NCBI RefSeq assembly: GCF_019599465.1
Contig: NZ_RKLR01000002.1
Location: forward strand, 62,001-126,000
Length of the DNA stretch: 64,000 nt
DNA from: Haloarcula rubra
GTDB taxonomy: Archaea > Halobacteriota > Halobacteria > Halobacteriales > Haloarculaceae
Direction of reading: 5' to 3'
A program made the position numbers and the translations under genes. The notes under the pieces are model-generated. The model saw only the letters and a program-made list of their open reading frames with translations. It did no database searches and was not told where the DNA came from. This document shows, in pieces, positions 1 to 64,000 of the stretch (positions within the stretch are counted from its first letter, which is position 1; each line of letters opens with the position of its first letter).

Positions 1-420
1 CGTGTCGGCGAGTTCCTGCAGTCGCTCCCGCGTCTCGCGGCGTTCGCGCTCGGCCTCGATGCGGTCGGTGACGACGCGCGAACTGACGACGTAGCCGCGC
101 AACTCCGAGTCGGTCAGGTTCGACATCCGACTCTCCAGCCACACCCACGACCCGTCGCTGGCGCGGTGGCGGTAGGTCGCGGTGTCGGCCGCGAACTCGT
201 CGTCGGTGCGGACGAGCGCCTCGAACCGCGTCCGTACCTCGTCGCGGTCCTCAGGGTGGATGTACTCGAAGGCGTCCTGTCCGACGAGGGCGTCGGGGTC
301 GAACCCGAGGATGTGTTCGGCGGCGGCGTTCACGTAGGTGTAGGTCCCGGATTCGTCGAGCACCGCGACCTTGTCCTGCGTGTAATCCAGCAGGAGTCCC
401 GTCGGTTCCGAGTCGTCCAT
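1..420 (-). CDS. PAS-domain sensor protein, N-terminal part (cut by window edge)
   Basis: The first 140 codons of a gene that runs off the left edge. The start is an ATG at 420 (MDDSEPTGLLLDY). Residues ~10-120 form a PAS domain, with TYTYVNAAAEHILGFD, then EYIHPEDRDEV, then the SWVWLESR and VVTDRIEAERE elements typical of a PAS core with its PAC end. A charged helix (ERERRETRERLQELAD) follows and looks like a linker to a downstream output domain. In haloarchaea such proteins are sensor histidine kinases or Bat-type HTH activators; the output domain is outside the window, so I cannot choose. Divergent from the VOC gene at 536. Confidence 0.85.
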   Translation of the reverse strand, partial: MDDSEPTGLLLDYTQDKVAVLDESGTYTYVNAAAEHILGFDPDALVGQDAFEYIHPEDRDEVRTRFEALVRTDDEFAADTATYRHRASDGSWVWLESRMSNLTDSELRGYVVSSRVVTDRIEAERERRETRERLQELADT

Positions 421-535
421 CTCGACAGCACGATACGGCCCCAGAACCAAAGTACCGGCGACGACAGCAGGTCTCGCACCACGGTCGGTTCGTCGAACCG
501 GTACAGTCTTTCGACCGGCGGGCGAACCGCCGACC

Positions 536-907
536 ATGGAACTCGCACACGCCGCGCTCTGCGTCTCGGACCTCGACCGCGCGATGCGCTTCTACGAGGC
601 GCTGGGCTTCGAAGAGACCCACCGGTTCACGCTCGACGGCGTCGAGAACGTCTACCTCGGGCAGGACGGCGACCCGTACCTCCAGTTGCGCTACGACGAC
701 GAGCGGACGACGCCCATCGCACCGTCCCGAGCGGACGTCGACCACGTCGCCTTCACCGTCGAGGACGTCGACGCCCAGTTCGACGCGGCCATCGACGCCG
801 GCGCCGCGCCGGTGCTCGAACCGACCGAGATCGACGCGGCCGGTGCCTACGCCGCCTTCGTGGAGGACCCCGACGGGTACACGCTGGAGTTCTACCGTCT
901 CCAGTAG
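536..907 (+). CDS. VOC (glyoxalase/bleomycin-resistance fold) family protein
   Basis: 123 residues, the normal size for a single-domain VOC metalloprotein made of two beta-alpha-beta-beta-beta modules. Module one begins MELAHAALCVSDLDRAMRFY with the conserved early His and the 'RAMRFYEALGF' helix. Module two begins DVDHVAFTVEDVDA, again with a His, and ends DPDGYTLEFYRL, where the Glu is a usual metal ligand. The ligand set (two His, terminal Glu) suggests a lactoylglutathione-lyase-like or dioxygenase-like metal site; the substrate cannot be read from sequence. It has no obvious operon partner. Confidence 0.85.
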   Translation: MELAHAALCVSDLDRAMRFYEALGFEETHRFTLDGVENVYLGQDGDPYLQLRYDDERTTPIAPSRADVDHVAFTVEDVDAQFDAAIDAGAAPVLEPTEIDAAGAYAAFVEDPDGYTLEFYRLQ

Positions 908-946
908 CCCCGACACGGCTACCCGTTTCCGGCCCGTAGCACCCTC

Positions 947-1210
947 ATGGTCACGCCCGGTGAGGTGTACGTCCTCCTCGTGACCGCGATGGCACTGGTC
1001 GCGCTCGCCGTGGCGATTCCGGTCCTCCTCCGCATCGTCGTCGACGGCCGTGCGCGGTTGGGCGAGGAGCCACCGGCCCACCCGGACGAGGGAGCGAACC
1101 CCGGCGCGGGCGGCCAGTCGGTCGACCCGGACCGCCCCCGCTGTCCCCACTGTGGCACCGAGAACGACGCCGACTTCGTCTACTGTCGGGAGTGTCTGGA
1201 ACAGTTGTGA
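947..1210 (+). CDS. Small membrane-anchored zinc-ribbon protein
   Basis: 87 residues with one N-terminal transmembrane helix (about residues 5-30, YVLLVTAMALVALAVAIPVL), a Pro/Gly/Asp-rich linker, then a C-terminal zinc ribbon: CPHCGTENDADFVYCREC, i.e. CxxC-x11-CxxC. This is a common haloarchaeal architecture of unknown function. The zinc ribbon would face the cytoplasm if the N-terminus is outside. It starts 39 nt after the VOC gene and ends just before the convergent tRNA gene. No specific function is assigned. Confidence 0.75.
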   Translation: MVTPGEVYVLLVTAMALVALAVAIPVLLRIVVDGRARLGEEPPAHPDEGANPGAGGQSVDPDRPRCPHCGTENDADFVYCRECLEQL

Positions 1211-1245
1211 GCGACGGTGTCACTCGAAGCGTGGTTCAGTAGAAA

Positions 1246-1327
1246 CGCCAGGACTGGGATTTGAACCCAGAATCCCGAAAGGGAACACGCTTTCCAGGCG
1301 TGCGCCTTACCGTTCGGCCATCCTGGC
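1246..1327 (-). tRNA. tRNA-Ser (anticodon GGA)
   Basis: Read on the minus strand, the 82-nt segment folds as a class II tRNA. The acceptor 5' GCCAGGA pairs with 3' TCCTGGC, followed by a G discriminator. The anticodon loop is CTGGAAA (anticodon GGA, reading UCC/UCU Ser codons). A long variable arm (TTCCCTTTCGGGA region) marks the serine class, and the T arm is CTGGG-TTCAAAT-CCCAG. No intron is seen and the 3' CCA is not encoded, as is usual in archaea. Confidence 0.95.
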
Positions 1328-1355
1328 ACGCAGTCGAGTGTGCGGGGTCGGTCGG

Positions 1356-1562
1356 TTAAGGACTTTCGTTTCCGGGCAGGCGTCCGTCCGCCGCGTAAGT
1401 CAGCGCCGTCGCGGCCGCGGCGACGACGACGGCGACGGCGGCCTTCGCCGGGACGGTGACACCGGCCCCGAAGAGCAGTTCGTACCCCTGTACGAGGACG
1501 AGGAAGGCCAGCGCCGCCACGACGCCCCACAGGAGGCTGGATTTCGTCTTCGGGTCCATCAC
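1356..1562 (-). CDS. Small two-helix membrane protein of unknown function
   Basis: 68 residues, with two hydrophobic segments (SSLLWGVVAALAFLVLVQGY and a second Ala/Val-rich helix ending TALTYAADG). The start is ambiguous: GTG at 1562 and ATG at 1559 are adjacent (GTGATG). The upstream RidA gene's TGA stop lies inside this overlap, so the two genes are probably translationally coupled. I do not recognise a function; it resembles the many short two-TM proteins encoded next to haloarchaeal housekeeping genes. Confidence 0.65.
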   Translation of the reverse strand: MMDPKTKSSLLWGVVAALAFLVLVQGYELLFGAGVTVPAKAAVAVVVAAAATALTYAADGRLPGNESP

Positions 1563-1921
1563 GTCGTGGCGACGGCCGCCCCCTTCGGGAGAGCGTCGAC
1601 GCCGACGGCCGACCGGGCAGGCGGGTCGCGCTCGAAGAACGTCCCGTAGGCGGCGTTCGTCTCGTCGAAGTCCTCGATGTCCGCCAGATAGACGGTCACC
1701 TTCAGCACGTCGTCGAGGCTGGACCCCGCTTCCTCGAGGACGGCCCGGAGGTTCGAGAGAGCCTGTTCGGTCTGGTCGGCGACCGACGCGTCGGCCCGCA
1801 GCTCCCCGTCCGGCGTGAGCGCTATCTGGCCGGCCGTGAACACGAGGTCCTCGGTTGTCGTCGCCTGACTGTACGCGCCGACGGCGGCGGGCGCGTCGTC
1901 GGTGTGGACGGTGCGTCTCAT
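1559..1921 (-). CDS. RidA family (enamine/imine deaminase-like) protein, short C-terminus
   Basis: 120 residues of the RidA/YjgF fold: VGAYSQATTTEDLVFTAGQI, then LRAVLEEAGSSLDDVLKVTVYL, FDETNAAYGTFF and PARSAVGVDALPKGA. The Arg that binds the substrate carboxylate in RidA (in PARSAV) is present. The family normally ends with about 6-8 more residues carrying a conserved Glu (in a VEIE-like motif); here the protein stops at AAVATT, so that Glu is absent. RidA proteins hydrolyse reactive 2-aminoacrylate/imines made by PLP enzymes, and the next gene is threonine ammonia-lyase, which makes exactly such enamines. Activity of this truncated form is uncertain. Confidence 0.85.
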   Translation of the reverse strand: MRRTVHTDDAPAAVGAYSQATTTEDLVFTAGQIALTPDGELRADASVADQTEQALSNLRAVLEEAGSSLDDVLKVTVYLADIEDFDETNAAYGTFFERDPPARSAVGVDALPKGAAVATT

Positions 1922-1957
1922 ACCGACAGGGGTCGCGCCAGCCGTATAAAACGCCCG

Positions 1958-3169
1958 TCAGACCAGCACTTCGACCTCGTAGCCGCTCTCGCGGAGGGCC
2001 GCCAGCAGTCGGTCGACGTGGTCCGGACCGCGGGTTTCGAGGTCCAGTTCCACCTCGGCGTCGTTCATCGCCACGTCGCGGTTCGTCCGGTCGTGCTCGA
2101 TGCCGTAGATGTTTATCTGCTGGGCCGACAGCACCTCGACCAGTTCCTCCAGCGCGCCGGGGCGGTCCTTGAGGACGGTGCGTATCTTCAGGTACCGGCC
2201 GGTCTCGACGAGGCCGCGCATGATGACGTTGGTCAGCGTGTTGAGGTCGATGTTCCCACCGCAGAGCGCCGGGACGATGGTCTCGCCGTCGGCGTAGTCG
2301 AACTTCGCCTCGGTGACCGCCGCCAGCGCGACCGCACCGGCTCCCTCCGCCAGCGTCTTCGAGCGTTCCAGCAGCGTGGTCAGCGCCACCGCTATCTCCG
2401 AGTCCGAGACGGTGACCACCTCGTCGACCCGTTCCTGGATGACCTCGAAGGTGCGCTCGCCGACGGTGCGGGTGGCGATGCCGTCGGCGATGGTCTCGAC
2501 GCCGTCCCGCTCGATGCGGTGGCCCTTCGCCAGCGATTCGGCGACGCTGGAGGCCCCCTCGGCCTGGACGCCGACGACGCGGATGTCCTCGTCTTTGCCC
2601 TTCAGCGCGGTGGCGATGCCGCTGACGAGGCCGCCGCCGCCGATAGGGACGACGACGGTGTCGACGCTCGGGAGGTCCTCGTAGATTTCGAGGCCGATGG
2701 TCCCCTGCCCGGCCATCACGCGGTCGTCGTCGAAGGCGTGGACGTAGGTGCGACCCTCCTCGCGTTCGATTTCGTGGGCCCTCTCGGCGGCCTCGTCGTA
2801 GTCCTCGCCGTGGAGGACGACCTCACCCCCGTAGCTCCGGGTGGCCTTCACCTTCGAGATAGGCGCGTGTTTCGGCATCACGATTGTCGAGTCGACGCCG
2901 ATGCGCGTGGCGGCGAGTGCGACGCCCTGTGCGTGGTTGCCGGCGCTGGCCGTGACGACGCCGTTCTCGCGTTCCTCGGCCGAGAGCGTGGCGATGCGGT
3001 TGGTCGCCCCCCGAATCTTGAACGCACCGGTGCGCTGGAACAGTTCCAGTTTCAGGTGGACGTCCGCGCCGGTCATCGCGGAGAACGTGTGCGAGTAGTC
3101 GAGCGGCGTGTGCCGGGCCGTCTCGGCGACCCGGTCTTGGGCGGCCAGTACGTCCTCGAACGAGAGCAT
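1958..3169 (-). CDS. ilvA: Threonine ammonia-lyase (biosynthetic/catabolic threonine dehydratase)
   Basis: 403 residues from the ATG at 3169 (MLSFEDVLAAQDRVAETA). An upstream in-frame ATG would add 32 low-complexity residues and lies beyond the TATA-like GTATAACA near 3200, so I reject it. Fold type II PLP enzyme: Schiff-base lysine in TGAFKIRG (K51), SAGNHAQG (75-82) and the phosphate-binding GGGGL loop near 180. Residues ~328-403 are an ACT domain (LKIRTVLKDRPGALEELVEVL), as in allosterically regulated threonine deaminases. It converts threonine to 2-oxobutanoate and ammonia. The enamine intermediate explains the RidA gene next downstream on the same strand. Confidence 0.93.
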   Translation of the reverse strand: MLSFEDVLAAQDRVAETARHTPLDYSHTFSAMTGADVHLKLELFQRTGAFKIRGATNRIATLSAEERENGVVTASAGNHAQGVALAATRIGVDSTIVMPKHAPISKVKATRSYGGEVVLHGEDYDEAAERAHEIEREEGRTYVHAFDDDRVMAGQGTIGLEIYEDLPSVDTVVVPIGGGGLVSGIATALKGKDEDIRVVGVQAEGASSVAESLAKGHRIERDGVETIADGIATRTVGERTFEVIQERVDEVVTVSDSEIAVALTTLLERSKTLAEGAGAVALAAVTEAKFDYADGETIVPALCGGNIDLNTLTNVIMRGLVETGRYLKIRTVLKDRPGALEELVEVLSAQQINIYGIEHDRTNRDVAMNDAEVELDLETRGPDHVDRLLAALRESGYEVEVLV

Positions 3170-3458
3170 GGCCCCGCCTACTCGCTGGTGGGTGTTATAC
3201 TGTCGGGCCGCGGCGCTGTCGGACGGTGGCGGCGGAGAACGGATGGGGGGAGCGTGTGACTGCAACCGGACGATGCGTGCGAGCGTACTTAAACTCCGTC
3301 GAAGCGGAGTGGAAGTGTAACCGCACGACTGCGCCGCCGTGAACTGGCCGTCAGCCCGGCGTCAGACGGTCGTCGCACTGTGACGGACACTCACACCGGA
3401 CCGACCGCGGTCACGGCTGTCAGAACTGTTTTACGCCGCCTCGGCGACAATGCGGTAG
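3170..3458. other. Intergenic region between ilvA and the K+ channel gene
   Basis: 289 nt with no convincing gene. It holds the ilvA promoter (minus-strand GTATAACA near 3196-3203) and, on the plus strand, a TATA-like GTTTTACG at about 3429-3436, some 25-30 nt before the channel start. In between is a short perfect hairpin, ACTCCG-TCGAAG-CGGAGT (about 3294-3311), just after a TATA-like ACTTAAAC. Whether a small RNA starts there cannot be told from sequence. Confidence 0.4.
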
Positions 3459-5093
3459 ATGGATACCTGGCAGCGACGGACACTGGGGTACGTCGTCGGC
3501 CTCGCCGGCATCATCCTCGCGTTCGCCGTCGCCTACGACTACGGGATGACGGTCTGGGAGGGGCGACCGCGGGACTTTCTCCACTCGCTGCAAGTCGTCG
3601 TCGAGACGTTCACCACCACCGGGTTCGGGTCCGACGCGCCGTGGGAGAGCACGGGGATGCGCCTGCTCATCATCGGGATGGACATCACCGGCGTCGTCCT
3701 CATCTTCCTCGCACTGCCGGTGCTGCTCTTTCCGCTGTTCGAGGAGGCGATGGAGACCCGCGCGCCGACGACGCTGGAGACCGAACTGTCGGACCACGTC
3801 GTCATCTGTCACTTCACGCCACGCGGCGAGACGCTGGTGACCGAACTGGAGACGTGGGACGTCGACTACGTGGTCGTCGAACCCGACGACGACCGGGCCG
3901 ACGACCTGTACGCGGAGGGGTACCACGTCGTCAACGCCGACCCGCAGTCTATCGAAGGGCTAGAGAAAGCCCGTCTCTCGGGTGCTCGTGCGCTCGTCGC
4001 CGACGCCTCGGACCAGATCAACACCAGCATCGTCCTCACCGCCCGGGAGGTCGACGAGGGGGTCCGAACCGTCAGCGTCGTCGAGGAACCCGACCGCGCG
4101 AAGTATCACGACCTCGCGGGTGCCGACGCCGTCGTCTCGCCGCGGCAACTGCTCGGCGAGAGTCTGGCGAGCAAAGTCACGACCGGCGTCTCGACGACGC
4201 TCGGCGAGGACTTCGAAATCGGCGTCGACTTCGACATCGCCGAACTCCCCATCCACCGCGGGAGCGACCTCGTCGGGACCACGCTGGCCGAGAGTGGCAT
4301 CCGCGAGGAGACGGGCGTCAACGTCATCGGGGCGTGGTTCCGCGGCCAGTTCGTCAGCCCGCCCGACCCGGACGCCGAACTCGACGGCAGTACGGTCCTA
4401 CTCGTCTCGGGGACGGCCTCGCAACTGGAGACGCTGAAGTCGAAGACCCTCTCCAGCGTCCGCGGTTTCCGCCGCGGCGAGACAGTGGTCGTCGGTTACG
4501 GCGAAGTGGGCCACACTATCGCCGAGGAACTCGCCGTCGCCGGGGTCCCCTACACGGTCCTCGACCGGGCGGAGAAACCCGGCGTCGACGTGGTCGGGGA
4601 CGCCACCGAACCCGACGACCTGCGGGCCGCCGGCGTCGAGGACGCCCGCACCGTCATCCTCGCGCTCTCGGAAGACACCGACACCGAGTTCGCCACGCTG
4701 GTCATCCGTGACTTGAACCCCGAAGTGGAGGTCATCGCTCGCGCCGAGGAGACGGAGAACGTCAAGAAGATGTACCGGGCCGGCGCCGACTACGTCCTCT
4801 CGCTGGCGACGGTCAGCGGCCGGATGCTCGCCTCGACGATTCTGGAGGACGAGAACGTCATCTCGATGGACCAGCAGGTCGAAATCGTCCGTACCGACGC
4901 CGGGCACCTCGCCGGCGAGACCCTCGGCGACGCCGACGTCAGGTCGCGAACCGGCTGTACCGTTCTCGCCGTCGAGCGCGACGGCACCGTCCTCACGGAC
5001 CTCGGGCCGGACGTCGAAATCAGGTACGGGGACAAACTCGTCATCGCGGGCACCGACGACGGCGTCGACCGGTTCACAGAGCTGTTCGAGTGA
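3459..5093 (+). CDS. Two-TM potassium channel with tandem RCK (TrkA-N/TrkA-C) domains
   Basis: 544 residues. Two N-terminal helices (about 9-27 and 67-92) flank a pore loop whose selectivity filter is TTTGFGS (residues 52-58), a variant of TVGYG. Two RCK modules follow. The first begins DHVVICHFTPRGETL and has the acidic VVVEPDDDRADDL strand end; the second begins GETVVVGYGEVGHTIAEEL (GxGxxG nucleotide motif) and continues PYTVLDRAEKPG. TrkA-C-like regions follow each, the last reaching VIAGTDDGVDRF. The likely role is a ligand-gated K+ channel in a salt-in organism. The GYGEVG motif is better conserved in the second RCK than in the first, so NAD(H) or another nucleotide may bind mainly there. 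Confidence 0.88.
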   Translation: MDTWQRRTLGYVVGLAGIILAFAVAYDYGMTVWEGRPRDFLHSLQVVVETFTTTGFGSDAPWESTGMRLLIIGMDITGVVLIFLALPVLLFPLFEEAMETRAPTTLETELSDHVVICHFTPRGETLVTELETWDVDYVVVEPDDDRADDLYAEGYHVVNADPQSIEGLEKARLSGARALVADASDQINTSIVLTAREVDEGVRTVSVVEEPDRAKYHDLAGADAVVSPRQLLGESLASKVTTGVSTTLGEDFEIGVDFDIAELPIHRGSDLVGTTLAESGIREETGVNVIGAWFRGQFVSPPDPDAELDGSTVLLVSGTASQLETLKSKTLSSVRGFRRGETVVVGYGEVGHTIAEELAVAGVPYTVLDRAEKPGVDVVGDATEPDDLRAAGVEDARTVILALSEDTDTEFATLVIRDLNPEVEVIARAEETENVKKMYRAGADYVLSLATVSGRMLASTILEDENVISMDQQVEIVRTDAGHLAGETLGDADVRSRTGCTVLAVERDGTVLTDLGPDVEIRYGDKLVIAGTDDGVDRFTELFE

Positions 5094-5159
5094 GACCACA
5101 GGCGGCGCGTCGAGACTGGGTCTGTCAGCTCGGGGGCGCCGAAACCGGAACCCGACGGG

Positions 5160-6305
5160 CTATCGCTCGTCCAGCGGCACGAACGTCGTCTCGTCCGGGT
5201 TCGGCCCGGTGTACCGGGCGCGCGGCCGAATCAGACGGTTGTCCTCGATGTACTCGATGACGTGGGCGACCCAGCCACCGACGCGGGACATCGCGAAGAT
5301 GGGGGTGTAGATGTCGATGGGGATACCCATCTGGTAGTACGTCGAGGCGGAGTAGAAGTCGACGTTCGGGGCGAGGCCCTTCTCCTCGGCCATGTACTCC
5401 TCGATGGTCGTCGACATCTCGTACCACTTCAGGGAGCCTGCGGCCTCGCCGAGTTCCTTCGAGCGCTCGCCGAGAATCTTCGCTCGCGGGTCCTTGACGT
5501 TGTAGACGCGGTGGCCGAACCCGGAGACACGGCGGCCCTCCGACAGCGCCTCCTTGACCCAGTCCAGCGGGTCCTGGTCGGCGTCGTCGACTTCCTTGAG
5601 CATCTCCATGACGTCCTGATTGGCGCCGCCGTGGAGCGGGCCCGCCAGCGTCCCGATGGCCGACGTCACCGAACTGTACACGTCCGACAGCGTCGAGGCG
5701 GTGACCATCGCGGCGAACGTCGAGGCGTTCAGGCCGTGGTCGGCGTGGAGCACCAGCGCCTGGTCGAAGACGTCGGCCAGCACGTCGTCGGGTTCCTCGC
5801 CGTTGAGCATGTAGAGGAAGTTCTCGGCGTGGTCGAGGTCCTCGCGGGGTTCGACGGGGTCCTCGCCGTCGCGGATGCGCGTGAACGCGGCGACGATGGT
5901 CGGAATCTTGGCCGTGATACGCCGCCCCATCGCGAGGTTGACCGCCTCGTCCGTCGGGTCGGCCTCGGCCGGTGCGGGGTCGTACGCCGAGAGCATCGAC
6001 ACCGCGGTCCGGAGCGCGGCCATGGGCTCCTCGTCGGCCTCCGCGAGTTCGCGGACGGTCGCCATGACGCCGTCGTCGACCTCCCGTTCGGCCGCCATCT
6101 CGGACTCGAACTCGGCGAGTTCCCCGGCGTCGGGGAGGTGGCCGTGCCAGAGCAGATACAGTACCTCCTCGTAGCTGGCGCCGTTCGCGAGGTCCTCTAT
6201 CGTGTACCCCCGGTAGACGAGCTTGCCCACGTCACCGTCGATGACGCTGAGGTCAGACTCGGCGACGAGGACTCCCTCCAGCCCTTTCTTGAGGTCGTCG
6301 GACAT
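5160..6305 (-). CDS. citZ: Citrate synthase
   Basis: 381 residues, typical of the short archaeal/Gram-positive type I citrate synthase. Catalytic residues are all visible: His225 in GPLHGGANQ, His265 in SGFGHRVYN and Asp316 in NVDFYSAS. The ALVLHADHGLNAST region (H187, H190) and the C-terminal RLIRPRARYTGP are also conserved. It condenses acetyl-CoA with oxaloacetate as the entry to the TCA cycle. A 2-methylcitrate synthase is the main alternative and cannot be excluded from sequence. It is transcribed divergently from the PhoU/RCK gene, and its promoter shares the 235-nt gap. Confidence 0.92.
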   Translation of the reverse strand: MSDDLKKGLEGVLVAESDLSVIDGDVGKLVYRGYTIEDLANGASYEEVLYLLWHGHLPDAGELAEFESEMAAEREVDDGVMATVRELAEADEEPMAALRTAVSMLSAYDPAPAEADPTDEAVNLAMGRRITAKIPTIVAAFTRIRDGEDPVEPREDLDHAENFLYMLNGEEPDDVLADVFDQALVLHADHGLNASTFAAMVTASTLSDVYSSVTSAIGTLAGPLHGGANQDVMEMLKEVDDADQDPLDWVKEALSEGRRVSGFGHRVYNVKDPRAKILGERSKELGEAAGSLKWYEMSTTIEEYMAEEKGLAPNVDFYSASTYYQMGIPIDIYTPIFAMSRVGGWVAHVIEYIEDNRLIRPRARYTGPNPDETTFVPLDER

Positions 6306-6539
6306 ACGCCAATGGTTCCCGACCTGCCGGGAAAAGCATTTTCTTTCCGGGCGTCTGTGTCACACGGTCGTCGGGAGTGAAACTGGACGTTCGACCACTA
6401 TCGTCGAAGTGACGACCAACATATCGAACATATACGGCATCAAACACACTTTTTGTAGTACCGTGACCCACCCTCGCGTTCGTGACCGGATGCCACGGGA
6501 CGGCGAACGCTTTTGAGACGTGCTACCGAAGCGGTGGGC
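6306..6539. promoter_or_regulatory. Divergent promoter region citrate synthase / PhoU-RCK gene
   Basis: 234 nt between two divergent starts. It contains an unusually A+T-rich island (about 6417-6460, with two closely spaced AACATAT copies) in an otherwise very G+C-rich neighbourhood. On the plus strand GCTTTTGAG (about 6509-6517) sits about 25-30 nt before the ATG at 6540 and is a reasonable TATA box for a leaderless transcript. No gene is seen inside. Confidence 0.45.
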
Positions 6540-7775
6540 ATGGAGCTGACGGGAGCCGTCGAGTACGAACCGGTGAGCGTGAAGGCGGTGCTGGCGGAGA
6601 TGAAAGACACCGCCGAGTTGCTCATCGACCTCTCGTACTCGGCGGTGCTGTTGCGCAGCGACGACGTGGCCGCCGAGGTACTGGAGTTGGAGGCGAAGAT
6701 GGACGTCCTCCAGATGCGGGCCCGCATGAGCCTCCTGATGGCCTGTCGGTCGACGGACGACGCCGAGGCGCTGGCGCCGGTGCTGGGGATGGTCGGCGCC
6801 GCCGAGAAGATAAGCGACGCCGCCGGCGACATCGCGAAGATCGTCCTAGAGGACATCGGCCTGCCGGACACCCTCCGGGCGGCCCTGCCGGAGGCCGTCG
6901 AGACACTGGTCAGGGCGACCGTCGCCGCCGACTCGCCGCTGGCCGGCGAGACGCTGGGCGAGTTGAACTTAGAGACCGAGACCGGAGTCCGTGCGCTTGC
7001 GATTCGTCGACAGGGCAACTGGCTGCTCAACCCCGACCGCGAGACGCGACTCGAAGCCGACGACGTGGTCCTGTTCCGCGGCCCGGAGGCCGGCGTCAGC
7101 GAGGTGTACGCCGACGCCACCGGCGAGGCGTACGTGCCACCGGAACCGCCCGAGGGCGAGGACAAGGACCTCGAACGGGCCATCGACTCGATTATCCTGA
7201 TGAAAGACATGGGCGAACTCGCGGTCGATTTGGCCTACGGCGCGGTGCTGTTCGACAGCCAAGCCGTCGCCGAGGAAGTCGTCGAACTGGAGGCGGAGGT
7301 CGACGCCCTCCAGTCCCGGTTCGAGGCGTGGACGCTGCGGGCGGCCGCCGACGTCGACGACCCGGTCTCCCTCCGGGGACTGGTCCATCTGGCCCGGTCG
7401 ACGGAGGTCATCTCCGACGCCGCCCTCGAAATCAGCGAGGGCGTCCTGCGCGGCCTCTCGACGCATCCGGTGGTCGCCGAGGCGGTCCAGGAGTCCGACG
7501 AGATAATCATCCGCGCCACCGTCGACGCGGCGAGCGACCTCGCCGGTCAGACCATCGGCGAGGCGGCGGTCAAGACCGCCACCGGGATGCGTATCATCGC
7601 CGTCCGCCGGGCCACCGGCGAGAGCGAGCGCACCGGCCGCGAGGGCGGCGACTGGGTCGTCTCGCCGGGTCCGGAGACGCCGCTCCGGGCGGGCGACGTC
7701 CTCATCGCGAAGGGGACCCGGACCGGTGCCGAGCGGTTCACCGAACTGGCGGCCGCTAGCGACGAGCCAACCTGA
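6540..7775 (+). CDS. Soluble tandem PhoU-like / TrkA-C (RCK-C) regulatory protein
   Basis: 411 residues from the ATG at 6540 (MELTGAVEYEPVSVKAVL), chosen over an upstream in-frame ATG at 6513 because a TATA-like box overlaps that segment. The protein is an internal duplication. Each half has a PhoU-like four-helix segment (AEMKDTAELLIDLSYSAVL and ILMKDMGELAVDLAYGAVL) followed by a TrkA-C/RCK-C domain (PLAGETLGELNLETETG and DLAGQTIGEAAVKTATG). No transmembrane helix is present. This architecture belongs to cytosolic regulators of potassium channels or transporters; RCK-C domains often bind cyclic di-nucleotides or nucleotides. The last 20 nt overlap the convergent small membrane gene. Confidence 0.85.
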   Translation: MELTGAVEYEPVSVKAVLAEMKDTAELLIDLSYSAVLLRSDDVAAEVLELEAKMDVLQMRARMSLLMACRSTDDAEALAPVLGMVGAAEKISDAAGDIAKIVLEDIGLPDTLRAALPEAVETLVRATVAADSPLAGETLGELNLETETGVRALAIRRQGNWLLNPDRETRLEADDVVLFRGPEAGVSEVYADATGEAYVPPEPPEGEDKDLERAIDSIILMKDMGELAVDLAYGAVLFDSQAVAEEVVELEAEVDALQSRFEAWTLRAAADVDDPVSLRGLVHLARSTEVISDAALEISEGVLRGLSTHPVVAEAVQESDEIIIRATVDAASDLAGQTIGEAAVKTATGMRIIAVRRATGESERTGREGGDWVVSPGPETPLRAGDVLIAKGTRTGAERFTELAAASDEPT

Positions 7776-8007
7776 CCGCCGAGACGACGGTGAACACCGT
7801 CGTCAGCAGACCACCGAGCGAGACGACCAGCACGAACGCCAGCGCGACGTAGAGGGCCGAAGGCCGCGCAGTGCCGGGCAGGACGAACACCGCGACGATG
7901 GCGGCGGTCACCAGCACCGCGAGACCGAAGCCGAGTTTCGCGTTGCGCGGGACGTTCAGTGCCGCCATCATCGCGGCGGGGCCGCTCTGTTGCTCGGACT
8001 CTGACAC
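7756..8007 (-). CDS. Small two-TM membrane protein of unknown function
   Basis: 83 residues if translation starts at the GTG at 8007 (VSESEQQSGPAAMMAALN); an ATG-only start gives about 70 residues. Two hydrophobic helices (GFGLAVLVTAAIVAVFVL and ALYVALAFVLVVSLGGLL) are separated by a short PGTARPS turn, with a short basic tail (RLARR). The 3' end overlaps the convergent PhoU/RCK gene by 20 nt. The family is haloarchaeal, and I do not recognise a function. Confidence 0.65.
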   Translation of the reverse strand: MSESEQQSGPAAMMAALNVPRNAKLGFGLAVLVTAAIVAVFVLPGTARPSALYVALAFVLVVSLGGLLTTVFTVVSAVRLARR

Positions 8008-8146
8008 GGGCGAGCGTACGGTCCGCCCGCAAAAAGCCCCGTCGGTCCGTCGCCGGCGAGCGCAGACACCGCCCGGGGCCGGTCGCTGTCGGCCTCGGCA
8101 CGGGAAATCCGAACCAGTAAAGGTCAACGCCCCGAACGACACGCCA

Positions 8147-9103
8147 ATGGTAACTCTCGGTACGGCGAGTGCCGCCCCCGGAGAGATGGACACGGGGCGG
8201 TTAGCGGTCGGCGAAACCCGTGACGGTAGCCCGGTGCGACTCCCGGTGGCCGTCGTCAACGGCGCCGCCGACGGGAAGACGCTCTACATGCAGGCGGCGA
8301 GCGACGGCGACGAACTGAACGGCGTCGGGGTCATCCAGCGGGTCCTCCCGCGACTGGACCCGACCGAACTCTCGGGGACGCTTCTGGTGTGTGGCATCGT
8401 CAACTACCACGCCTTCCAGGTGGCCGAACACCGCAACCCCGTCGACGACACGAAGATGAACCGGGCCTACCCCGGCGACGCGAACGGGACCTCCAGCGAG
8501 CGTATCGCCGCCGCGACGTACGACGCGGCGGTCGGCGCCGACCTCGTCCTGGACCTCCATCAGGGCTCGACCTCGCGGATGATAGACGAAGTCCGGGTGC
8601 GGTGTGGCACCCGCCACCGCCTCCACAGCGAGTGTCTCGAACTCGCGAAGGTCTTCGGCTGTGGCTACATCTTAGACCAGAAGGGGCCCGACGGCCAACT
8701 CGCCCGGGCCGCGCCCGACGAGGGCGTCCCGACCGTCGACCCCGAACTCGGCGGCTGTGTCGGCTGGGACGAGACCTCCATCCAGAAGGGCGTCGACGGC
8801 GTGTTCAACGTCCTCACCTACTACGACTTCCTCGACGGCCGGTACAGTCCCCGCGCCCAGACGCGCGCGACCGGGTTCGAACAGTACGGATCGCCCGCCG
8901 GCGGCCTCGTGGACTTCCACGTCGACCTCGGCGACCGCGTCTCGCGGGGCGAGACGCTGTTCGAGATAACCGACGTGTTCGGCCAGTCGAAAGCCGAGAT
9001 CACCGCCGACTCGGACGGCGTCTTCTGGCGGTCGCGCCGCCTCCCGCAGGTCGCCACCGGCGAGTACGTCTGCTCGGTCGGGACGAATCTGGACACCTAC
9101 TAG
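8147..9103 (+). CDS. Succinylglutamate desuccinylase/aspartoacylase family protein (M14-like)
   Basis: 318 residues from the ATG at 8147 (MVTLGTASAAPGEMDTG); longer in-frame starts run back over the divergent promoter. Recognisable AstE/AspA elements: GDELNGVGVIQRVL, the RNPVDDTKMNRAYPGD block that contributes substrate-binding Arg, and DLVLDLHQGST carrying the second metal His. A C-terminal beta/biotinyl-like region follows (GGLVDFHVDLGDRVSRGE). The first zinc ligand is normally a His in HGDE; here the position reads DGDE. These enzymes remove acyl groups from amino-acid-type substrates; the actual substrate is unknown and zinc binding may differ. Confidence 0.82.
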   Translation: MVTLGTASAAPGEMDTGRLAVGETRDGSPVRLPVAVVNGAADGKTLYMQAASDGDELNGVGVIQRVLPRLDPTELSGTLLVCGIVNYHAFQVAEHRNPVDDTKMNRAYPGDANGTSSERIAAATYDAAVGADLVLDLHQGSTSRMIDEVRVRCGTRHRLHSECLELAKVFGCGYILDQKGPDGQLARAAPDEGVPTVDPELGGCVGWDETSIQKGVDGVFNVLTYYDFLDGRYSPRAQTRATGFEQYGSPAGGLVDFHVDLGDRVSRGETLFEITDVFGQSKAEITADSDGVFWRSRRLPQVATGEYVCSVGTNLDTY

Positions 9104-9143
9104 GCCCCTCAGGGGTCACTGCGGGGTTGCCACGGTCACCGCT

Positions 9144-9251
9144 CTACTGCAGATACTCGGGCCACCCCAATCGGTACTCGTCGTCCGGTGCCTCGTCCTC
9201 GTCTCCGTCCTCGTCGAAGGCCACACCGTGCAGTGCAGTCGTGCGGTTCAT
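9144..9251 (-). CDS. Possible 35-residue acidic small protein
   Basis: An ATG-initiated minus-strand frame of 35 codons (MNRTTALHGVAF..., ending RLGWPEYLQ) in the 250-nt gap between the aspartoacylase-like gene and the threonine-synthase-like gene. The middle is strongly acidic (FDEDGDEDEAPDDEY), the composition expected of a haloarchaeal protein rather than random frame translation. Too short for confident calling; no family is recognised. Confidence 0.35.
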   Translation of the reverse strand: MNRTTALHGVAFDEDGDEDEAPDDEYRLGWPEYLQ

Positions 9252-9356
9252 ACGGGGCAGTCGGCGCTCGCCGACGGAGAGTCCACACGGTCAGTTCTGC
9301 GGTGCGTTAAGACGGCGACCGTCACTTTCTGGTCGCACAGTCCCGTCCATCGATCC

Positions 9357-10415
9357 ATGCGACACTGCGAGGCCTGCGGCCGCGAGTACCCCCGCGACCG
9401 GCCGTGGCGCTGTTCGTGCGGCCACGCACTCGACTACGCCGACGAACCGACGCCCGGCGGCACCCCGCCCGACGTCGACCGCGAGGCCGGTATCTGGGCG
9501 TTCGACGGGTTCCTCCCGATGGACGACCGGGTGACTCTCGGAGAGGGCTGGACGCCGCTGGTCGACGCCCCGAAGTACGAGGCGACGCTCAAACTGGAGT
9601 TCCTCCACCCGACGGGGAGTTTCAAGGACCGCGGCGCGGCCACCGTCGTCGCGGAGGCGCTGTCGGTCGGTGCCGACCGGATACTGGAGGACTCCTCGGG
9701 CAACGCCGGACTGGCGGTGGCGAGTTACGCCGCGCGAGCGGGTATCGACGCCGAAATCTACGTCCCGGCCGACGCGAAAGCCGAGAAGCGTCGCCGTATC
9801 GCGCGCACCGGCGCCGACGTGGTGGCCGTCGAGGGCGACCGGCAGGCCGTCACCGACGCCTGTATCGAGGCCGTCGAGGCGGGCGAGGGGTGGTACGCCA
9901 GCCACGCGTGGAACCCCGCCTTCTTCGCGGGGACGGCCACGTTCGCCTACGAACTGGCGGCCCAGCGCGGGTGGACGGCACCCGATGCAATCGTCACGCC
10001 GCTGGGCCACGGCACGCTGTTTCTGGGCGCCTATCGCGGCTTCCGGACGCTCCAGGCGGCGGGCTGGATAGACGAGCTGCCGCGGCTACTGGGCGCACAG
10101 GCCGCCGGCGCGAGTCCCATCGCCGACGACCGGCACGGCGAGTCGGCAGGCCGGAACGACCTCGCCGACGGCATCCAGATTCGAGAACCGGCACGCGCCG
10201 ACCAGATACGGCGGGCCGTCGAGGCCACCGACGGGGACGCCGTCGCCGTCGACGAGGCCGCCACTCGGCGGGCCCACGACCGACTCTCGGCGGCGGGGTT
10301 CCACGTCGAACCGACCTGCGCGACGGCGACGGCGGCGCTCTCGGCGTTTCGCGAGCGTGGCGTCCTCGACACCGCCGACGACGTGGTCGTCGCCCTCACG
10401 GGCCGGAACGCCTAG
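9357..10415 (+). CDS. Threonine synthase-like PLP-dependent enzyme with N-terminal zinc ribbon
   Basis: 352 residues from the ATG at 9357. It opens with a zinc-ribbon-like CEACGREYPRDRPWRCSCG (C4, C7, C19, C21), as in archaeal threonine synthases. The PLP-binding fold type II core follows: GEGWTPLVDAPK, Schiff-base Lys90 in HPTGSFKDRG and EDSSGNAGLAVASYAA. The phosphate-binding loop reads TPLGHGTLFLGAYRG. Typical archaeal ThrC is about 400 residues, so this is a short paralogue. It could be threonine synthase or a related PLP lyase; a genome usually has another full-length ThrC, so I give no gene symbol. Confidence 0.82.
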   Translation: MRHCEACGREYPRDRPWRCSCGHALDYADEPTPGGTPPDVDREAGIWAFDGFLPMDDRVTLGEGWTPLVDAPKYEATLKLEFLHPTGSFKDRGAATVVAEALSVGADRILEDSSGNAGLAVASYAARAGIDAEIYVPADAKAEKRRRIARTGADVVAVEGDRQAVTDACIEAVEAGEGWYASHAWNPAFFAGTATFAYELAAQRGWTAPDAIVTPLGHGTLFLGAYRGFRTLQAAGWIDELPRLLGAQAAGASPIADDRHGESAGRNDLADGIQIREPARADQIRRAVEATDGDAVAVDEAATRRAHDRLSAAGFHVEPTCATATAALSAFRERGVLDTADDVVVALTGRNA

Positions 10416-10615
10416 CGCCAGACGCGCAGCGACACCGGGATGTCCGAGTCGACAGATATCCACTGGGTCTCGACGTCGGACGGGTCGACGTCGGCGGCGT
10501 AGCAGATGTACCGCTCGGTCCCGTCCGAGCGACTCCGTACGACGGCAGGGAGGACCCCCTCGTCGGGGGCGGGTGACGGGGTCCCGCCAGTCGGGGACCA
10601 GTGGTCCGTGCCCAT
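10412..10615 (-). CDS. Small haloarchaeal protein, tandem paralogue 1
   Basis: 67 residues from the ATG at 10615 (MGTDHWSPTGG). The C-terminal half, YICYAADVDPSDVETQWISV followed by a VSL motif, is clearly related to the end of the neighbouring gene at 10674-10886 (ALLYPDDRPGHEVATQWLAV). The shared pattern is a hydrophobic strand, an acidic loop, then TQW and a second strand. From memory this resembles a haloarchaeal DUF (DUF7511-like), but I could not check. It overlaps the stop of the threonine-synthase-like gene by 4 nt tail to tail. Function unknown. Confidence 0.7.
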   Translation of the reverse strand: MGTDHWSPTGGTPSPAPDEGVLPAVVRSRSDGTERYICYAADVDPSDVETQWISVDSDIPVSLRVWR

Positions 10616-10673
10616 GCCGAGAGGCGTCACTGAGGGACAGTATTGTTACGAGTCGGTTATCTCAGAGAAGGGA

Positions 10674-10886
10674 CTACCGAACGCTGTCGAGTTCGACGAG
10701 GGCGTCGGCGGGGACCGCCAACCACTGGGTCGCCACCTCGTGTCCGGGCCTGTCGTCGGGGTAGAGGAGCGCTCGCTGGCCGCCGTCGGCCGCCGGTTCC
10801 AGTTCGACCACCAGTGTCGTCTCCGCGAAGTCGTCCTGTGGGAGTGGCAATCCGTCGTCGGCAGGGAGACGGCGCTCGGTACTCAT
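10674..10886 (-). CDS. Small haloarchaeal protein, tandem paralogue 2
   Basis: 70 residues from the ATG at 10886 (MSTERRLPADDGLPL). It ends VATQWLAVPADALVELDSVR, matching the layout of the gene just downstream (10412-10615), so the two are a tandem duplication separated by 58 nt. A minus-strand TATA box (in GTTATAACAAGG, about 10910-10921) lies 25-35 nt before the start, implying a leaderless transcript that may carry both copies. No catalytic motif is visible; function unknown. Confidence 0.72.
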   Translation of the reverse strand: MSTERRLPADDGLPLPQDDFAETTLVVELEPAADGGQRALLYPDDRPGHEVATQWLAVPADALVELDSVR

Positions 10887-11023
10887 AGCCTCCACTAACG
10901 GTGGTGTAATCCTTGTTATAACATGCATAACCTGATTCTCGCTTGTAACGACTGGTCGGTATGCCGGACCAACTGCGGCGAGAGCGGGCGCGCAGGCCGC
11001 CGTATCGGACAGACGCCACGCAC

Positions 11024-12289
11024 CTACCGCGCCGGATGCGTCGGGCCGTCGAACCCCCCGCGAACGAGCGGCTTCGCGATGTGTCGTCGCGCCACCGGCG
11101 GCACCTCGTACCAGCCGGGTTCGATGGTGCGCTCGACCGGTCGTTCGACCTTGCCGTCGGCGCTGGTGTCACAGTCCCGACAGCGATACCCCTGATTCCG
11201 ACCGGCCGAGGACATCGACCCGCCGCAGTCGGGACACGTCGGCGTCACGCGTTCGGTCCGCACCAACTCGCGGACCGCGAACTTCTCGAATTTGAGCGTC
11301 CCGTCGGACACCTCACCGCAGGCCGTGACGCGGTCGCCGGCGCGGAGCGCACGCACGCGGTCGCGGAACCGCTTGGTCGGTTCGAACGCGGCACACGGGA
11401 GGCGGTCGTCGCCGTCCGCCAGCGTGACGAAGACGTGTCCACCCCGCCGCGTCTCGGGCGGGTCGGCGACGGTACCGGTGACCCGGAAGGCGCTGTCGTC
11501 GGTGACCTCGCCGAGGGCGGCGTCCTGCAGGTGGACGTCGGTCCCCTGGTTCGTCACGAACGTCGCGCGCTCGGCGACCGGTTCGCTCTCGACGGCGTCG
11601 GCGACGGTCCGGCACGCGTCGGCGTCGTCGCCGCGAATCCCGTAGAGGATGGGACACGGCGTCCGCGGAACACAGACCGGGTAGCCCGAGTCGCGGTCGA
11701 CGGTGTCCCACACTACCGGGTAGTGCTCGTCCGCAGCGGCCCGCACGCTCTCCGGGTCCACGTCTCGCTCGGTGCCCCAGCGCGACTGCTCGCGGTAGGC
11801 GATGTGCTCGTAGGTCCAGTCGTCGAGTGCCGCCCACGCGCCGACGGCCGCCAGCGCTCCGACGAGGCCCCGGCCGTTGCCGCGTTCGACCCGGGCGAAT
11901 CCCGCGAAGTCCGCCAGCGTCGTCGCCGTCACGCGGTCCTGTATCTCCCGGATGGCGTCCACCGTGAAGTCGGCCACCTGCGGTGGGACCGCCTCGGGGG
12001 CGCAGTCGGCGACGACGGCCCCCGGGTTCGTCTTCGGGTCGTCGGTCTGTGCGAGCGAGAGGGTCTCCCGGACCAGAGTGGTCGCGCGCTCTGCGTCAAG
12101 GTCGGTGTGGACCGCCAGCGCGGCGTTCCCGCGGGTCTTGTGTTCGACGGCAGGGTTCAAGCGAACCAGGAGGACTCGCTCGACGCTGCCCCCTTCCTCG
12201 CGTACGGCGTCGGCTAACTGGGCCGCCGCGTAGGTGGTGCACATCCCCGTCTCGCGCGAGTCCGTATCGTCGAGCCCGACGACTGTCAC
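11024..12289 (-). CDS. tiaS: tRNA(Ile2) 2-agmatinylcytidine synthetase
   Basis: 421 residues from a GTG at 12289 ([17 protein letters not shown]); the start is set by the conserved N-terminal VGLDDTDS motif. Domain order matches TiaS: a DDTD-containing kinase-like domain, a ferredoxin-like middle region ([26 protein letters not shown]), an OB-fold ([20 protein letters not shown]) and a C-terminal zinc ribbon (CPDCGGSM...GYRCRDC). The enzyme attaches agmatine to C34 of tRNA-Ile(CAU) using ATP, letting archaea read AUA. It is divergent from the HTH regulator at 12416. Confidence 0.93.
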
Positions 12290-12415
12290 GACCGGACGTA
12301 TCCGACTGTCGGGCAAATCTGTTTCGCAGTGTCTTGTCGCTCGAGAGACACTGCGCGGGCGGCACAACTCATATATCCGGTGAATGGCTTACCATCAATA
12401 GAGGTACCGAGTACT

Positions 12416-13384
12416 ATGTCACGGTCGGCACTGGTCGGCAACGTCACCGCCATGCTCGAGGACGCCGGGTTCCTCGTGAGCGACCGGTGTGCGATTCGAC
12501 CCAAGAGCTTCGACGTCGCGGCCCGCCGCGGCGAGGACGTGTTGCTCGTCAAGATACTCGGCAACATCGACGCCTTCGACGCCCGCACCGGCGGCGAGAT
12601 GCGGCGTCTGGGCACCTACCTGAACGCGACGCCCATCGTCGTCGGCCTCCGGACCCGCGACGAGGACCTGAAACCGGGCGTCGTCTACTTCCGCCACGGC
12701 GTCCCGGTGCTCTCGCCGGACACGGCGCTGGACCTGTTCGTCGAGGAAGTCCCGCCGCTCATCTACGCCGCACCCGGCGGCCTGTACGTCAACATCGACT
12801 CCGAAGTCCTCGCGGACGCCCGCGAGGAGCGAGAGTGGTCGCTGGGTCGTCTGGCGAAGGAACTGGGCGTCTCCCGTCGTACCGTCTCGAAGTACGAGGA
12901 CGGCATGGACGCCTCCGTGGACGTGGCCGCGGAACTGGAGGACCTGTTCGACGCGCCGCTGACCTCGCCGGTCAGCGTCCTCGAAGGGACCGAGGACATC
13001 CGCGACGACGAACCCACACCGGAGGACCCGGACGTGGCCCCCGAAGACGAACCCATCGCCACCGTCTTCACCCGCATCGGCTTCGAGGTCCACCCCACCG
13101 ACCGCGCGCCGTTCAAGACGGTCAACGAGAACGCGCGCCGGCGCGAGCAGGTCCTGACGGGTCACTCCGCGTTCACCGAGGCCGCCGAGAAACGGGCCCG
13201 AATCATGTCCTCCGTCGGCGAGGTCACCCGCACGCGCTCGGTGTACGTCGTCGACGAACTCACCCGCGAGTCCGTCGAGGGGACGGCGCTCATCGAGGAG
13301 GGGGAGATGGAGGAGATAGAGGACGCCGACGACCTGCGCGACCTCATCATGGAACGCGGCGAGGAACCGGAAGAAGTGGCGTAG
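12416..13384 (+). CDS. Archaeal HTH-type transcriptional regulator (Cro/C1-type helix-turn-helix)
   Basis: 322 residues from the ATG at 12416 ([19 protein letters not shown]). It belongs to a conserved archaeal family of putative transcriptional regulators. The N-terminal ~110 residues have a restriction-endonuclease-like fold pattern ([24 protein letters not shown]). An xre-type HTH follows (about 135-165: [20 protein letters not shown]), then an acidic linker and a C-terminal segment ([20 protein letters not shown]). The target genes are not known from sequence. A TATA-like CATATATCC (about 12369-12377) and a GAGG before the start suggest a short 5' leader. Confidence 0.87.
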
Positions 13385-13426
13385 CTGTCACTGGGGAGGC
13401 GGAAAATCTGAGAACGTCTCCGTAGC

Positions 13427-13684
13427 TTACGCCGCGCCGCTGCCGTACGTCTCTTCGAGATACTCGACGATGTCGTCGGACTCCGGCATCCCCTCGATGC
13501 CGTGTTCCTCGTCGACCAGTACCGGCACGCCGGTCTGACCCGAGACCTCCTTCACTTCGGTCCGCTCGCCGTGCGAGCGCGGGACCATGTGGGACTCGTA
13601 CTCGAGGCCGAGTTCGTCGAGTTTCGTCTTGACCTTCGCGCAGTAGGGACAGCCTTCCAGTTCGTAGAGTTCGAGGTTCGCCAT
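13427..13684 (-). CDS. Glutaredoxin/GST-N-type thioredoxin-fold protein
   Basis: 85 residues: MANLELYELEGCPYCAKVKTKL has a CPYC redox motif at the start of helix 1, followed by the cis-Pro segment TGVPVLVDEEHG and a C-terminal MPESDDIVEYLEETYG, the glutathione-S-transferase N-domain signature. Haloarchaea use gamma-glutamylcysteine rather than glutathione, so the partner thiol is probably that (known biology, not seen here). It is a same-length paralogue of the protein at 41689-41946. It lies downstream of the nucleobase permease, behind a poly-T terminator, so it is likely a separate transcript. Confidence 0.88.
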   Translation of the reverse strand: MANLELYELEGCPYCAKVKTKLDELGLEYESHMVPRSHGERTEVKEVSGQTGVPVLVDEEHGIEGMPESDDIVEYLEETYGSGAA

Positions 13685-13708
13685 CTCACACGTCGTAGCG
13701 GTTCGACC

Positions 13709-13715
13709 AAAAAAA
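13709..13715 (-). terminator. Poly-T terminator after the nucleobase permease
   Basis: Seven consecutive T on the minus strand, 36 nt downstream of the permease stop codon and before the glutaredoxin-like start. Oligo-T tracts are the main archaeal termination signal. Confidence 0.55.
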
Positions 13716-13750
13716 GGGCGTCGGTGGTGTGTGTCGGTCGAACAGCGCCG

Positions 13751-15187
13751 TCAGACCGCGCTGGAGAGGATACCGCCGGTCCGGACGACGAAGTAGAGGA
13801 CGAACGCGGCGGCCAGTATCCACTGCCCGAGGAGGACGTCGTCGAACTCGCCCTGTGCGGTCTTGACCACGGGGTACGAGACGATGCCGGCGGCGATACC
13901 GTAGGCGATGGAGTAGGTGAACGGCATCACCATGATGGTCAGACCGGCGGGCACCGCGTGCGCGAAGTCGTCCCACTGGATGTCGACGACGTTGCGCATC
14001 ATGAGGACGGCGACGACGACCAGCGCGATGTGAGAGGCGTAGAGCGGAATCGCACTCGCCAGCGGCACGACGACGAGCGACGCGAGGAACAGGAGCGCGA
14101 CGACGAGGGCCGTCAGCCCCGTACGGCCGCCCTCCTCGACGCCGGTCGCGGACTCGATGAACGTCGTCACCGTCGAGGTGCCGAGCATCCCGCCGATAGT
14201 GGTCCCGACGGCGTCAGCCATCAGCGGTTTGTCGATGTCCGGGAAGTCGCCGTTCTCGTCGAGGAAGCCGCCGGCCTGCCCGACGCCGACGAGCGTCCCG
14301 GCGGTGTCGAAGAAGTCCACGAAGAAGAACGTGAACACGATGAGCGCGAAGGAGAACGCCTCGACGTTGCCGAACCCGGTGAGGAACGCGCCGGCCAGCG
14401 GCGTGATGTCGTACTGTGCGGAGGCGAGGCGGGAGGCGTCGAAGCCGCCGTTCCGGACCGCGTCGGTCGCCAGCACGCCGGGTTCGACCATCCCGAGGAA
14501 CGTCGCGATAGCGCCGACGACGGTCGTCAGCAGGATGCCGACGATGATAGAGCCACGCAGGCCGGCCGCGTACAGGACGAACGTGAGGAACAGGCCGACC
14601 ACCGAGAGGATGGCCACGGGGTCGCTGGCGATTTGCCCGGTGCCGACGAGCGTCGCCGGGTCGTCGACGACGATGCCCATCGCCTGCAGGCCGATGATGG
14701 CCAGAAAGAGGCCGATACCGGCCCCGACGGCGAACTTCACCGGTTCCGGGAACAGTTTGATGATGTACTCACGGGCACCGACGGCCGTGAGGACGATGAA
14801 GATGATACCTTCGACGACGATGGCCGCGAGCGCCGTCTGCCACGGCACGCCGAGGACGCCGACGACGGTGATGGCGAAGAAGGCGTTGAGGCCGAGGCCG
14901 GGCGCGAGGCCGAACGGCCGGTTGGCGTAGAACGCCATGACGAACATCGCCACCGCCGACGAGAGGATGGTCACGACGGCCAGCATCTGGAATATCTCGC
15001 CGGGGCCGTAGCCGGAGATAGCGATGCCGCCCGGCGTGTTGTCGTCGGGGAACGCCGTGAGAATCGCCGGGTTCAGGACGACGATGTAGCTCATCGTCAG
15101 GAACGTCGTTATCCCGGCCAGAATCTCGGTGCGTACGTCCGTGTCGTGCGCTTCGAGTCCAAACAACTCCTCCAATGTTCCCGCCAT
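13751..15187 (-). CDS. NCS2 family nucleobase (purine/AzgA-type) permease
   Basis: 478 residues with about 12-14 hydrophobic segments. AzgA-type signatures are EILAGITTFLTMSYIVVLNP near the N-terminus, FGLAPGLGLNAFFA, and a central SATGVEEGGRTGLTALVV. NCS2/AzgA proteins import adenine, guanine or hypoxanthine with a proton. The next gene upstream on the same strand is pyrE, and a TATA-like CTTAAGCCGG (about 15211-15220, minus strand) suggests the permease has its own promoter. Nucleobase salvage is the natural reading; the exact base is not predictable. Confidence 0.88.
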   Translation of the reverse strand: MAGTLEELFGLEAHDTDVRTEILAGITTFLTMSYIVVLNPAILTAFPDDNTPGGIAISGYGPGEIFQMLAVVTILSSAVAMFVMAFYANRPFGLAPGLGLNAFFAITVVGVLGVPWQTALAAIVVEGIIFIVLTAVGAREYIIKLFPEPVKFAVGAGIGLFLAIIGLQAMGIVVDDPATLVGTGQIASDPVAILSVVGLFLTFVLYAAGLRGSIIVGILLTTVVGAIATFLGMVEPGVLATDAVRNGGFDASRLASAQYDITPLAGAFLTGFGNVEAFSFALIVFTFFFVDFFDTAGTLVGVGQAGGFLDENGDFPDIDKPLMADAVGTTIGGMLGTSTVTTFIESATGVEEGGRTGLTALVVALLFLASLVVVPLASAIPLYASHIALVVVAVLMMRNVVDIQWDDFAHAVPAGLTIMVMPFTYSIAYGIAAGIVSYPVVKTAQGEFDDVLLGQWILAAAFVLYFVVRTGGILSSAV

Positions 15188-15275
15188 TTACCCGATTCTC
15201 TGTACAGACCGGCTTAAGCGTGGCGAGAGCGGCCAGTAATGGTCGGCTGGACGACGAGTTCGGTGGCCGACCCGG

Positions 15276-15815
15276 CTACGCGTCGACGTCCTCGGGCGCG
15301 TCGGCCAGCAGGTCCGACGCCGTGACCAGCGACTCCAGTTCGAGGTCGTGTTCGGCGAGGTTCTCGCGGGCACCCTCCTCGCGGTCGACGACGACGAGGA
15401 CGCGGTTCACGACCGCGCCCGCCTCTCGCAGCGCCTCGGCCGCGTCGATGGCGCTCTGACCGGTCGTCGCGATGTCCTCGACGACGACGACTTCCTCGCC
15501 CTCGGCGAGTTCACCCTCGACGAGGTTCCCGGTGCCGTACTCTTTCTGCTGTTTGCGTGCGATGACGTAGGGCAGGCCCGTCTCGACGCTGGTGACCGCC
15601 ACCAGCGGCACCCCGCCGAGCGCGACGCCGGCGAGTTTCGTGTCCGTCACCCGTTCGGCGAACGCCGCGGCGACGAGTTCCAGACACCGCGGGTTCGTCT
15701 CGAAGACGTACTTGTCGACGTAGTAGTTCGAGGTGCCGCCGTGGGAGAGCTCGAACTCCCCGTACTTGACCGCGTCAGCGTCCCGGAGCGCCGCGATGAG
15801 TTCGTCGTTGGCCAT
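15276..15815 (-). CDS. pyrE: Orotate phosphoribosyltransferase
   Basis: 179 residues, the normal archaeal PyrE length. The PRPP-binding loop is [19 protein letters not shown] (about 103-121). The N-terminal [18 protein letters not shown] region is the OPRTase orotate site, and [15 protein letters not shown] carries the dimer-interface lysines. It converts orotate and PRPP to OMP in pyrimidine synthesis. Some haloarchaeal pyrE genes act on other bases, but the [15 protein letters not shown] signature favours orotate. Divergent from the phosphosugar mutase at 15938. Confidence 0.92.
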
Positions 15816-15937
15816 ACTCTCTGGTTCGGGGCCGGTGGCTAATGGCTGTTGGAATCACTCTGGGAGCCGTCGGCGTCGGTCGACGCACCGAGTAACGGCG
15901 ACATTCATAAGCCGGTCGGCGACACACTCCCGATTGA

Positions 15938-17311
15938 ATGCACGTGTTCGGGTCGAGCGGTGTCAGGGGCGTCGCGGGCGAAGAGTTGACCCCGCGGTAC
16001 GTCCTGCGGGTCGCACAGGCGGCTGGGAGCGTCTGGACCGACGAGTACGACCGCGTGGCCATCGCGCGGGACACGCGGACGAGCGGGCGGACGTTCGTCA
16101 ACGCCGCCACCAGCGGCCTCACCGGCGTCGGGTTCGACGTCGACCGGCTCGGCATCGCCCCGACACCGGGGTTGCAGGCCTACTGCGACCGCGAGGGGAT
16201 TCCGGGCGTGATGATTACCGCGAGCCACAACCCGCCGGCGTACAACGGCGTGAAACTGGTCGGGGCCGACGGCGTCGAGTTGACCCGGGAGACGCTGGAC
16301 CGCGTCGAGGTGGCGCTGTCGGGCGACGTCGAACAGGCCGCGTGGGACGGCGTAGGCGAGGACCGCCCCGTCGAGAGCGCGCGCCGGACCTACCGCGAGG
16401 CGGTCGTCGACGCCGTCGACCGCGAGCGCATCGCCGACGCCGACCTCACCGTGGTCGTCGACCCCGGCCACGGCGCGGGCTGTCTGACCAGTCCCGACCT
16501 GTTCCGCGAACTGGGCTGTACGGTCCACACGGTCAACGCCCAACCGGACGGCCACTTCCCGGGGCGGAACCCCGAACCGGTCGCGGCGAACCTCCGCGAC
16601 CTGCGGGCCTACGTCGAGGCGACGGACGCGGACCTCGGCATCGCCCACGACGGGGACGCCGACCGCGCGATGTTCGTCGACGGCACCGGCGACCACGTCG
16701 AGGGCGACGCCGCCCTCGCGGCGCTGGCGGCCGCCGAACTCGACGCCGGTGAGGGCGTCGTCTCGGCTGTCAACGCCTCGCAGCGACTCGTCGACGCCGT
16801 GAACGCCGCCGACGCACGCCTCTCGCTGACGCCCATCGGGTCGACCCACATCGTCAGTCGCATCCGCGAACTGGAGGCCGAAGGGACCCACGTCAGCGTC
16901 GCCGGCGAGGGCAACGGCGGCATCCTCTTCCCCGACTACCGCATCGCCCGCGACGGCGCCTACACCGCGGCCCGCTTCTGTGAACTCGTCGCGGAGACGC
17001 CGGCCCGGGAACTGGTCGCGCCCTACGACGAGTACTACAACGTCCGCCGGAACCTCACCGTCGAGGACGAGGCCCAGCGCGAGGCGATGCTCGCCGGCAT
17101 CGAGGCCCACGCCGAGGCGGCCGTCGCCGACCTCGACACGACCGACGGCTGGCGGCTGGACTACGGCGACGGCTGGGTGTTGGCTCGCCCCTCCGGGACC
17201 GAACCGGTCGTCCGCGTCTACGCCGAGGCCCGGTCGCCCGAACGGGCCGAAGAACTCGCCGCACAGATGGTCGACGCCGCCACGAACCAGACCGCCGCGA
17301 ACGACGCCTGA
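15938..17311 (+). CDS. glmM: Phosphoglucosamine mutase-like / phosphohexomutase
   Basis: 457 residues of the alpha-D-phosphohexomutase superfamily. Catalytic Ser96 lies in TASHNPP, the magnesium loop is DGDADR (238-243), the sugar-specificity loop is GEGNGG and the phosphate-binding loop is RPSGTEPVVRVY near the C-terminus. Archaeal members with this start (MHVFGSSGVRG) are annotated phosphoglucosamine mutase (glucosamine-6-P to glucosamine-1-P for UDP-GlcNAc, used in glycan and S-layer sugars). Phosphomannomutase is the main alternative. It ends 1 nt before the convergent coiled-coil gene. Confidence 0.85.
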   Translation: MHVFGSSGVRGVAGEELTPRYVLRVAQAAGSVWTDEYDRVAIARDTRTSGRTFVNAATSGLTGVGFDVDRLGIAPTPGLQAYCDREGIPGVMITASHNPPAYNGVKLVGADGVELTRETLDRVEVALSGDVEQAAWDGVGEDRPVESARRTYREAVVDAVDRERIADADLTVVVDPGHGAGCLTSPDLFRELGCTVHTVNAQPDGHFPGRNPEPVAANLRDLRAYVEATDADLGIAHDGDADRAMFVDGTGDHVEGDAALAALAAAELDAGEGVVSAVNASQRLVDAVNAADARLSLTPIGSTHIVSRIRELEAEGTHVSVAGEGNGGILFPDYRIARDGAYTAARFCELVAETPARELVAPYDEYYNVRRNLTVEDEAQREAMLAGIEAHAEAAVADLDTTDGWRLDYGDGWVLARPSGTEPVVRVYAEARSPERAEELAAQMVDAATNQTAANDA

Positions 17312-17312
17312 C

Positions 17313-18425
17313 TCACAGCGGGTCGTGTTCGTCGAGCGCCGACTCGATAGCCTCCCGGTCCGCCCGGAGCGAGTCCAGTTCACGGGCGACGGCGCCGTCT
17401 TCGAGGCGGTCGCGCTCCGCGGCGGAGAGTTCCTCGCGGGCGAGCGCGCTCTCTCGCAGGGTCGCGTAGTCCTCGCGGTCGGCGAGCGCCCGCACGTCCC
17501 GCAGACGCGTGACGACCGCGTCGTCGGCGAACCCGGCGAGTACGGACCGGTACTCCCGGACGAGCCACGGCAGGTGGTCGGCGGGCGGCGGCGGCCACCC
17601 CACCGTCAACGGTTCGGCGTCCAGGTTCCGGAGGTACGTCCGCCGCGTGGCGACGGCCCGCTGGAGCGCCGCCGTGTCGTCGACGTAGTGGTCGAGTTTC
17701 GACGCCGAGTAGTCGGCGTACTCCAGTAGTCTGGGTATCGGTTCGGTCCCCGCCTCGTGCTCGCGGACGTAGGTGAGCAACTCCGTCGGCGGGGACTGGA
17801 ACGCGACCATCGGGAAGGCCTCGGCGCGTTCGACCGCCGCCAGCACCTCGCGAGCGGGGGCCTCGCTGCGGAACTCGCGGAACGACTCGCGGACGGCGTC
17901 GTCGTAGGCCGCGATGGGGTCCTGCAGGGCGTCGACCGGTGCGTCAAGGTCGGCCTCACCGAGTCGCTGGAGGCGCTCCAGTTCGTCGACGCGCTCGGCT
18001 ATCTCGTCCAGCCGTCTCCGGGCGGTCCGGCGGGCGTCGGCGTAGTCCTCGCGGGCCTGCTCCCACTCGTCGAGACGGCCGACGAGGTCGGCGACCGGGT
18101 CGAGCCGCGACCGGGCCGACTCGAAGTCGCTCTCGCTGAGGCGCCGTTTCTGGAGCGAGTCGTCTATCGCCTCGAACGTCTCGCGCTCGGGCAGGTCCTC
18201 GTCCATCTCCTCGGTCAGCGTCGCGACGGCGCCCTGAAACTCCGTGAACGCTTTGAAATTGCCGCTCCCTGTCGCGGTGTCCTCGTAGCGGTCCAGCAGG
18301 TCCCGGAGCTCCCGGTAGACGCGCTGACAGGCCCGCAAGCGCTCCTCGCCGACCGTCTCGACGCGCTCTCTGGCCCGGTCGCGTTCCTCGGCGGCAGCGT
18401 GGAGGGTCGCGGCAGCGTCGGCCAT
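17313..18425 (-). CDS. Haloarchaeal coiled-coil protein of unknown function, coupled to hisI
   Basis: 370 residues, almost entirely predicted helix and coiled coil (ATLHAAAEERDRARERVETV, ELRDLLDRYEDTATG, then a QAREDYADARRTARRRLDE stretch), with no cysteines, membrane segments or enzymatic motif. One conserved-looking block (SGNFKAFTEFQGAVATL) may be a family signature. The ATG overlaps the hisI stop by one base (TGATG), so translation is probably coupled. I do not recognise a function; the size and helix pattern would suit a structural or scaffold protein. Confidence 0.8.
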   Translation of the reverse strand: MADAAATLHAAAEERDRARERVETVGEERLRACQRVYRELRDLLDRYEDTATGSGNFKAFTEFQGAVATLTEEMDEDLPERETFEAIDDSLQKRRLSESDFESARSRLDPVADLVGRLDEWEQAREDYADARRTARRRLDEIAERVDELERLQRLGEADLDAPVDALQDPIAAYDDAVRESFREFRSEAPAREVLAAVERAEAFPMVAFQSPPTELLTYVREHEAGTEPIPRLLEYADYSASKLDHYVDDTAALQRAVATRRTYLRNLDAEPLTVGWPPPPADHLPWLVREYRSVLAGFADDAVVTRLRDVRALADREDYATLRESALAREELSAAERDRLEDGAVARELDSLRADREAIESALDEHDPL

Positions 18426-18787
18426 CAGTACACGTCGTCGGGGTCGAACACCTGCTCGCCGACCGTCTCGCCGTCGACGGTGCGGTAGAAACAGGACTCG
18501 TAACCGGTGTGGCAGGCCCCGCCCGACTGGTCGACCAGGTACAGCAGGGCGTCCCCGTCACAGTCGACCCGGACCTCCTCGACTGCCTGTGTGTGGCCGC
18601 TGGTGCCACCCTTCTTCCAGAGTTCGTCGCGGCTCCGGGAGTAGTAGTGGGCGTAGCCCGTCTCGCGGGTCCGTTCGAGCGCTTCCTCGGTGACGTAGGC
18701 GAGCATCAGCACCTCGCCGGAGTCGGCGTCCTGTGCGACCGCCGGGATGTACTCCTGCTCGTCGAACGCGAGGGCCACGTCTGTCAT
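18425..18787 (-). CDS. hisI: Phosphoribosyl-AMP cyclohydrolase
   Basis: 120 residues, the standalone archaeal HisI length. Signature motifs: [19 protein letters not shown], the [22 protein letters not shown] block, the metal-binding [11 protein letters not shown] and the C-terminal [14 protein letters not shown] with its zinc cysteines. It opens the adenine ring of PR-AMP in step 3 of histidine synthesis. Other his genes in this window (hisA at 22703, hisB at 25953) are unlinked to it, i.e. the pathway is dispersed here. Confidence 0.95.
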
Positions 18788-18853
18788 ACCCGATGGGTCG
18801 CCTGTCCCGAAGATAGGTCTTTTGTCGTGGTTCGGGGTCGCGGCCCGGGCGAC

Positions 18854-19843
18854 TCACGCCACTCCGACGAGTCCCAGCAGGGCGTACAGCACGTCCCCGT
18901 ACACCAGCGAGACGACCAGACCGGCGAACATCGGAACGAGGAAGGGGATGCCGGGGGATATCCACACCTCGTCCTCGCTGACCAGCACCTCCAGCCCCTC
19001 GCGCAACTGCTCGGGCGAGGTGCCGTAGGCCGACCCTTCGATGTCGTCCAGGAAGCGCTCGGCGCCCCACGGGTCGGCGGTAGCGGCGGTGCCGAACTCG
19101 GGTGCGTCCGTCGAGACGCCGCCGTCGGTGGCGATAGAGCCGTCGCCGGGGTCGTTGGGCACCCGCGGGAGCGAGTCGGGGTCGCGGTGGGCATCGGGGT
19201 CGGCCCGCACCTCGGCGAGCGTGGCGCCACGCCACTGGAGGTACATCCTGAGGGCGTCGACGTCGAGGCCGCTCCGGGTGAACCCGTCGGTGGTCTCCAG
19301 CAGTCGGCCGTACTCCTCGGGCACCTGCTCGACGGCGACCGGTTTGCCGATGAACATCGCCAGCGAGAAGCGGCCGCGAGCGAGGTTCGTCACCGCGACG
19401 CCGAGCGGGTAGACCACCCCCGCGAGGACGGTGTTCGAGAGGATGGTCAGCGAGAACACCCCGATGGCGGAGGGTTCCAGCGGGAGTGCCGCCGTCGGGA
19501 GGTAGTAGACGGGGTAGACGGGGAAGAGGACGGCGACGAGCATGAACGCCTTCGCGTCGGCCCCGCCGAACCCGCCGATGAGCCAGAACCCGTAGGCCAG
19601 CGGCGCGACGAAGCCCAGACTGATGGCCACGCGGAGCAGGAACGCCCGGCCGGCCGTCGGCCCGGTGAGGACCGCGTAACTGTCCCACAGGAGCAAGACG
19701 ACCGCCAGCGCCGCCAGTGGCACCCACGCCCGGTTGGGAACCCGACGGGTCTTCACGTCGCGGTACGCCGCCCACCCGAACACGGGGACCGCGAGCAGTC
19801 GCAACAGGTCCGGTATCGACCCCAGCACGCCTTGTGGTCCCAC
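18854..19843 (-). CDS. Archaeal prepilin/preflagellin peptidase (A24 family)
   Basis: 329 residues with about six TM helices in the N-terminal ~170 residues, then an extended soluble region. The two aspartates required in A24 aspartic peptidases are visible: D29 in [13 protein letters not shown] and D96 in [12 protein letters not shown] (the GxGD-type motif, here GGAD). It cleaves class III signal peptides of archaellins and pilins at the cytoplasmic face. It is longer than the classic ~230-residue PibD/FlaK because of an inserted Asp-rich cytoplasmic segment (about 215-290), a usual feature in halophiles. Confidence 0.87.
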
Positions 19844-19912
19844 GGCGACGGTCCTAATGGTTCCGGGTCCGAGAGCGTGGCCTCGGTACAGCAGTGGCTA
19901 CCCGGTGAGAAA

Positions 19913-19926
19913 GCGGTGAAAACCGC
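19913..19926 (-). terminator. Hairpin after the 2Fe-2S ferredoxin gene
   Basis: Perfect 5-bp stem GCGGT / ACCGC around a 4-nt loop, followed on the minus strand by TTTCTC, 10 nt downstream of the ferredoxin stop. It resembles a weak intrinsic terminator. Confidence 0.4.
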
Positions 19927-19935
19927 AGAACAGCG

Positions 19936-20325
19936 TTATATGACGCGGTTCTGCAGGTAGTCGAGGTGCTTGGCGTTGTAGACGATCTTGACCTCGTCGG
20001 CGTCGGGGCTGCCGATACAGGTCAGGCGGACGTTCTTGTCTTCGACTTCCTCGTCGCTGAGAATCTGCTGCATGTCCATGTCGATGTCGCCTTCCAGGAC
20101 GATGGCAGCGCAGTTCGCACAGGCGCCGGCGCGGCACGAGAAGGGCCAGTCGTAGCCCTGTGCCTCCGCCGCTTCGAGGATGTACTCGCCTTCGTTGACT
20201 TCGAGCGAGCCGTAGTCCTCGTCGCTGAGGTCCATATCCGCGGCCTCACCGAAGACGTCGTCGTCGTACATGTCCCAGCCGTTGTCGTCCACTACTTCGT
20301 AATTAAGGTACTCTACCGTGGGCAT
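19936..20325 (-). CDS. fer: Halobacterial-type [2Fe-2S] ferredoxin
   Basis: 129 residues from the ATG at 20325 ([10 protein letters not shown]), preceded by an in-frame GTG. The plant-type cluster ligands are C64, C69, C72 and C103 in [11 protein letters not shown] and RLTCIGS. The N-terminal acidic insertion ([22 protein letters not shown]) is the known halophilic adaptation of Halobacterium/Haloarcula ferredoxin. In haloarchaea this protein is the electron acceptor for pyruvate and 2-oxoglutarate:ferredoxin oxidoreductases (established knowledge). It has its own promoter and terminator. Confidence 0.95.
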
Positions 20326-20408
20326 CACCTGCGTGGTTCGGCGGCCGACTTGTTAGACTTTGCCCTTCAGGACGCTCGCATGAACGATTGTGAGGGACAG
20401 CGGCGGGT

Positions 20409-21605
20409 TCACGCGATGGGTAAGTAGCGGAACACGAGGTACGCCGCGACGGTCGCGATGGACGGGACGACGTTCTGGAGGAAGATGACCCGTGCGGTCG
20501 TCCCGGGTTCGAACAGGTCCGACGCCGTCGGGATGTCCTCGCGGGACTCCTTCCCGATGGGTTCGTGGTCCTCTGGCGGCGGGTTCCCGGTCCGGTCGCC
20601 GACGGTCGGCGCGGGGTCGGCGGTCAGCGACCCGACCGAGGCCGCCGGCACCTCGCCTTTCACCGTCTCCGAGAGCGTCGTCGTCCGCGTCGCCCGGCCC
20701 CACCCGAGGCCGACGATGCTCATCGTCGCGATGATGACGAAACTCGCGGGGATGCCCAGCGCCGACAGGAAGGTGACGATGGTCGAGGCGACGGCAGCGA
20801 CGACGATAGCGGCCACGAGGGGGAGGTCGGTGAGGTCGTTGCCGACGGTGTCCATCGTCCGGCGAGCGATGGTGAACGCCCCCAGCCCGATGGCACCGCC
20901 ACCCAGCAGGATGGCCGGATAGAGGTCCAGCGACCCGTTCCCGACCAGCGGCGCGACGGCGTTGGCGACGTTCGAGGCCCCCGCCGAGAAGCCCATGTAA
21001 CAGCCGATACCGATGACGACGGCGGTGCCGACGAACTCCCGAGGGGTGGTGTTGTCGCCGAGTTCGACCCGCGGGATGGTCCCCGAGCGATCGACGGTCA
21101 CCAGCGCCCCCTCGCTCTGGGAGACGGCGAACCACTCGACGAGCGTCGGGTAGAAGTACCGCCCGATGACGCCGCTGACCCAGAAGGCGATGATGGGCGA
21201 GACGAGCCACCACGAGACGATCTCGAGCATCAGCCCCTCGTTGAGCGTCTGCTCTGCCAGTCCGAGGCCGGCGATGGCGCCGACGGCGGTCATCGACGTC
21301 GACGCGGGGACGCCCGCGACGTTCGAGAGGAAGAGCGCGGTGCCGATGAAGAAGAGGACGACGATGCTGACCAGCGGCGAGAACTGGGTCGCCACGAGGT
21401 CGCTCCCGAGGCTCTTGACCACGGCGGGGCCGACGAGCAGGCCACCCGCGAGGGCGAAGACGGTCATCAACGCGGCCGCAGAGAGTTTCGTGAGTGTGTT
21501 GCTCCCGACGGCCGGGCCGAAGGCGACACCCGTCGAGGAGCCCCCGATGTTGAAACCGACGAAGACGGCGACTACCAGTCCGAGCGCGAAGAGAACCTCG
21601 ACCAT
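20409..21605 (-). CDS. PiT family inorganic phosphate transporter (copy 1)
   Basis: 398 residues with about 10-11 TM helices. Both PiT signature repeats are present: N-terminal VFVGFNIGGSSTGVAFGPAV and C-terminal-half MGFSAGASNVANAVAPLVG (GANDxANxxxPxxG type). A cytoplasmic loop of about 80 residues before the last helix is Pro/Glu-rich (DRTGNPPPEDHEP). It is a low-affinity symporter of phosphate with Na+ or H+. A second, more diverged PiT lies at 38995-40194. No PhoU-like gene is adjacent. Confidence 0.88.
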   Translation of the reverse strand: MVEVLFALGLVVAVFVGFNIGGSSTGVAFGPAVGSNTLTKLSAAALMTVFALAGGLLVGPAVVKSLGSDLVATQFSPLVSIVVLFFIGTALFLSNVAGVPASTSMTAVGAIAGLGLAEQTLNEGLMLEIVSWWLVSPIIAFWVSGVIGRYFYPTLVEWFAVSQSEGALVTVDRSGTIPRVELGDNTTPREFVGTAVVIGIGCYMGFSAGASNVANAVAPLVGNGSLDLYPAILLGGGAIGLGAFTIARRTMDTVGNDLTDLPLVAAIVVAAVASTIVTFLSALGIPASFVIIATMSIVGLGWGRATRTTTLSETVKGEVPAASVGSLTADPAPTVGDRTGNPPPEDHEPIGKESREDIPTASDLFEPGTTARVIFLQNVVPSIATVAAYLVFRYLPIA

Positions 21606-21685
21606 ACAGGATGCAAGCCGGGCGGCCGTTAAAGGGTACCGACAGCAGTCTCGGCCTGTGCCAGCACCACAGGTGGCACGGAGCG

Positions 21686-22573
21686 TTACCGGCCGTTCGT
21701 CTCGTCGTCTTCGTCGTCCGGGTCTGCGTTCGCCAGTCGCTCGCGTTTCTCGGCGGCCGTCTCCTCGACGTCGCTGGCCGTCTCTTTGGCGGCCTCGACC
21801 TCCTCGGTGACCGACTCGGCGGTCGCCTTCGCGTCGCTGGTCTTGTCCTTGGCCTCGGTCGCCTTGCCCTTCACTTCGGTCGTCTTGTCTTTGGCCTCGG
21901 TCGCCTTGTCCTTCACTTCGGTCGTCTTGTCCTTGACCTCAGTCGTCTTGTCCTTCACTTCGGTCGTCTTGTCTTTGACTTCGGTGACCTTCTCGGCCGC
22001 TTCCTCGTCACCGGTCTGAGTCGCGGTCTGTTCGACCTCGTCGGCCGTCTGTTCGACCTCGTCTGCCGACTGCTCGACCTCGTCGACGGTCCGTTCCACT
22101 TCGTCTGCTGTCTGTTCGACCTCGTCTGCCGTCTGCTCGACTTCGTCGGCCGTCTGTTCCACGTCGTCGGCGGCCTCGTCGACCGTCTCCGCGGCGGTCT
22201 CGACCTCGTCGGCGGTCGTCTCCAGTTCCTCGGCGGTCTGTTCGAGTTGCTCTGCGGCCTGTTCCAGTTCGGCCGCCTTGGTGGCGACGTCCTCGTTCGT
22301 GCGTTCGAGGACGTTCGCCATCACGAGGAACTGGAGGAGACCGACGACGACGAACGCCGAGATAGCAACGCTGGCGGCGGTCGCGAGCAGCGACGCCACG
22401 CCGGCGGACACCGACACGAGACCGAACGCGGTCAGTCCCCAGGCCAGTGACAGGCCAACGGCGACGGCGAGTATCGCCTGTGCGAACAGCCGGTATTGGG
22501 CCTCGTACTGCCCGAACATGGCGGCTTCGAGCCGACGAGCCAACGGTGAGAGGATGAGGATTCCAGTAGCCAT
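21686..22573 (-). CDS. Membrane-anchored heptad-repeat (LEA/coiled-coil-like) protein
   Basis: 295 residues from the ATG at 22573 (MATGILILSPLARRLEAAMF). Two N-terminal TM helices (about 28-52 and 60-82) are followed by ~200 residues of tandem 7-residue repeats. The first block uses VEQTADE-like units (about 13 copies from residue ~95), the second TEVKDKT-like units (about 9 copies); it ends in an acidic tail (DPDDEDDETNGR). The DNA shows matching 21-bp near-repeats. The 11/7-residue Ala/Glu/Lys/Thr-rich pattern resembles LEA and apolipoprotein-like amphipathic helices. Likely a peripheral or inner-surface scaffold; function unknown. Confidence 0.8.
   Translation of the reverse strand: MATGILILSPLARRLEAAMFGQYEAQYRLFAQAILAVAVGLSLAWGLTAFGLVSVSAGVASLLATAASVAISAFVVVGLLQFLVMANVLERTNEDVATKAAELEQAAEQLEQTAEELETTADEVETAAETVDEAADDVEQTADEVEQTADEVEQTADEVERTVDEVEQSADEVEQTADEVEQTATQTGDEEAAEKVTEVKDKTTEVKDKTTEVKDKTTEVKDKATEAKDKTTEVKGKATEAKDKTSDAKATAESVTEEVEAAKETASDVEETAAEKRERLANADPDDEDDETNGR
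21838..22170. repeat. Two blocks of 21-bp coding repeats
   Basis: Imperfect 21-bp tandem repeats inside the heptad-repeat gene. On the plus strand the first block reads with units ending GTCTTGTCTTT or GTCTTGTCCTT (about 21838-21995, encoding TEVKDKT). The second has units like TCGTCTGCCGTCTGTTCGACC (about 22030-22170, encoding VEQTADE). Copies differ mostly at third positions, so the protein sequence is more conserved than the DNA. Confidence 0.7.
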
Positions 22574-22702
22574 AGCTGACGTTTCCCACGCCAGCGTAAA
22601 AACGTGGGGATGGGCCGGTGTCAGACACTGTGGACGCCCATCGCTGGGCCGCGCGCACGCCGGACCGACACGCTTTCGCCCGCCGCCGACCCAGCCACGT
22701 CC

Positions 22703-23431
22703 ATGTTCCCAGAGTTCGAGGTCGTGCCGGCCGTCGACATGCAGGACGGGCAGGTCGTGCAACTGGTGGGCGGCGAACGCGGCACCGAGAAGACGTACGG
22801 CGACCCCGTCGAGGCGGCCGAGCGCTGGGTCGCGGCCGGGGCGCGCACGCTCCACCTCGTCGACCTGGACGGCGCGTTCGAGGGCGAACGCGAGAACGCC
22901 GACGCCATCGACGCCGTGTTGGACGCCGTCGGGGACGACGTGGACGTGCAGTTGGGCGGCGGCATCCGCACCGCCGACGACGCCGTCTCGCTGCTGGACC
23001 GCGGCGTCGACCGGGTCATCCTCGGTACGGCGGCCGTCGAGAACCCGGACATCGTCGCCGACATCAGCGAGTCCCACCCCGAGAGCGTCCTCGTCAGTCT
23101 CGACGCGAAAGACGGGGAGGTCGTCGTGTCGGGGTGGACCGAGGGGACCGGACTGGACCCCGCCGAGGCCGCACAGCGCTACGAGGAACTGGGTGCCGGC
23201 GGCGTCCTCTTCACGGACGTCGACGTCGAGGGGCAACTGGAGGGCGTCCGGACCGACCCGGTGCGCCGCCTCGTCGAGGCCGTCGACATCCCCGTGGTCG
23301 CTAGCGGTGGGGTCGCCACCGTCGACGACGTGGTGGCCCTCGACGACGCGGGTGCGGCGGCCGTCGTCGTCGGGAGCGCCCTCTACGAGGGGGCGTTCAC
23401 GCTCGAATCGGCGATGGCCGCCGTGGAGTAG
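22703..23431 (+). CDS. hisA: 1-(5-phosphoribosyl)-5-[(5-phosphoribosylamino)methylideneamino]imidazole-4-carboxamide isomerase
   Basis: 242 residues from the ATG at 22703 (MFPEFEVVPAVDMQDGQVV). The TIM-barrel half-repeats of HisA are visible: PAVDMQDGQVVQLVGG with the catalytic Asp, VQLGGGIRTADDA, then TDVDVEGQLEGVR with the second catalytic Asp, and IPVVASGGVATVDDV. It catalyses the Amadori rearrangement at step 4 of histidine synthesis. Its stop codon lies at the base of a perfect 13-bp hairpin shared with the convergent trmB-like gene. Confidence 0.95.
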   Translation: MFPEFEVVPAVDMQDGQVVQLVGGERGTEKTYGDPVEAAERWVAAGARTLHLVDLDGAFEGERENADAIDAVLDAVGDDVDVQLGGGIRTADDAVSLLDRGVDRVILGTAAVENPDIVADISESHPESVLVSLDAKDGEVVVSGWTEGTGLDPAEAAQRYEELGAGGVLFTDVDVEGQLEGVRTDPVRRLVEAVDIPVVASGGVATVDDVVALDDAGAAAVVVGSALYEGAFTLESAMAAVE

Positions 23432-23465
23432 CGAGGGCCGCATACTCCGTTCGCGGCCCTCGCTA
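23429..23465. terminator. Perfect 13-bp hairpin joining two convergent stop codons
   Basis: TAGCGAGGGCCGC (23429-23441) and its exact reverse complement GCGGCCCTCGCTA (23453-23465), with an 11-nt loop. The outer TAG on the plus strand is the hisA stop; the outer TAG on the minus strand is the stop of the TrmB-family gene. One hairpin could therefore act as a bidirectional 3'-end structure for both transcripts. Confidence 0.65.
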
Positions 23466-24530
23466 GCCCTCGTACAGCGTCACCGACTTCGCCCCGAATC
23501 CCTCGTAGAACGGGCCGATGCCGCCGTCGGCGTTGCCCGCGGGGACGCGGCCGTCCGGTGTCTCGAAGACGAGGCTGTTCTCCATCGGGAAGTCGTTGGT
23601 CGGGTCGCCGACGAGGTTCTGGCGGACGTCGACGACCGGAGCCCGTTCGTACCGTCGCTCGGTGCCGTCGGCGACGTCTTCGAGGGTGACGTCGGCCAGC
23701 AACTCCCGACCGGCCGCCCGGTGGAGCGCGGCGTTGGTCGCGGCGGTCCGGAGGTGGCCGTAGGTGGCCGGGAGCGGGTCCGGGTCGGTGACGTAGCGGT
23801 CCTCGCCCATCGGCCAGAAGTTGGCGACGGCGTTACCGAAGAACCCGCTGCCGACCTCCCGTGAGGAGAACGCCAGCGCGTACTCCTCGCCGTGCCGGCC
23901 GGAGAGGATGCCGTGCGACCCCAGCAGTCCCGTCGTCTCGTCGACGAGGACGTGGACCGGTGGGGCGGCGTCCCACGTCCGCACCACGTCGGCACAGGCG
24001 GCCCAGTCGACGTCGAGGGCCTCGGCCGAGAGCGGAGCGGCGGCGAGCAGATAGACGAACACGCCGCGGTCCCGTGCGGCGGCGAGCGCGTCGCGGAGGT
24101 GGCTCACCTCGGGGGCCGGGAGGACGAGGAACGCCTCCCGGTCGGCGCTCTCGAGGTAGCGGGCGGCGCGCTTTCGCACCGTCGCCCGCGAGTGGACCAC
24201 TTCGAGTGTCGGCCCCTCGTCGGCCGGGGCCGTGTACAGCGACTCGACGCTCTCGCGGACCTCGTCGAGTCGCGAGGCGAGCGACCCCAGCGCCTCCTCC
24301 GGCGGCCGCGCCCGCAGGACCGTCGGACTGGCCGTCTCGTCGATGGTCACGAGGCCCCGGTCGGTGAGTGCCGCCGCTATCTCGTAGACGTACCCCTGCG
24401 AGACGTCTGCGGCCGCGGACACCTCGCCGGTCGTCGCCTCGCCGGCCCGCAGCACCGCCAGATACGCCGCTATCTCCTTCTCCGAGAGCCCGAACGTCGC
24501 GAGGTGCTCGCGTAGCGTCTCCGCAGACAT
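23463..24530 (-). CDS. TrmB family transcriptional regulator
   Basis: 355 residues from the ATG at 24530 (MSAETLREHLATFGLSEKE). The N-terminal winged helix is the TrmB type (SEKEIAAYLAVLRAGEATTG, VSAAADVSQGYVYEIAAAL). A phospholipase-D-like effector region is followed by a C-terminal sugar-binding-like domain (LETPDG-type end: SLVFETPDGRVPAGNADGGI). TrmB proteins sense sugars or other small ligands and control transport and glycolysis/gluconeogenesis genes. It is divergent from an MFS transporter with only 60 nt between starts, so that transporter is the most likely target. Confidence 0.88.
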   Translation of the reverse strand: MSAETLREHLATFGLSEKEIAAYLAVLRAGEATTGEVSAAADVSQGYVYEIAAALTDRGLVTIDETASPTVLRARPPEEALGSLASRLDEVRESVESLYTAPADEGPTLEVVHSRATVRKRAARYLESADREAFLVLPAPEVSHLRDALAAARDRGVFVYLLAAAPLSAEALDVDWAACADVVRTWDAAPPVHVLVDETTGLLGSHGILSGRHGEEYALAFSSREVGSGFFGNAVANFWPMGEDRYVTDPDPLPATYGHLRTAATNAALHRAAGRELLADVTLEDVADGTERRYERAPVVDVRQNLVGDPTNDFPMENSLVFETPDGRVPAGNADGGIGPFYEGFGAKSVTLYEG

Positions 24531-24590
24531 GGTCGAAGATTGTGTTATTAGATACAAAATATTTTTCCACTAGTGCGCACAGGCCAACGT
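24531..24590. promoter_or_regulatory. Divergent promoter/operator of the TrmB-like and MFS genes
   Basis: 60 nt, very A+T-rich on the left. ATATTTTT (about 24559-24566) is a TATA box about 25-30 nt before the MFS ATG. Overlapping minus-strand TATA-like TAATAA precedes the regulator. Just downstream of the MFS TATA lie two overlapping 8-bp palindromes, CACTAGTG (24568-24575) and GTGCGCAC (24573-24580), well placed for an operator at the transcription start. Confidence 0.5.
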
Positions 24591-25805
24591 ATGGGCGAGA
24601 CGGCCACCGCCACGGCGGCGGAGACGGAAGGCGAGAGCGACGCCCAGCGGACGAGTCGTCGGTGGTGGACCGTCGTCGCGTTCGCGTACATGGCACTGGA
24701 GGGCGCTGGCCTGCAGATGCGCGGGGCGGTCATCCCGGCGCTCCGCGAGCAGTTCGGCGCGCCGGAGTGGCAACTTGGGTTGGTCGCGCCAGCCGGGACC
24801 GTCGGCTTTCTGGTAATCGTGATGCTCGTCGGCGCCGTCGGCGACCGGTTCGACACCCGCCGTCGGCTCCTGCTGGCCGTCGTCGGCACCGGCGCTGGTA
24901 TCCTCGCGATGGGCGTCGCCCCCTCGTTCCTGTTCTTCCTCGTGGCACTGTTCGGCCGGGGGATGTTCACCGGCGTCGGCCGCGGGAGCGCCCGTCCGCT
25001 CCTGAGCCACCTCTACCCGAGCCAGCGGGGCCGCCTGTTCGGCTACTACGACATGATGTGGGCCGTCGGCGCGACTATCGGCCCCTTGCTCGTGGCCGCA
25101 GCGCTCGTCGCGGGCGACTGGCGCTACGCGTACTTCGCGCTCGCCGTGGCGTTCGTCCCCCTCCTCCTGCTGGTCTACTCACTGCCAGCGCCCTCCGTCG
25201 GCGGCGGCGACGACCCGATGAATCTGGCCGCCGTCCGGCGGCTCCTCCGCCGGCCAGAGGTGGTAGCGATGGCCGCCGGCGTCTTCCTGACGGCGGGGTT
25301 CGAGGGCGGTATCTTCACGTGGCTGACCACCTACGCACAGAGCCGACTGTCCGACACGCTGGCGACGGCGTCGCTGTCGGTCCTGCTGGCGGCGTACGTC
25401 CCCGGACGGTTCCTCTCCGGCCGTCTCTCGGAGCGCTTCGGCTACCTGCGCCTGAGTGCCAGTCTCGTGGCGCTGGCGGTCCCGACCTTCTGGTTCACGT
25501 TCTTCGTCGCCGAAGGGTACGCGCTCCTCGCGGGCATCTTCACGTTCGGCCTCCTGCTCTCGGGCCTGTACCCGACGCTGGTGGCCTACGGCGTCGACGG
25601 CATGCCGGAACACAGCACCCCGGTCAACTCGACGGCAGCGGTCACGTCCGCGGCGGGGTTCGCCGCCGTCCCGGCCATCATGGGCTTCGTCATCAGTGGC
25701 TCGGACGTCGTCCGCGCGATGCGCCTCCTGCTGATTCCGCTGTGTGCGCTCCTCGCCCTCTTGCTCGTGGCGTGGTACGTGGCCGGGAGTGTCCAGGAGT
25801 CCTAG
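24591..25805 (+). CDS. MFS transporter
   Basis: 404 residues from the ATG at 24591 (MGETATATAAETEGESDAQ), about 12 TM helices. The loop 2-3 motif is GAVGDRFDTRRRLLLAVVG (MFS motif A, GxxxDRxxxR) and is repeated in the second half as GRFLSGRLSERFGYL. The substrate is not evident. Its promoter is shared with the divergent TrmB-type regulator, so a sugar or other organic ligand is the best contextual guess. Confidence 0.87.
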   Translation: MGETATATAAETEGESDAQRTSRRWWTVVAFAYMALEGAGLQMRGAVIPALREQFGAPEWQLGLVAPAGTVGFLVIVMLVGAVGDRFDTRRRLLLAVVGTGAGILAMGVAPSFLFFLVALFGRGMFTGVGRGSARPLLSHLYPSQRGRLFGYYDMMWAVGATIGPLLVAAALVAGDWRYAYFALAVAFVPLLLLVYSLPAPSVGGGDDPMNLAAVRRLLRRPEVVAMAAGVFLTAGFEGGIFTWLTTYAQSRLSDTLATASLSVLLAAYVPGRFLSGRLSERFGYLRLSASLVALAVPTFWFTFFVAEGYALLAGIFTFGLLLSGLYPTLVAYGVDGMPEHSTPVNSTAAVTSAAGFAAVPAIMGFVISGSDVVRAMRLLLIPLCALLALLLVAWYVAGSVQES

Positions 25806-25952
25806 CCGCGACGACCCAGCCGTCGCCTGCATCTGTCGACTATCGGGTGGAACTTTCTGGCTGTTCGAGTCGAACGGTCACGAACGCACGAGCGTCTCCG
25901 AACGTCGCTAGCGGACACAATTCCCATATAGGCGGCCCGTCAGAGTCAACGT

Positions 25953-26540
25953 ATGAGCGACCGCACGGCGGCCGTAACCCGCGAGACGGCCGAGACGGAA
26001 ATCGAGGTGACACTCGACGTCGACGGCGACGGCGACTCGACCGTCGACACCGGCATCGGCTTCTTCGACCACATGCTCGACTCCTTCTCGACGCACGGCC
26101 TGTTCGACCTCACCGTCCACTGCGACGGCGACTTGGAGATAGACGACCACCACACCGTCGAAGACGTGGCTATCACGCTCGGCGAGGCGTTCGAGGAGGC
26201 GCTGGGCGAGAAACGCGGCATCGTCCGCTTCGCCGACCGGAAGGTGCCGCTGGACGAGGCCGTCGCCAGCGTCGTCGTGGACGTCTCGGGACGGCCGTAC
26301 TACGAGTTCGAGGGCGAGTTCTCCCAGAGCGAGGTCGGCGGGATGACCAGCCACATGGCCGAGCACTTCGGCCGCTCGCTGGCGACCAACGCCGGGTTGA
26401 CCCTCCACTGCGGCGTCGACGGCGAGAACGCCCACCACGAGATAGAGGCGCTGTTCAAGGGACTGGCCCGCGCGCTGGACGACGCGACCCGCATCGACGA
26501 GCGGCGGTCGGACGTCGCGAGCACGAAGGGCGAGTTGTAG
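25953..26540 (+). CDS. hisB: Imidazoleglycerol-phosphate dehydratase
   Basis: 195 residues, standalone HisB as in archaea. Mn-binding His/Glu motifs: [39 protein letters not shown] and [18 protein letters not shown]. The start ATG at 25953 ([19 protein letters not shown]) is 25-30 nt after a clear TATA (CCCATATAGG, about 25922-25931), so the transcript is leaderless. It dehydrates IGP to imidazole-acetol phosphate, step 6 of histidine synthesis. A small ACT-domain regulator follows after 5 nt. Confidence 0.95.
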
Positions 26541-26545
26541 CGCCG

Positions 26546-27049
26546 ATGTTCGACGAGATAATGGCGAAGTTCGAGGACTCGCCGGGCCAGCAGGCGGTCA
26601 TCCGCCTCCTGCTGGAGCGGGGGTTCTCGGTCAACGAGGAGGGTCGGGTCGTCTCGGGCGGCATCGAGATTCCCAACACGGGCATCGCTCGCGAAGCCGG
26701 CGTCGACCGCCGAGTCGTGAACGCGACGACCGACGCCATCCTCGACGACGAGGAGTTGCGGCGTATCTTCCGGAACATCTCCTCGGTCCCGAGTCTGCTC
26801 GATTTGGCACCGGTGCTGGACCTCACCGCCATCACCGTCTCCGTGCGGTCGGCCGAGGAGTCGGGCATCGTCTCGACGGTCACGGGCGCCATCGCCGAGC
26901 GGGGTATCTCCATCCGGCAGGTCCTCTCAGAGGACCCGGAGTTCACCGACGAACCGCGCCTGTACGTCATCACCGACGAGGCGCTTCCGGGGGACCTCAT
27001 CAACGAGATTCGGGAGATGCCGTTCGTCCGGACCATCGAACTGGCCTGA
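26546..27049 (+). CDS. Winged-helix / ACT-domain regulator of amino-acid metabolism
   Basis: 167 residues from the ATG at 26546, 5 nt after the hisB stop, so co-transcribed. The N-terminal half has a helix-turn-helix pattern (GQQAVIRLLLERGFSVNEEG, IAREAGVDRRVVNATTDAIL). The C-terminal half is an ACT domain (AITVSVRSAEESGIVSTVTG, DEPRLYVITDEALPGDL). ACT domains bind amino acids; the operon suggests histidine or a related metabolite as ligand (inference). The family is widespread in archaea next to hisB or aromatic amino-acid genes. Confidence 0.87.
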   Translation: MFDEIMAKFEDSPGQQAVIRLLLERGFSVNEEGRVVSGGIEIPNTGIAREAGVDRRVVNATTDAILDDEELRRIFRNISSVPSLLDLAPVLDLTAITVSVRSAEESGIVSTVTGAIAERGISIRQVLSEDPEFTDEPRLYVITDEALPGDLINEIREMPFVRTIELA

Positions 27050-27052
27050 GCG

Positions 27053-27060
27053 TTTTTTTT
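27053..27060 (+). terminator. Poly-T terminator of the hisB operon
   Basis: Eight consecutive T starting 3 nt after the stop codon of the ACT-domain gene, in a region otherwise very poor in T. Typical archaeal oligo-T termination signal. Confidence 0.7.
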
Positions 27061-27084
27061 CCGGGTGCAAGCCGTCTGGGTGGT

Positions 27085-27432
27085 ATGAGCTACCCCGCCA
27101 CCGTCACCGTCGAGACGCCCGACGGCGAGGTCCGCGAGGTCGTCGCCGACGAAGGTGCCGTGCTCCGTGACGCCCTCCTCGACGCCGGCATCTCGCCGCA
27201 CGGCCGCTACGCGAGACGCCTCAACTGCGGCGGCCGCGGCCTCTGTGCGACCTGTGGCGTCCGACTGGCCGCGGCGCCCGACCCCGACCACTGGCACGAT
27301 GACCTCGCGGACCGCTTCGGCTACCCGCGACTGTCCTGTCAGCTACGAGTCCGGGACGGGATGCGGGTACAGGTGCTCGACAAGCGCGTGTGGGGCGGGC
27401 GCGAGACCGACGGCGGGTCGGACGAACGGTAA
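27085..27432 (+). CDS. 2Fe-2S ferredoxin-like protein
   Basis: 115 residues. Beta-grasp start VTVETPDGEVREVVADEGAV, then a cluster motif NCGGRGLCATCGVRL (C-x5-C-x2-C) and a fourth Cys in RLSCQLRVRDG. The spacing matches ferredoxins of the CGGxGxCxxC class, which are distinct from the halobacterial ferredoxin at 19936. Partner oxidoreductase unknown. It is followed closely by the YigZ-type gene. Confidence 0.87.
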   Translation: MSYPATVTVETPDGEVREVVADEGAVLRDALLDAGISPHGRYARRLNCGGRGLCATCGVRLAAAPDPDHWHDDLADRFGYPRLSCQLRVRDGMRVQVLDKRVWGGRETDGGSDER

Positions 27433-27464
27433 GGGCTATTCACCCGCCGGGAGTACCGGCGAGC

Positions 27465-28076
27465 GTGGCAGAGCGCTATCGGACCGTCGCGGAGCGTGCG
27501 GAGGCCCGCTTCGAGGTGCAGGGCTCGGAGTTCGTCGGCCGCGTCGCGCCCGTCGAGACTGTCGCGGAAGCCGAGGCGTTCGTCGCCGACGTCCGCGAGG
27601 CGTACGCCGACGCGACCCACAACGTCCCGGCCTACCGCGTTCGCGCGTCGCCGTTCCGGGAGTACTCGAGCGACGACGGCGAACCCAGCGGGAGCGCCGG
27701 CAAACCCGTGCTGAACGTCCTCCAGCAACGCGAGATAGAGAACGTCGTCGCCGTCGTCACCCGCTACTACGGCGGGACGAACCTCGGCGTCGGCGGACTC
27801 GCTCGGGCGTACGGTCGGGCGGTCAAGGACGGCGTCGACGCCGCGGGCGTCGTCGAGTCGGTGCCCCACGAGCACTTCACGGTCACGGTCGAGTACGACG
27901 ATTCGGGGAGCGTCCGCAGTCTGCTGGAATCGGCCGACGTCGAGTTCGAAGCCGACTACGAGGCCGAGGTCACCTTCGCCGTCCGCGTCCCGAGCGAGGA
28001 CGGCGCGGGCCTGCGTGACCGCATCCGCAGTGCGACCAGCGGTCGGGCGACCATCGACGCCGACGCGGGCCGCTGA
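27465..28076 (+). CDS. IMPACT/YigZ family protein (UPF0029)
   Basis: 203 residues if translation starts at the GTG at 27465 (VAERYRTVAERAEARFEVQG). The N-terminal Impact domain carries FVGRVAPVETVAEAEAF, the HNVPAYRV segment, SDDGEPSGSAGKPVLNVLQ and VVAVVTRYYGGTNLGVGGL, a clear signature. The C-terminal ~65 residues match the short YigZ_C-like ferredoxin fold. The role is uncertain: eukaryotic IMPACT modulates Gcn2 and translation, and bacterial YigZ is linked to nucleotide or RNA binding. The substrate is unknown. Confidence 0.87.
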   Translation: MAERYRTVAERAEARFEVQGSEFVGRVAPVETVAEAEAFVADVREAYADATHNVPAYRVRASPFREYSSDDGEPSGSAGKPVLNVLQQREIENVVAVVTRYYGGTNLGVGGLARAYGRAVKDGVDAAGVVESVPHEHFTVTVEYDDSGSVRSLLESADVEFEADYEAEVTFAVRVPSEDGAGLRDRIRSATSGRATIDADAGR

Positions 28077-28115
28077 GGCCCGAACGACTTTCACGGACCG
28101 ACCGTAGGGTGGGGT

Positions 28116-30138
28116 ATGCCCGGCCGACCCATCGAGGCGGCGGATTATCACGACGTCGCGACGCCCGAGGACCCCCGAATCTCACCCGACGGCGACCGCG
28201 TCGCGTTCGTCAGGCGGGAACCCACCGACGAGGAGCGCTACGAGCGAACGGTCTACGTCGTCCCCACCGACGGCGGCCCGACGCGACGGTTCACGCTCGC
28301 GGAGGGCGAGGACGCCGAACCCCGGTGGTCACCCTCCGGGGACCGCCTCGCCTTCACGTCGACGCGGGGGGCCGCCGACGACCGACAGCAACTATGGGTC
28401 CTCCCGACCGACGGCGGCGAGGCCCGGCAGGTGACCGACGTGGTCGGCGGCGTCTCGGACGTCGAGTGGCGTCCCGACGGCACCGGCATCGCGTTCGTCC
28501 AGCGAGTCACGCCCGAGGACAGGGACGCCGACCGTGACCTGTCGGTCCCCGAGGAGTACGACCCCGAGGACCCGGACCCGCGCGTCGTCGACCGGACGGT
28601 GTACCGGACCGGCCAGCAGTACTTCGACGGCGGCCGACCGCAGGTGTACGTCGTCGACGTGACCAGCGACGAGGTCCGGCGAATCACCGACTGCGACCAC
28701 GACCACGCGAGTCCGACGTGGGGCGACGCCGAGACGCTGTACGTCGCGGCGCAGAAGGTCGGCCCGGACCCGGACGACGACGTTCGCTACGACGTCGTCG
28801 CCCACGACACCGGGACCGGCGAGCGGACGGACGTCCACCGCTCGTCAGGGTGGGCCGCCGGCCTCGCGGCAACCGCCGACGGCCGTATCGCCCACCTCCA
28901 CAACGAACGCGAGCGCTCCTCGATGCAACCGACCGACCTCCACGTCTACGACCGGGCCAGCGAGACGCTCCACGACGTGACCGCGCCCATCGACCGCTCG
29001 CTGGGACTGGACGCCGCGCCGGTCTGGGGACCCGAGGGCGAGACGCTGTACTTCACCACGCCGGACGAGGGCCAGACCGCAGTCTGGCGCGCCCAGGGCG
29101 ACGCCAGCGAGGCCCCGGAGCGACTCCACCGAGGCGGCGACGTCGACGGCCTCGACGCCGGGGCCGAGGCCGTGGCCCTCACGCGGAGCGAGGCCGACCA
29201 CCCCGGCGACGTGTTCCTCGTGCGCGACGGCGAGGCCCCGCGACGCCTCACCGACCTGAACGCCGACTACCTCGGTTCGGTGGCCGTCGCCGACCCGGAA
29301 CCGCTCGTCGTCGAGTCCGAACAGGGCCGCGTCGAGGGGTGGGTGCTCACGCCACCGTCGTTCGACCCGGACGAAAGCTACCCCCTCGTCGTCGAAGTCC
29401 ACGGCGGCCCCCACGCGATGTGGACCGACAGCGGGACGGTGTGGCACGAGTTCCAGACGCTGGCCGCGCGGGGGTACGTCGTCGCGTGGTGCAACCCGCG
29501 CGGGTCGACGGGGTACGGCGAGGCGTTCATGCAGGCCATCGAGCGAGACTGGGGCGCAGTGACTCTGACCGACGTCGAGGCCGTGGCCCGCGAGGTGGCC
29601 GAGCGACCCTACGTCGACGACCAGAACGTCTTCCTCACCGGTGGCTCGTTCGGCGGCTACCTCACCGCGTGGGCCGTCGGTCACACCGACTACTTCCGTG
29701 CCGCCGTCTCCCAGCGCGGCGTCTACGACCTCACGGGGTTCTACGGGTCGACCGACGCCGCCTACAGACTCGTCGAGGGCGACTTCGACACGACGCCGTG
29801 GGGGGACCCCGAACGGCTCTGGGGCCACTCGCCGGCGGCCTACGTCGACGCCGACGCTCGTCCTCCACTCGGACGACGACTACCGCACGCCGGCGAACAC
29901 GGCCGAACTGTTCCACCGCGGCCTCCGCAAGCACGGCGTCGACACGCGACTGGTCCGGTACCCCCGCGAGGGCCACGAACTCTCCCGCTCGGGCGAACCG
30001 AGTCACGTCGTCGACCGCATCGAGCGCATCGCCCGGTGGTTCGACGGCTACTCCGCTCACCACGACGCCGACCGGGCGCTCGAGCGACCGGCGGACGCGG
30101 GCCTGTCGGCCGGCGACGCGGACGCGTCCGACGAGTGA
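28116..30138 (+). pseudogene. S9 family prolyl-oligopeptidase-like serine peptidase, frameshifted near its 3' end
   Basis: The frame from 28116 (MPGRPIEAADYHDVATPEDP) encodes a beta-propeller (about residues 1-390) and an S9 catalytic domain with HGGPHAMW and the nucleophile Ser511 in TGGSFGGYLTAW. After SPAAYVD (about 29849) this frame becomes Arg/Pro-rich nonsense. In the +1 frame the expected continuation appears at once: PTLVLHSDDDYRTP with the catalytic Asp, PREGHELSRSG with the catalytic His, and an acidic tail ending at 30138. Family proteins have a few more residues between AYVD and TPTLVLH, so a small deletion (e.g. 2, 8 or 11 nt) is likely. It is either a real pseudogene or an assembly error. 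Confidence 0.85.
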
Positions 30139-30339
30139 CAGTTCGACGGGCGACTAGGCGGGCCGGGCCTTGACCAGTCATGCGTGCGTCTGACGGCGTT
30201 TCGGGTGGAGGGGCAAACAAGCCTTCGTCTATCGGTTCTCCAGCCGAAGAAAGGGGGTTCGACAACCGACGAAGAGACCGTCGGAATCGGGGTGTCACGC
30301 CTGTTGTGTGGTCCTACCTAAAGGGATTTCGCGTCGCGC
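30139..30339. other. Intergenic region between the S9 peptidase and upp
   Basis: About 200 nt between convergent 3' ends. One plus-strand frame of 70 codons (30180-30392) is Arg/Gly-rich with no acidic bias and runs into upp, so I do not call it. No strong hairpin or poly-T is seen. Confidence 0.4.
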
Positions 30340-31017
30340 TCAGTCCGTGCGGAACGCGCGGTCGCCGGCGTCGCCCAGTCCCGGGACGATGAAGCCGTCG
30401 TCGTCGAGTTCGTCGTCGATGGCGACGGTCAGGAGGTCCACGTCGGGGAACGCCTCGGCGACGCGGACGACGCCCGGCGGGGCCGACACCGCCGAGAGGA
30501 CGATGAGTCGCTCCGGGTCGGGGCCGTCGCTCGTGATGTGGTCGAGGACCGAACACATCGTCGACCCGGTTGCCAGCATCGGGTCGGCGACGATGACGGT
30601 GTCGTCCTCGCTGATGTCGGGCATCTTCTCGTACTCGACGGAGATGGGGAACTCGCCGTCCTCGTTCATCCCCGCCGACTCGTCGCGACTCGCGGAGATG
30701 ACGCCCTGCCGGGCGCGGGGGAACGCCTTGAGCAGGCCCTCGACGAACGGCGTCGCGGCCCGGAGGACGTTGACGATGACCACGTCGTCGAGTCCTTTCA
30801 CGCGTTCGCCCATCGTCGTCGTCAGCGGCGTCTGAATCTCGGTGTACTCCGTCTCCATCCGACCGTCGATTATCTCGTAGCCGCAGATGCGGCCCAGTCG
30901 GACCAGCCCCTTCCGGAACTCGACCTGTTCGGTCTCGACGTCGCGCAGTCGCGACAGTTCGTCCTTCGCGAGGGCGTGCGTGACGAGCGAGGCGTCACCG
31001 CGCTCTTCGATAGTCAT
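30340..31017 (-). CDS. upp: Uracil phosphoribosyltransferase
   Basis: 225 residues. PRPP loop [20 protein letters not shown], flexible-loop segment [21 protein letters not shown], and the C-terminal uracil-recognition [18 protein letters not shown]. It salvages uracil with PRPP to UMP. Start ATG at 31017 ([21 protein letters not shown]) matches the family N-terminus. It lies downstream of the TRAP transporter permease on the same strand, with a gap of 77 nt, and is probably separately transcribed. Confidence 0.95.
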
Positions 31018-31094
31018 ACCCGGCCCGTCGGTGCGCGCCGATTAAACTGTGACGACATTCGCGTGGGCCGGGTCGGCGGCGACGGGCCGCCGGG

Positions 31095-33818
31095 TCAGGC
31101 CGGTTCCGGACTCGGAGCGGAGTCCGTGACGGCCTCGCCACGGCGGCGGTTCTCCAGCATCAGCGCGACGAACAGCACGAGACCGACCGCCCGGAGACTG
31201 ACGTCGACGACCAGCGTCACCTCGCCGGCGCCGCCGAAGCCGGCCAGTCCGAGGAGGTCGAACAGCCCCGAGACGGCCAGTCCGGGCGCCATCAACAGGA
31301 GCGAACTGACCGCGAAGGCGACCCGCTGGCCCCGGGAGACCGGGGCCTCGACGAACCCGATGACCGTCGCCGCCAGCGCCACGACGCCGAGGAACACCCC
31401 GGCGACCGGGACGAACACCTCGAAGATGGCGAATCCGGGGTCCAGGAAGTCGGTTAGCTGGACGACGCGGTACTGTTCGCCCAGCGGGAGTTCCGCGGCG
31501 TTCTCCTTGCGCCGCAGGAGGACGATACCGGGCGCGAGGATGAACGCGAACGGGACGATAGCCTTGTTCAGCGACAGCGAGAACGCCTCGATGCCCGTCT
31601 GGAAGGCGTCGGACTTGGCCACCCCCGAGGCCGCGTAGGCCGCGACCGCCACCGGTGGCGTGATGTCGGCGATCACCCCGAAGTAGAGGATGAACAGGTG
31701 GGCGGCCAGTTCCGGCACGCCGAACCCCACCAGCGCCGGGGCGAGCAGGGAGACGAGGATGATGTACGTGACCGTCGTCGGCATCCCCATGCCGAGGATG
31801 ATGGAGGCGACGGCGGTCACCAGCAACAGCAACACGAGCGACCCGCCGGCGACGGCCCGGATGAGCGCCACCAGATTCGGGCCGAGACCGGAGACGCTGA
31901 TGACGCCGGGGATGATGCCCGCCGCGGCGACGGCGATGACCACCGGCACCGCCGTCCGCGCGCCGCTCTCCATGGACTTCCCGAGGAAGACGGTGAGTCG
32001 GTAGAGGCCGTTCTGTGCCAGTTCCGACTGCCCGACGGCGTCGGCCGTCGTCTCGGCGGCGTCGTCGACGGCGTCGTCGAACGACAGGATGGGCGAGTCG
32101 AGATACGGCTTCGTCGCCAGCGTCACGACACCCGCGACGATGGCCATCCCGCCGAGGCCGCCGACCGTGGCCGCGAAGGCCGCCTGCACCGACTGGCCGC
32201 CGGTGCCGTCACCGAGGAGTGCACCGAGGAACCCGACGCCTGCGAGCAGTTGTGCGAGGAAGTTGGCGACGAACAGCGCGCCGAAGACGGCACCGAGGCG
32301 TCCCCGTGTCTCGTCGCTGTACGCCGCCACGAGGGCGACGAGCGCCCCGATAGCGATGAGCGTGAACCACGCCGACCGGGCGACCGAGAGACGCTCGATG
32401 ATGAGGTAGTACAGCAGGAGGCCGATGGGCACGAGGTAGAACCACCCGCTCTTGAGGTGTTGCCGGATGTCCACCAGTTCGGAGGGGTCGAGACCGCCGA
32501 TGTTGCGTTTGGTCGCCTCGAAGTGGACCATCACCCAGACGCCGAAGAAGAAGACGATGGCCGGGATGGTCGCGGCGATGATGACGTCGCGGAACGGCGT
32601 CACGGTGTACTGGACGATGAGGAAGGCGGCGGCGCCCATCACCGGCGGGAGAATCTGGCCGCCCGAGGAGGCCGACGCCTCGACGCCGCCGGCGAACTCC
32701 GGCCGGTAGCCCGAGCGCTTCATCAGCGGAATCGTGAACGCGCCCGTCGTGACGGTGTTGGCGATGGACGAGCCCGAGATGGTGCCCATGAAGCCACTGG
32801 CCAGAATCGACGCCTTCGCCGGTCCGCCCCGTCGGGTCCCCGTCGCGCCGTACGCGAGGTCGATGAACCACTGGCCGGCCCCGGACATCTCCAGGAACGC
32901 GCCGAACAGGATGAAGATGTAGATGAACTGCACGGACACCGTGACCGGGATGCCGAACACACCGTTCTCCGTGTTGTACCAGAGGTTCTGGACGATGGAG
33001 GTCCAGTCCAGCGGCGGGATGGAGAGGACGCCGACGTAGGCCGCGTTCTGTGGGATGAGGAAGCCGAAACGGGCGTAGACGACGAACGCCGCGACGATGA
33101 CCATCAGGTAGAGGCTGATGGCCCGCCGGGTCGCCTCCAGCACCAGCAAGACGCCGACGACGCCCAGCACGAACGCGTAGGAGGTGTCGGTGAGCGGTCC
33201 GAGGAGTCCGGCGAGGGGTTCGAGGAACGTGAACACCTCCTGTATCGGCCGCCCGGACTCCAGTCCGAGCGCGCGCATCCGCTGTATCTCGCTGAAGTCG
33301 GTGATGAAGTACGCCGCCGCGAGCACCGAGATGCCCATCAGCACCACGTCGAACGGCGTCACGCGGTCGAAGTCCGGGTCGACGAACACCCACGCGAGCG
33401 CGCCACCGACCCCGCGAACCGCTCGCGTGACGGGGTGGTCGGCGCCGAGTCGGCCGTCGAGCCACCCCGCAAGCGCGATAGCGCGCCGCGACAGCGGCCC
33501 GTCGCCGGTCGAGGTCGGATACAGCAGGAAGGCGAGTACCAGCCCGAAGGCGACGTGGATGGCGTTTATCTGGAGTAGCTGGAGCGATGCGAACTGAATC
33601 GTGCCGAACCCCGGCAGGTCGATAGAGAGGACGAACCCCTTCGCTGCCAGCCACATCTGGAACAGCGAGAAGGAGATACCGACGACGGCGACGACGACCG
33701 CCGTGGCCCCCTGTAGAGACCGTTTGCGCTCTATCTCCTGTAAGACCTCCTCTACTTCTTCGTCGGAGACGGCCGCGTCCTCCGTCGAGCCGTCGTCGTC
33801 AGGTGGTGTCGTAGTCAT
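31095..33818 (-). CDS. TRAP transporter fused permease (DctQ-DctM type, TAXI family)
   Basis: 907 residues from the ATG at 33818 (MTTTPPDDDGSTEDAAVSD), whose first bases overlap the DUF1850 stop (ATGA). About 20 TM helices: the N-terminal part corresponds to the 4-TM small subunit, the rest to the large DctM-like permease. The latter carries SGFMGTISGSSIANTVTTGAF, a GGQILPPVMGAAAFLI motif and, later, GMGMPTTVTYIILVSLLAPAL. Fused permeases pair with TAXI-type binding proteins. A cytoplasmic acidic N-terminus (EEVEEVLQEIERKRS) is halophile-like. Confidence 0.92.
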   Translation of the reverse strand: MTTTPPDDDGSTEDAAVSDEEVEEVLQEIERKRSLQGATAVVVAVVGISFSLFQMWLAAKGFVLSIDLPGFGTIQFASLQLLQINAIHVAFGLVLAFLLYPTSTGDGPLSRRAIALAGWLDGRLGADHPVTRAVRGVGGALAWVFVDPDFDRVTPFDVVLMGISVLAAAYFITDFSEIQRMRALGLESGRPIQEVFTFLEPLAGLLGPLTDTSYAFVLGVVGVLLVLEATRRAISLYLMVIVAAFVVYARFGFLIPQNAAYVGVLSIPPLDWTSIVQNLWYNTENGVFGIPVTVSVQFIYIFILFGAFLEMSGAGQWFIDLAYGATGTRRGGPAKASILASGFMGTISGSSIANTVTTGAFTIPLMKRSGYRPEFAGGVEASASSGGQILPPVMGAAAFLIVQYTVTPFRDVIIAATIPAIVFFFGVWVMVHFEATKRNIGGLDPSELVDIRQHLKSGWFYLVPIGLLLYYLIIERLSVARSAWFTLIAIGALVALVAAYSDETRGRLGAVFGALFVANFLAQLLAGVGFLGALLGDGTGGQSVQAAFAATVGGLGGMAIVAGVVTLATKPYLDSPILSFDDAVDDAAETTADAVGQSELAQNGLYRLTVFLGKSMESGARTAVPVVIAVAAAGIIPGVISVSGLGPNLVALIRAVAGGSLVLLLLVTAVASIILGMGMPTTVTYIILVSLLAPALVGFGVPELAAHLFILYFGVIADITPPVAVAAYAASGVAKSDAFQTGIEAFSLSLNKAIVPFAFILAPGIVLLRRKENAAELPLGEQYRVVQLTDFLDPGFAIFEVFVPVAGVFLGVVALAATVIGFVEAPVSRGQRVAFAVSSLLLMAPGLAVSGLFDLLGLAGFGGAGEVTLVVDVSLRAVGLVLFVALMLENRRRGEAVTDSAPSPEPA

Positions 33819-34303
33819 GTATCCAGTGAATCCGTGGCGGTCGCGAGCGCCGACCGCCGGGTGAGGTGGAGGGTCACCGAGCGCTCGTCGGTCAGTGCAA
33901 CCAAGTCGTAGGTCCGGTCGCCCACGTGGAGTCGGTGCCCGGCGACCGAGCCGGGCGCGACGGTAAGCCGGGTGTAGACGCCCGGCGGGTCGTAGACCAG
34001 CGTCCCGTTCTCCCGGGTGACGTTCGCGCGACTCGGCAGCCCCCACCCGTACGATTCGAACTCCATCCGAGTCATCACGAGGCGGTCACCGCGGACGGTG
34101 TAGCCGTCGTAGACCCGGGTCTTCTCGACGCTGTGGGTGTACTCCAGCGCGACGGTCGTCCCGTTCTCGACCGGGACGGTCAGGTACGTCTCCCCGGTCT
34201 CGGCGTCCTCTACGACGAGGGTCCGCTGGGTCGGGACGGCCGCGACGGTCCCGACTGCGAGCACCGCGGCGAGCACGAGTGCGACGGCGACGCGCCGACT
34301 CAT
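33815..34303 (-). CDS. DUF1850 domain protein of the TRAP-TAXI operon
   Basis: 162 residues from the ATG at 34303 (MSRRVAVALVLAAVLAVGTV). One N-terminal signal/anchor helix is followed by an extracytoplasmic beta-rich domain containing YTHSVEKTRVYDGY and MTRMEFESYGWGLPS, the DUF1850 signature. The gene overlaps the fused permease by 4 nt, the standard arrangement in bacteria and archaea. The function of DUF1850 is unknown, but this conserved linkage points to a role in the TAXI transporter. Confidence 0.88.
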   Translation of the reverse strand: MSRRVAVALVLAAVLAVGTVAAVPTQRTLVVEDAETGETYLTVPVENGTTVALEYTHSVEKTRVYDGYTVRGDRLVMTRMEFESYGWGLPSRANVTRENGTLVYDPPGVYTRLTVAPGSVAGHRLHVGDRTYDLVALTDERSVTLHLTRRSALATATDSLDT

Positions 34304-34358
34304 GTCGTGGGTATCTGATTGACGCGGTTGGCGGGCGATACGGACACCACGGGTCGGG

Positions 34359-35408
34359 TCAGCCCTCGAAGTAGGCCGCCGCTCCGGGGTGCAGTTCGAT
34401 GGACATGCCGTCCTGTGCCGAATCCCTGCTGATGAAGTCCGTCTTGATGGTGAGTTGGTCGACGTTGTCGAAGATGGACGCCGTGACCGTCTGGACCGTC
34501 GACTCGGACAGTTCACTGCGGGTGGCTATCATCGCCTGCACGGCGACGGTATCGACGGCCTGTTCGACGCCGGTGTAGGTCCCTGCGGGGATGGTGTCGT
34601 CGGCGAACCACGACGCCGCGTCTTTGACGGCCTCGCGGTTGTCGCCCTCGATGGGGACGATGACGAGGTCGTTCGTGTTCGCGAGGTCCTCGATGGCGCC
34701 GACGGGCCACCCGCCGACGACGAACGCCGCGTCGATGTCGCCGTTCCTGAGCTGGTCGGCCGCCTGCGAGAAGGAGGCGTTCTGCTCGTTGAAGTCGGAG
34801 ATGCCGACGGCCTCCAGAATCTGGAGGGCGTTGACCTGCGTCCCCGACCCGAGGTCACCGGTGTTGATGGTCGCCCCCGAGAGGTCCGACAGTTGCGTGA
34901 TGCCCGTGTCGGCGAGCGTCACGACCGTGATGGTCTCTGGGTACAGCGTCGCGACGCCCATCAGGTTCTCGACGGCGTTGCCCTGGAACGCCTCGATGCC
35001 GGTCCCGTTCTTCGCGAAGGAGGCGATGTCGTTCTGGATGAGCGCGAAGTCGGCGTCCCCGCTGGCGAGGTTGCCGACGTTCTCGACGCTCGCCCCGGTC
35101 GACTGGACGTTCAGTGTGAAGTCCGTGTTGTCCTCGACGATAGTCTTGAACTCGTTCGAGAGCGGGAAGTACGTCCCGCCGGTCCCGCCGGCGTGCCACG
35201 AGAGGCGCGTCTCCGTCTGTCCGCCACCGTCGCCGCCGTCGCCCGTGGTCGTCGTGTCGCCGCCGTCCCCGCCGTCCCCACCGTCGCCGCCATCGGTGCC
35301 GCCGTCGCCACCGCCGTCCCCGCCGTCTCCGCCACAGCCGGCGAGCGCTGCGACTCCTGTTATGCCTGCGGTCTGGATGAAGCGTCTTCGGGTGTGCTTT
35401 TCCGTCAT
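34359..35408 (-). CDS. TAXI family TRAP transporter substrate-binding lipoprotein
   Basis: 349 residues from the ATG at 35408. Tat-type leader with twin arginine (HTRRRFIQTAG) and a lipobox LAGC (Cys25), as usual for haloarchaeal lipoproteins. A ~45-residue linker of GGDGG repeats is followed by the NMT1/TAXI domain: SWHAGGTGGTYFPLSNEF, the LASGDADFALIQNDIASFAK substrate loop and a FVVGGWPVGAIEDLA segment. It captures solutes outside the cell and delivers them to the fused permease. TAXI substrates include glutamate and other carboxylates in characterised systems; the ligand here is unknown. Confidence 0.92.
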   Translation of the reverse strand: MTEKHTRRRFIQTAGITGVAALAGCGGDGGDGGGDGGTDGGDGGDGGDGGDTTTTGDGGDGGGQTETRLSWHAGGTGGTYFPLSNEFKTIVEDNTDFTLNVQSTGASVENVGNLASGDADFALIQNDIASFAKNGTGIEAFQGNAVENLMGVATLYPETITVVTLADTGITQLSDLSGATINTGDLGSGTQVNALQILEAVGISDFNEQNASFSQAADQLRNGDIDAAFVVGGWPVGAIEDLANTNDLVIVPIEGDNREAVKDAASWFADDTIPAGTYTGVEQAVDTVAVQAMIATRSELSESTVQTVTASIFDNVDQLTIKTDFISRDSAQDGMSIELHPGAAAYFEG

Positions 35409-35430
35409 ACGGGCGGTCCTATCGTAGGGG

Positions 35431-35444
35431 ATATATATTAAGAT
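35431..35444 (-). promoter_or_regulatory. TATA box of the TAXI-TRAP operon
   Basis: Minus-strand TTAATATATATCCC, 25-36 nt upstream of the binding-protein ATG at 35408. It is the most A+T-rich promoter in this half of the window, consistent with a strong leaderless transcript for the three-gene operon. Confidence 0.6.
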
Positions 35445-35518
35445 ACGTGTGATTAAAGCGGCTATGTGAGTTACATTAGGACTATGTACCACAGTTTTTC
35501 TGCTTTTTCTACTGTATT

Positions 35519-35524
35519 AAAAAA
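35519..35524 (-). terminator. Poly-T tract downstream of the DJ-1/PfpI gene
   Basis: Six T in a row on the minus strand, 45-50 nt after the DJ-1/PfpI stop codon, in a locally A+T-rich stretch (about 35490-35525). Confidence 0.45.
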
Positions 35525-35568
35525 GACAGATCGGGCGGTGCGGCGACTCGCCCGCTCGTTCGAACGGC

Positions 35569-36261
35569 TCAGGCCGGGTGTTCGACGCCCAGTTCGTCCA
35601 GCAGGGTGCGGGCGGCCGCCGCCGAGGAGGGCGGCCCCCGGGCGGTGACGAGGTCACCGTCGACGGTGACACTCGTGTCGGCGTCGAGTTCGGCGTCCCA
35701 CTCGGCGCCGACGGCCTCGACCTCGTCCTCGACCCAGTAGGGGAGTTTCCGGCCGTCCGGCATCAGGTCGTCCTCGTCGACGATGCCCTCTTCCCACGCG
35801 TTCGGGAACCCGGTGACCGACCGGCCCGCCGCGAGGAACCCGCCGTCGCTGTCCCGCGTGAACGCGAGGATGCCGACGGCGTGACAGACGACGAGCGCTT
35901 TGCCGTCGTCGCCCTCGACGGCGTCCCGCAGGAGGCGACGCGCGTCGGAGTCCTGATTGACGTCCCACTCCGTGCCGTGGCCGCCCGGGAAGACGACGGC
36001 GTCGTAGTCGGCGGCGTCGACCCGCGCGATGGGTGTCGGGTCGTTCAGTCGCTCGTCGTTCTCGTGGACGTCCATGATGTGTTCGGCGGCCTCCTCGCCG
36101 ATCTCGTCCGGGTCGACCGAGCGCTCGTCGACGACCGGTTTGTCGCCCGTCGGCGTGGCGACGGTGACGTCGACGCCCGCGTCGGACAGCGTGGTCAGCG
36201 GTTCGATACACTCCTCGCCCCAGTAGCCGTGCTCGCTGACTACGAATAGTGCGGATGGCAT
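35569..36261 (-). CDS. DJ-1/PfpI family protein (class I glutamine-amidotransferase-like)
   Basis: 230 residues from the ATG at 36261 (MPSALFVVSEHGYWGEECIE). Nucleophile-elbow Cys126 in LVVCHAVGILA, followed by His127. The acidic partner is near EE in the N-terminal GYWGEE, and VVFPGGHGTEWD is typical of the Hsp31-like subgroup. These proteins act as glyoxalase III, deglycase or chaperone; the GHGTEWD/CHAVG pattern is closest to Hsp31/YhbO-like glyoxalase III enzymes, but activity cannot be assigned from sequence alone. Confidence 0.88.
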   Translation of the reverse strand: MPSALFVVSEHGYWGEECIEPLTTLSDAGVDVTVATPTGDKPVVDERSVDPDEIGEEAAEHIMDVHENDERLNDPTPIARVDAADYDAVVFPGGHGTEWDVNQDSDARRLLRDAVEGDDGKALVVCHAVGILAFTRDSDGGFLAAGRSVTGFPNAWEEGIVDEDDLMPDGRKLPYWVEDEVEAVGAEWDAELDADTSVTVDGDLVTARGPPSSAAAARTLLDELGVEHPA

Positions 36262-36390
36262 CGACGAATAGTACACGGTCGACCCTGATAAGTGGCCGCC
36301 GCCCGTCGAGGCGGAAACGCTTAACCGGACGGAGCGACAATACTTTTCAACTGAGGTAACAGACCGTCGTTACCACGAACTCGTTCTACA

Positions 36391-37101
36391 ATGGCAGACA
36401 TCGAAGAGAGCGTCTCCGGATTCAAGACACAGGGTGGTTGGGTCGCCGTCGTCGAACACGGCGAGCGAATCACACAGGCACTGAAAGACCTCGTCGCGGA
36501 CGACGACGTCACGACCGACTTCGAGGAGGGCGCCCTCTCGGAGTTCGACGAGTGGCGTCCGAAGAGCCACGAGCGGCTCGACGAGGACGTCAACGAGAAG
36601 ACCGCCGAGCAGGCCAGCGTCGACGAAGGGAAAGGCGAACAGGCAGGCAAGAACCCCGACGAGGACCTCCAGAAGGCCGGCGAGAAGTTGAGCGAGTCCT
36701 ACGAGAAGTTGGACGAACCCGACGAGGCGATGGACAAGTGGGGCGAGTCCGTCGACTACGTCGCCCGCGCCGCGGACTCCGCGGGCCGGAAAGCGCTCCG
36801 GAAGGTCGAGGACGCCGTCTACAAGAACGTGATGACCCAGATAGCGCCGTACTACTTCGACAACGAACTCGTCAGCGCGAACCTCCGGCGCATCGGCGAC
36901 GAGGACCGCCCGGAGTACGTCTTCGAGGTCAACGTCAACGACGACGACCTGAAGATGCGCGTCTCGAACCGACTGGCCGACTACGACCAGTCGGTCGACC
37001 GCTGGCACGTCGACACCGAGAAAGTGACCGAGGCCGTCGAGGCCGCCGAAGGTGTCGACGCGGTCGAACCGGGCGAGGAGACCGATGCGAAGACGAACTG
37101 A
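36391..37101 (+). CDS. Haloarchaeal conserved protein (DUF5828-like)
   Basis: 236 residues. A conserved-looking start (ADIEESVSGFKTQGGWVAVV) and C-terminal domain (VMTQIAPYYFDNELVSANLR, then EYVFEVNVNDDDLKMRVSNR) flank a highly charged middle helix (ASVDEGKGEQAGKNPDEDLQ). No membrane segment or catalytic motif. I recall such proteins as DUF5828 in haloarchaea; no function is known to me. The last 15 nt of the gene, encoding AKTN-stop, recur 58 nt downstream. Confidence 0.75.
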   Translation: MADIEESVSGFKTQGGWVAVVEHGERITQALKDLVADDDVTTDFEEGALSEFDEWRPKSHERLDEDVNEKTAEQASVDEGKGEQAGKNPDEDLQKAGEKLSESYEKLDEPDEAMDKWGESVDYVARAADSAGRKALRKVEDAVYKNVMTQIAPYYFDNELVSANLRRIGDEDRPEYVFEVNVNDDDLKMRVSNRLADYDQSVDRWHVDTEKVTEAVEAAEGVDAVEPGEETDAKTN

Positions 37102-37160
37102 GCGCAGTCCCGTCTGCGCGGCATCGTCTTCCAGCATCGCAGACGCGAAGACGAACTGAG
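37087..37160 (+). repeat. 16-bp direct repeat of the gene's 3' end
   Basis: GCGAAGACGAACTGAG occurs at 37087-37102 (end of the upstream gene) and again at 37145-37160. Each copy is preceded by GAT or GAC, so both encode DAKTN-stop in their own frame. Looks like a local duplication. Confidence 0.6.
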
Positions 37161-37284
37161 GCCCCCTCTGTGTCGACCACCACGTCCCGGGCCACCGACC
37201 GAACGGCCGTCCCGGACGGGTGGGTGTAAGAACCCACAGAACCGCGGGTGACGACCTACCCACGGACTGTCCCTAGGGCCGGCG

Positions 37285-38808
37285 ATGACGCCCACGCAGA
37301 CACCCACGACGAGGACGCCGCTGGCCGGACGGACGGCGACGGTGGTCGGCGCCGGGTTCGGGGGGTTGGCGACGGCCTGCTACCTCGCCGACGCCGGCGC
37401 GGACGTGGCGGTGCTGGAACGCCACGAGCGCCCGGGCGGGCACGCCAACCGCATCGAGGACGGCAGGTTCGCCTTCGACACCGGGCCGTCGTGGTACCTC
37501 ATGCCCGACGTGTTCGAACGGTTCTTCGGCCACTTCGGTCGGGCCCCGAGCGACTACTACGACCTCGTCCAGTTGGACCCCCACTACCGCGTCGTCTGGA
37601 AGGAGGGCGACGAGAGCGACGTCTGTGACAGCGTGGACGTGCGGCCCGACATGCGGCACAACCGCGCGGTGTTCGAGTCCTACGAGGACGGCGCGGGCGA
37701 GGCACTGGAGCGCTACCTCGAGGAGGCCGAACACACCTACGAGGTAGGGATGGAACGGTTCGTCTACGAGGACCGCCAGCGCCTGCGCGACTTCCTCGAC
37801 GTGGACGTCCTCCGGTCGGCCCGTGGACTGACCTTCCTCGGGTCGATGCAGGACCACGTCGCGGACTACTTCGATCACCCGAAACTCCGCCAACTGCTGC
37901 AGTACACGCTCGTGTTTCTGGGCGGGTCGCCGTACAACACGCCGGCGCTGTACAACCTGATGAGCCACGTCGACTTCGAACTCGGCGTCTACTACCCCGA
38001 GGGCGGACTGTACAGCGTCGTCGAGGGGTTGGTCGCCCTCGCCGAGGAACTCGGCGTCTCGGTCCGGACCGACTGCGAGGTGTCGGGGCTGGCCCGCGCG
38101 AGCGACGGCGTCACCGTGGTCACCGGCGACGGCGTCGAGACGCGCGACGTCGTCGTCGCGAACGCCAACCTCGCGCACGTCGACCGGGACCTCCTGCCCG
38201 AGGGCACGCGGGAGTACCGCGAGGGGTACTGGGACGACCGGACCTACGCGCCGTCGGCGTACATGCTGTATCTGGGCGTCGAGGGGAGCGTCGACCCGCT
38301 GGAACACCACACGCTGCTCCTCCCCGAGGACTGGGAACCGCACTTCGAGAGCATCTTCGAGGACCCGCGCTGGCCCGAGGACCCCTCCTACTACGTCAAC
38401 GTCCCGTCGGTCACCGACGACAGCGTCGCCCCGGCGGGCCACGAGACGGTCGTCGTCCTCGTCCCCGTCGCGCCCGGACTGGACGACGACGAGGGGACCC
38501 GAGGGTGGTTCCGCGAGCGGGTCCTCTCGGACCTCGCGACCCACACGGGCGTCGACCTGCGGGACCGCATCGTCGTCGAACAGGAGGCCTGCGTCTCGGA
38601 GTTCGCGGAGCGCTACGACGACCCGCAGGGGACGGCGCTGGGACTGGCACACACCCTGCGCCAGACCGGGCCGCTCCGCCCGGGCCACCGGTCCTCGGCG
38701 CTCGACGGCCTCTACTACACCGGGTCGTTCACGACGCCGGGCGTCGGCGTCCCGATGTGTCTCATCAGCGGACAACACGCCGCCGACGCCGTCGTCGCGG
38801 ACCACTGA
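37285..38808 (+). CDS. crtI: Phytoene desaturase (CrtI-type) family FAD-dependent oxidoreductase
   Basis: 507 residues. Dinucleotide-binding motif ATVVGAGFGGLATACYL with the ERHERPGGHANRI extension near the N-terminus. The FDTGPSWYLMPDVFERFF block follows, and the C-terminal YYTGSFTTPGVGVPMCLISG motif is the carotenoid desaturase signature. These enzymes convert phytoene to lycopene or later intermediates; bacterioruberin synthesis in haloarchaea uses several CrtI paralogues, so the exact step is not certain. No crtB, lyeJ or cruF is adjacent. Confidence 0.9.
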   Translation: MTPTQTPTTRTPLAGRTATVVGAGFGGLATACYLADAGADVAVLERHERPGGHANRIEDGRFAFDTGPSWYLMPDVFERFFGHFGRAPSDYYDLVQLDPHYRVVWKEGDESDVCDSVDVRPDMRHNRAVFESYEDGAGEALERYLEEAEHTYEVGMERFVYEDRQRLRDFLDVDVLRSARGLTFLGSMQDHVADYFDHPKLRQLLQYTLVFLGGSPYNTPALYNLMSHVDFELGVYYPEGGLYSVVEGLVALAEELGVSVRTDCEVSGLARASDGVTVVTGDGVETRDVVVANANLAHVDRDLLPEGTREYREGYWDDRTYAPSAYMLYLGVEGSVDPLEHHTLLLPEDWEPHFESIFEDPRWPEDPSYYVNVPSVTDDSVAPAGHETVVVLVPVAPGLDDDEGTRGWFRERVLSDLATHTGVDLRDRIVVEQEACVSEFAERYDDPQGTALGLAHTLRQTGPLRPGHRSSALDGLYYTGSFTTPGVGVPMCLISGQHAADAVVADH

Positions 38809-38994
38809 CGCTACCCACGACGGCACCGTGGCTCGAACGCAGACACTGTCGGACCGAGATTTCGTTTACACGCGGTAAGTAACGAACGCACGGCCACACC
38901 ATGTGTATAGTTACCATACCCCTCCGCTTCGGGTGGAGATAGCCGACGCGGCGAACGGTACCCTCATTGCGGGGAAGGGCAAAGGCGGGTGTAG

Positions 38995-40194
38995 ATGGTC
39001 GCGACGAGTCTGCTGGTGACGCTAGTGGTCGCGTCGGCGGCGAGTCTGTTCATGGCGTGGGCCATCGGTGCGGGGTCCTCGGGGTCGACACCGTTCGCGC
39101 CCGCCGTCGGCGCGAACGCGATATCGGTGATGCGGGCCGGCTTCTTCGTCGGGATTCTCGGGTTGGCCGGCGCGGTGTTGCAGGGCGCGAACGTGACCGA
39201 GACGGTCGGTGGCGGCCTCGTCCTCTTCCCCGAGGGCGGTGGCCTCTCGGCCATCGCCGCCATCGTCGCGCTGGTCACCGCCGCCGTCCTCGTCGCCATC
39301 GGCATCTTCACCGGCTACCCCATCGCGACGGCCTTTACCGTCACCGGGGCCGTCGTCGGCGTCGGCCTCGCGATGGGGGGCCAACCGGCGACGGCGAAGT
39401 ACGTCGAAATCGTCTCGCTGTGGGTCGCGGTGCCGTTCGTCGGCGGCGGCATCGCCTTCACGACGGCGTGGCTCCTGCGCCACGAGGACGTCCCGGAGCG
39501 ACTGCTGGTGCCCGCCCTCGGCGGCCTCGTCGCGGCGCTGCTGGCGAACGTCCGGTTCGTGCTGCTGGCGCCCGGCGCGGCACAGGCCTCGGTCGCCGGG
39601 GCCCTCGCCGCCGCCCTCCAGACGCCGACACTCCCGACGATAGTCGGCTTCACGGTTCTCGCCGCGGTGCTCGGCGGTGGCTTGCTCTACCGGGACGTGA
39701 ACGCGGACGAGGCGGCCGGCCAGCGCCACTTCCTGCTGGTGCTGGGCGGCCTCGTCGCCTTCTCGGCTGGCGGGAGTCAGGTCGGACTGGCGCTGGGCCC
39801 CTTGCTCCCGCTCCTCGACTCGGGGCCAGCGGCCGTCATCCCACTCACGGGCGTCCTGCTGTTCGGTGGGTTCGGCCTGCTCCTCGGGTCCTGGACCGGC
39901 GCGCCGCGGATGATAAAGGCCCTCTCACAGGACTACTCCTCGCTGGGGCCGCGCCGCTCCATCGCGGCGCTCATCCCGAGTTTCCTCATCGCGCAGACGG
40001 CCGTCTTCTTCGGCATCCCCGTCTCGTTCAACGAGATTATCGTCTCGGCCATCGTCGGGTCCGGCGCGGCCGCCGGCGGCGGCGAGGTGAGTCGCGAGAA
40101 GATGGGGAAGACGGCGTTGGCGTGGGTCGGGTCGCTCGTGCTGGCGTTCGGCGTGAGTTACGGCCTGTTCCTCGGCGTCAGCGCGCTGTTCTGA
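38995..40194 (+). CDS. PiT family inorganic phosphate transporter (copy 2)
   Basis: 399 residues, ~10 TM helices. N-terminal AWAIGAGSSGSTPFAPAVG and central FSAGGSQVGLALGPLLPLLD correspond to the PiT signature repeats. The second is diverged: in copy 1 (20409) this reads GASNVANAVAPLVG, and here the Asn residues are replaced by GGSQVGLALGPLL. C-terminal RRSIAALIPSFLIAQTAVFF and PVSFNEIIVSAIVGSG match the PiT end. Probably a phosphate or related-anion symporter; the substituted second motif makes the specificity uncertain. It ends 2 nt before the convergent CorC-type gene. Confidence 0.83.
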   Translation: MVATSLLVTLVVASAASLFMAWAIGAGSSGSTPFAPAVGANAISVMRAGFFVGILGLAGAVLQGANVTETVGGGLVLFPEGGGLSAIAAIVALVTAAVLVAIGIFTGYPIATAFTVTGAVVGVGLAMGGQPATAKYVEIVSLWVAVPFVGGGIAFTTAWLLRHEDVPERLLVPALGGLVAALLANVRFVLLAPGAAQASVAGALAAALQTPTLPTIVGFTVLAAVLGGGLLYRDVNADEAAGQRHFLLVLGGLVAFSAGGSQVGLALGPLLPLLDSGPAAVIPLTGVLLFGGFGLLLGSWTGAPRMIKALSQDYSSLGPRRSIAALIPSFLIAQTAVFFGIPVSFNEIIVSAIVGSGAAAGGGEVSREKMGKTALAWVGSLVLAFGVSYGLFLGVSALF

Positions 40195-40195
40195 G

Positions 40196-41596
40196 TCACT
40201 CCGGCTGGGCTTCCTCGGCGTCGCCGTCCGCTTCGGGTACCTCCGCGTCGTCCTGATCGAGGCGGACGACGCGGGCCTTCATGATGCGCGTGTTCTCGAC
40301 CTGTTCGACGCGAATCTCGACGCCGTCGTAGGTGATGGTCTCGCCCTCCTCGACGAGGCGGCCGGCGCGGTTGAAGATGAAGCCCGCGATGGTCTCGAAC
40401 TCCTCGCCCTCCGGGAGGTCGAGTTCCAGCGCCTCGTTGACCTCCTCGATGTTGACCTCGCCTTTGACGGTGACCGTGTCGTCGTCGACGTACTCGATGG
40501 GTTCCTCCTCCTCGCCTTCGAGAATCTCGCCGACGATCTCCTCGGTGAGGTCCTCCATCGTCACCAGCCCCTCGGTGGTCCCGAACTCGTCGATGACGAT
40601 GACCATGTGCATCCGCTCGGCGCGCATCTCGGTCAACAGGTCGTCGACGTTCTTCGACTCGGGGACGTGTAGCGTCGGTTCGATGAGGTCCTCTAGGACG
40701 ATGTCCTCGGGGATGGCCTCGCCGTAGTTCAGGTCCCGCACGAGGTCGCGGATGTGGACGACGCCGATGACGTTGTCCAGACTCCCCTCGTACACGGGAA
40801 CGCGCGCGTGACCGCTGTGGATGCAGGTCTCCAGCGCCTCCTCGACGGTGGCGTCCTTCGCGACGGCGGTCATGTCCAGCCGCGGCGTCATGACCTCCTT
40901 GGCGATGGTGTCGTTGAAGCGGAGGGTCCGCTGGAGCATCTCGCGTTCCTCCTCGTCCAGGACGCCCTCGCGTTCGCCGGTCTCGATGATGTCCTGAATC
41001 TCCTCGCGGGTGACGTAGGACGTCTCGATGGCCGACCGGCCGCCGGTTATCTTGTTGACGATGCGGGTGAGGTAGTCGAACAGGAGGATGAGCGGGAGCA
41101 GGAACTTCTCGGCGGCCTTCAACGGTTTGGCGATGGTCAGCGCCCACGATTCGGTGTTCTCGACGGCGTAGCTCTTCGGGGCGCTCTCGCCGAACAGCAG
41201 GACGATAGCGGTGATACCGAAGGTAGCGACGGCGACGGCCTGTCCCTGCGTGAGATACATCGCGAGCAACCCCGTCGCGATAGAGGACATCGCGATGTTG
41301 ACGAGGTTGTTGCCGACGAGAATCGTCACCAGGAGCCGGTGTGGGTCGGACTTGAGCTGTTTGAGCGTCTTCGCGCCCGGCACGCCGTCCTCGACCAGCG
41401 CCTCGGTCCGGTGCGCGGGCAATGAGAACATCGCGATTTCCGACGAGGAGAAGAAGGCCGACAGGACGATGAGTAACACGATGGTGGCGATGCCACCGAA
41501 CAACACGGCGCTCTGCGGAACGGCGATGCCGACGACCTCGATGGCCTGCAGCATCGCTATGGGCAGCTCGAACGTCGCTGGGGGGTCCAGAGCCAT
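40196..41596 (-). CDS. CNNM/CorC family membrane protein with tandem CBS domains
   Basis: 466 residues from the ATG at 41596 (MALDPPATFELPIAMLQAIE). An upstream in-frame ATG would add 14 residues, so the start is uncertain. N-terminal DUF21/CNNM region with 3-4 TM helices (FFSSSEIAMFSLPAHRTEAL). A CBS pair follows (KEVMTPRLDMTAVAKDATVE and FIDEFGTTEGLVTMEDLTEE type), then an acidic CorC_HlyC domain (TVKGEVNIEEVNEALELDL). Family members are linked to Mg2+ or Co2+ efflux/sensing. Likely a divalent-cation transport regulator. Confidence 0.9.
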   Translation of the reverse strand: MALDPPATFELPIAMLQAIEVVGIAVPQSAVLFGGIATIVLLIVLSAFFSSSEIAMFSLPAHRTEALVEDGVPGAKTLKQLKSDPHRLLVTILVGNNLVNIAMSSIATGLLAMYLTQGQAVAVATFGITAIVLLFGESAPKSYAVENTESWALTIAKPLKAAEKFLLPLILLFDYLTRIVNKITGGRSAIETSYVTREEIQDIIETGEREGVLDEEEREMLQRTLRFNDTIAKEVMTPRLDMTAVAKDATVEEALETCIHSGHARVPVYEGSLDNVIGVVHIRDLVRDLNYGEAIPEDIVLEDLIEPTLHVPESKNVDDLLTEMRAERMHMVIVIDEFGTTEGLVTMEDLTEEIVGEILEGEEEEPIEYVDDDTVTVKGEVNIEEVNEALELDLPEGEEFETIAGFIFNRAGRLVEEGETITYDGVEIRVEQVENTRIMKARVVRLDQDDAEVPEADGDAEEAQPE

Positions 41597-41688
41597 CAAC
41601 GGTCGAAGTTGTAATCGCCGGGGATTAAGGCTTGTCATGGCAGGACCGCCGAAGCGCTTACCAGCGTCTCCGGCGTACGAACGGGCGT

Positions 41689-41946
41689 ATGAGCGACCCC
41701 GACATCACACTCTACCGGTTGCAGGCGTGTCCGTACTGCGAGCGCGTCGTGCGAAAACTCCACGAACACGGGCTAGAGTACCGCTCGCGGTTCGTCGAGC
41801 CGATGCACTCCGAACGCGACGTGGTCAAGCGACTCTCCGGGAAGCGGACCGTCCCCGCCATCGTCGACGAGAACACGGGCGTGACGATGAGCGAGAGCGC
41901 GAACATCGTCGAGTACATCGAGAACACGTACGGGGAGGCCGCGTAA
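41689..41946 (+). CDS. Glutaredoxin/GST-N-type thioredoxin-fold protein
   Basis: 85 residues from the ATG at 41689 (MSDPDITLYRLQACPYCERV). Redox motif CPYC, then KRTVPAIVDENTG and a C-terminal MSESANIVEYIENTYG, matching the paralogue at 13427-13684 in length and order. It is the first gene of a tight three-gene operon: 2 nt to the redoxin gene, then 2 nt to sua5. The redox partner is probably a low-molecular-weight thiol system or the redoxin next door (inference). Confidence 0.9.
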   Translation: MSDPDITLYRLQACPYCERVVRKLHEHGLEYRSRFVEPMHSERDVVKRLSGKRTVPAIVDENTGVTMSESANIVEYIENTYGEAA

Positions 41947-41948
41947 CG

Positions 41949-42461
41949 ATGGACCTCGAATTCGACGTCGTCGAACTCGGCGAGGCCGACCACCCGGAGG
42001 CGGGCGAGCGAGCGCCGGACTTCACCCGGCCGCTGGTCAACGACGAGTTCTGGGAGGACGTCGCCCTCTCGGAGCTGTGTGCCGAGAGCGAGGGCCCCGT
42101 CGTCCTCGTGTTCCACGCGATGGACGGCGCGTTCCCGGCGACGTACATCTGGAACGAGATTCGCGACCGCTCGTGGCACGAACGGGCCACCGTCGTCGGC
42201 CTGTCCATCTCGACGCCGTACGCCCACAAGGACCTGCTCGAAGAGCGGAACGTCGAGGGCGACTACCGGCTCTACTCGGACCCGGCCAACGGCGTCGCCG
42301 AACGGTACGGCATCGCCATGGACCTCGACGGGATGGCAGGCCTCGCGGAACCGCGGCCCGCCGTCTTCGTCCTCGACTCGGACCGGACCGTCGAGTACGC
42401 GTGGGTCGGCGAGGAGTGGCCCGCCTTCCCCGACTACGACGCGGTGGAAGCCCAGTTGTAA
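41949..42461 (+). CDS. Redoxin (AhpC/TSA-like) family protein lacking a peroxidatic Cys
   Basis: 170 residues. Fold markers: GERAPDFTRPLVNDEFWEDV, VVLVFHAMDGAFPATYIWNE, VVGLSISTPYAHKDLLEE and RPAVFVLDSDRTVEYAWVGE, i.e. a peroxiredoxin-like layout. In peroxiredoxins the catalytic Cys follows the second strand (P-x3-T/S-x2-C); here that segment (MDGAFPATYIW) has no Cys, and the only cysteine visible is in LSELCAES. Thus peroxidase activity by the usual mechanism is unlikely. It sits 2 nt downstream of a glutaredoxin-like gene. Confidence 0.82.
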   Translation: MDLEFDVVELGEADHPEAGERAPDFTRPLVNDEFWEDVALSELCAESEGPVVLVFHAMDGAFPATYIWNEIRDRSWHERATVVGLSISTPYAHKDLLEERNVEGDYRLYSDPANGVAERYGIAMDLDGMAGLAEPRPAVFVLDSDRTVEYAWVGEEWPAFPDYDAVEAQL

Positions 42462-42463
42462 CC

Positions 42464-43063
42464 GTGTCGGCGGAACCGGACGAGACCGAGTTCGAGGCCG
42501 CAGCGGCGGCGCTCCGCGACGGTGACCTCGTGGTGTACCCGACGGAGACGGTGTACGGGCTGGGTGCGGTCGCGACCGACGCCGCCGCCGTCGAGCGGGT
42601 GTTCGAGGCGAAAGGGCGGGCGCGGGACAAGCCCGTCTCTATGGCGGTGCCCGACGTGGACGCCGCCCTCGAGTACACCCGACCCACCGAGCGCGAGGAG
42701 CGGTTCATGCGCGAGTTCCTCCCCGGCCCGGTCACCGTCGTGGTCGAGCGCCGCGAGGCGGTGCCGGACGTGCTGACCGCCGGCGGGTCGCGGGTCGGGG
42801 TGCGCGTCCCCGACGCCCCGGTCGCGCTCGCGCTGCTGGAGCGGGTCGCCCCGCTGACGGCCACGAGCGCGAACGTCTCCGGGAACCCGAGTGCGACCAC
42901 CGTCGCGGAACTGGACGCGATTCGGGCGGAGGCCGCCGTCGTCCTCGACGCGGGCGAGACGCCCGGTGGCACCGGGTCGACCGTGGTCGACGTGTCGGCC
43001 GGGACCATCCACCGGCGGGGCGCCGACGCCGACGCCGTCGAGGCGTGGCTGGCCGAGCACTGA
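42464..43063 (+). CDS. sua5: L-threonylcarbamoyladenylate synthase (Sua5/YrdC family)
   Basis: 199 residues from the GTG at 42464, 2 nt after the redoxin stop. The YrdC-domain motif is GDLVVYPTETVYGLGAVATD. KGRARDKPVSMAVPD, PGPVTVVVERR and LTATSANVSGNPSATTV follow. It lacks the C-terminal Sua5 extension, so it is the short YrdC-like form. It makes threonylcarbamoyl-AMP from threonine, bicarbonate and ATP, the precursor of t6A37 in ANN-decoding tRNAs; KEOPS (subunit Cgi121 at 58983) then transfers it. Ends 1 nt before the convergent Cas4-like gene. Confidence 0.92.
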   Translation: MSAEPDETEFEAAAAALRDGDLVVYPTETVYGLGAVATDAAAVERVFEAKGRARDKPVSMAVPDVDAALEYTRPTEREERFMREFLPGPVTVVVERREAVPDVLTAGGSRVGVRVPDAPVALALLERVAPLTATSANVSGNPSATTVAELDAIRAEAAVVLDAGETPGGTGSTVVDVSAGTIHRRGADADAVEAWLAEH

Positions 43064-43064
43064 C

Positions 43065-43724
43065 CTAGAGGAGCGAGCGGAGCGAACGCGTCCGCACCCC
43101 GCAGTCCTCGCGGTACTCGCACGGCTCGCACTTGGCGTCGCTGTCGGCCCGCGCCGGTGGCCCGTCGATGCTCTCGGCGGTCCGGAGCGCTCGCCGGTAG
43201 ACGCCCGCTCGCCGGGCCGTCAGTTCCACGTCCCGGACCACGCCGTAGGCCGGGTACTCCGCGTACGCACGCTCGACGGGGCGCTCACAGCCCCACGAGA
43301 GCGCCTTCGCCGCCGCGACCAGTCGAACAGTCTGTGGCCCCCAGACGCCCTGTTCGGGCGGCTTCCCGGCGAAGACGAGCGACGGGACCGGGCCGGCGTC
43401 CGTCCGGACGAGTTTGTGCGCGACGCCACGGGCGTCCTTCCCCGAGAGGTAGACGTCCCGGTCGGCCGGGTCGGCGAGTGCGTCCCAGTCGTCCAGACGC
43501 TCCCGGGCGTCGCGGAGGCGGTTCCGGACGGTGGTCGGGTCTGCCTCGATAGGCGCGGTCAGCAGGGCGGCGTCGTCGGTCAGGAGCCGCTCGTAGTCGA
43601 ACGCGAGGTCACGTACCGCGCCGACGCCCTCGGGGACGTCCGGCGGGCCGTCGCGACGACGGTAGTAGAGTTTCCGGGGGCAGTAGGCCGCTGTTTCCAA
43701 CTCGCGGAAGGTGTGGGCTGCCAT
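43065..43724 (-). CDS. Cas4-like (Dna2/RecB-fold, DUF83) protein, apparently nuclease-inactive
   Basis: 219 residues. Four-Cys Fe-S layout of Cas4: Cys15 in AAYCPRKLYYRRR, and C199, C202 and C208 in CEPCEYREDCG at the C-terminus. The middle region GVAHKLVRTDAGPVPSLVFAGKPPEQGVW aligns where Cas4 has the Asp and E-x-K of its PD-(D/E)xK site, but here those positions read His and LVF, so the nuclease residues look lost. PQTVRLVAAAKAL is a family block. There is no CRISPR array or cas gene nearby, so this is a stand-alone chromosomal homologue. Confidence 0.82.
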   Translation of the reverse strand: MAAHTFRELETAAYCPRKLYYRRRDGPPDVPEGVGAVRDLAFDYERLLTDDAALLTAPIEADPTTVRNRLRDARERLDDWDALADPADRDVYLSGKDARGVAHKLVRTDAGPVPSLVFAGKPPEQGVWGPQTVRLVAAAKALSWGCERPVERAYAEYPAYGVVRDVELTARRAGVYRRALRTAESIDGPPARADSDAKCEPCEYREDCGVRTRSLRSLL

Positions 43725-43766
43725 AGCCGCCGCTGGTCCCCCGTTCGGTCAAAAAGCTTCGCCGGG

Positions 43767-44387
43767 TCACATCGAGACGTCGGCGTCCGAGTCCAGCGAG
43801 TCGATGTCCTCGGTCGCCTCGTCGAGGCCGCTCTCGCGGACGGCGGCGGTCATCTGAGTGGCGAGGCCGGCGTCGGTGAGGACGTCCTCGAACTCGCTCT
43901 GGAAGCGGTGACTCACCCGACGGCTGGCGGCTTGGGCCTCGACGACGCGGCGGTAGTGGGCGGCGTCGTCGGCGTCGACGTCGAACGTCGCGGCCAGTTC
44001 GTCGGTCGTCGCGCCGGCCACGGTCCGCCGGCGGAACGCCGCCATGTCGAACGCGACGTCGGCGTCGTCGGCCTCACGCAGGAGGTGGAGGTCGAGACGG
44101 GCCTCGAACACCGTCGACTCGTCGACTCCGAGGTCCGACGCGATGGCGTCGTCCTCGTGGCCCTCGTAGAACTCCCGGACGACCGTCACGAGGGCGTCGG
44201 TGTCGAGGTCGGTGCGGAACTCGTAGCGGTCCCGCATCCGGGCGACCACCTCCCGGAGTCGCTCGGCGACCGTCGACTCGTCGACGTCGGTCAGCGACCC
44301 GCGTGAGGCCTCCTGTGACTCCGTGACCGTCCCCTCCTCGGCGACGTCCATGAAGATGTCACGGAGTTCCTCGGTCTTCTCGTCCAT
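43767..44387 (-). CDS. Haloarchaeal conserved protein, possible cmi4 family (helix-turn-helix-like)
   Basis: 206 residues, very acidic, no cysteines or membrane helices. The N-terminus MDEKTEELRDIFMDVAEEGT reminds me of haloarchaeal 'conditioned medium-induced protein 4' (from memory, not checked). The middle has HTH-like segments: YEGHEDDAIASDLGVDESTV and GATTDELAATFDVDADDAAH. It ends with SLDSDADVSM. It could be a transcription or growth-phase regulator, but that is inference. It is separated from the Cas4-like gene upstream by 42 nt. Confidence 0.72.
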   Translation of the reverse strand: MDEKTEELRDIFMDVAEEGTVTESQEASRGSLTDVDESTVAERLREVVARMRDRYEFRTDLDTDALVTVVREFYEGHEDDAIASDLGVDESTVFEARLDLHLLREADDADVAFDMAAFRRRTVAGATTDELAATFDVDADDAAHYRRVVEAQAASRRVSHRFQSEFEDVLTDAGLATQMTAAVRESGLDEATEDIDSLDSDADVSM

Positions 44388-44530
44388 CGGACCGGACCTT
44401 CCATCGCCGACGTATATAGGTGTTGGGTGGGCGACTCGATTCTGCCAGAAACTTTCAACCGTTTACAAATTCTCGGGTACGGCGACGGTTCGTGCCAAGC
44501 TTCAAGTGTCATCGTGCCTCGTGGTAGTGT

Positions 44531-46609
44531 ATGTCACTCGCGCTGCAGACGACCACGCGGCCGACGTTCTGGCGCATCGGTCCCGTGGGGAAAGCCGTCT
44601 TCTACTATCTGGCCGCGCTGGCTATCCTCGTGTTCCTCTACGGCGTGTACGGCCGCGTGTCGCGATACGCGCGGGCGAGCGAGGACCCCTTCGACAGACT
44701 GGACAGCCTCCCCGACCGGGTGTTCACGGCGGCCCGGTTGGCGCTGTCGAACCGCAAGCAACTGGACCGAGACACCGTTGCGGGCGTGATGCACGCCTTC
44801 GTCGTCTGGGGCTTCCTGACGCTGCTCATCGGGACGACGATTCTGGGCGTCGACATGGACCTCTACCGCCCGCTGACCGGCGATTCCTTCTTCGTCGGTC
44901 GGTTCTACCTCTCGTACTCCTTCGTGATGGACGCGATGGGCCTGCTGTTCGTCGTCGGCGTCGGCGTGGCCCTCTGGCGGCGCTACGGCCGCCGCATGGA
45001 GCGACTCCACGACCGGCACACGTCCCGCGAAGACGACCTGTTTCTGGGGGCGCTGTTCGTGCTGGGCGTCGGCGGCTACCTCACCGAGGGCGTCCGTATC
45101 CTCGGGACGTCGACGGTCCGTGACGTCTCCTTCGAGACGGTGAGTTTCGTCGGGTGGTTCCTCAAGGACGTCCTCGTCCTCGCGGGCGTGACCCCCGAGA
45201 CGGCCGCCGCCGCCTACCCGTTCGTCTGGTGGAGTCACTCGCTGGTGGCGCTGTGGTTCGTCGCGTGGATTCCCTACGCCAAACCGTTCCACATGCTCTC
45301 CTCGTTCGGCAACATCGTCGCCCGCGACGAGAACGCGGGGGTGCGACTGCCGGGCGTCCCCGAAGACGCCGCCCCCGAGGACATCGGCCCCAGCGAGATC
45401 GACGACTTCTCGTGGAAGCAGTTGTTGGACCACGACGCCTGCACGAAGTGTGGCCGCTGTTCGTCGGTCTGTCCCGCGAAAGCGTCCGGGCGGCCGCTGG
45501 ACCCTCGGAACGTGATTCTGGACCTGAAGCGCTACCGCGAGGCGCGAGACGCCGGCGGCGAGGAGGTGCCCATCGTCGCCGACGGCGGCACCTCGGTCAT
45601 CGACGCCCACACGATGGAGTCCTGTATGTCCTGCATGGCCTGCATGGACGCCTGCCCGGTCGACATCGAGCACGTCACGCAGTTCACGGAGATGAACCGA
45701 CGGCTCACCGAGTCGGGCGAGATGGACGAGCACGTGCAGGACGCGATGATGAACGTGTTCCAGCACGGCAACACCTTCGGCGACCCCGAGCGCAGACGGC
45801 CGGACTGGACCGACGACCTCGACTTCGACGTGCCAGACGCCCGCGACCAGTCGGTGGAGTACCTCTGGTACGTCGGCGACTACCCGAGTTACGACGAGCG
45901 CAACCAGCGGGTGGCGAGAGCGCTGGCTCGGGTCTTCGAGGCCGCCGACGTCGAGTACGGCATCCTCTACGAGGCCGAACAGACCGACGGCAACGACGTG
46001 CGCCGCGTCGGCGAGGAGGGCCTCTACGAGATGCTGGTCGAGGACAACGCCGCCGCCATACAGGACTGCGAGTTCGAGTCCATCGTGACGACCGACCCCC
46101 ACTCGTTCAACACCTTCCGGAACGAGTACCCCGAGTTCGAGGCCTGCGAGTGGGACGCCGACGACGTGTTCCACTACACGCAGGTCGTCGCCGACCTCGC
46201 GGAGTCGGGCGCGCTGGGCCTCTCTGGCGACGAACTCGACTACACCGTCACCTACCACGACCCCTGTCACCTCGGGCGGTACAACGACGTCTTCGAGGCC
46301 CCGCGGGCCCTTGTGGACGCGACCGGGTGTGACCGCTACGAGATGCCGCGCAACCGCGCCGACTCCTTTTGCTGTGGCGGCGGCGGCGGCGGCCTCTGGA
46401 TGGACTTCGACGAGGAGCCCAAACCCAGCGAGGAGCGCCTGCGCGAGGCGCTGGAGGACACCGACGCCGGCGACCGGGTCGAGAAGTTCGTCGTCGCCTG
46501 CCCGATGTGCATGACGATGTACGAGGACGGCCGCAAGACGGGCGGCTACGAGGACGACGTCGAAATCGTCGGCCTCACCGAGTTGCTGGCCGAGGCCGTC
46601 GCCGCCTGA
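44531..46609 (+). CDS. Membrane-bound HdrD/GlpC-type Fe-S oxidoreductase (NarI-like heme domain fused to CCG domains)
   Basis: 692 residues. The N-terminal ~260 residues hold about five TM helices with histidines in a NarI-like pattern (MHAFVVWGFLTLLIG, PFVWWSHSLVALWFVAWIPY). Two 4Fe-4S ferredoxin motifs follow: CTKCGRCSSVCP (from C304) and CMSCMACMDACP (from C365). The C-terminal part has CCG-type motifs: HDPCHLGRYNDVF and FCCGGGGGGLWMD (C614-C615). This matches proteins passing electrons between a membrane quinone and a soluble dehydrogenase. Partner unknown; haloarchaeal annotations call it heterodisulfide-reductase-related. Confidence 0.88.
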   Translation: MSLALQTTTRPTFWRIGPVGKAVFYYLAALAILVFLYGVYGRVSRYARASEDPFDRLDSLPDRVFTAARLALSNRKQLDRDTVAGVMHAFVVWGFLTLLIGTTILGVDMDLYRPLTGDSFFVGRFYLSYSFVMDAMGLLFVVGVGVALWRRYGRRMERLHDRHTSREDDLFLGALFVLGVGGYLTEGVRILGTSTVRDVSFETVSFVGWFLKDVLVLAGVTPETAAAAYPFVWWSHSLVALWFVAWIPYAKPFHMLSSFGNIVARDENAGVRLPGVPEDAAPEDIGPSEIDDFSWKQLLDHDACTKCGRCSSVCPAKASGRPLDPRNVILDLKRYREARDAGGEEVPIVADGGTSVIDAHTMESCMSCMACMDACPVDIEHVTQFTEMNRRLTESGEMDEHVQDAMMNVFQHGNTFGDPERRRPDWTDDLDFDVPDARDQSVEYLWYVGDYPSYDERNQRVARALARVFEAADVEYGILYEAEQTDGNDVRRVGEEGLYEMLVEDNAAAIQDCEFESIVTTDPHSFNTFRNEYPEFEACEWDADDVFHYTQVVADLAESGALGLSGDELDYTVTYHDPCHLGRYNDVFEAPRALVDATGCDRYEMPRNRADSFCCGGGGGGLWMDFDEEPKPSEERLREALEDTDAGDRVEKFVVACPMCMTMYEDGRKTGGYEDDVEIVGLTELLAEAVAA

Positions 46610-46649
46610 CGAGCAACGCGCTTACCTCGCTCGCTCGCTTCCGACCGGT

Positions 46650-47381
46650 ATGGACGTAGCGTTGCTCACCGTCGGCGACGAACTGCTCTCCGGCGACACC
46701 GAGAACACGAACGCGACGTGGCTGGCCCGCCAGTTGAGCGACGCGGGCGCGACGGTCACGCGGATTCTGACCGTCCCCGACGACGAGGCGGTCATCGCCG
46801 ACGCCGTCGCCCGCTACCACGACGCGTTCGACGCCGTCGTCGTGACGGGGGGTATCGGCGGCACCCCCGACGACGTGACGAAGGCGGCGGTCGCACGGGC
46901 GTTCGACCGCGAGCTGGTCGTGCCCGAGGACGTCCGCGCTCACCTCGAAGCGAAGGCCGAGCGGTTCGCCGCCGACAATCCCGAGCTGGTCGACCGCTAC
47001 GACATGGACCTCGATTTGGACGCGTGGGCGGGCGTCCCCGAAGGGGCCGAGCCACTCCTGACCGACGAGAGCTTCGCCGCCGGCTGTGTGCTAGACGGCG
47101 TCTACGTCATGCCCGGTATCCCCGAGGAACTGAAGGCGATGTTCGCCACCGTCGCCGACGAGTTCGGCGGCGACCGGACGACGGAGACGCTCCACACGCC
47201 CGCCCCCGAGGGCGCCGTCGTCGGCGTCGTCACGGAGGCCCGCGAGTCCTTCGGCGTCGCCGTCGGCAGTTACCCCCGGAAGGACGACACGCCGGGTCGA
47301 GTGAAGGTGACGGGCGAGGACCCCGAGTCCGTCCGGCAGGCCGCGGCATGGCTCCGCGAGCGCATCGAGACGGTCGACTAG
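46650..47381 (+). CDS. CinA-like / MoaB-type molybdopterin-binding domain protein
   Basis: 243 residues. N-terminal TVGDELLSGDTENTNATWLA and DAVVVTGGIGGTPDDVTKAAV are the MoCF_biosynth/CinA N-domain signature (GGxGxTxDD). The rest (YVMPGIPEELKAMFATVADE) corresponds to the CinA middle region without the C-terminal deamidase domain. Roles of this domain include molybdopterin binding and NMN or ADP-ribose pyrophosphatase activity in CinA. The start ATG at 46650 is a few bases into a short gap after the Fe-S oxidoreductase, with the same orientation. Confidence 0.88.
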   Translation: MDVALLTVGDELLSGDTENTNATWLARQLSDAGATVTRILTVPDDEAVIADAVARYHDAFDAVVVTGGIGGTPDDVTKAAVARAFDRELVVPEDVRAHLEAKAERFAADNPELVDRYDMDLDLDAWAGVPEGAEPLLTDESFAAGCVLDGVYVMPGIPEELKAMFATVADEFGGDRTTETLHTPAPEGAVVGVVTEARESFGVAVGSYPRKDDTPGRVKVTGEDPESVRQAAAWLRERIETVD

Positions 47382-48010
47382 AGCAGTTCCAACACGCCCA
47401 TCGCCGCCGCGGCGAGGAGAACCTCGAACGAGAGCGTGCCGAGCGCCGACAGCGGGACGAACCGTTTGGTCTCCATCCCGGCGACGCCGGCCGGCACCGT
47501 CAACATTCCGCGGGTGAACAGCAGCGTGTTCGACAGCGGCACCGCCAGCAGGCCGAAGCGGTCGAACATCGCGCCGAAGCGGTCCATCTGTGCCTCGTCG
47601 ACGCGGAACCACGGCCGGTCCAAGAGCCACTCGCGGCCGCCGCGTTTCGCCAGCAGGAACAGCGCGGTCTGGCCGGCCGTCGCGCCGAGGACGGCCACGA
47701 GGAGGATGGCCGCGACGGCCGGGAGGTCGTACCCCCCGGCGGTCCGCGCGAGGACGGCGACGGCGGCCGGAACGAGGCCCTCGCTGGGCGCGAAGTAGAG
47801 CAACATCGCGCCTTCGAGGACGAAGACGAAGAACAGCGCCAGCAGGCCGTACCGTTCCAGGAGCCGCTGGGCGTAGGCCGTGTCGCCGAAGACGTACAGC
47901 GCGATGCCGACGACGCCGAGGACGGCGAAGAGGCCGGCGACGACGAGCAGACCGTAGTCCTCGGCGAAGGTCCGTACCGGGCCGCGAACGTCGGTGGCGT
48001 CTGTCGCCAT
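47378..48010 (-). CDS. DedA/VTT-domain integral membrane protein
   Basis: 210 residues, 4-5 TM helices. The VTT (SNARE-associated) domain has YFAPSEGLVPAAVAVLARTA (E/x3-P loop), AAILLVAVLGATAGQTALF and the LAVPLSNTLLFTRGMLTVPA segment that includes the family re-entrant arginine. DedA-family proteins act as lipid scramblases or transporters for undecaprenyl/other phospholipids; the archaeal role is unknown. Its 3' end overlaps the CinA-like stop by 4 nt (convergent). Confidence 0.85.
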   Translation of the reverse strand: MATDATDVRGPVRTFAEDYGLLVVAGLFAVLGVVGIALYVFGDTAYAQRLLERYGLLALFFVFVLEGAMLLYFAPSEGLVPAAVAVLARTAGGYDLPAVAAILLVAVLGATAGQTALFLLAKRGGREWLLDRPWFRVDEAQMDRFGAMFDRFGLLAVPLSNTLLFTRGMLTVPAGVAGMETKRFVPLSALGTLSFEVLLAAAAMGVLELL

Positions 48011-48106
48011 CTATCTCGCAAGGCGGCCAACGCGACCATAGGTTTTCTGCATCCCTACCGGTCCGTTCGGAGACGGGGACTATCGGCTAGCGTCGTGAGG
48101 AGCAAG

Positions 48107-48121
48107 TGTACGTACCGTACA
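48107..48121. promoter_or_regulatory. 15-bp palindrome (6-3-6) upstream of dps, distal
   Basis: TGTACG-TAC-CGTACA, a perfect 6-bp inverted repeat with a 3-nt spacer, about 84 nt before the dps ATG. Same geometry as the proximal repeat at 48186-48200. Confidence 0.45.
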
Positions 48122-48170
48122 TAGAGTCGGTTCGTGCCGGGAAACCGCGAGAATCGAGCCACACGGAACT

Positions 48171-48200
48171 GTTTAGTATAGTGACAGTGTTGTTAACACT
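48171..48200 (+). promoter_or_regulatory. dps TATA box and proximal palindrome
   Basis: GTTTAGTATA (48171-48180) is a TATA box 25-34 nt before the ATG at 48205. AGTGTT-GTT-AACACT (48186-48200) is a perfect 6-3-6 palindrome between TATA and start, where a repressor would block transcription initiation. Confidence 0.6.
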
Positions 48201-48204
48201 TGGC

Positions 48205-48750
48205 ATGGCGACAGAGCAACTCACCCGTCGAACGGCAGGCACCGTCGGGGACAATCCCGTCCGTCTCGACACGGACAAGGCCGAACAGATTATCGACGCG
48301 CTGAACCGGGACCTCGCGGACGCGTACGTCCTCTACCACCAGCTCCACAAACACCACTGGAACGTCGAGGGCGCCGAACACCACGACATCCACGTCTGGT
48401 TACAGGAGGCCTACGAGGACGTAGAGGCGGCCGCCGACGCCGTGGCCGAGCGGATTCAGGCGCTCGGCGGCGTCCCACACGCGAGTATGCCGGCCCTCGC
48501 TGAGGCGGCGTCCGTCGAGGCCGAAGACGAGGACGTCTACGACATCCGGACATCGCTGGGGAACGATTTGGAGATGTACGGCGACGTCATCGAGAGCTAC
48601 CGCGACCACATCAGCCTCGCCGAGAACCTCGGCGACCACGCCACGGGCGAGATGCTCCGGCAGCAACTCGTCGACTTAGAGGAACACGCCCACGTCATCG
48701 ACCACTACCTCGAAGACGACACGCTCGTCCTCGAATCCGCGACGCGGTAG
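48205..48750 (+). CDS. dps: Dps-type ferritin-like iron storage/DNA protection protein
   Basis: 181 residues from the ATG at 48205 (MATEQLTRRTAGTVGDNPVR); a longer ATG frame to 48106 runs back through the promoter. Dps signature: YVLYHQLHKHHWNVEGAEHH with ferroxidase His, and the VWLQEAYEDVEAAADAVAER helix with Asp/Glu ligands of the dodecamer interface. Haloarchaeal DpsA stores iron and protects DNA under oxidative stress. Two palindromes before the gene and a DtxR-like site 1.1 kb away suggest iron- or redox-controlled expression. Confidence 0.92.
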   Translation: MATEQLTRRTAGTVGDNPVRLDTDKAEQIIDALNRDLADAYVLYHQLHKHHWNVEGAEHHDIHVWLQEAYEDVEAAADAVAERIQALGGVPHASMPALAEAASVEAEDEDVYDIRTSLGNDLEMYGDVIESYRDHISLAENLGDHATGEMLRQQLVDLEEHAHVIDHYLEDDTLVLESATR

Positions 48751-48770
48751 GCGAGACGGGACGACCGCGG

Positions 48771-49073
48771 TTAGCTGACGTCGGGCGCCGTTTCGTCGGT
48801 GCGGCCCGGGATTTCGAGCTCGATTTCGAGTTCCGGGTCGTCGACGCCCTCGAAGTCGATTTCGAGGCGCACCGGCTCACCGAAGGCGAAGGGGAGTTCC
48901 CACTCGTCGCCTTCGAGCGTGAGTTCGTCGGTCTCCTGCAGTTGTTCGCCGAGGTCGACGAGGAACTCGCCCGCGTCGGCCGCGCGCAGTCGGTACTCCT
49001 CCTCGAAGTTCCGCCCGGTCGTAATCGTGGTCTTCTCGCCGTCGGTAGTCGTATCGTCTGTAGGCTCTGTCAT
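48771..49073 (-). CDS. Amphi-Trp domain protein
   Basis: 100 residues from the ATG at 49073 (MTEPTDDTTTDGEKTTITTG); longer in-frame starts read through the upstream small gene. The amphi-Trp-type segment is FEEEYRLRAADAGEFLVDLG followed by EWELPFAFGEPVRLEIDFEG. Amphi-Trp proteins are small, found in haloarchaea and some bacteria, with unknown biochemical role. Located immediately after a small gene (49121-49303) and probably in the same transcript behind an iron-box-like palindrome. Confidence 0.78.
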   Translation of the reverse strand: MTEPTDDTTTDGEKTTITTGRNFEEEYRLRAADAGEFLVDLGEQLQETDELTLEGDEWELPFAFGEPVRLEIDFEGVDDPELEIELEIPGRTDETAPDVS

Positions 49074-49120
49074 CGGTGGTCGTTCGCTGTCGAATCGTCG
49101 AGCGTCTGTCGCGCTGTTCG

Positions 49121-49303
49121 TCACCGGACGTCGGCGGCGTCGACCGTCAGGTCGGTCGCTATCCACCCGTCCGTGTTGTCGGTCGCCGTGAACACTGTGC
49201 GCCCCGGAACGGTCTCCTGCGCCGTGACCTGCGGCGACGAGTCCTCGTCACGGGCCGGCGTGTCGACAGCGACAGTCGTTGCCTGCGGTTCCATCTTCGA
49301 CAC
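49121..49303 (-). CDS. Small haloarchaeal protein (DUF7331-like) under an iron-box-like palindrome
   Basis: 60 residues with GTG at 49303 or 57 with the ATG at 49294. The C-terminal part GRTVFTATDNTDGWIATDLT resembles a haloarchaeal family of short proteins ending in 'DNxxAWIxSDxxV' that I associate with DUF7331; not verified. Function unknown. The 18-bp palindrome GTTTAGG-TTAG-CCTAAAC starts 4 nt upstream of the GTG, so iron-responsive control is likely (see finding). Confidence 0.6.
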   Translation of the reverse strand: MSKMEPQATTVAVDTPARDEDSSPQVTAQETVPGRTVFTATDNTDGWIATDLTVDAADVR

Positions 49304-49306
49304 TCT

Positions 49307-49324
49307 GTTTAGGTTAGCCTAAAC
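49307..49324. promoter_or_regulatory. DtxR/IdeR-type metal-response palindrome (iron box)
   Basis: GTTTAGG (49307-49313), TTAG spacer, CCTAAAC (49318-49324): a perfect 7-bp inverted repeat containing TTAGGTTAGCCTAA, identical over 14 bp to the core of the bacterial DtxR consensus. On the minus strand it lies between a TATA-like TTATAGT (about 49325-49331) and the start of the small gene at 49303, i.e. over the expected transcription start. Haloarchaea have DtxR-family regulators (Idr, SirR; established knowledge). Confidence 0.75.
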
Positions 49325-49409
49325 ACTATAACTTTTCTCGTTTGGGTCGGACCGAGGGCGGCGTCGAGAGGACTGTGAGTGACGCGAGGTTTTTTCTCGT
49401 CGGCGTCGA

Positions 49410-51407
49410 ATGAGCGGACAGATGGAACTCGAATCGGTGCCGGGCGTCGGGGCGAAGACGGCCACGGCGCTTCGGGAACTGGACGACCCCGAACGCGCCC
49501 TGCGCGACGGCGACGTCGCCACCCTCTCGCAGGCACCGGGTGTCAGCGAGGGGCGGGCCGCCCGCATCGCCCGGGGCGCTATCCGGGCGGACCACGACGA
49601 CCCCGGCGGGTTCGCGGCGACGCCGCGCGCCCGAGAGATTTTCCGCGAGGCGCTCGGCCTCTTGCAGGAGCGGACCGTCACCGACTACGCCGCGAAGCGA
49701 CTGGAGACGCTGTACCCCAGCGGCGTCCGAAGTCGCATCGAGGAGGTCCGCGAGTTCACCGAGCGCGCGATAGCGCGGGACCCCGACCCCGCCGTACGCG
49801 AGGCGCTGTCGGGCGTGGAACCGCTGGCCGACCCCGGCGACGTGCGGGTCCGCGACCGCTGTCTCGCCACGAGCGACGCCGAGCGCTACGCCGAGGCGCA
49901 GGAGGCCATCCCCGAGGTGAGCGTCGAAGTCGTCGACGACGCCCGCCAACTCGCGGAACTGGCCCGGTCGTACTCGACGGTAGTCGCGCTGGACGAGGCC
50001 TTCGCCGGCGTCGACGTCGAGGGCGACGTCCGCGTCGAACCGGACGCGCTGGCGGAACCCGCGTCGGTCGTTCCCGAACGCGTCCTCACCTTCTTCGCGC
50101 GCAATCGCGACCGGGTGCGCGCGGCCGCCGAGGTCCACCGCGTCGCCGGGCTGGCGGCCCCCTGTGACCTCGAGACGCTCGCCGACGCGCTCGACAGACT
50201 GGAAGCAGACGGCAGCGTGCGCGGCGACGACGAACTCGACCGACTGGCGACGGCCGTCGACGACCTCGACGCGGCCGTCTCGACGGCCGAGAGCGTCGCC
50301 AACGACCACCTCCGGGAGGCCATCGAGGAACGGGACGTGACCATCGAGGGGACCGACCTCCTCTCGCTGGTCGAACGCGGCGCGGGCGTCGACTCGCTGC
50401 TGGGCCGGGAACTGGCCGACGAGTACGCCGCCGCCGTCGAGCAGGCCCGCGACCACCTCGTCGACGCCCTCGAACTGCGAGACACCGAGGCGATAGCCCG
50501 GCGGGCGTTCCCCGACGAACCCACCTACCCCGTCGAGCGACAGGAGGACGTGGTGAGTCGCCTGCGCGAGGAACTGACCGCCGCCCGGGACCAGCGCGCG
50601 ACCCGACAGAAACGCGCACTGGCCGACGACCTCGCCGACGTGCGCGGCGACGCCGAGCAGTTGGTCGCCAACGCCCTCGAACTGGACGTGGAGCTGGCCG
50701 TCGCCCGCTTCGCGGCGGACTTCGAGTGTACGATGCCCGAGGTCACCGACGACGGGGGGTTCGACATCGAGGGCGGGCGCTCGCCCCTGCTGGACGTCCC
50801 CTTCGAGGCCGTCGAACCCGTCGACTACGCCGTCGACGGCGTCACCGTCCTCTCGGGTGTCAACAGCGGCGGGAAGACCTCCACGCTCGACCTGGTGGCG
50901 CTGGTGACGACGCTCGCGCACATGGGCCTGCCCGTCCCCGCCGAGTCGGCGCGAGTGGGCCGGGTCGCCGAACTGCACTACCACGCGAAGACGCAGGGGA
51001 CCCTGGACGCCGGCGCCTTCGAGTCGACGCTCCGGGAGTTCGGGGAGTTGGTCACGGACATCACGGCCGACCGTCCGGTGATGGTGCTCGTCGACGAACT
51101 GGAGTCCATCACGGAACCCGGCGCGGCGGCGACCATCGTCGCCGGCATCCTCGAGTCGCTGACCGACCGCGAGGCGACCGGGGTGTTCGTCTCGCACCTC
51201 GCCGAGGACATCGTAGCGGCGTCCGACGCCGACCTCACCATCGACGGCATCCAGGCGGAGGGGCTGGTCGACGGCGAACTCCGGGTGAACCGCTCGCCGG
51301 TCAAGGGGCAACTCGCCCGGTCGACGCCGGAACTCATCGTCGAGAAACTGGCCGACGACGACGGCGAGGACGGCTTCTACGCCGGTCTGCTCGGGAAGTT
51401 CGACTAG
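49410..51407 (+). CDS. Helix-hairpin-helix / MutS-type ATPase (archaeal MutS-like, no mismatch-recognition domain)
   Basis: 665 residues (an alternative start is the ATG at 49422). N-terminal tandem HhH (LESVPGVGAKTATALREL and LSQAPGVSEGRAARIARG). A long helical lever/core region is followed by the MutS ATPase domain with Walker A GVNSGGKTS (K489), the Walker B region MVLVDELESITEPG and the signature/His loop GVFVSHLAEDI. It lacks the MutS N-terminal Phe-x-Glu mismatch domain, so classical mismatch repair is unlikely; related archaeal and MutS2/MutS5-type proteins act on branched DNA or recombination. The HhH domains would provide DNA binding instead. Confidence 0.85.
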   Translation: MSGQMELESVPGVGAKTATALRELDDPERALRDGDVATLSQAPGVSEGRAARIARGAIRADHDDPGGFAATPRAREIFREALGLLQERTVTDYAAKRLETLYPSGVRSRIEEVREFTERAIARDPDPAVREALSGVEPLADPGDVRVRDRCLATSDAERYAEAQEAIPEVSVEVVDDARQLAELARSYSTVVALDEAFAGVDVEGDVRVEPDALAEPASVVPERVLTFFARNRDRVRAAAEVHRVAGLAAPCDLETLADALDRLEADGSVRGDDELDRLATAVDDLDAAVSTAESVANDHLREAIEERDVTIEGTDLLSLVERGAGVDSLLGRELADEYAAAVEQARDHLVDALELRDTEAIARRAFPDEPTYPVERQEDVVSRLREELTAARDQRATRQKRALADDLADVRGDAEQLVANALELDVELAVARFAADFECTMPEVTDDGGFDIEGGRSPLLDVPFEAVEPVDYAVDGVTVLSGVNSGGKTSTLDLVALVTTLAHMGLPVPAESARVGRVAELHYHAKTQGTLDAGAFESTLREFGELVTDITADRPVMVLVDELESITEPGAAATIVAGILESLTDREATGVFVSHLAEDIVAASDADLTIDGIQAEGLVDGELRVNRSPVKGQLARSTPELIVEKLADDDGEDGFYAGLLGKFD

Positions 51408-51534
51408 GCGTCGGTGCCGTCTGCTGGACGCGTGTCTCCGGCGCGAAACTGACCGTCCGGGCGACCGACGACGACGGACCGCAGTCGCCCCGGAACACGC
51501 CGGCCACAGGCGCCCGGACGCCCACTGGCAGTTT

Positions 51535-51589
51535 CACTTTCACTATCGGTGGCAAATGGTTAAGTGGTCCGGGAAGTTCGGTGAAAGTG
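51535..51589. promoter_or_regulatory. 9-bp inverted repeat flanking the orc1/cdc6 promoter
   Basis: CACTTTCAC (51535-51543) and its exact reverse complement GTGAAAGTG (51581-51589), 37 nt apart. The second copy directly precedes the ATG at 51590, so binding could block initiation or translation. TATA-like TTAAGTGG (about 51560-51567) lies between the two arms. Confidence 0.4.
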
Positions 51590-52717
51590 ATGAGCGACGA
51601 CCCCGAGGAGGGGATGCTCGGCTGGGACGAGTCCGTGTTCCGGGACGAGCACGTCTTCGAGATAGACTGGCTCCCGGAGACGTTCAAACACCGGGAGACC
51701 CAGATGGAGACGCTGAAGTACTCGCTTCGCCCCGCCGTCCGGGGGTCGCGACCGCTCAACGTCATCGCTCGCGGCCCGCCCGGCACCGGGAAGACGACGG
51801 CGACCCAGATTCTGTTCGACGAGTTGACCGCCCAGACGGACGTGCGCGCGGTCCGGGTCAACTGTCAGGTCGACTCGACGCGCTACGCCGTCTTCTCGCG
51901 GCTGTTCGCCGAGATATTCGACTACGAACCCCCCTCCTCGGGCATCTCCTTCAAGAAGCTGTTCTCACAGATAACCGACAAACTCGTCGAGGAAGACGAG
52001 GTGCTGGTGGTGGCGCTGGACGACGTGAACTATCTCTTCTACGAGTCCGAGGCCAGCGACACGCTGTACTCGCTCCTGCGGGCCCACGAGGCCCACTCCG
52101 GCGCGAAAATCGGCGTCATCTGCGTCTCCTCGGACCTCGAACTCGACGTCATCGAGGCGCTGGACACGCGCGTGCAGTCGGTGTTCCGGCCCGAGGAGGT
52201 GTACTTCAACAAGTACGACCAGACCGAAATCGTGGACATCCTCGACGAACGGGTCGAGCGCGGGTTCAACGAGGGCGTCGTCGGGCCCGCAGTCCTCGAC
52301 AGGGTCGCCGAACTCACCGAAGAACAGGGCGGGGACCTGCGGGTCGGCATCGACCTCCTGCGCCGGGCCGGGATGAACGCCGAGATGCGGGCCTCGCGGT
52401 CGGTCGAACTCGAAGACGTCGAGTCGGCCTACGACAAGTCGAAGTACGTCCACCTCTCGCGACGGTTGCAGGAACTGTCCGACTCGGAGGCGACCCTCGT
52501 GGAGGTCATCGCCGACCACGACGGCAAGCGCGCCGGCGACATCTACGACGCGTTCAACGACACCAGCGGACTGGGCTACACCCGCTACTCGGAGATCATC
52601 AACAAACTCGACCAGTTGGGCATCATCGACGCCGACTACACCGACGTCGAAGGCCGCGGGCGCTCGCGGGAACTGCGCCTCAACTACGACGCCGACGCGG
52701 TGCTGGAGCGGCTGTAA
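51590..52717 (+). CDS. cdc6: Orc1/Cdc6-type replication initiator / origin-binding AAA+ ATPase
   Basis: 375 residues from the ATG at 51590 (MSDDPEEGMLGWDESVFRDE). AAA+ Walker A RGPPGTGKTT (K68 region), Walker B with Asp144-Asp145 (VVALDDVNYL), and sensor/lid segments (QGGDLRVGIDLLRRAGMNAE). The C-terminal ~80 residues form the winged helix (TRYSEIINKLDQLGIIDADY). Archaeal genomes carry several paralogues; I cannot say which origin it serves, and no clear origin-recognition-box array is visible within ~300 nt upstream. Confidence 0.9.
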   Translation: MSDDPEEGMLGWDESVFRDEHVFEIDWLPETFKHRETQMETLKYSLRPAVRGSRPLNVIARGPPGTGKTTATQILFDELTAQTDVRAVRVNCQVDSTRYAVFSRLFAEIFDYEPPSSGISFKKLFSQITDKLVEEDEVLVVALDDVNYLFYESEASDTLYSLLRAHEAHSGAKIGVICVSSDLELDVIEALDTRVQSVFRPEEVYFNKYDQTEIVDILDERVERGFNEGVVGPAVLDRVAELTEEQGGDLRVGIDLLRRAGMNAEMRASRSVELEDVESAYDKSKYVHLSRRLQELSDSEATLVEVIADHDGKRAGDIYDAFNDTSGLGYTRYSEIINKLDQLGIIDADYTDVEGRGRSRELRLNYDADAVLERL

Positions 52718-52768
52718 CACGCTGTCAGTCGGCGTAAACGTATCGCGACGAGAGCGGGCTGAACGGCC

Positions 52769-53260
52769 CTACGCGCGGCCGTTCAGCGGGCAGACGAAGT
52801 AGTTCGGCGGGCCGAAGCCGGGGCGGCCGAGTTCCGTCTCGACGTAGTCGGCGTCGAGGATATCCGCGTCGTTCGAGAGCGGTGCGTCCGCGTTGAACGC
52901 GTCGACGTCCGTCACCTTCGCGCCGAAGTGGGTCCACTGGCCGCCGTTCCAGTCTCGGTCACCGGGGGCCGATTCAGAGACGAACGGGGACAGTTGCTCG
53001 TCGCTCGCGTCCTCGTTGGCCACGATAGGCCGAGTGCCGTCGTGGAGGAAGTAGAGTTTGTCCTCGGGGTCCGGTCGCTCGTCGAGTTGCCGAACCACGT
53101 TCGTCCGCCACAGCACGTCGTTGGCGTAGACGCGTCCGAACTCGCGTGCGTTACTGCTCCCGGCGGCCGCGGTGCCGGTGGCCCCCACACCCACCGTGGC
53201 CATCGCGAGGGCCCCGATCGCGCGGAGGAGTCGTCGTCGGGTCGGAGTTGGCTCGTCCAT
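52769..53260 (-). CDS. Tat-exported protein of unknown function
   Basis: 163 residues from the ATG at 53260 (MDEPTPTRRRLLRAIGALAM), giving a typical Tat leader (RRRLLRAIG, hydrophobic Ala/Gly helix, AAAG cleavage region). The mature part contains KLYFLHDGTRPIVANEDASD and RPGFGPPNYFVCPLNGRA with a single Cys. No lipobox is seen, so it is probably secreted rather than lipidated. I do not recognise the family. Confidence 0.7.
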   Translation of the reverse strand: MDEPTPTRRRLLRAIGALAMATVGVGATGTAAAGSSNAREFGRVYANDVLWRTNVVRQLDERPDPEDKLYFLHDGTRPIVANEDASDEQLSPFVSESAPGDRDWNGGQWTHFGAKVTDVDAFNADAPLSNDADILDADYVETELGRPGFGPPNYFVCPLNGRA

Positions 53261-53397
53261 GGGAGTCACGGGAGGTGGGCACCTCCCGGTCGGGACGACG
53301 TAGCGGGGGTAAAAGGCCGTTTTTCGAAGTTCGGGCCGACTCTCTGCCGCATGCGGGTCGAAACCGTATCGACTCTCTTCCAACTCCGGGCCGACTC

Positions 53398-54183
53398 TCA
53401 CTCCAGTTTCTCGAAGGTCGACTCGGCCCACTGAATCGCGTAGTCGGCGCCGTACTCGCGGTAGGCCTCCGTGTCGAGTGCGGCGAAGGGGGCCGGCAGG
53501 TCGACGCCGTGTTTGACCGCGCTACAGGCCAGTTCCGCGGCCGCGGCGAACCCGGTCTGGCCGCGGGCAATCTCGCCCGCGAGGTCCGAGAGGCGGGGTT
53601 CGAGGCGCTCGCCGGCGTCGGCCCACGCGTCGTACAGGGCGGGGTAGTCCTCGGCCCACTCGCGGAAGGCGGCGCGGGTCTGGATACCGAGGTAGGCGTC
53701 GTACAGCGCCGCGGCGAGTTGATAGGTGTCGGCAGGGCCGAGTCGTGGGTCGGTGACGCGAGCGAACTCGGGGTAGCGCTCGCCGAAGAAGCCGAGGAAG
53801 TGCTCGGGTTCGTCCAGCCCCACCTCGACGAGCGCCTCGGCGACGAGGAAGTCGACGAACGACGACGGCGAGGTTTCGAGACGTGGCTTGACGAACACGC
53901 AGGGTGGCTCGGTCTGGTGGGTCCACGCGACGCCGCCGTCGCCGGGCATCCCGATGGTGAGGTCGCTCCCGGCGAAGCGACGGAGCGGGTCCGGGGCGTC
54001 CTCGGGGACCCACGAGGGGTCGTACGAGAGCGGGTCGACGGAGTCCGTCACGAGGAGGAGTTCCTCGGCGACGGCCGAGTCCAGCGTCTCGAAGTCCCGC
54101 TGGCAGTTCAGGACGAGCGTCTCGGGGGCGTACGCCTCGCGGACCGCGGGTAACTCTCCGTCCAGCGAGCGCTCGGTGAACAT
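53398..54183 (-). CDS. Haloarchaeal conserved protein coupled to a 31-residue membrane peptide
   Basis: 261 residues, acidic, no TM segment. Conserved-looking blocks include CQRDFETLDSAVAEELLLVT, PLRRFAGSDLTIGMPGDGGV and, near the C-terminus, ELACSAVKHGVDLPAPFAAL. No enzyme motif is identified. Its ATG overlaps the stop of the small membrane gene by 1 nt (TGATG), indicating a two-gene operon. Unknown function. Confidence 0.75.
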   Translation of the reverse strand: MFTERSLDGELPAVREAYAPETLVLNCQRDFETLDSAVAEELLLVTDSVDPLSYDPSWVPEDAPDPLRRFAGSDLTIGMPGDGGVAWTHQTEPPCVFVKPRLETSPSSFVDFLVAEALVEVGLDEPEHFLGFFGERYPEFARVTDPRLGPADTYQLAAALYDAYLGIQTRAAFREWAEDYPALYDAWADAGERLEPRLSDLAGEIARGQTGFAAAAELACSAVKHGVDLPAPFAALDTEAYREYGADYAIQWAESTFEKLE

Positions 54184-54278
54184 CAGGCCGAGAACAGGAT
54201 CAGGTTGGCGACGATGACGAGTGACAGCAGTGCCGACGCAGCGATTGTCCCGAGGACGAGTTTCGTTGCCGTGCTCAT
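54183..54278 (-). CDS. 31-residue single-TM peptide gene
   Basis: Minus-strand ATG at 54278; product MSTATKLVLGTIAASALLSL followed by VIVANLILFSA, a single hydrophobic helix with a short polar N-terminus. Its TGA (54185-54183) overlaps the ATG of the next gene by one base, and an ATG-start plus coupling pattern argues that it is real. Possibly a membrane anchor or leader for the 261-residue protein. Confidence 0.6.
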   Translation of the reverse strand: MSTATKLVLGTIAASALLSLVIVANLILFSA

Positions 54279-54350
54279 AGCCGAGTCTATCGCAGGCCCC
54301 GCATTAAACCTTGAGAAACGACTATCCGCTTGCCGGACCCCTGCCTCGGT

Positions 54351-54737
54351 ATGGACAGACAGCGCGTCTCGACCGGGACGGAGTGGGAATCGCAGGTCGG
54401 CTACTCGCGGGCGGTACGCGCCGGCGACACCGTCCGGGTCGCCGGGACCATCGCGACGGACGACGACGGCGAGGTGGTCGCGCCCGGCCAGCCCTACGAA
54501 CAGACGAAACACGCGCTCGCTATCGTCACGGACGCGCTGGACGACCTCGGGGCGAGCGCCGACGACGTCGTCGCCACCCGGATGTACGTCACCGAGATGG
54601 CCCACCAGACCGACGTGGGCCGCGCTCACGAGGAGGTGTTCGGCGACGTGCGACCGGCGGCGACGATGGTCGAGGTGTCGGGACTCGCCGCCGAGGGGGC
54701 CATCGTCGAGGTGGAGGCCGAGGCCAGAGTCGATTAG
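54351..54737 (+). CDS. RidA family protein (second copy)
   Basis: 128 residues from the ATG at 54351 (MDRQRVSTGTEWESQVGYSR). RidA-fold motifs: VGYSRAVRAGDTVRVAGTIA, ALAIVTDALDDLGASADDVV and RPAATMVEVSGLAAEGAIVE. Unlike the copy at 1559 it reaches the VEVEAEA end where the family Glu sits. Probably an enamine/imine deaminase or related scavenger of reactive intermediates. It ends 4 nt inside the convergent MATE gene. Confidence 0.87.
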   Translation: MDRQRVSTGTEWESQVGYSRAVRAGDTVRVAGTIATDDDGEVVAPGQPYEQTKHALAIVTDALDDLGASADDVVATRMYVTEMAHQTDVGRAHEEVFGDVRPAATMVEVSGLAAEGAIVEVEAEARVD

Positions 54738-56199
54738 TCGTCGGCCACGCCGACGCCGGAGCGGCGGGCCACGTCGCGCCACTTCCCCGTCCAGAAGCGG
54801 CCGGTGTTGACCGCCGCCTTCAGGTAGAAGTCGCCGACGAGGGCGACGAAGACGGCGGGCAGACCGAGCCCGAGGCCCGGCGAGACGCTCACCCCGACAA
54901 GCGGCACCGTCACGACGAACGACGCCGGAAGCGCGAGGGCCGCGACGGGCAGACGGAAACAGTAGCCGCCGAGAATCGTGCCGTAGAGCGGCCAGCGAGT
55001 GTCGCCGGCACCCCGGAGACTCCCCCGCATCGTCCGTGAGATGGAGAACCCGGCGACGATGAGGCCGAACACCCGGACGAACTGCGCGGCCAGTCCCGGG
55101 TACTCCGTGCCAAAGAGCGAGACGACGGGGCGGGCGAAGACGACGAGGACGGCGCCGATAGCCAGTTGGACGGCCAGCGCCACCCGGAGGGTCTGCCAGC
55201 CGTACTCGGCCGCCGAGGACTCGTCGCCCGACCCGAGGTGCTGGCCCACGAGCGTCGACGCCGCCGTCGCGTACCCCCACGCGGGCATCAGCGCCAGCAA
55301 CATCACCCGCCGACCGATGGCGTAGGCCGCCAGCGTCGGCGTCCCCAGCACCCCGAGGACGAACAGGAACGGGAACCGCGCGAACGTCTGGAGCAGGCGC
55401 ATCCCCGACAGCGGCAGGGCGACGCGGACGATTTCGGTCAGCAGGCCGAGGTCGAACTGCGGGCCCCGCAGCGGCAACCGCACCGCGTACCGCCCGGAGG
55501 CCAACAGGCCGAAGAAGATGGTCGCCGCCAGCGTGTTGGCGACGGCCGTCCCGATGGCCGCCCCGGCGATGTCCAGCCGCGGGAACGGACCGAGTCCGAA
55601 GATGAGGACGGCGTTGAGCACGACGTTGGTCGGGAGCGTGAGTAGGCGGACGTACATCGGGGTGCGGGTGTCGGCACTCCCCGCGAGCGCCCGCGAGGCG
55701 ACCAAGCTCCAGAAGCGCGGGGCCATCGACAGCATCACGATGGAGAGGTACGTCGCGCCGAAGTCGATAGTGGCGGCGTCGTCGGCGAGGACACCGACGA
55801 GCACGTCCGGGTAGAGCCACGAGACGGCCGTCAGCGGCGCCGACAGGAGGAGCGCTATCCACAGCGACTGCTTGCCGCGAGGTTGGCGCGGGCCGACTGG
55901 TCGCTCCCCTGCAACCGGGAGACGACGCTGATGGTACCCGAGGACACCGCCAGCGAGAGGCCGAAGCCGACGAAGTAGTACTGAAAGCCCAGTTCGAGGC
56001 CGGCGATGGCGGCGTCGCCCAGTGCGACGCCGACCATCAGGAAGTCGGCCAGTCGCAGGAGGATGCGGAGACCGCCGGTGACCATCACCGGCGCGGCGAG
56101 GTCGGTGGCCTCGGTGGCCTTCTGGCGGTCGACCAGTCCGGCACGCGCCAGGAGGGCGGGCACACCCTGTACGAGGCGGTGGAGGAGCCAGCGGACCAT
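54734..56199 (-). pseudogene. MATE family efflux transporter, frameshifted in its N-terminal third
   Basis: The N-terminal part reads MVRWLLHRLVQGVPALLARA from the ATG at 56199 to SRLQGSDQSARANLAA, then one frame runs into SSRCG-stop. In the other frame the expected continuation KQSLWIALLLSAPLTAVSWL starts immediately (around 55873) and runs to GVADD-stop at 54734. The expected junction is NLAAKQSLW, so one base is missing between the GCGGC and AAGCAG segments. The rest has ~10-11 TM helices with the MATE repeat (ADTRTPMYVRLLTLPTNVVL, GAGDTRWPLYGTILGG). Either a pseudogene or an assembly error. Confidence 0.85.
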
Positions 56200-56240
56200 C
56201 TACCGGGAGTGAGGACGGCAAGCCCCTGTCAGTTTCGGCG

Positions 56241-56486
56241 TCAGGGGACCAACTGCTCGCCGTCGTCGTCGTAGACGGTGATGGCCTCGACGGGACAGGC
56301 CCGGGCCGCGAACTTCGCGTCGAACTCCGCGTCGTCGGGTATCTCGCGCACGAACAGGTCCTCGGACTCCTCCTCGCTGTCCGCCAGCACCGCCTTGCCG
56401 GCGTCCTCGTCTCGCTCGAAGGCGTCCCACTCCGCGACACACTGGAACATCCCGATACAGGTGTCACGGTCGTATTCGACGTACAT
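56241..56486 (-). CDS. 3Fe-4S/4Fe-4S single-cluster ferredoxin
   Basis: 81 residues from the ATG at 56486 (MYVEYDRDTCIGMFQCVAEW). Cluster motif TCIGMFQC (C-x5-C) with a third Cys in ARACPVEAI at the C-terminal end. That is the pattern of [3Fe-4S] ferredoxins (C-x5-C...C-P). A ~30-residue acidic insertion (DEDAGKAVLADSEEESEDLF) is halophile-typical. The partner is unknown. It diverges from the helicase gene at 56581. Confidence 0.87.
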   Translation of the reverse strand: MYVEYDRDTCIGMFQCVAEWDAFERDEDAGKAVLADSEEESEDLFVREIPDDAEFDAKFAARACPVEAITVYDDDGEQLVP

Positions 56487-56580
56487 ACAGTCGGGTTGGC
56501 CCGTGACGGCCAAAGGCGTTCCCCTCGGGGCCGCACTCATGACGACAGTTTAAATCGGAGCGGGGTCCAACGGAGGTGTA

Positions 56581-58983
56581 ATGGACGTTGCGGACCTGCC
56601 GGGAGTCCCAGACTGGCTTCCCGACCACCTACGCGACGACGGTATCGAGGAACTGTACCCCCCACAGGCCGAGGCCGTCGACGCGGGGGTCACTCAGGGA
56701 CAGAACATCGTCGCGGCTATCCCCACCGCCAGCGGCAAGACCCTCGTCGCCGAGTTGGCGATGCTCTCCGCCGTCGCCCGCGGCGGGAAAGCCCTCTACA
56801 TCGTCCCCCTGCGGGCGCTCGCCAGCGAGAAGCAGGCCGAGTTCGAGCAGTTCGAGCAGTACGGCCTCGACGTGGGCGTCTCGACGGGGAACTACGAGTC
56901 CGACGGCGGGTGGCTGGGCGACAAGGACATCGTCGTCGCCACCAGCGAGAAGGTCGATTCCCTCGTGCGAAACGATGCGCCGTGGCTCGAAGAGTTGACC
57001 TGCGTCGTCAGCGACGAGGTCCACCTCGTCGACGACAGCCAACGCGGCCCGACGCTGGAGGTGACGCTGGCGAAACTCCGCCGCCTGAACCCCGACCTGC
57101 AGACGGTGGCGCTGTCGGCGACCATCGGCAACGCCGACGAACTGGCGACGTGGCTGGACGCCGAACTCGTCGACTCGGACTGGCGCCCCATCGAGTTGCA
57201 GAAGGGCGTCCACTACGGGCAGGCCTTGCACCTAGAAGACGGGAGTCAGCGGCGCCTCGCCGTGCAGAACAACGAGAAACCGACCGCCGCCGTCGTCCGC
57301 GACACCCTGCAGGACGACTACGACGAGGACGGCGACCTCGTCGAGGAGGGCGGGTCCTCGCTCGTGTTCGTCAACTCCCGGCGCAACGCCGAGGCCGCCG
57401 CGGGGCGACTGGGCAGTACGGTCCACCCCCACCTCACGAGCGAGGAGGAGGCCGAACTCGCGGACGTCGCCGCGGAGATTCGGGACGTGAGCGACACGGA
57501 GACGAGCGACGACCTCGCCGAGGCCGTCGAACAGGGCGCGGCCTTCCACCACGCGGGCCTCGCCCGCGGCCACCGCGAACTCGTCGAGGACGCGTTCCGG
57601 GACCGTCTCGTGAAGGTGGTCTGTGCGACGCCGACGCTCGCGGCCGGGGTCAACACGCCCTCCCGGCGCGTCGTCGTCCGGGACTGGCGGCGCTACGACG
57701 GCACCGCGGGCGGGATGCAACCCCTCTCGGTGCTGGAGGTCCACCAGATGATGGGGCGGGCTGGCCGGCCGGGACTGGACCCCTACGGCGAGGCCGTCCT
57801 CGTCGCCAACAGCCACGACGAACTGGACGAACTGTTCGAGCGGTACGTCTGGGCCGACCCGGAGCCGGTGCGGTCGAAACTGGCCGCCGAACCCGCGATG
57901 CGGACCCACGTCCTCGCCACCGTCGCCTCCGGGTTCGCCCGGTCGCGGTCTGGCCTGCTGGAGTTCCTCGAAGAGACGCTCTATGCCAGTCAGACCGACG
58001 AGACGGGGCGGTTAGAACGTGTGGTCGACGACATGCTGACCTACCTCGAACGGAACGGCTTTCTGGAGATCGACGGCGGCGAACTCGACGCCACGTCGCT
58101 GGGCCACACCGTCTCCAGCCTCTATCTGGACCCGATGAGCGCCGCCGAAATCATCGACGGCCTCCGGGACTGGCAGCGGTCGGCCGCCGAGTCGACGACC
58201 GCGGACGCGGCCGAGGGCGGGTTCACCACGGCGAGCGAACTCGCCGACGGACAGGCCGCCGCGGGCGAGGCTGACCCCGACGACATCTCGGCGCTGGGCC
58301 TCTATCACCTCGTCTCGCGGACGCCGGACATGTACCAACTCTATCTGCGCTCCGGCGACCGCGAGGAGTACGAGATGGAACTGTACGAACGGGAGGACGA
58401 ACTGCTCGGCCCGACTCCCTCGGAGTTCGAGGACGAGCGCTTCGAGGACTGGCTGTCGGCGCTGAAGACCGCCCGCCTGCTGGAGGACTGGGCGGACGAA
58501 GTCGAGGAGGACACCATCACCGAGCGCTACGGCGTCGGTCCGGGCGACATCCGCGGGAAGGTCGAGACGGCCGAGTGGTTGCTGGGGGCCGCCGAGTCGC
58601 TGGCCAGCGAGATAGACACCGACGCCGCCCGCGCGGTCAGCGAGGCCCGCATCCGCGTCGAACACGGGGTGCGCGAGGAACTGGTCGACCTCGCGGGCGT
58701 GCGCGGCGTCGGTCGGAAGCGCGCCCGTCGCCTGTTCGAGGCCGGTATCGGCGACCGCGCCGAACTGCGCGACGCCGCCAAGCCAGTCGTACTGGCGGCG
58801 CTCCGGGGCCGCCGGAAGACCGCCGAGAACGTACTGGAGAACGCCGGTCACCGCGACCCCTCCATGGACGGTATCGAACCGGACCCAGACGTCGACGTCC
58901 TCGACGAGGACCCACGGGACGGCGGCGAGGACGAGGACGGCGTCGAGACCGGCGAGGACCAGTCCAGTCTGGGTGATTTCTGA
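56581..58983 (+). CDS. hel308: Hel308-type superfamily 2 DNA helicase
   Basis: 800 residues. Q motif ([10 protein letters not shown]), Walker [13 protein letters not shown] (GKT at 52-54), DEVH box ([11 protein letters not shown], residues 145-148), motif [17 protein letters not shown] and motif [17 protein letters not shown] (389-403). The C-terminal HhH-like [20 protein letters not shown] matches Hel308, which unwinds lagging-strand-like forks and aids recombination/replication restart. The acidic C-terminal tail ([13 protein letters not shown]) is halophile-like. Its stop overlaps the cgi121 start by one base (TGATG). Confidence 0.93.
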
Positions 58984-59471
58984 TGCGGGTCGTCGAGGGC
59001 CGCGCCGAGATTCCGGACGTAGGCGCGTTCGTCGCGGAACTGGACGCCGTCGGCGAGCGACACGGCGCGACGGTGCAGGCGTTCGACGCGCGCTACGTCG
59101 TCGACCGCGCACACCTCGAACGGGCCGTGGCGCTGGCCGACCGCGCCCGAGAGCGGGACGACACCATCGCCGACGACTTCGGCGTCGAGATACTGCTGTA
59201 CGCGGCCGGCCGCCGGCAGATAAACCGCGCGCTGGAGATGGGCGTCAGCGAGGGCGAGTGTCCGGTCGTCGCCGTCGTGGTCGGCGGCGACGAGGCCGGG
59301 GCGGCCGACGACCTGCGTACCCACCTCGAACCCGCCGACGTCCTCGGCACGTACGACCCCGAGCGCGTCCGCTCCTTCTTCGGCGTGACCGACACCGAAC
59401 TCGAAGCCACGGACGGGTCGCTCGCCGACGCCGTCCGCGAGCGGGTGGCGCTGTTGCCGGTCGAGAAGTAG
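58983..59471 (+). CDS. cgi121: KEOPS complex subunit Cgi121
   Basis: 162 residues. N-terminal RVVEGRAEIPDVGAFVAELD, ILLYAAGRRQINRALEMGVS (the conserved helix) and a GVTDTELEATDGSLADAVRE end are typical of archaeal Cgi121. In KEOPS it contacts Bud32 and helps dock tRNA for threonylcarbamoyl transfer to A37 (t6A). Coupled to the upstream helicase gene by a 1-nt overlap. The window also has sua5 at 42464. Confidence 0.9.
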   Translation: MRVVEGRAEIPDVGAFVAELDAVGERHGATVQAFDARYVVDRAHLERAVALADRARERDDTIADDFGVEILLYAAGRRQINRALEMGVSEGECPVVAVVVGGDEAGAADDLRTHLEPADVLGTYDPERVRSFFGVTDTELEATDGSLADAVRERVALLPVEK

Positions 59472-59526
59472 CGAGGGGCGCGCGAAGCGCGGCCCTCGAC
59501 GGAGCGGCGACGGCTGAGAGCCGTCG
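59472..59526 (+). terminator. Two consecutive hairpins immediately after cgi121
   Basis: First hairpin: CGAGGGGCGCGC (59472-59483) pairs with GCGCGGCCCTCG (59487-59498) with one G-G mismatch and a 3-nt GAA loop, starting right after the TAG. Second: CGACGGCT (59508-59515) / AGCCGTCG (59519-59526) with a 3-nt loop. Likely 3'-end structures; no poly-T follows. Confidence 0.5.
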
Positions 59527-59674
59527 AGCGGGACCGAGCGCCGCGAGAGTCCTCGAAGCGACGCGGGGAACGGAACGGACCGCAGAGCAGTAGCGAGGCA
59601 TCGAGCACCATCGTTTTGCCGAACCGTACGTTATGGGAACACATGGACCCGCAGCAGCGCACACGGGGACGTCG

Positions 59675-60988
59675 ATGAGTACGCTCACAGACCCCGTGAC
59701 CGTCGGCGGCCTCACGCTGCCGAACCGCCTCTACCGCGCCCCGGTACTGGAGTGTGCCGGCAACGGCGACGGTGCGGTCGACACCCTCGTCGACGAACTC
59801 GAACCGACCGCCGCCTCCGGCGTCGGCCTCGTCTTTCAGGGTGCGAGCATCGTCACGCCGGAGGGCGGGTGTGCGGCGCCGAACATGACTCGCGTCCACG
59901 ACCCGGACTTCGTCGAGGGCCTCGAACGGCTGACCGACGCGATTCATGCACACGAAGGCAAGATATTCCTACAGCTCGCTCACGGCGGGCTTCGGAGCAT
60001 GGCGACGTGGCACGCCGGCTACCGGGAGCGCCATCCCGAGGAGCGACAGCTGGCCGTCTCCCGGCCGCCGTGGCAGCTACGTGCGCTCGACCGGCTGGGA
60101 CTGATTTCGCTCGACCCGGCCGTGCTCTCGACGGACGAGGTGTACGACCTCGCCGAGCAGTTCGGTCGGTGTGCGGGCTACGCCGTCGACGCCGGCTACG
60201 ACGGCATCCACCTCTCGGCGGCGAACATGAGCCTGATTCAGCAGTTCCTCTCGCCGTTCTACAACCACCGGACCGACGAGTTCGCCGACGGCGTCCGCTT
60301 CCTCGAAGCGGTTCACGACGCCGTCCGGGACCACGCCGGGGACGTGCCGCTGGTGACGAAGGTGCCTGCCGAGACCGTCGCGCCCAGTTTCGTTCGAAGG
60401 CACCTGGCGCTGTCGGACGGTGTCGACGTCGCCGAGCGACTGGCAGCCATCGGTTACGACGCACTGGTCCCCGTCGAGGTGTCGACGTTCTGGGACATGA
60501 GCATCGTCCGCGGCGCGTTCCCGGACCGGGCGTGGACCGCCAGCGACCTGCAGGACGACTACGCGGCGGCGTTCGGTGGCCGCGCACACGCGCGAGCAGT
60601 GGAGTTCCTGAACCGACTGCAAGCGCGCCGCTTCGACCACGAACCGGGCTGGAACGCCGACTTCTGCCGTCGGGTCCGTGAGCGCGTCGACGTGCCGGTG
60701 ATGCTGGAGGGCGGCCTGCGGACGCGGGCCGACTGCGACCGGTATCTGGGCGCCGACGAGGAGGGACCCGCGGCCGACGTGGTCGGGATGGCGCGGCCCT
60801 TCTACGCCGAACCGCGTCTCGGCGCCCGGTTGCTGGACGGCCACGACGCCCTGTGTGCGAGTTGCAACAACTGCACCGTCCCGCAGGTGGCCGGCGAACC
60901 GGGTCGGTGTCGGACGCCGTCTGTCGTGCGGGCACAGGCACGGCTCTCGAAAGACGGTGCCTACGAGAGAAACAATCGAGACACGTGA
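59675..60988 (+). CDS. NADH:flavin oxidoreductase / Old Yellow Enzyme family protein
   Basis: 437 residues from the ATG at 59675 (MSTLTDPVTVGGLTLPNRLY). TIM-barrel FMN signature: LPNRLYRAPVLECAGNGDG, GKIFLQLAHGGLRSMAT (conserved His/Gly), then GYDGIHLSAANMSLIQQFLSP and VPVMLEGGLRTRADCDRYLG. A C-terminal Cys cluster (CASCNNC) is reminiscent of the 4Fe-4S ligand region of dienoyl-CoA reductases. It does not have their second (FAD/NAD) domain. Probably an ene-reductase or fatty-acyl-related oxidoreductase; proximity to PHA genes is suggestive only. Confidence 0.87.
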   Translation: MSTLTDPVTVGGLTLPNRLYRAPVLECAGNGDGAVDTLVDELEPTAASGVGLVFQGASIVTPEGGCAAPNMTRVHDPDFVEGLERLTDAIHAHEGKIFLQLAHGGLRSMATWHAGYRERHPEERQLAVSRPPWQLRALDRLGLISLDPAVLSTDEVYDLAEQFGRCAGYAVDAGYDGIHLSAANMSLIQQFLSPFYNHRTDEFADGVRFLEAVHDAVRDHAGDVPLVTKVPAETVAPSFVRRHLALSDGVDVAERLAAIGYDALVPVEVSTFWDMSIVRGAFPDRAWTASDLQDDYAAAFGGRAHARAVEFLNRLQARRFDHEPGWNADFCRRVRERVDVPVMLEGGLRTRADCDRYLGADEEGPAADVVGMARPFYAEPRLGARLLDGHDALCASCNNCTVPQVAGEPGRCRTPSVVRAQARLSKDGAYERNNRDT

Positions 60989-61118
60989 GTCGTTGGCCGT
61001 CGAATCGTACTCGGCGTCCCGTCTCGCCCGCTCGAAACGTCTCTCAGCCTACAGTTTATTCTGTGACCGACGGGCACGAGAGAAAGCCTCATCCCCCTCG
61101 AACACTGACTGTCGGGCG

Positions 61119-61961
61119 ATGACTGCCGAGATTACGTCGGAACGCCTCGACCTGACGGTCGACGGCGACGACGTGGACGTACACTACCGCACCGGTGGCG
61201 AGGGACCGCCGATGGTGTTCCTGCACGGCATCGGGCTGGACGCCGCCACCGTCTCGTGGCGCCACGCGCTCCCCGAACTGGCCGAGGAGCGGACCGTCTA
61301 CGCGCCGGACCTGCCGGGCCACGGCGAGAGTGACAAACCCGACCGCGCGTACACGACGGCGTACTATCTGGAGACGGTCGAAGCGTTCCTCGACGCACTC
61401 GACATCGAGACTCCGGCGATGGCCGGCCTCTCGATGGGCGGGGCGCTGGCGCTGGGCCACGCACTCGACGGAGGCGACGTCGAGCGACTCGCTCTCGTCG
61501 ATAGCTACGGACTGGGTGCCGACGCTTACTGGCGGACGGCCGCCAGCGGGGTGTTGCAGACGCCGGTCCTCGGGAACATGCTCTGGCAGGGCGTCAGCGC
61601 CTCGAAACCGGCCATCAGGACGGGACTGCGGAGCATGGGCGCGACCGAACCCCCACAGGAACTCGTCGACGACGTGGACGCGGTGGTCGACCGGCAGACC
61701 GTGCGGGCGATGCGACGCTGGCAACGCAGCGAGTTCGGGCGGACGGGATTTCGGACCGATTACTCCGACCGCCTCGACGAACTGTCGGTACCGACGCTCC
61801 TCGTCCACGGCGAGGCCGACCCGCTCCTCCCGCAATCGTGGTCGAAGCGAGCGGCGGCGGCGCTAGACGAGAGCCAGTTAGAGATAGTCGAGAACTGCGG
61901 GCACTGCCCACCCCGTGAGCGACCGGACCGGTTCAACCGGGCCCTGCGCTCGTTCTGTTAG
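61119..61961 (+). CDS. Alpha/beta hydrolase (esterase/lipase-like)
   Basis: 280 residues from the ATG at 61119 (MTAEITSERLDLTVDGDDVD). Classical fold: GGEGPPMVFLHGIGLDAATV (oxyanion region), YAPDLPGHGESDKPDRAYTT, nucleophile Ser105 in MAGLSMGGALALG, VHGEADPLLPQSW (catalytic Asp) and ENCGHCPPRERPDRFN (catalytic His). The substrate is not predictable; possibilities include a short-chain acyl ester, or (inference) a PHA-related depolymerase given the neighbouring cluster. It converges with phaJ, overlapping by 4 nt. Confidence 0.87.
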   Translation: MTAEITSERLDLTVDGDDVDVHYRTGGEGPPMVFLHGIGLDAATVSWRHALPELAEERTVYAPDLPGHGESDKPDRAYTTAYYLETVEAFLDALDIETPAMAGLSMGGALALGHALDGGDVERLALVDSYGLGADAYWRTAASGVLQTPVLGNMLWQGVSASKPAIRTGLRSMGATEPPQELVDDVDAVVDRQTVRAMRRWQRSEFGRTGFRTDYSDRLDELSVPTLLVHGEADPLLPQSWSKRAAAALDESQLEIVENCGHCPPRERPDRFNRALRSFC

Positions 61962-62563
61962 TTCGGCAGGTCGTCGATGAGGACGACGGCCTCGCCGTCG
62001 ATGACGACGTCCGACTCGTTCTTGACCCGCGTCGTCAGGCGATACTGGTCGTCGCCGAGGTCCTCGACGATTTCGCACTCGGCGGTGAGACGGTCGTCGA
62101 TACGTACGGGGTTGTGGAACTCGAGGTCCTGCGAGAGGTAGATAGTCAGTCCAGGCAGGCGCGCGAGGGCCGCGCTGATGAGACTGCCGACGAGCGTCCC
62201 GTGGGCGATACGACCGCGGAACCGTGTCTGCTCGGCGAACTCGTCGTCGAGGTGGAGCGGGTTCGTGTCCCCGCTCGCGGCGGCGAACTGCTTGACGTCG
62301 CCGTCGGAGATGGTCTTGGTGAACTCGACGCGGTCGCCGACGCCCAGGTCGTCCGGGTGGTCCTCGGAGATCGTGACGTGCCACTCGGGCAGGTCCTCGT
62401 TCGGTTCGATACGCTCGGCAGGGGGGGCAGCGGCGTCCTCGTCCTGCTGGACGCCGAACGCCGCGAACGCTGCTCGGTTCGCCGCGACGACGCTGTTGAA
62501 CATGTGGGAAGAAGTCTCGGTCCACGTATCGAGCAGCGGATTCCGATGTGATTCAGAACTCAT
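61958..62563 (-). CDS. phaJ: (R)-specific enoyl-CoA hydratase, MaoC/PhaJ type, with N-terminal extension
   Basis: 201 residues from the ATG at 62563. C-terminal hot-dog MaoC domain (from ~residue 62) with the catalytic pair D99/H104 in ASGDTNPLHLDD and GRIAHGTLVGSLISAALARL. It hydrates enoyl-CoA to (R)-3-hydroxyacyl-CoA for PHA synthesis. Residues 1-60 are an extra segment (LDTWTETSSHMFNSVVAANR, then AAFAAFG) not found in bacterial PhaJ; its pattern resembles phasin/PhaE N-termini in this cluster (see finding). A TATA-like TTTAATAG (about 62590-62597) 25-34 nt upstream suggests a leaderless transcript divergent from phaR. Confidence 0.9.
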   Translation of the reverse strand: MSSESHRNPLLDTWTETSSHMFNSVVAANRAAFAAFGVQQDEDAAAPPAERIEPNEDLPEWHVTISEDHPDDLGVGDRVEFTKTISDGDVKQFAAASGDTNPLHLDDEFAEQTRFRGRIAHGTLVGSLISAALARLPGLTIYLSQDLEFHNPVRIDDRLTAECEIVEDLGDDQYRLTTRVKNESDVVIDGEAVVLIDDLPN

Positions 62564-62721
62564 CGATGGGTCGTATTTAGCGGTCCGGCTATTAAATCTT
62601 GGTGTTATTTCGTCCTCGATGGCCACGAGACGGCTTCTACCGACCGACAACGGCGTAATGGCGGCTCGATGACGACTCCAACGGCGGCGAACGCGTCGCT
62701 CACCATCTCTCATCACCTCGC

Positions 62722-62802
62722 ACCATTCAATGGTACTCAATGGTATCAGATGGTAAATCGGGGGAAGTTTTAAGTCACTGAACAGTGTAGTGAGTAGTAC
62801 AG
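62722..62802 (+). promoter_or_regulatory. phaR-phaP promoter with phased 10-bp repeats and palindromes
   Basis: ACCATT-C-AATGGT palindrome (62722-62734) runs into three tandem 10-bp units TCAATGGTAC, TCAATGGTAT and CAGATGGTAA (62727-62756), so ATGGTA recurs exactly every 10 bp. A TATA-like GTTTTAAG (about 62767-62774) and CACTG-AA-CAGTG (62776-62787) follow before the ATG at 62803. The phased repeats fit a multi-copy operator for the PhaR protein (inference). Confidence 0.65.
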
Positions 62803-63102
62803 ATGGCCGAAGAGGACGATGGTCTGATGTGGCCCCCGATGTTCAAGGGGATGCAGCAGGCGAGCGAGAACGCGATGGAACAGCAGCAGCAGCTGATGAA
62901 GCAGATGTTCGCGAGCGGCGGCATGCCGAGCTTCGATATGAATCAGCTCGGCGCGATGAGTCAGATGGCGACGTTCAAGACCCGCGTCCAGAGCGGCGGA
63001 CGAATCAGCATCCCCGACGCCGAGCGTGAAGCGCTCGGAATCGAAGAAGGCGATATCGTCCAGACAGTCGTCCTCCCGGTCAGCAACAACAACAGCGAGT
63101 AA
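62803..63102 (+). CDS. phaR: PhaR-type AbrB-domain regulator of PHA genes
   Basis: 99 residues. N-terminal ~50 residues are Met/Gln-rich (ENAMEQQQQLMKQMFASGGM). The C-terminal ~45 residues form an AbrB/MazE-type swapped-hairpin domain (VQSGGRISIPDAEREALGIE, then EGDIVQTVVLPV). The AbrB family PhaR of Haloferax represses phaRP and sticks to PHA granules (established for that genus). phaP starts 7 nt after its stop, forming the phaRP operon. Confidence 0.9.
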   Translation: MAEEDDGLMWPPMFKGMQQASENAMEQQQQLMKQMFASGGMPSFDMNQLGAMSQMATFKTRVQSGGRISIPDAEREALGIEEGDIVQTVVLPVSNNNSE

Positions 63103-63109
63103 TACAACA

Positions 63110-63661
63110 ATGGTAGACTACACAACCCCCGTCACGACCGCTTTCGAAATGCAGCGCGCGTCCATCGAACAGAGCCAGAAGGCCCTCGAACAGACCGTCT
63201 CGTTCCAGCAGAACGTCAACGAGGCCGTCATCGACAGCCTCGACACGCAGGAGTCGGCCCAGCGCCGCGGTGTCGAGCTCTCGAAGACCGTCTTCCACAG
63301 CTACCTCGACGCCGTCGAGAGTACGGTCCCCGGCATGGCCGGCACCGTCGACGAGGTCCGTCAGGCCGTCGACGAGCAGTACGACTTCCTGCTCGAGAAC
63401 CACGCCGAAGTGTTCGACAACCTCGAGAGCGAACTCGTCGAAGGCGTCGAGTCCTACGACGAGCTGACCGCCGACTACGTCGACGCCGTCGACGAGCAGG
63501 TCCAGCTCCTCGTCGAGGCCCACGAGGAACTCGAGTCCCAGTCCGTCGAGGTCGCCGAGCAGTTCGGTGACCAGCTCGAAGAGGTCCAGGAGCAGGTCGA
63601 GGAGATGCAGGAGCAGGTCGAAGAAGTGCAGGCGCAGGCCGCTGACGCCGTCGAAGCGTAA
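63110..63661 (+). CDS. phaP: Phasin, PHA granule coat protein
   Basis: 183 residues. Helical and amphipathic throughout: MVDYTTPVTTAFEMQRASIE, HSYLDAVESTVPGMAGTVDE, and a C-terminal coiled coil with tandem VEEMQEQVEEVQ/EEVQEQ units. It coats PHA granules to limit coalescence and ease polymer access. Its codon-level acidic bias and start 7 nt after phaR support co-expression. Followed by a poly-T (63673-63678). Confidence 0.9.
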   Translation: MVDYTTPVTTAFEMQRASIEQSQKALEQTVSFQQNVNEAVIDSLDTQESAQRRGVELSKTVFHSYLDAVESTVPGMAGTVDEVRQAVDEQYDFLLENHAEVFDNLESELVEGVESYDELTADYVDAVDEQVQLLVEAHEELESQSVEVAEQFGDQLEEVQEQVEEMQEQVEEVQAQAADAVEA

Positions 63662-63672
63662 CGAACCAGCCG

Positions 63673-63678
63673 TTTTTT
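63673..63678 (+). terminator. Poly-T after phaP
   Basis: Six T in a row 11 nt after the phaP stop, before the phaE start at 63715, likely ending the phaRP transcript so that phaE(C) uses its own promoter. Confidence 0.55.
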
Positions 63679-63714
63679 GTGCGCGAGCGCGCGAGATACA
63701 CTTAGACTACAATT

Positions 63715-64000
63715 ATGAGCGATACGAACCAGATGCAAGACGAATGGGCGGAGATGGTCGAACAGATGAACGACGCCGTCGCCGACTCGATGGAACAGAA
63801 CATGAAGGCCCAAGCGGCCTTCGTCGAGTCGTGGGCCGACGCCGTAGAAGACTCCATCCCGGAGGAAGACGAACTCTCCGAGGGACTGCAAGGCTACAAC
63901 GCGGCCTACGAGGAGTGGGTCAACGCGGCCGAGCAGATGGTCGAGCGCTCGACCGAGGCCGCGCAGGGCGAGGACGTCGACCCCGCCGAGTTCCGCGACA
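63715..64000 (+). CDS. phaE: PHA synthase subunit PhaE, N-terminal part (cut by window edge)
   Basis: The visible 95 codons read MSDTNQMQDEWAEMVEQMND and continue with KAQAAFVESWADAVEDSIPE and GYNAAYEEWVNAAEQMVERS, an acidic helical pattern typical of haloarchaeal PhaE, the non-catalytic subunit of class III PHA synthase. phaC, encoding the catalytic subunit, is expected immediately downstream but is outside the window. A TATA-like CACTTAGAC precedes the ATG. Confidence 0.85.
   Translation, partial: MSDTNQMQDEWAEMVEQMNDAVADSMEQNMKAQAAFVESWADAVEDSIPEEDELSEGLQGYNAAYEEWVNAAEQMVERSTEAAQGEDVDPAEFRD

Follow-up and report, generated by a model that had tools for sequence, protein, structure and literature searches.

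The palindrome at positions 49307–49324 of the window, by which we mean the whole 64,000-nt stretch of Haloarcula DNA analysed here, is well supported as the predicted operator of a DtxR-family regulator, standing in front of a small gene next to dpsA. The explanation that we favour overall, and regard as probable, couples this Idr-type operator to a small protein whose target is probably DpsA or the iron stored in it. It is a sequence-based proposal, drawn from the site itself, its position, its conservation, the regulon, and the adjacency and co-occurrence of the small gene with dpsA.

The 18-mer GTTTAGGTTAGCCTAAAC (49307..49324, no strand assigned) lies exactly where the preliminary description placed it, and its assignment as a DtxR/IdeR-type iron box was borne out; the 14 bases of the core TTAGGTTAGCCTAA (49309–49322) exactly match the beginning of the published DtxR/IdeR consensus, TTAGGTTAGCCTAACCTAA (PMC7762939). 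The full 19-bp double element is not present, the window reading ACACT after base 14 where the consensus has CCTAA; as in the homologues, the element is just the 14-bp unit. With up to one mismatch allowed, TTAGGN4CCTAA has a single match in the 64,000-nt window, and dinucleotide shuffles average 0.18. Directly upstream of the box is a TATA-like element, AAAGTTATAG (approximately 49327–49336, minus strand), recognised from the sequence and from aligned homologous promoters, in which the T-rich TATA stretch occupies the same position. The sequence agrees with the earlier placement of the box between this element and the start codon of the minus-strand gene. The start itself needs correction: a GTG at 49303, as first proposed, is possible (60 aa), but the ATG at 49294 (57 aa; small gene 49121..49294, minus strand) is likelier, because the closest relative (L073, 88% identical) has CTG at the GTG codon and retains the ATG.

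All 100 homologous loci examined have a box with at most one mismatch before the small gene, and in 87 it is exact. The same was found in all 80 organism-named loci, which largely overlap the 100-locus set. The 12 kb of sequence directly before the gene hold 86 exact boxes, versus 9 in 419 kb of flanks. Among the exact boxes, whose half-site bases are fixed by definition, the spacer bases vary at an unchanged position, and conservation of the site therefore does not merely follow from the closeness of the genomes. Three promoter architectures occur: one box between TATA and start, as in the window; this box plus a second one 26 bp upstream, around TATA; and the upstream box only. In 64 of the 100 small-gene promoters a further box lies upstream at a distance of exactly 26 bp, and L149 is one locus with both boxes.

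We postulate that, when iron is ample, a metal-bound Idr-type dimer would occupy TTAGGTTAGCCTAA, between the TATA box and the start codon, and keep the transcription complex from assembling or escaping. Under iron shortage the repressor would leave, and the 57-aa protein would be made, here together with an amphi-Trp protein. Repression of the small gene by such a regulator is very likely. The small protein and DpsA would constitute a conserved haloarchaeal module with tail-to-tail genes, in which the small protein would most likely bind or antagonise DpsA, releasing stored iron or stopping storage during starvation; the same Idr-type regulator may activate dpsA in many relatives. Action of the small protein on DpsA is itself an evenly balanced proposition. 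Held more tentatively still is the wider idea that the small iron-box proteins are dedicated Dps partners throughout the class, produced in iron-starved cells and binding DpsA so as to drive iron release or stop storage, with one regulator switching the pair in opposite directions, such that iron-rich cells would repress the partner gene and activate dpsA.

The genes behind the box had been described as having no known link to metal, which does not hold. The window operon is convergent with dpsA (48205..48750, plus strand, start codon inferred), encoding a mini-ferritin (DNA starvation/stationary phase protection protein DpsA), with 20 bp between the stop codons; the product scores 282.6 bits against the NF041388 equivalog model, whose curated cut-off is 170. 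dpsA adjoins the small gene in 85 of 100 loci and is convergent with it in nearly all of these, and many stop-to-stop gaps are shorter than 50 bp, though they range up to 780 bp and convergence is not universal. The conserved box, together with this adjacency and the co-occurrence of the genes, suggests that the small gene may help to control the keeping or release of stored iron. An unlikely alternative retains the same iron operator and derepression and has the small protein act elsewhere, as a general iron-sparing factor or a regulator, its adjacency to dpsA reflecting the clustering of iron genes. It gains from the box being kept at every locus, also at the 15 of 100 that have no dpsA close by, and from the divergent DUF7547-like neighbour that remains in several dpsA-less loci. 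It is harder to reconcile with gene content, the small gene being found in 253 of 273 DpsA-positive genomes versus just 1 of 20 DpsA-negative ones (Fisher p = 4e-18, phylogeny ignored), and with joint loss in six genera, where individual species lack both genes and other members have both. Adjacent genes can be lost together, and this co-loss is therefore not fully independent evidence. Counting against a tie to DpsA, no small gene was detected in 20 of the DpsA-positive genomes, and many of these belong to one family (f17).

The dpsA promoters bear on the proposed opposite switching. In 54 of 118 distinct dpsA promoters a degenerate copy of the box, with two mismatches at most, lies 64–71 bp before the ATG and some 20–25 bp upstream of the TATA stretch. 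This position looks activator-like and that of the small-gene box repressor-like. Control of the two convergent genes in opposite senses points to a small protein that counteracts iron storage. No such box could be recognised at the dpsA of the window itself (the best candidate has three mismatches), a point against the favoured explanation.

Homologues of the small protein are about 50–60 aa long and DUF7331-like, and a protein search detected it in 254 of 293 genomes from the order (78 of 87 genera), including all 32 genomes searched from its own genus. Pfam PF24018 (DUF7331) is the best family match of both the window protein (16.2 bits, E 0.016) and its paralogue on contig C31 (24 bits), yet both fall below the curated cut-off of 27 bits, and among the DUF7331 matches of this genome only these two copies are preceded by the box. 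The two copies are a distinct iron-box branch relative to PF24018. DUF7331 as an iron family overall was rejected, as the other matches in the genome (L030–L036 and L038) have no box. Median pN/pS values of 0.3–0.4 point to purifying selection, and an alignment of 25 members shows no variation at F35, N40, W44 and D48; on these grounds the predicted product is a real protein. These same features weigh against a further reading, that the transcript is the important product and that derepressed convergent transcription into dpsA lowers DpsA in iron starvation through antisense RNA or transcriptional interference. The conserved convergent order and the often short gaps, 20 bp in the window among them, are what one would expect from it, but gaps of up to 780 bp and pairs that are sometimes not convergent are not, and we consider it improbable.

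Structure prediction for the small protein gave a pLDDT of 66, with a beta-hairpin at residues 23–37 as the sole feature and no convincing relatives in the PDB; at this pLDDT no interface can be argued, and structure was set aside as a guide to function. A functional parallel to the proposed DpsA partner is Bfd (bacterioferritin-associated ferredoxin), the gene for which is induced by low iron. Bfd is needed to mobilise the iron stored in bacterioferritin (PMC7760384), and as a small partner of an iron-storage protein it would match the window protein in size and low-iron logic. Unlike Bfd, a [2Fe-2S] protein through which electrons are donated by way of haem, the small protein is mostly cysteine-free: the window protein, like 64 of 100 members, has no cysteine that could bind such a cluster. 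The supposed partner is moreover Dps and not bacterioferritin, making the parallel one of function and not of homology. A cysteine- or ferredoxin-based mechanism was dropped as unsupported by the sequences.

The second gene of the predicted operon (48771..49073, minus strand) encodes a 100-aa amphi-Trp domain protein, scoring 40.6 bits with TIGR04354 (curated cut-off 31 bits). A small-gene/amphi-Trp operon had been proposed, and the box does precede both genes, but the amphi-Trp gene is optional: 11 of the 80 named loci, other genera included, have it as the second member after the small gene. The three-gene form of the window (small gene, amphi-Trp gene and convergent dpsA, with one box) recurs in other genera at L066, L073, L106, L113, L120, L130, L137 and L141. 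No mention of amphi-Trp or DUF7331 was found in the literature searched.

The window genome (4.67 Mb) is that of a haloarchaeon, placed in the genus Haloarcula in the broad GTDB sense, with Haloarcula pellucida as closest named relative. The genome-wide search for the 18-mer suggested earlier was run with the core pattern, returning 13 exact TTAGGN4CCTAA sites versus none for the reversed control. Boxes with up to one mismatch were not enriched genome-wide (23 versus 54 in the control), and the argument is therefore limited to exact boxes. The sites are not scattered: three front a gene for diaminobutyrate-2-oxoglutarate transaminase, a type of enzyme employed in making siderophores; a periplasmic-binding-protein ABC cluster is preceded by two, and further boxes front a solute-binding lipoprotein gene and a reversibly-glycosylated-polypeptide-domain gene; one precedes the second small-gene copy on C31, itself convergent with a second dpsA. 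Iron uptake and siderophore genes thus lie behind boxes of the same genome, although several of the 13 front genes without a clear iron role (NorB, GMC oxidoreductase), which, like the C11 site with no clear gene behind it, counts against the favoured explanation. Across the order, exact boxes occur in 289 of 293 genomes, usually far above control, with several to about 29 in most. The proposed DtxR operator in repressor position is strongly supported by the excess of boxes in the genome, by what the other sites precede and by its conservation in all homologous loci examined; the part of the preliminary description that fails is the metal-unrelatedness of the genes.

Four DtxR-family regulators (PF02742) are encoded in the window genome, and the two that were tested have IdeR/DtxR among their PDB relatives. 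Control by iron or manganese had been left as alternatives; the regulon content favours iron and disfavours manganese, and iron is very probably the signal of the small-gene operator. A SirR/MntR-like, manganese-type family member could in principle bind the box with manganese as the signal, given four DtxR-family genes in the genome and a family whose members can respond to several metals. We regard this as highly improbable, as siderophore synthesis, siderophore-type ABC transport and dps are what stand behind TTAGG-type boxes, and as two of the family genes (L039, L041) carry a different palindrome in their own promoters. That the palindrome arose by chance, for which its short length alone speaks, is refuted by the same-place conservation with variable spacer and by the 13 genomic sites versus none, and can be dismissed.

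A short DtxR-family gene is close to the small gene in 6 of 100 loci. As a separate observation, the nearby regulators at L066, L113, L120, L124, L127 and L141 are closest to the short L042 type found in the window genome, which has no FeoA domain and a CPDC...C tail. The palindromes before the starts of L039 (C31:20.8 kb) and L041 (C36:156 kb), TTAGACTCGTCTAA and TTAGCTCCATCTAA, possibly represent a second motif class or autoregulation.

The predicted operator resembles the DtxR/IdeR iron boxes of Actinobacteria in its identical 14-base core, in a position downstream of TATA that fits steric repression, and in a regulon of siderophore and storage genes. It differs in that the haloarchaeal unit is one 14-bp element, its half-sites separated by 4 bp, and not the 19-bp double element, and in that most relatives here have two units, spaced by 26 bp, on either side of an archaeal TATA box. 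The work of Leyn and Rodionov from 2015 is reportedly a comparative regulon study of haloarchaeal DtxR-type regulation, and the regulatory link of the small gene may already be tabulated in published studies of this kind. Also comparable is the network of Idr1, Idr2, SirR and TroR, DtxR-family regulators of iron homeostasis in Halobacterium and Haloferax (PMC11349517, PMC6978704), which belong to the same organism class; the four family members of the window genome are in keeping with it.

The fate of Dps iron was called unclear in a 2020 review (PMC7762939). A dedicated Dps partner, if true, would provide a route for iron out of Dps, and an iron-box-controlled protein encoded beside dps, and almost never without dps across Halobacteria, is a concrete candidate. 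The idea is testable in tractable haloarchaea and would suggest a probable function for a so far unnamed gene family present in 254 of the 293 genomes searched.

Several sites and neighbours drew attention in their own right. A DUF7547 gene (L017:12117-12731, C31:276116-276730) lies divergently upstream of the C31 small-gene copy, about 43 bp from the box, which the two may share; in several relatives a DUF7547-like gene still adjoins the small gene where dpsA is missing. The exact box about 100 bp before the NorB-type nitric oxide reductase gene (L021:4678-4691, C35:165677) raises a possible link between iron and denitrification. Another exact box (L019:4781-4794, C11:464780), behind which there is no clear annotated gene, is followed, with a TATA-like stretch, by a possible 36-codon ORF (MVNLPARWQTNGRR...). 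Finally, six exact boxes cluster at C31:260-277 kb (L016, L017) around transport, sugar-transfer and small-gene/dpsA genes, marking this region as a candidate iron island.
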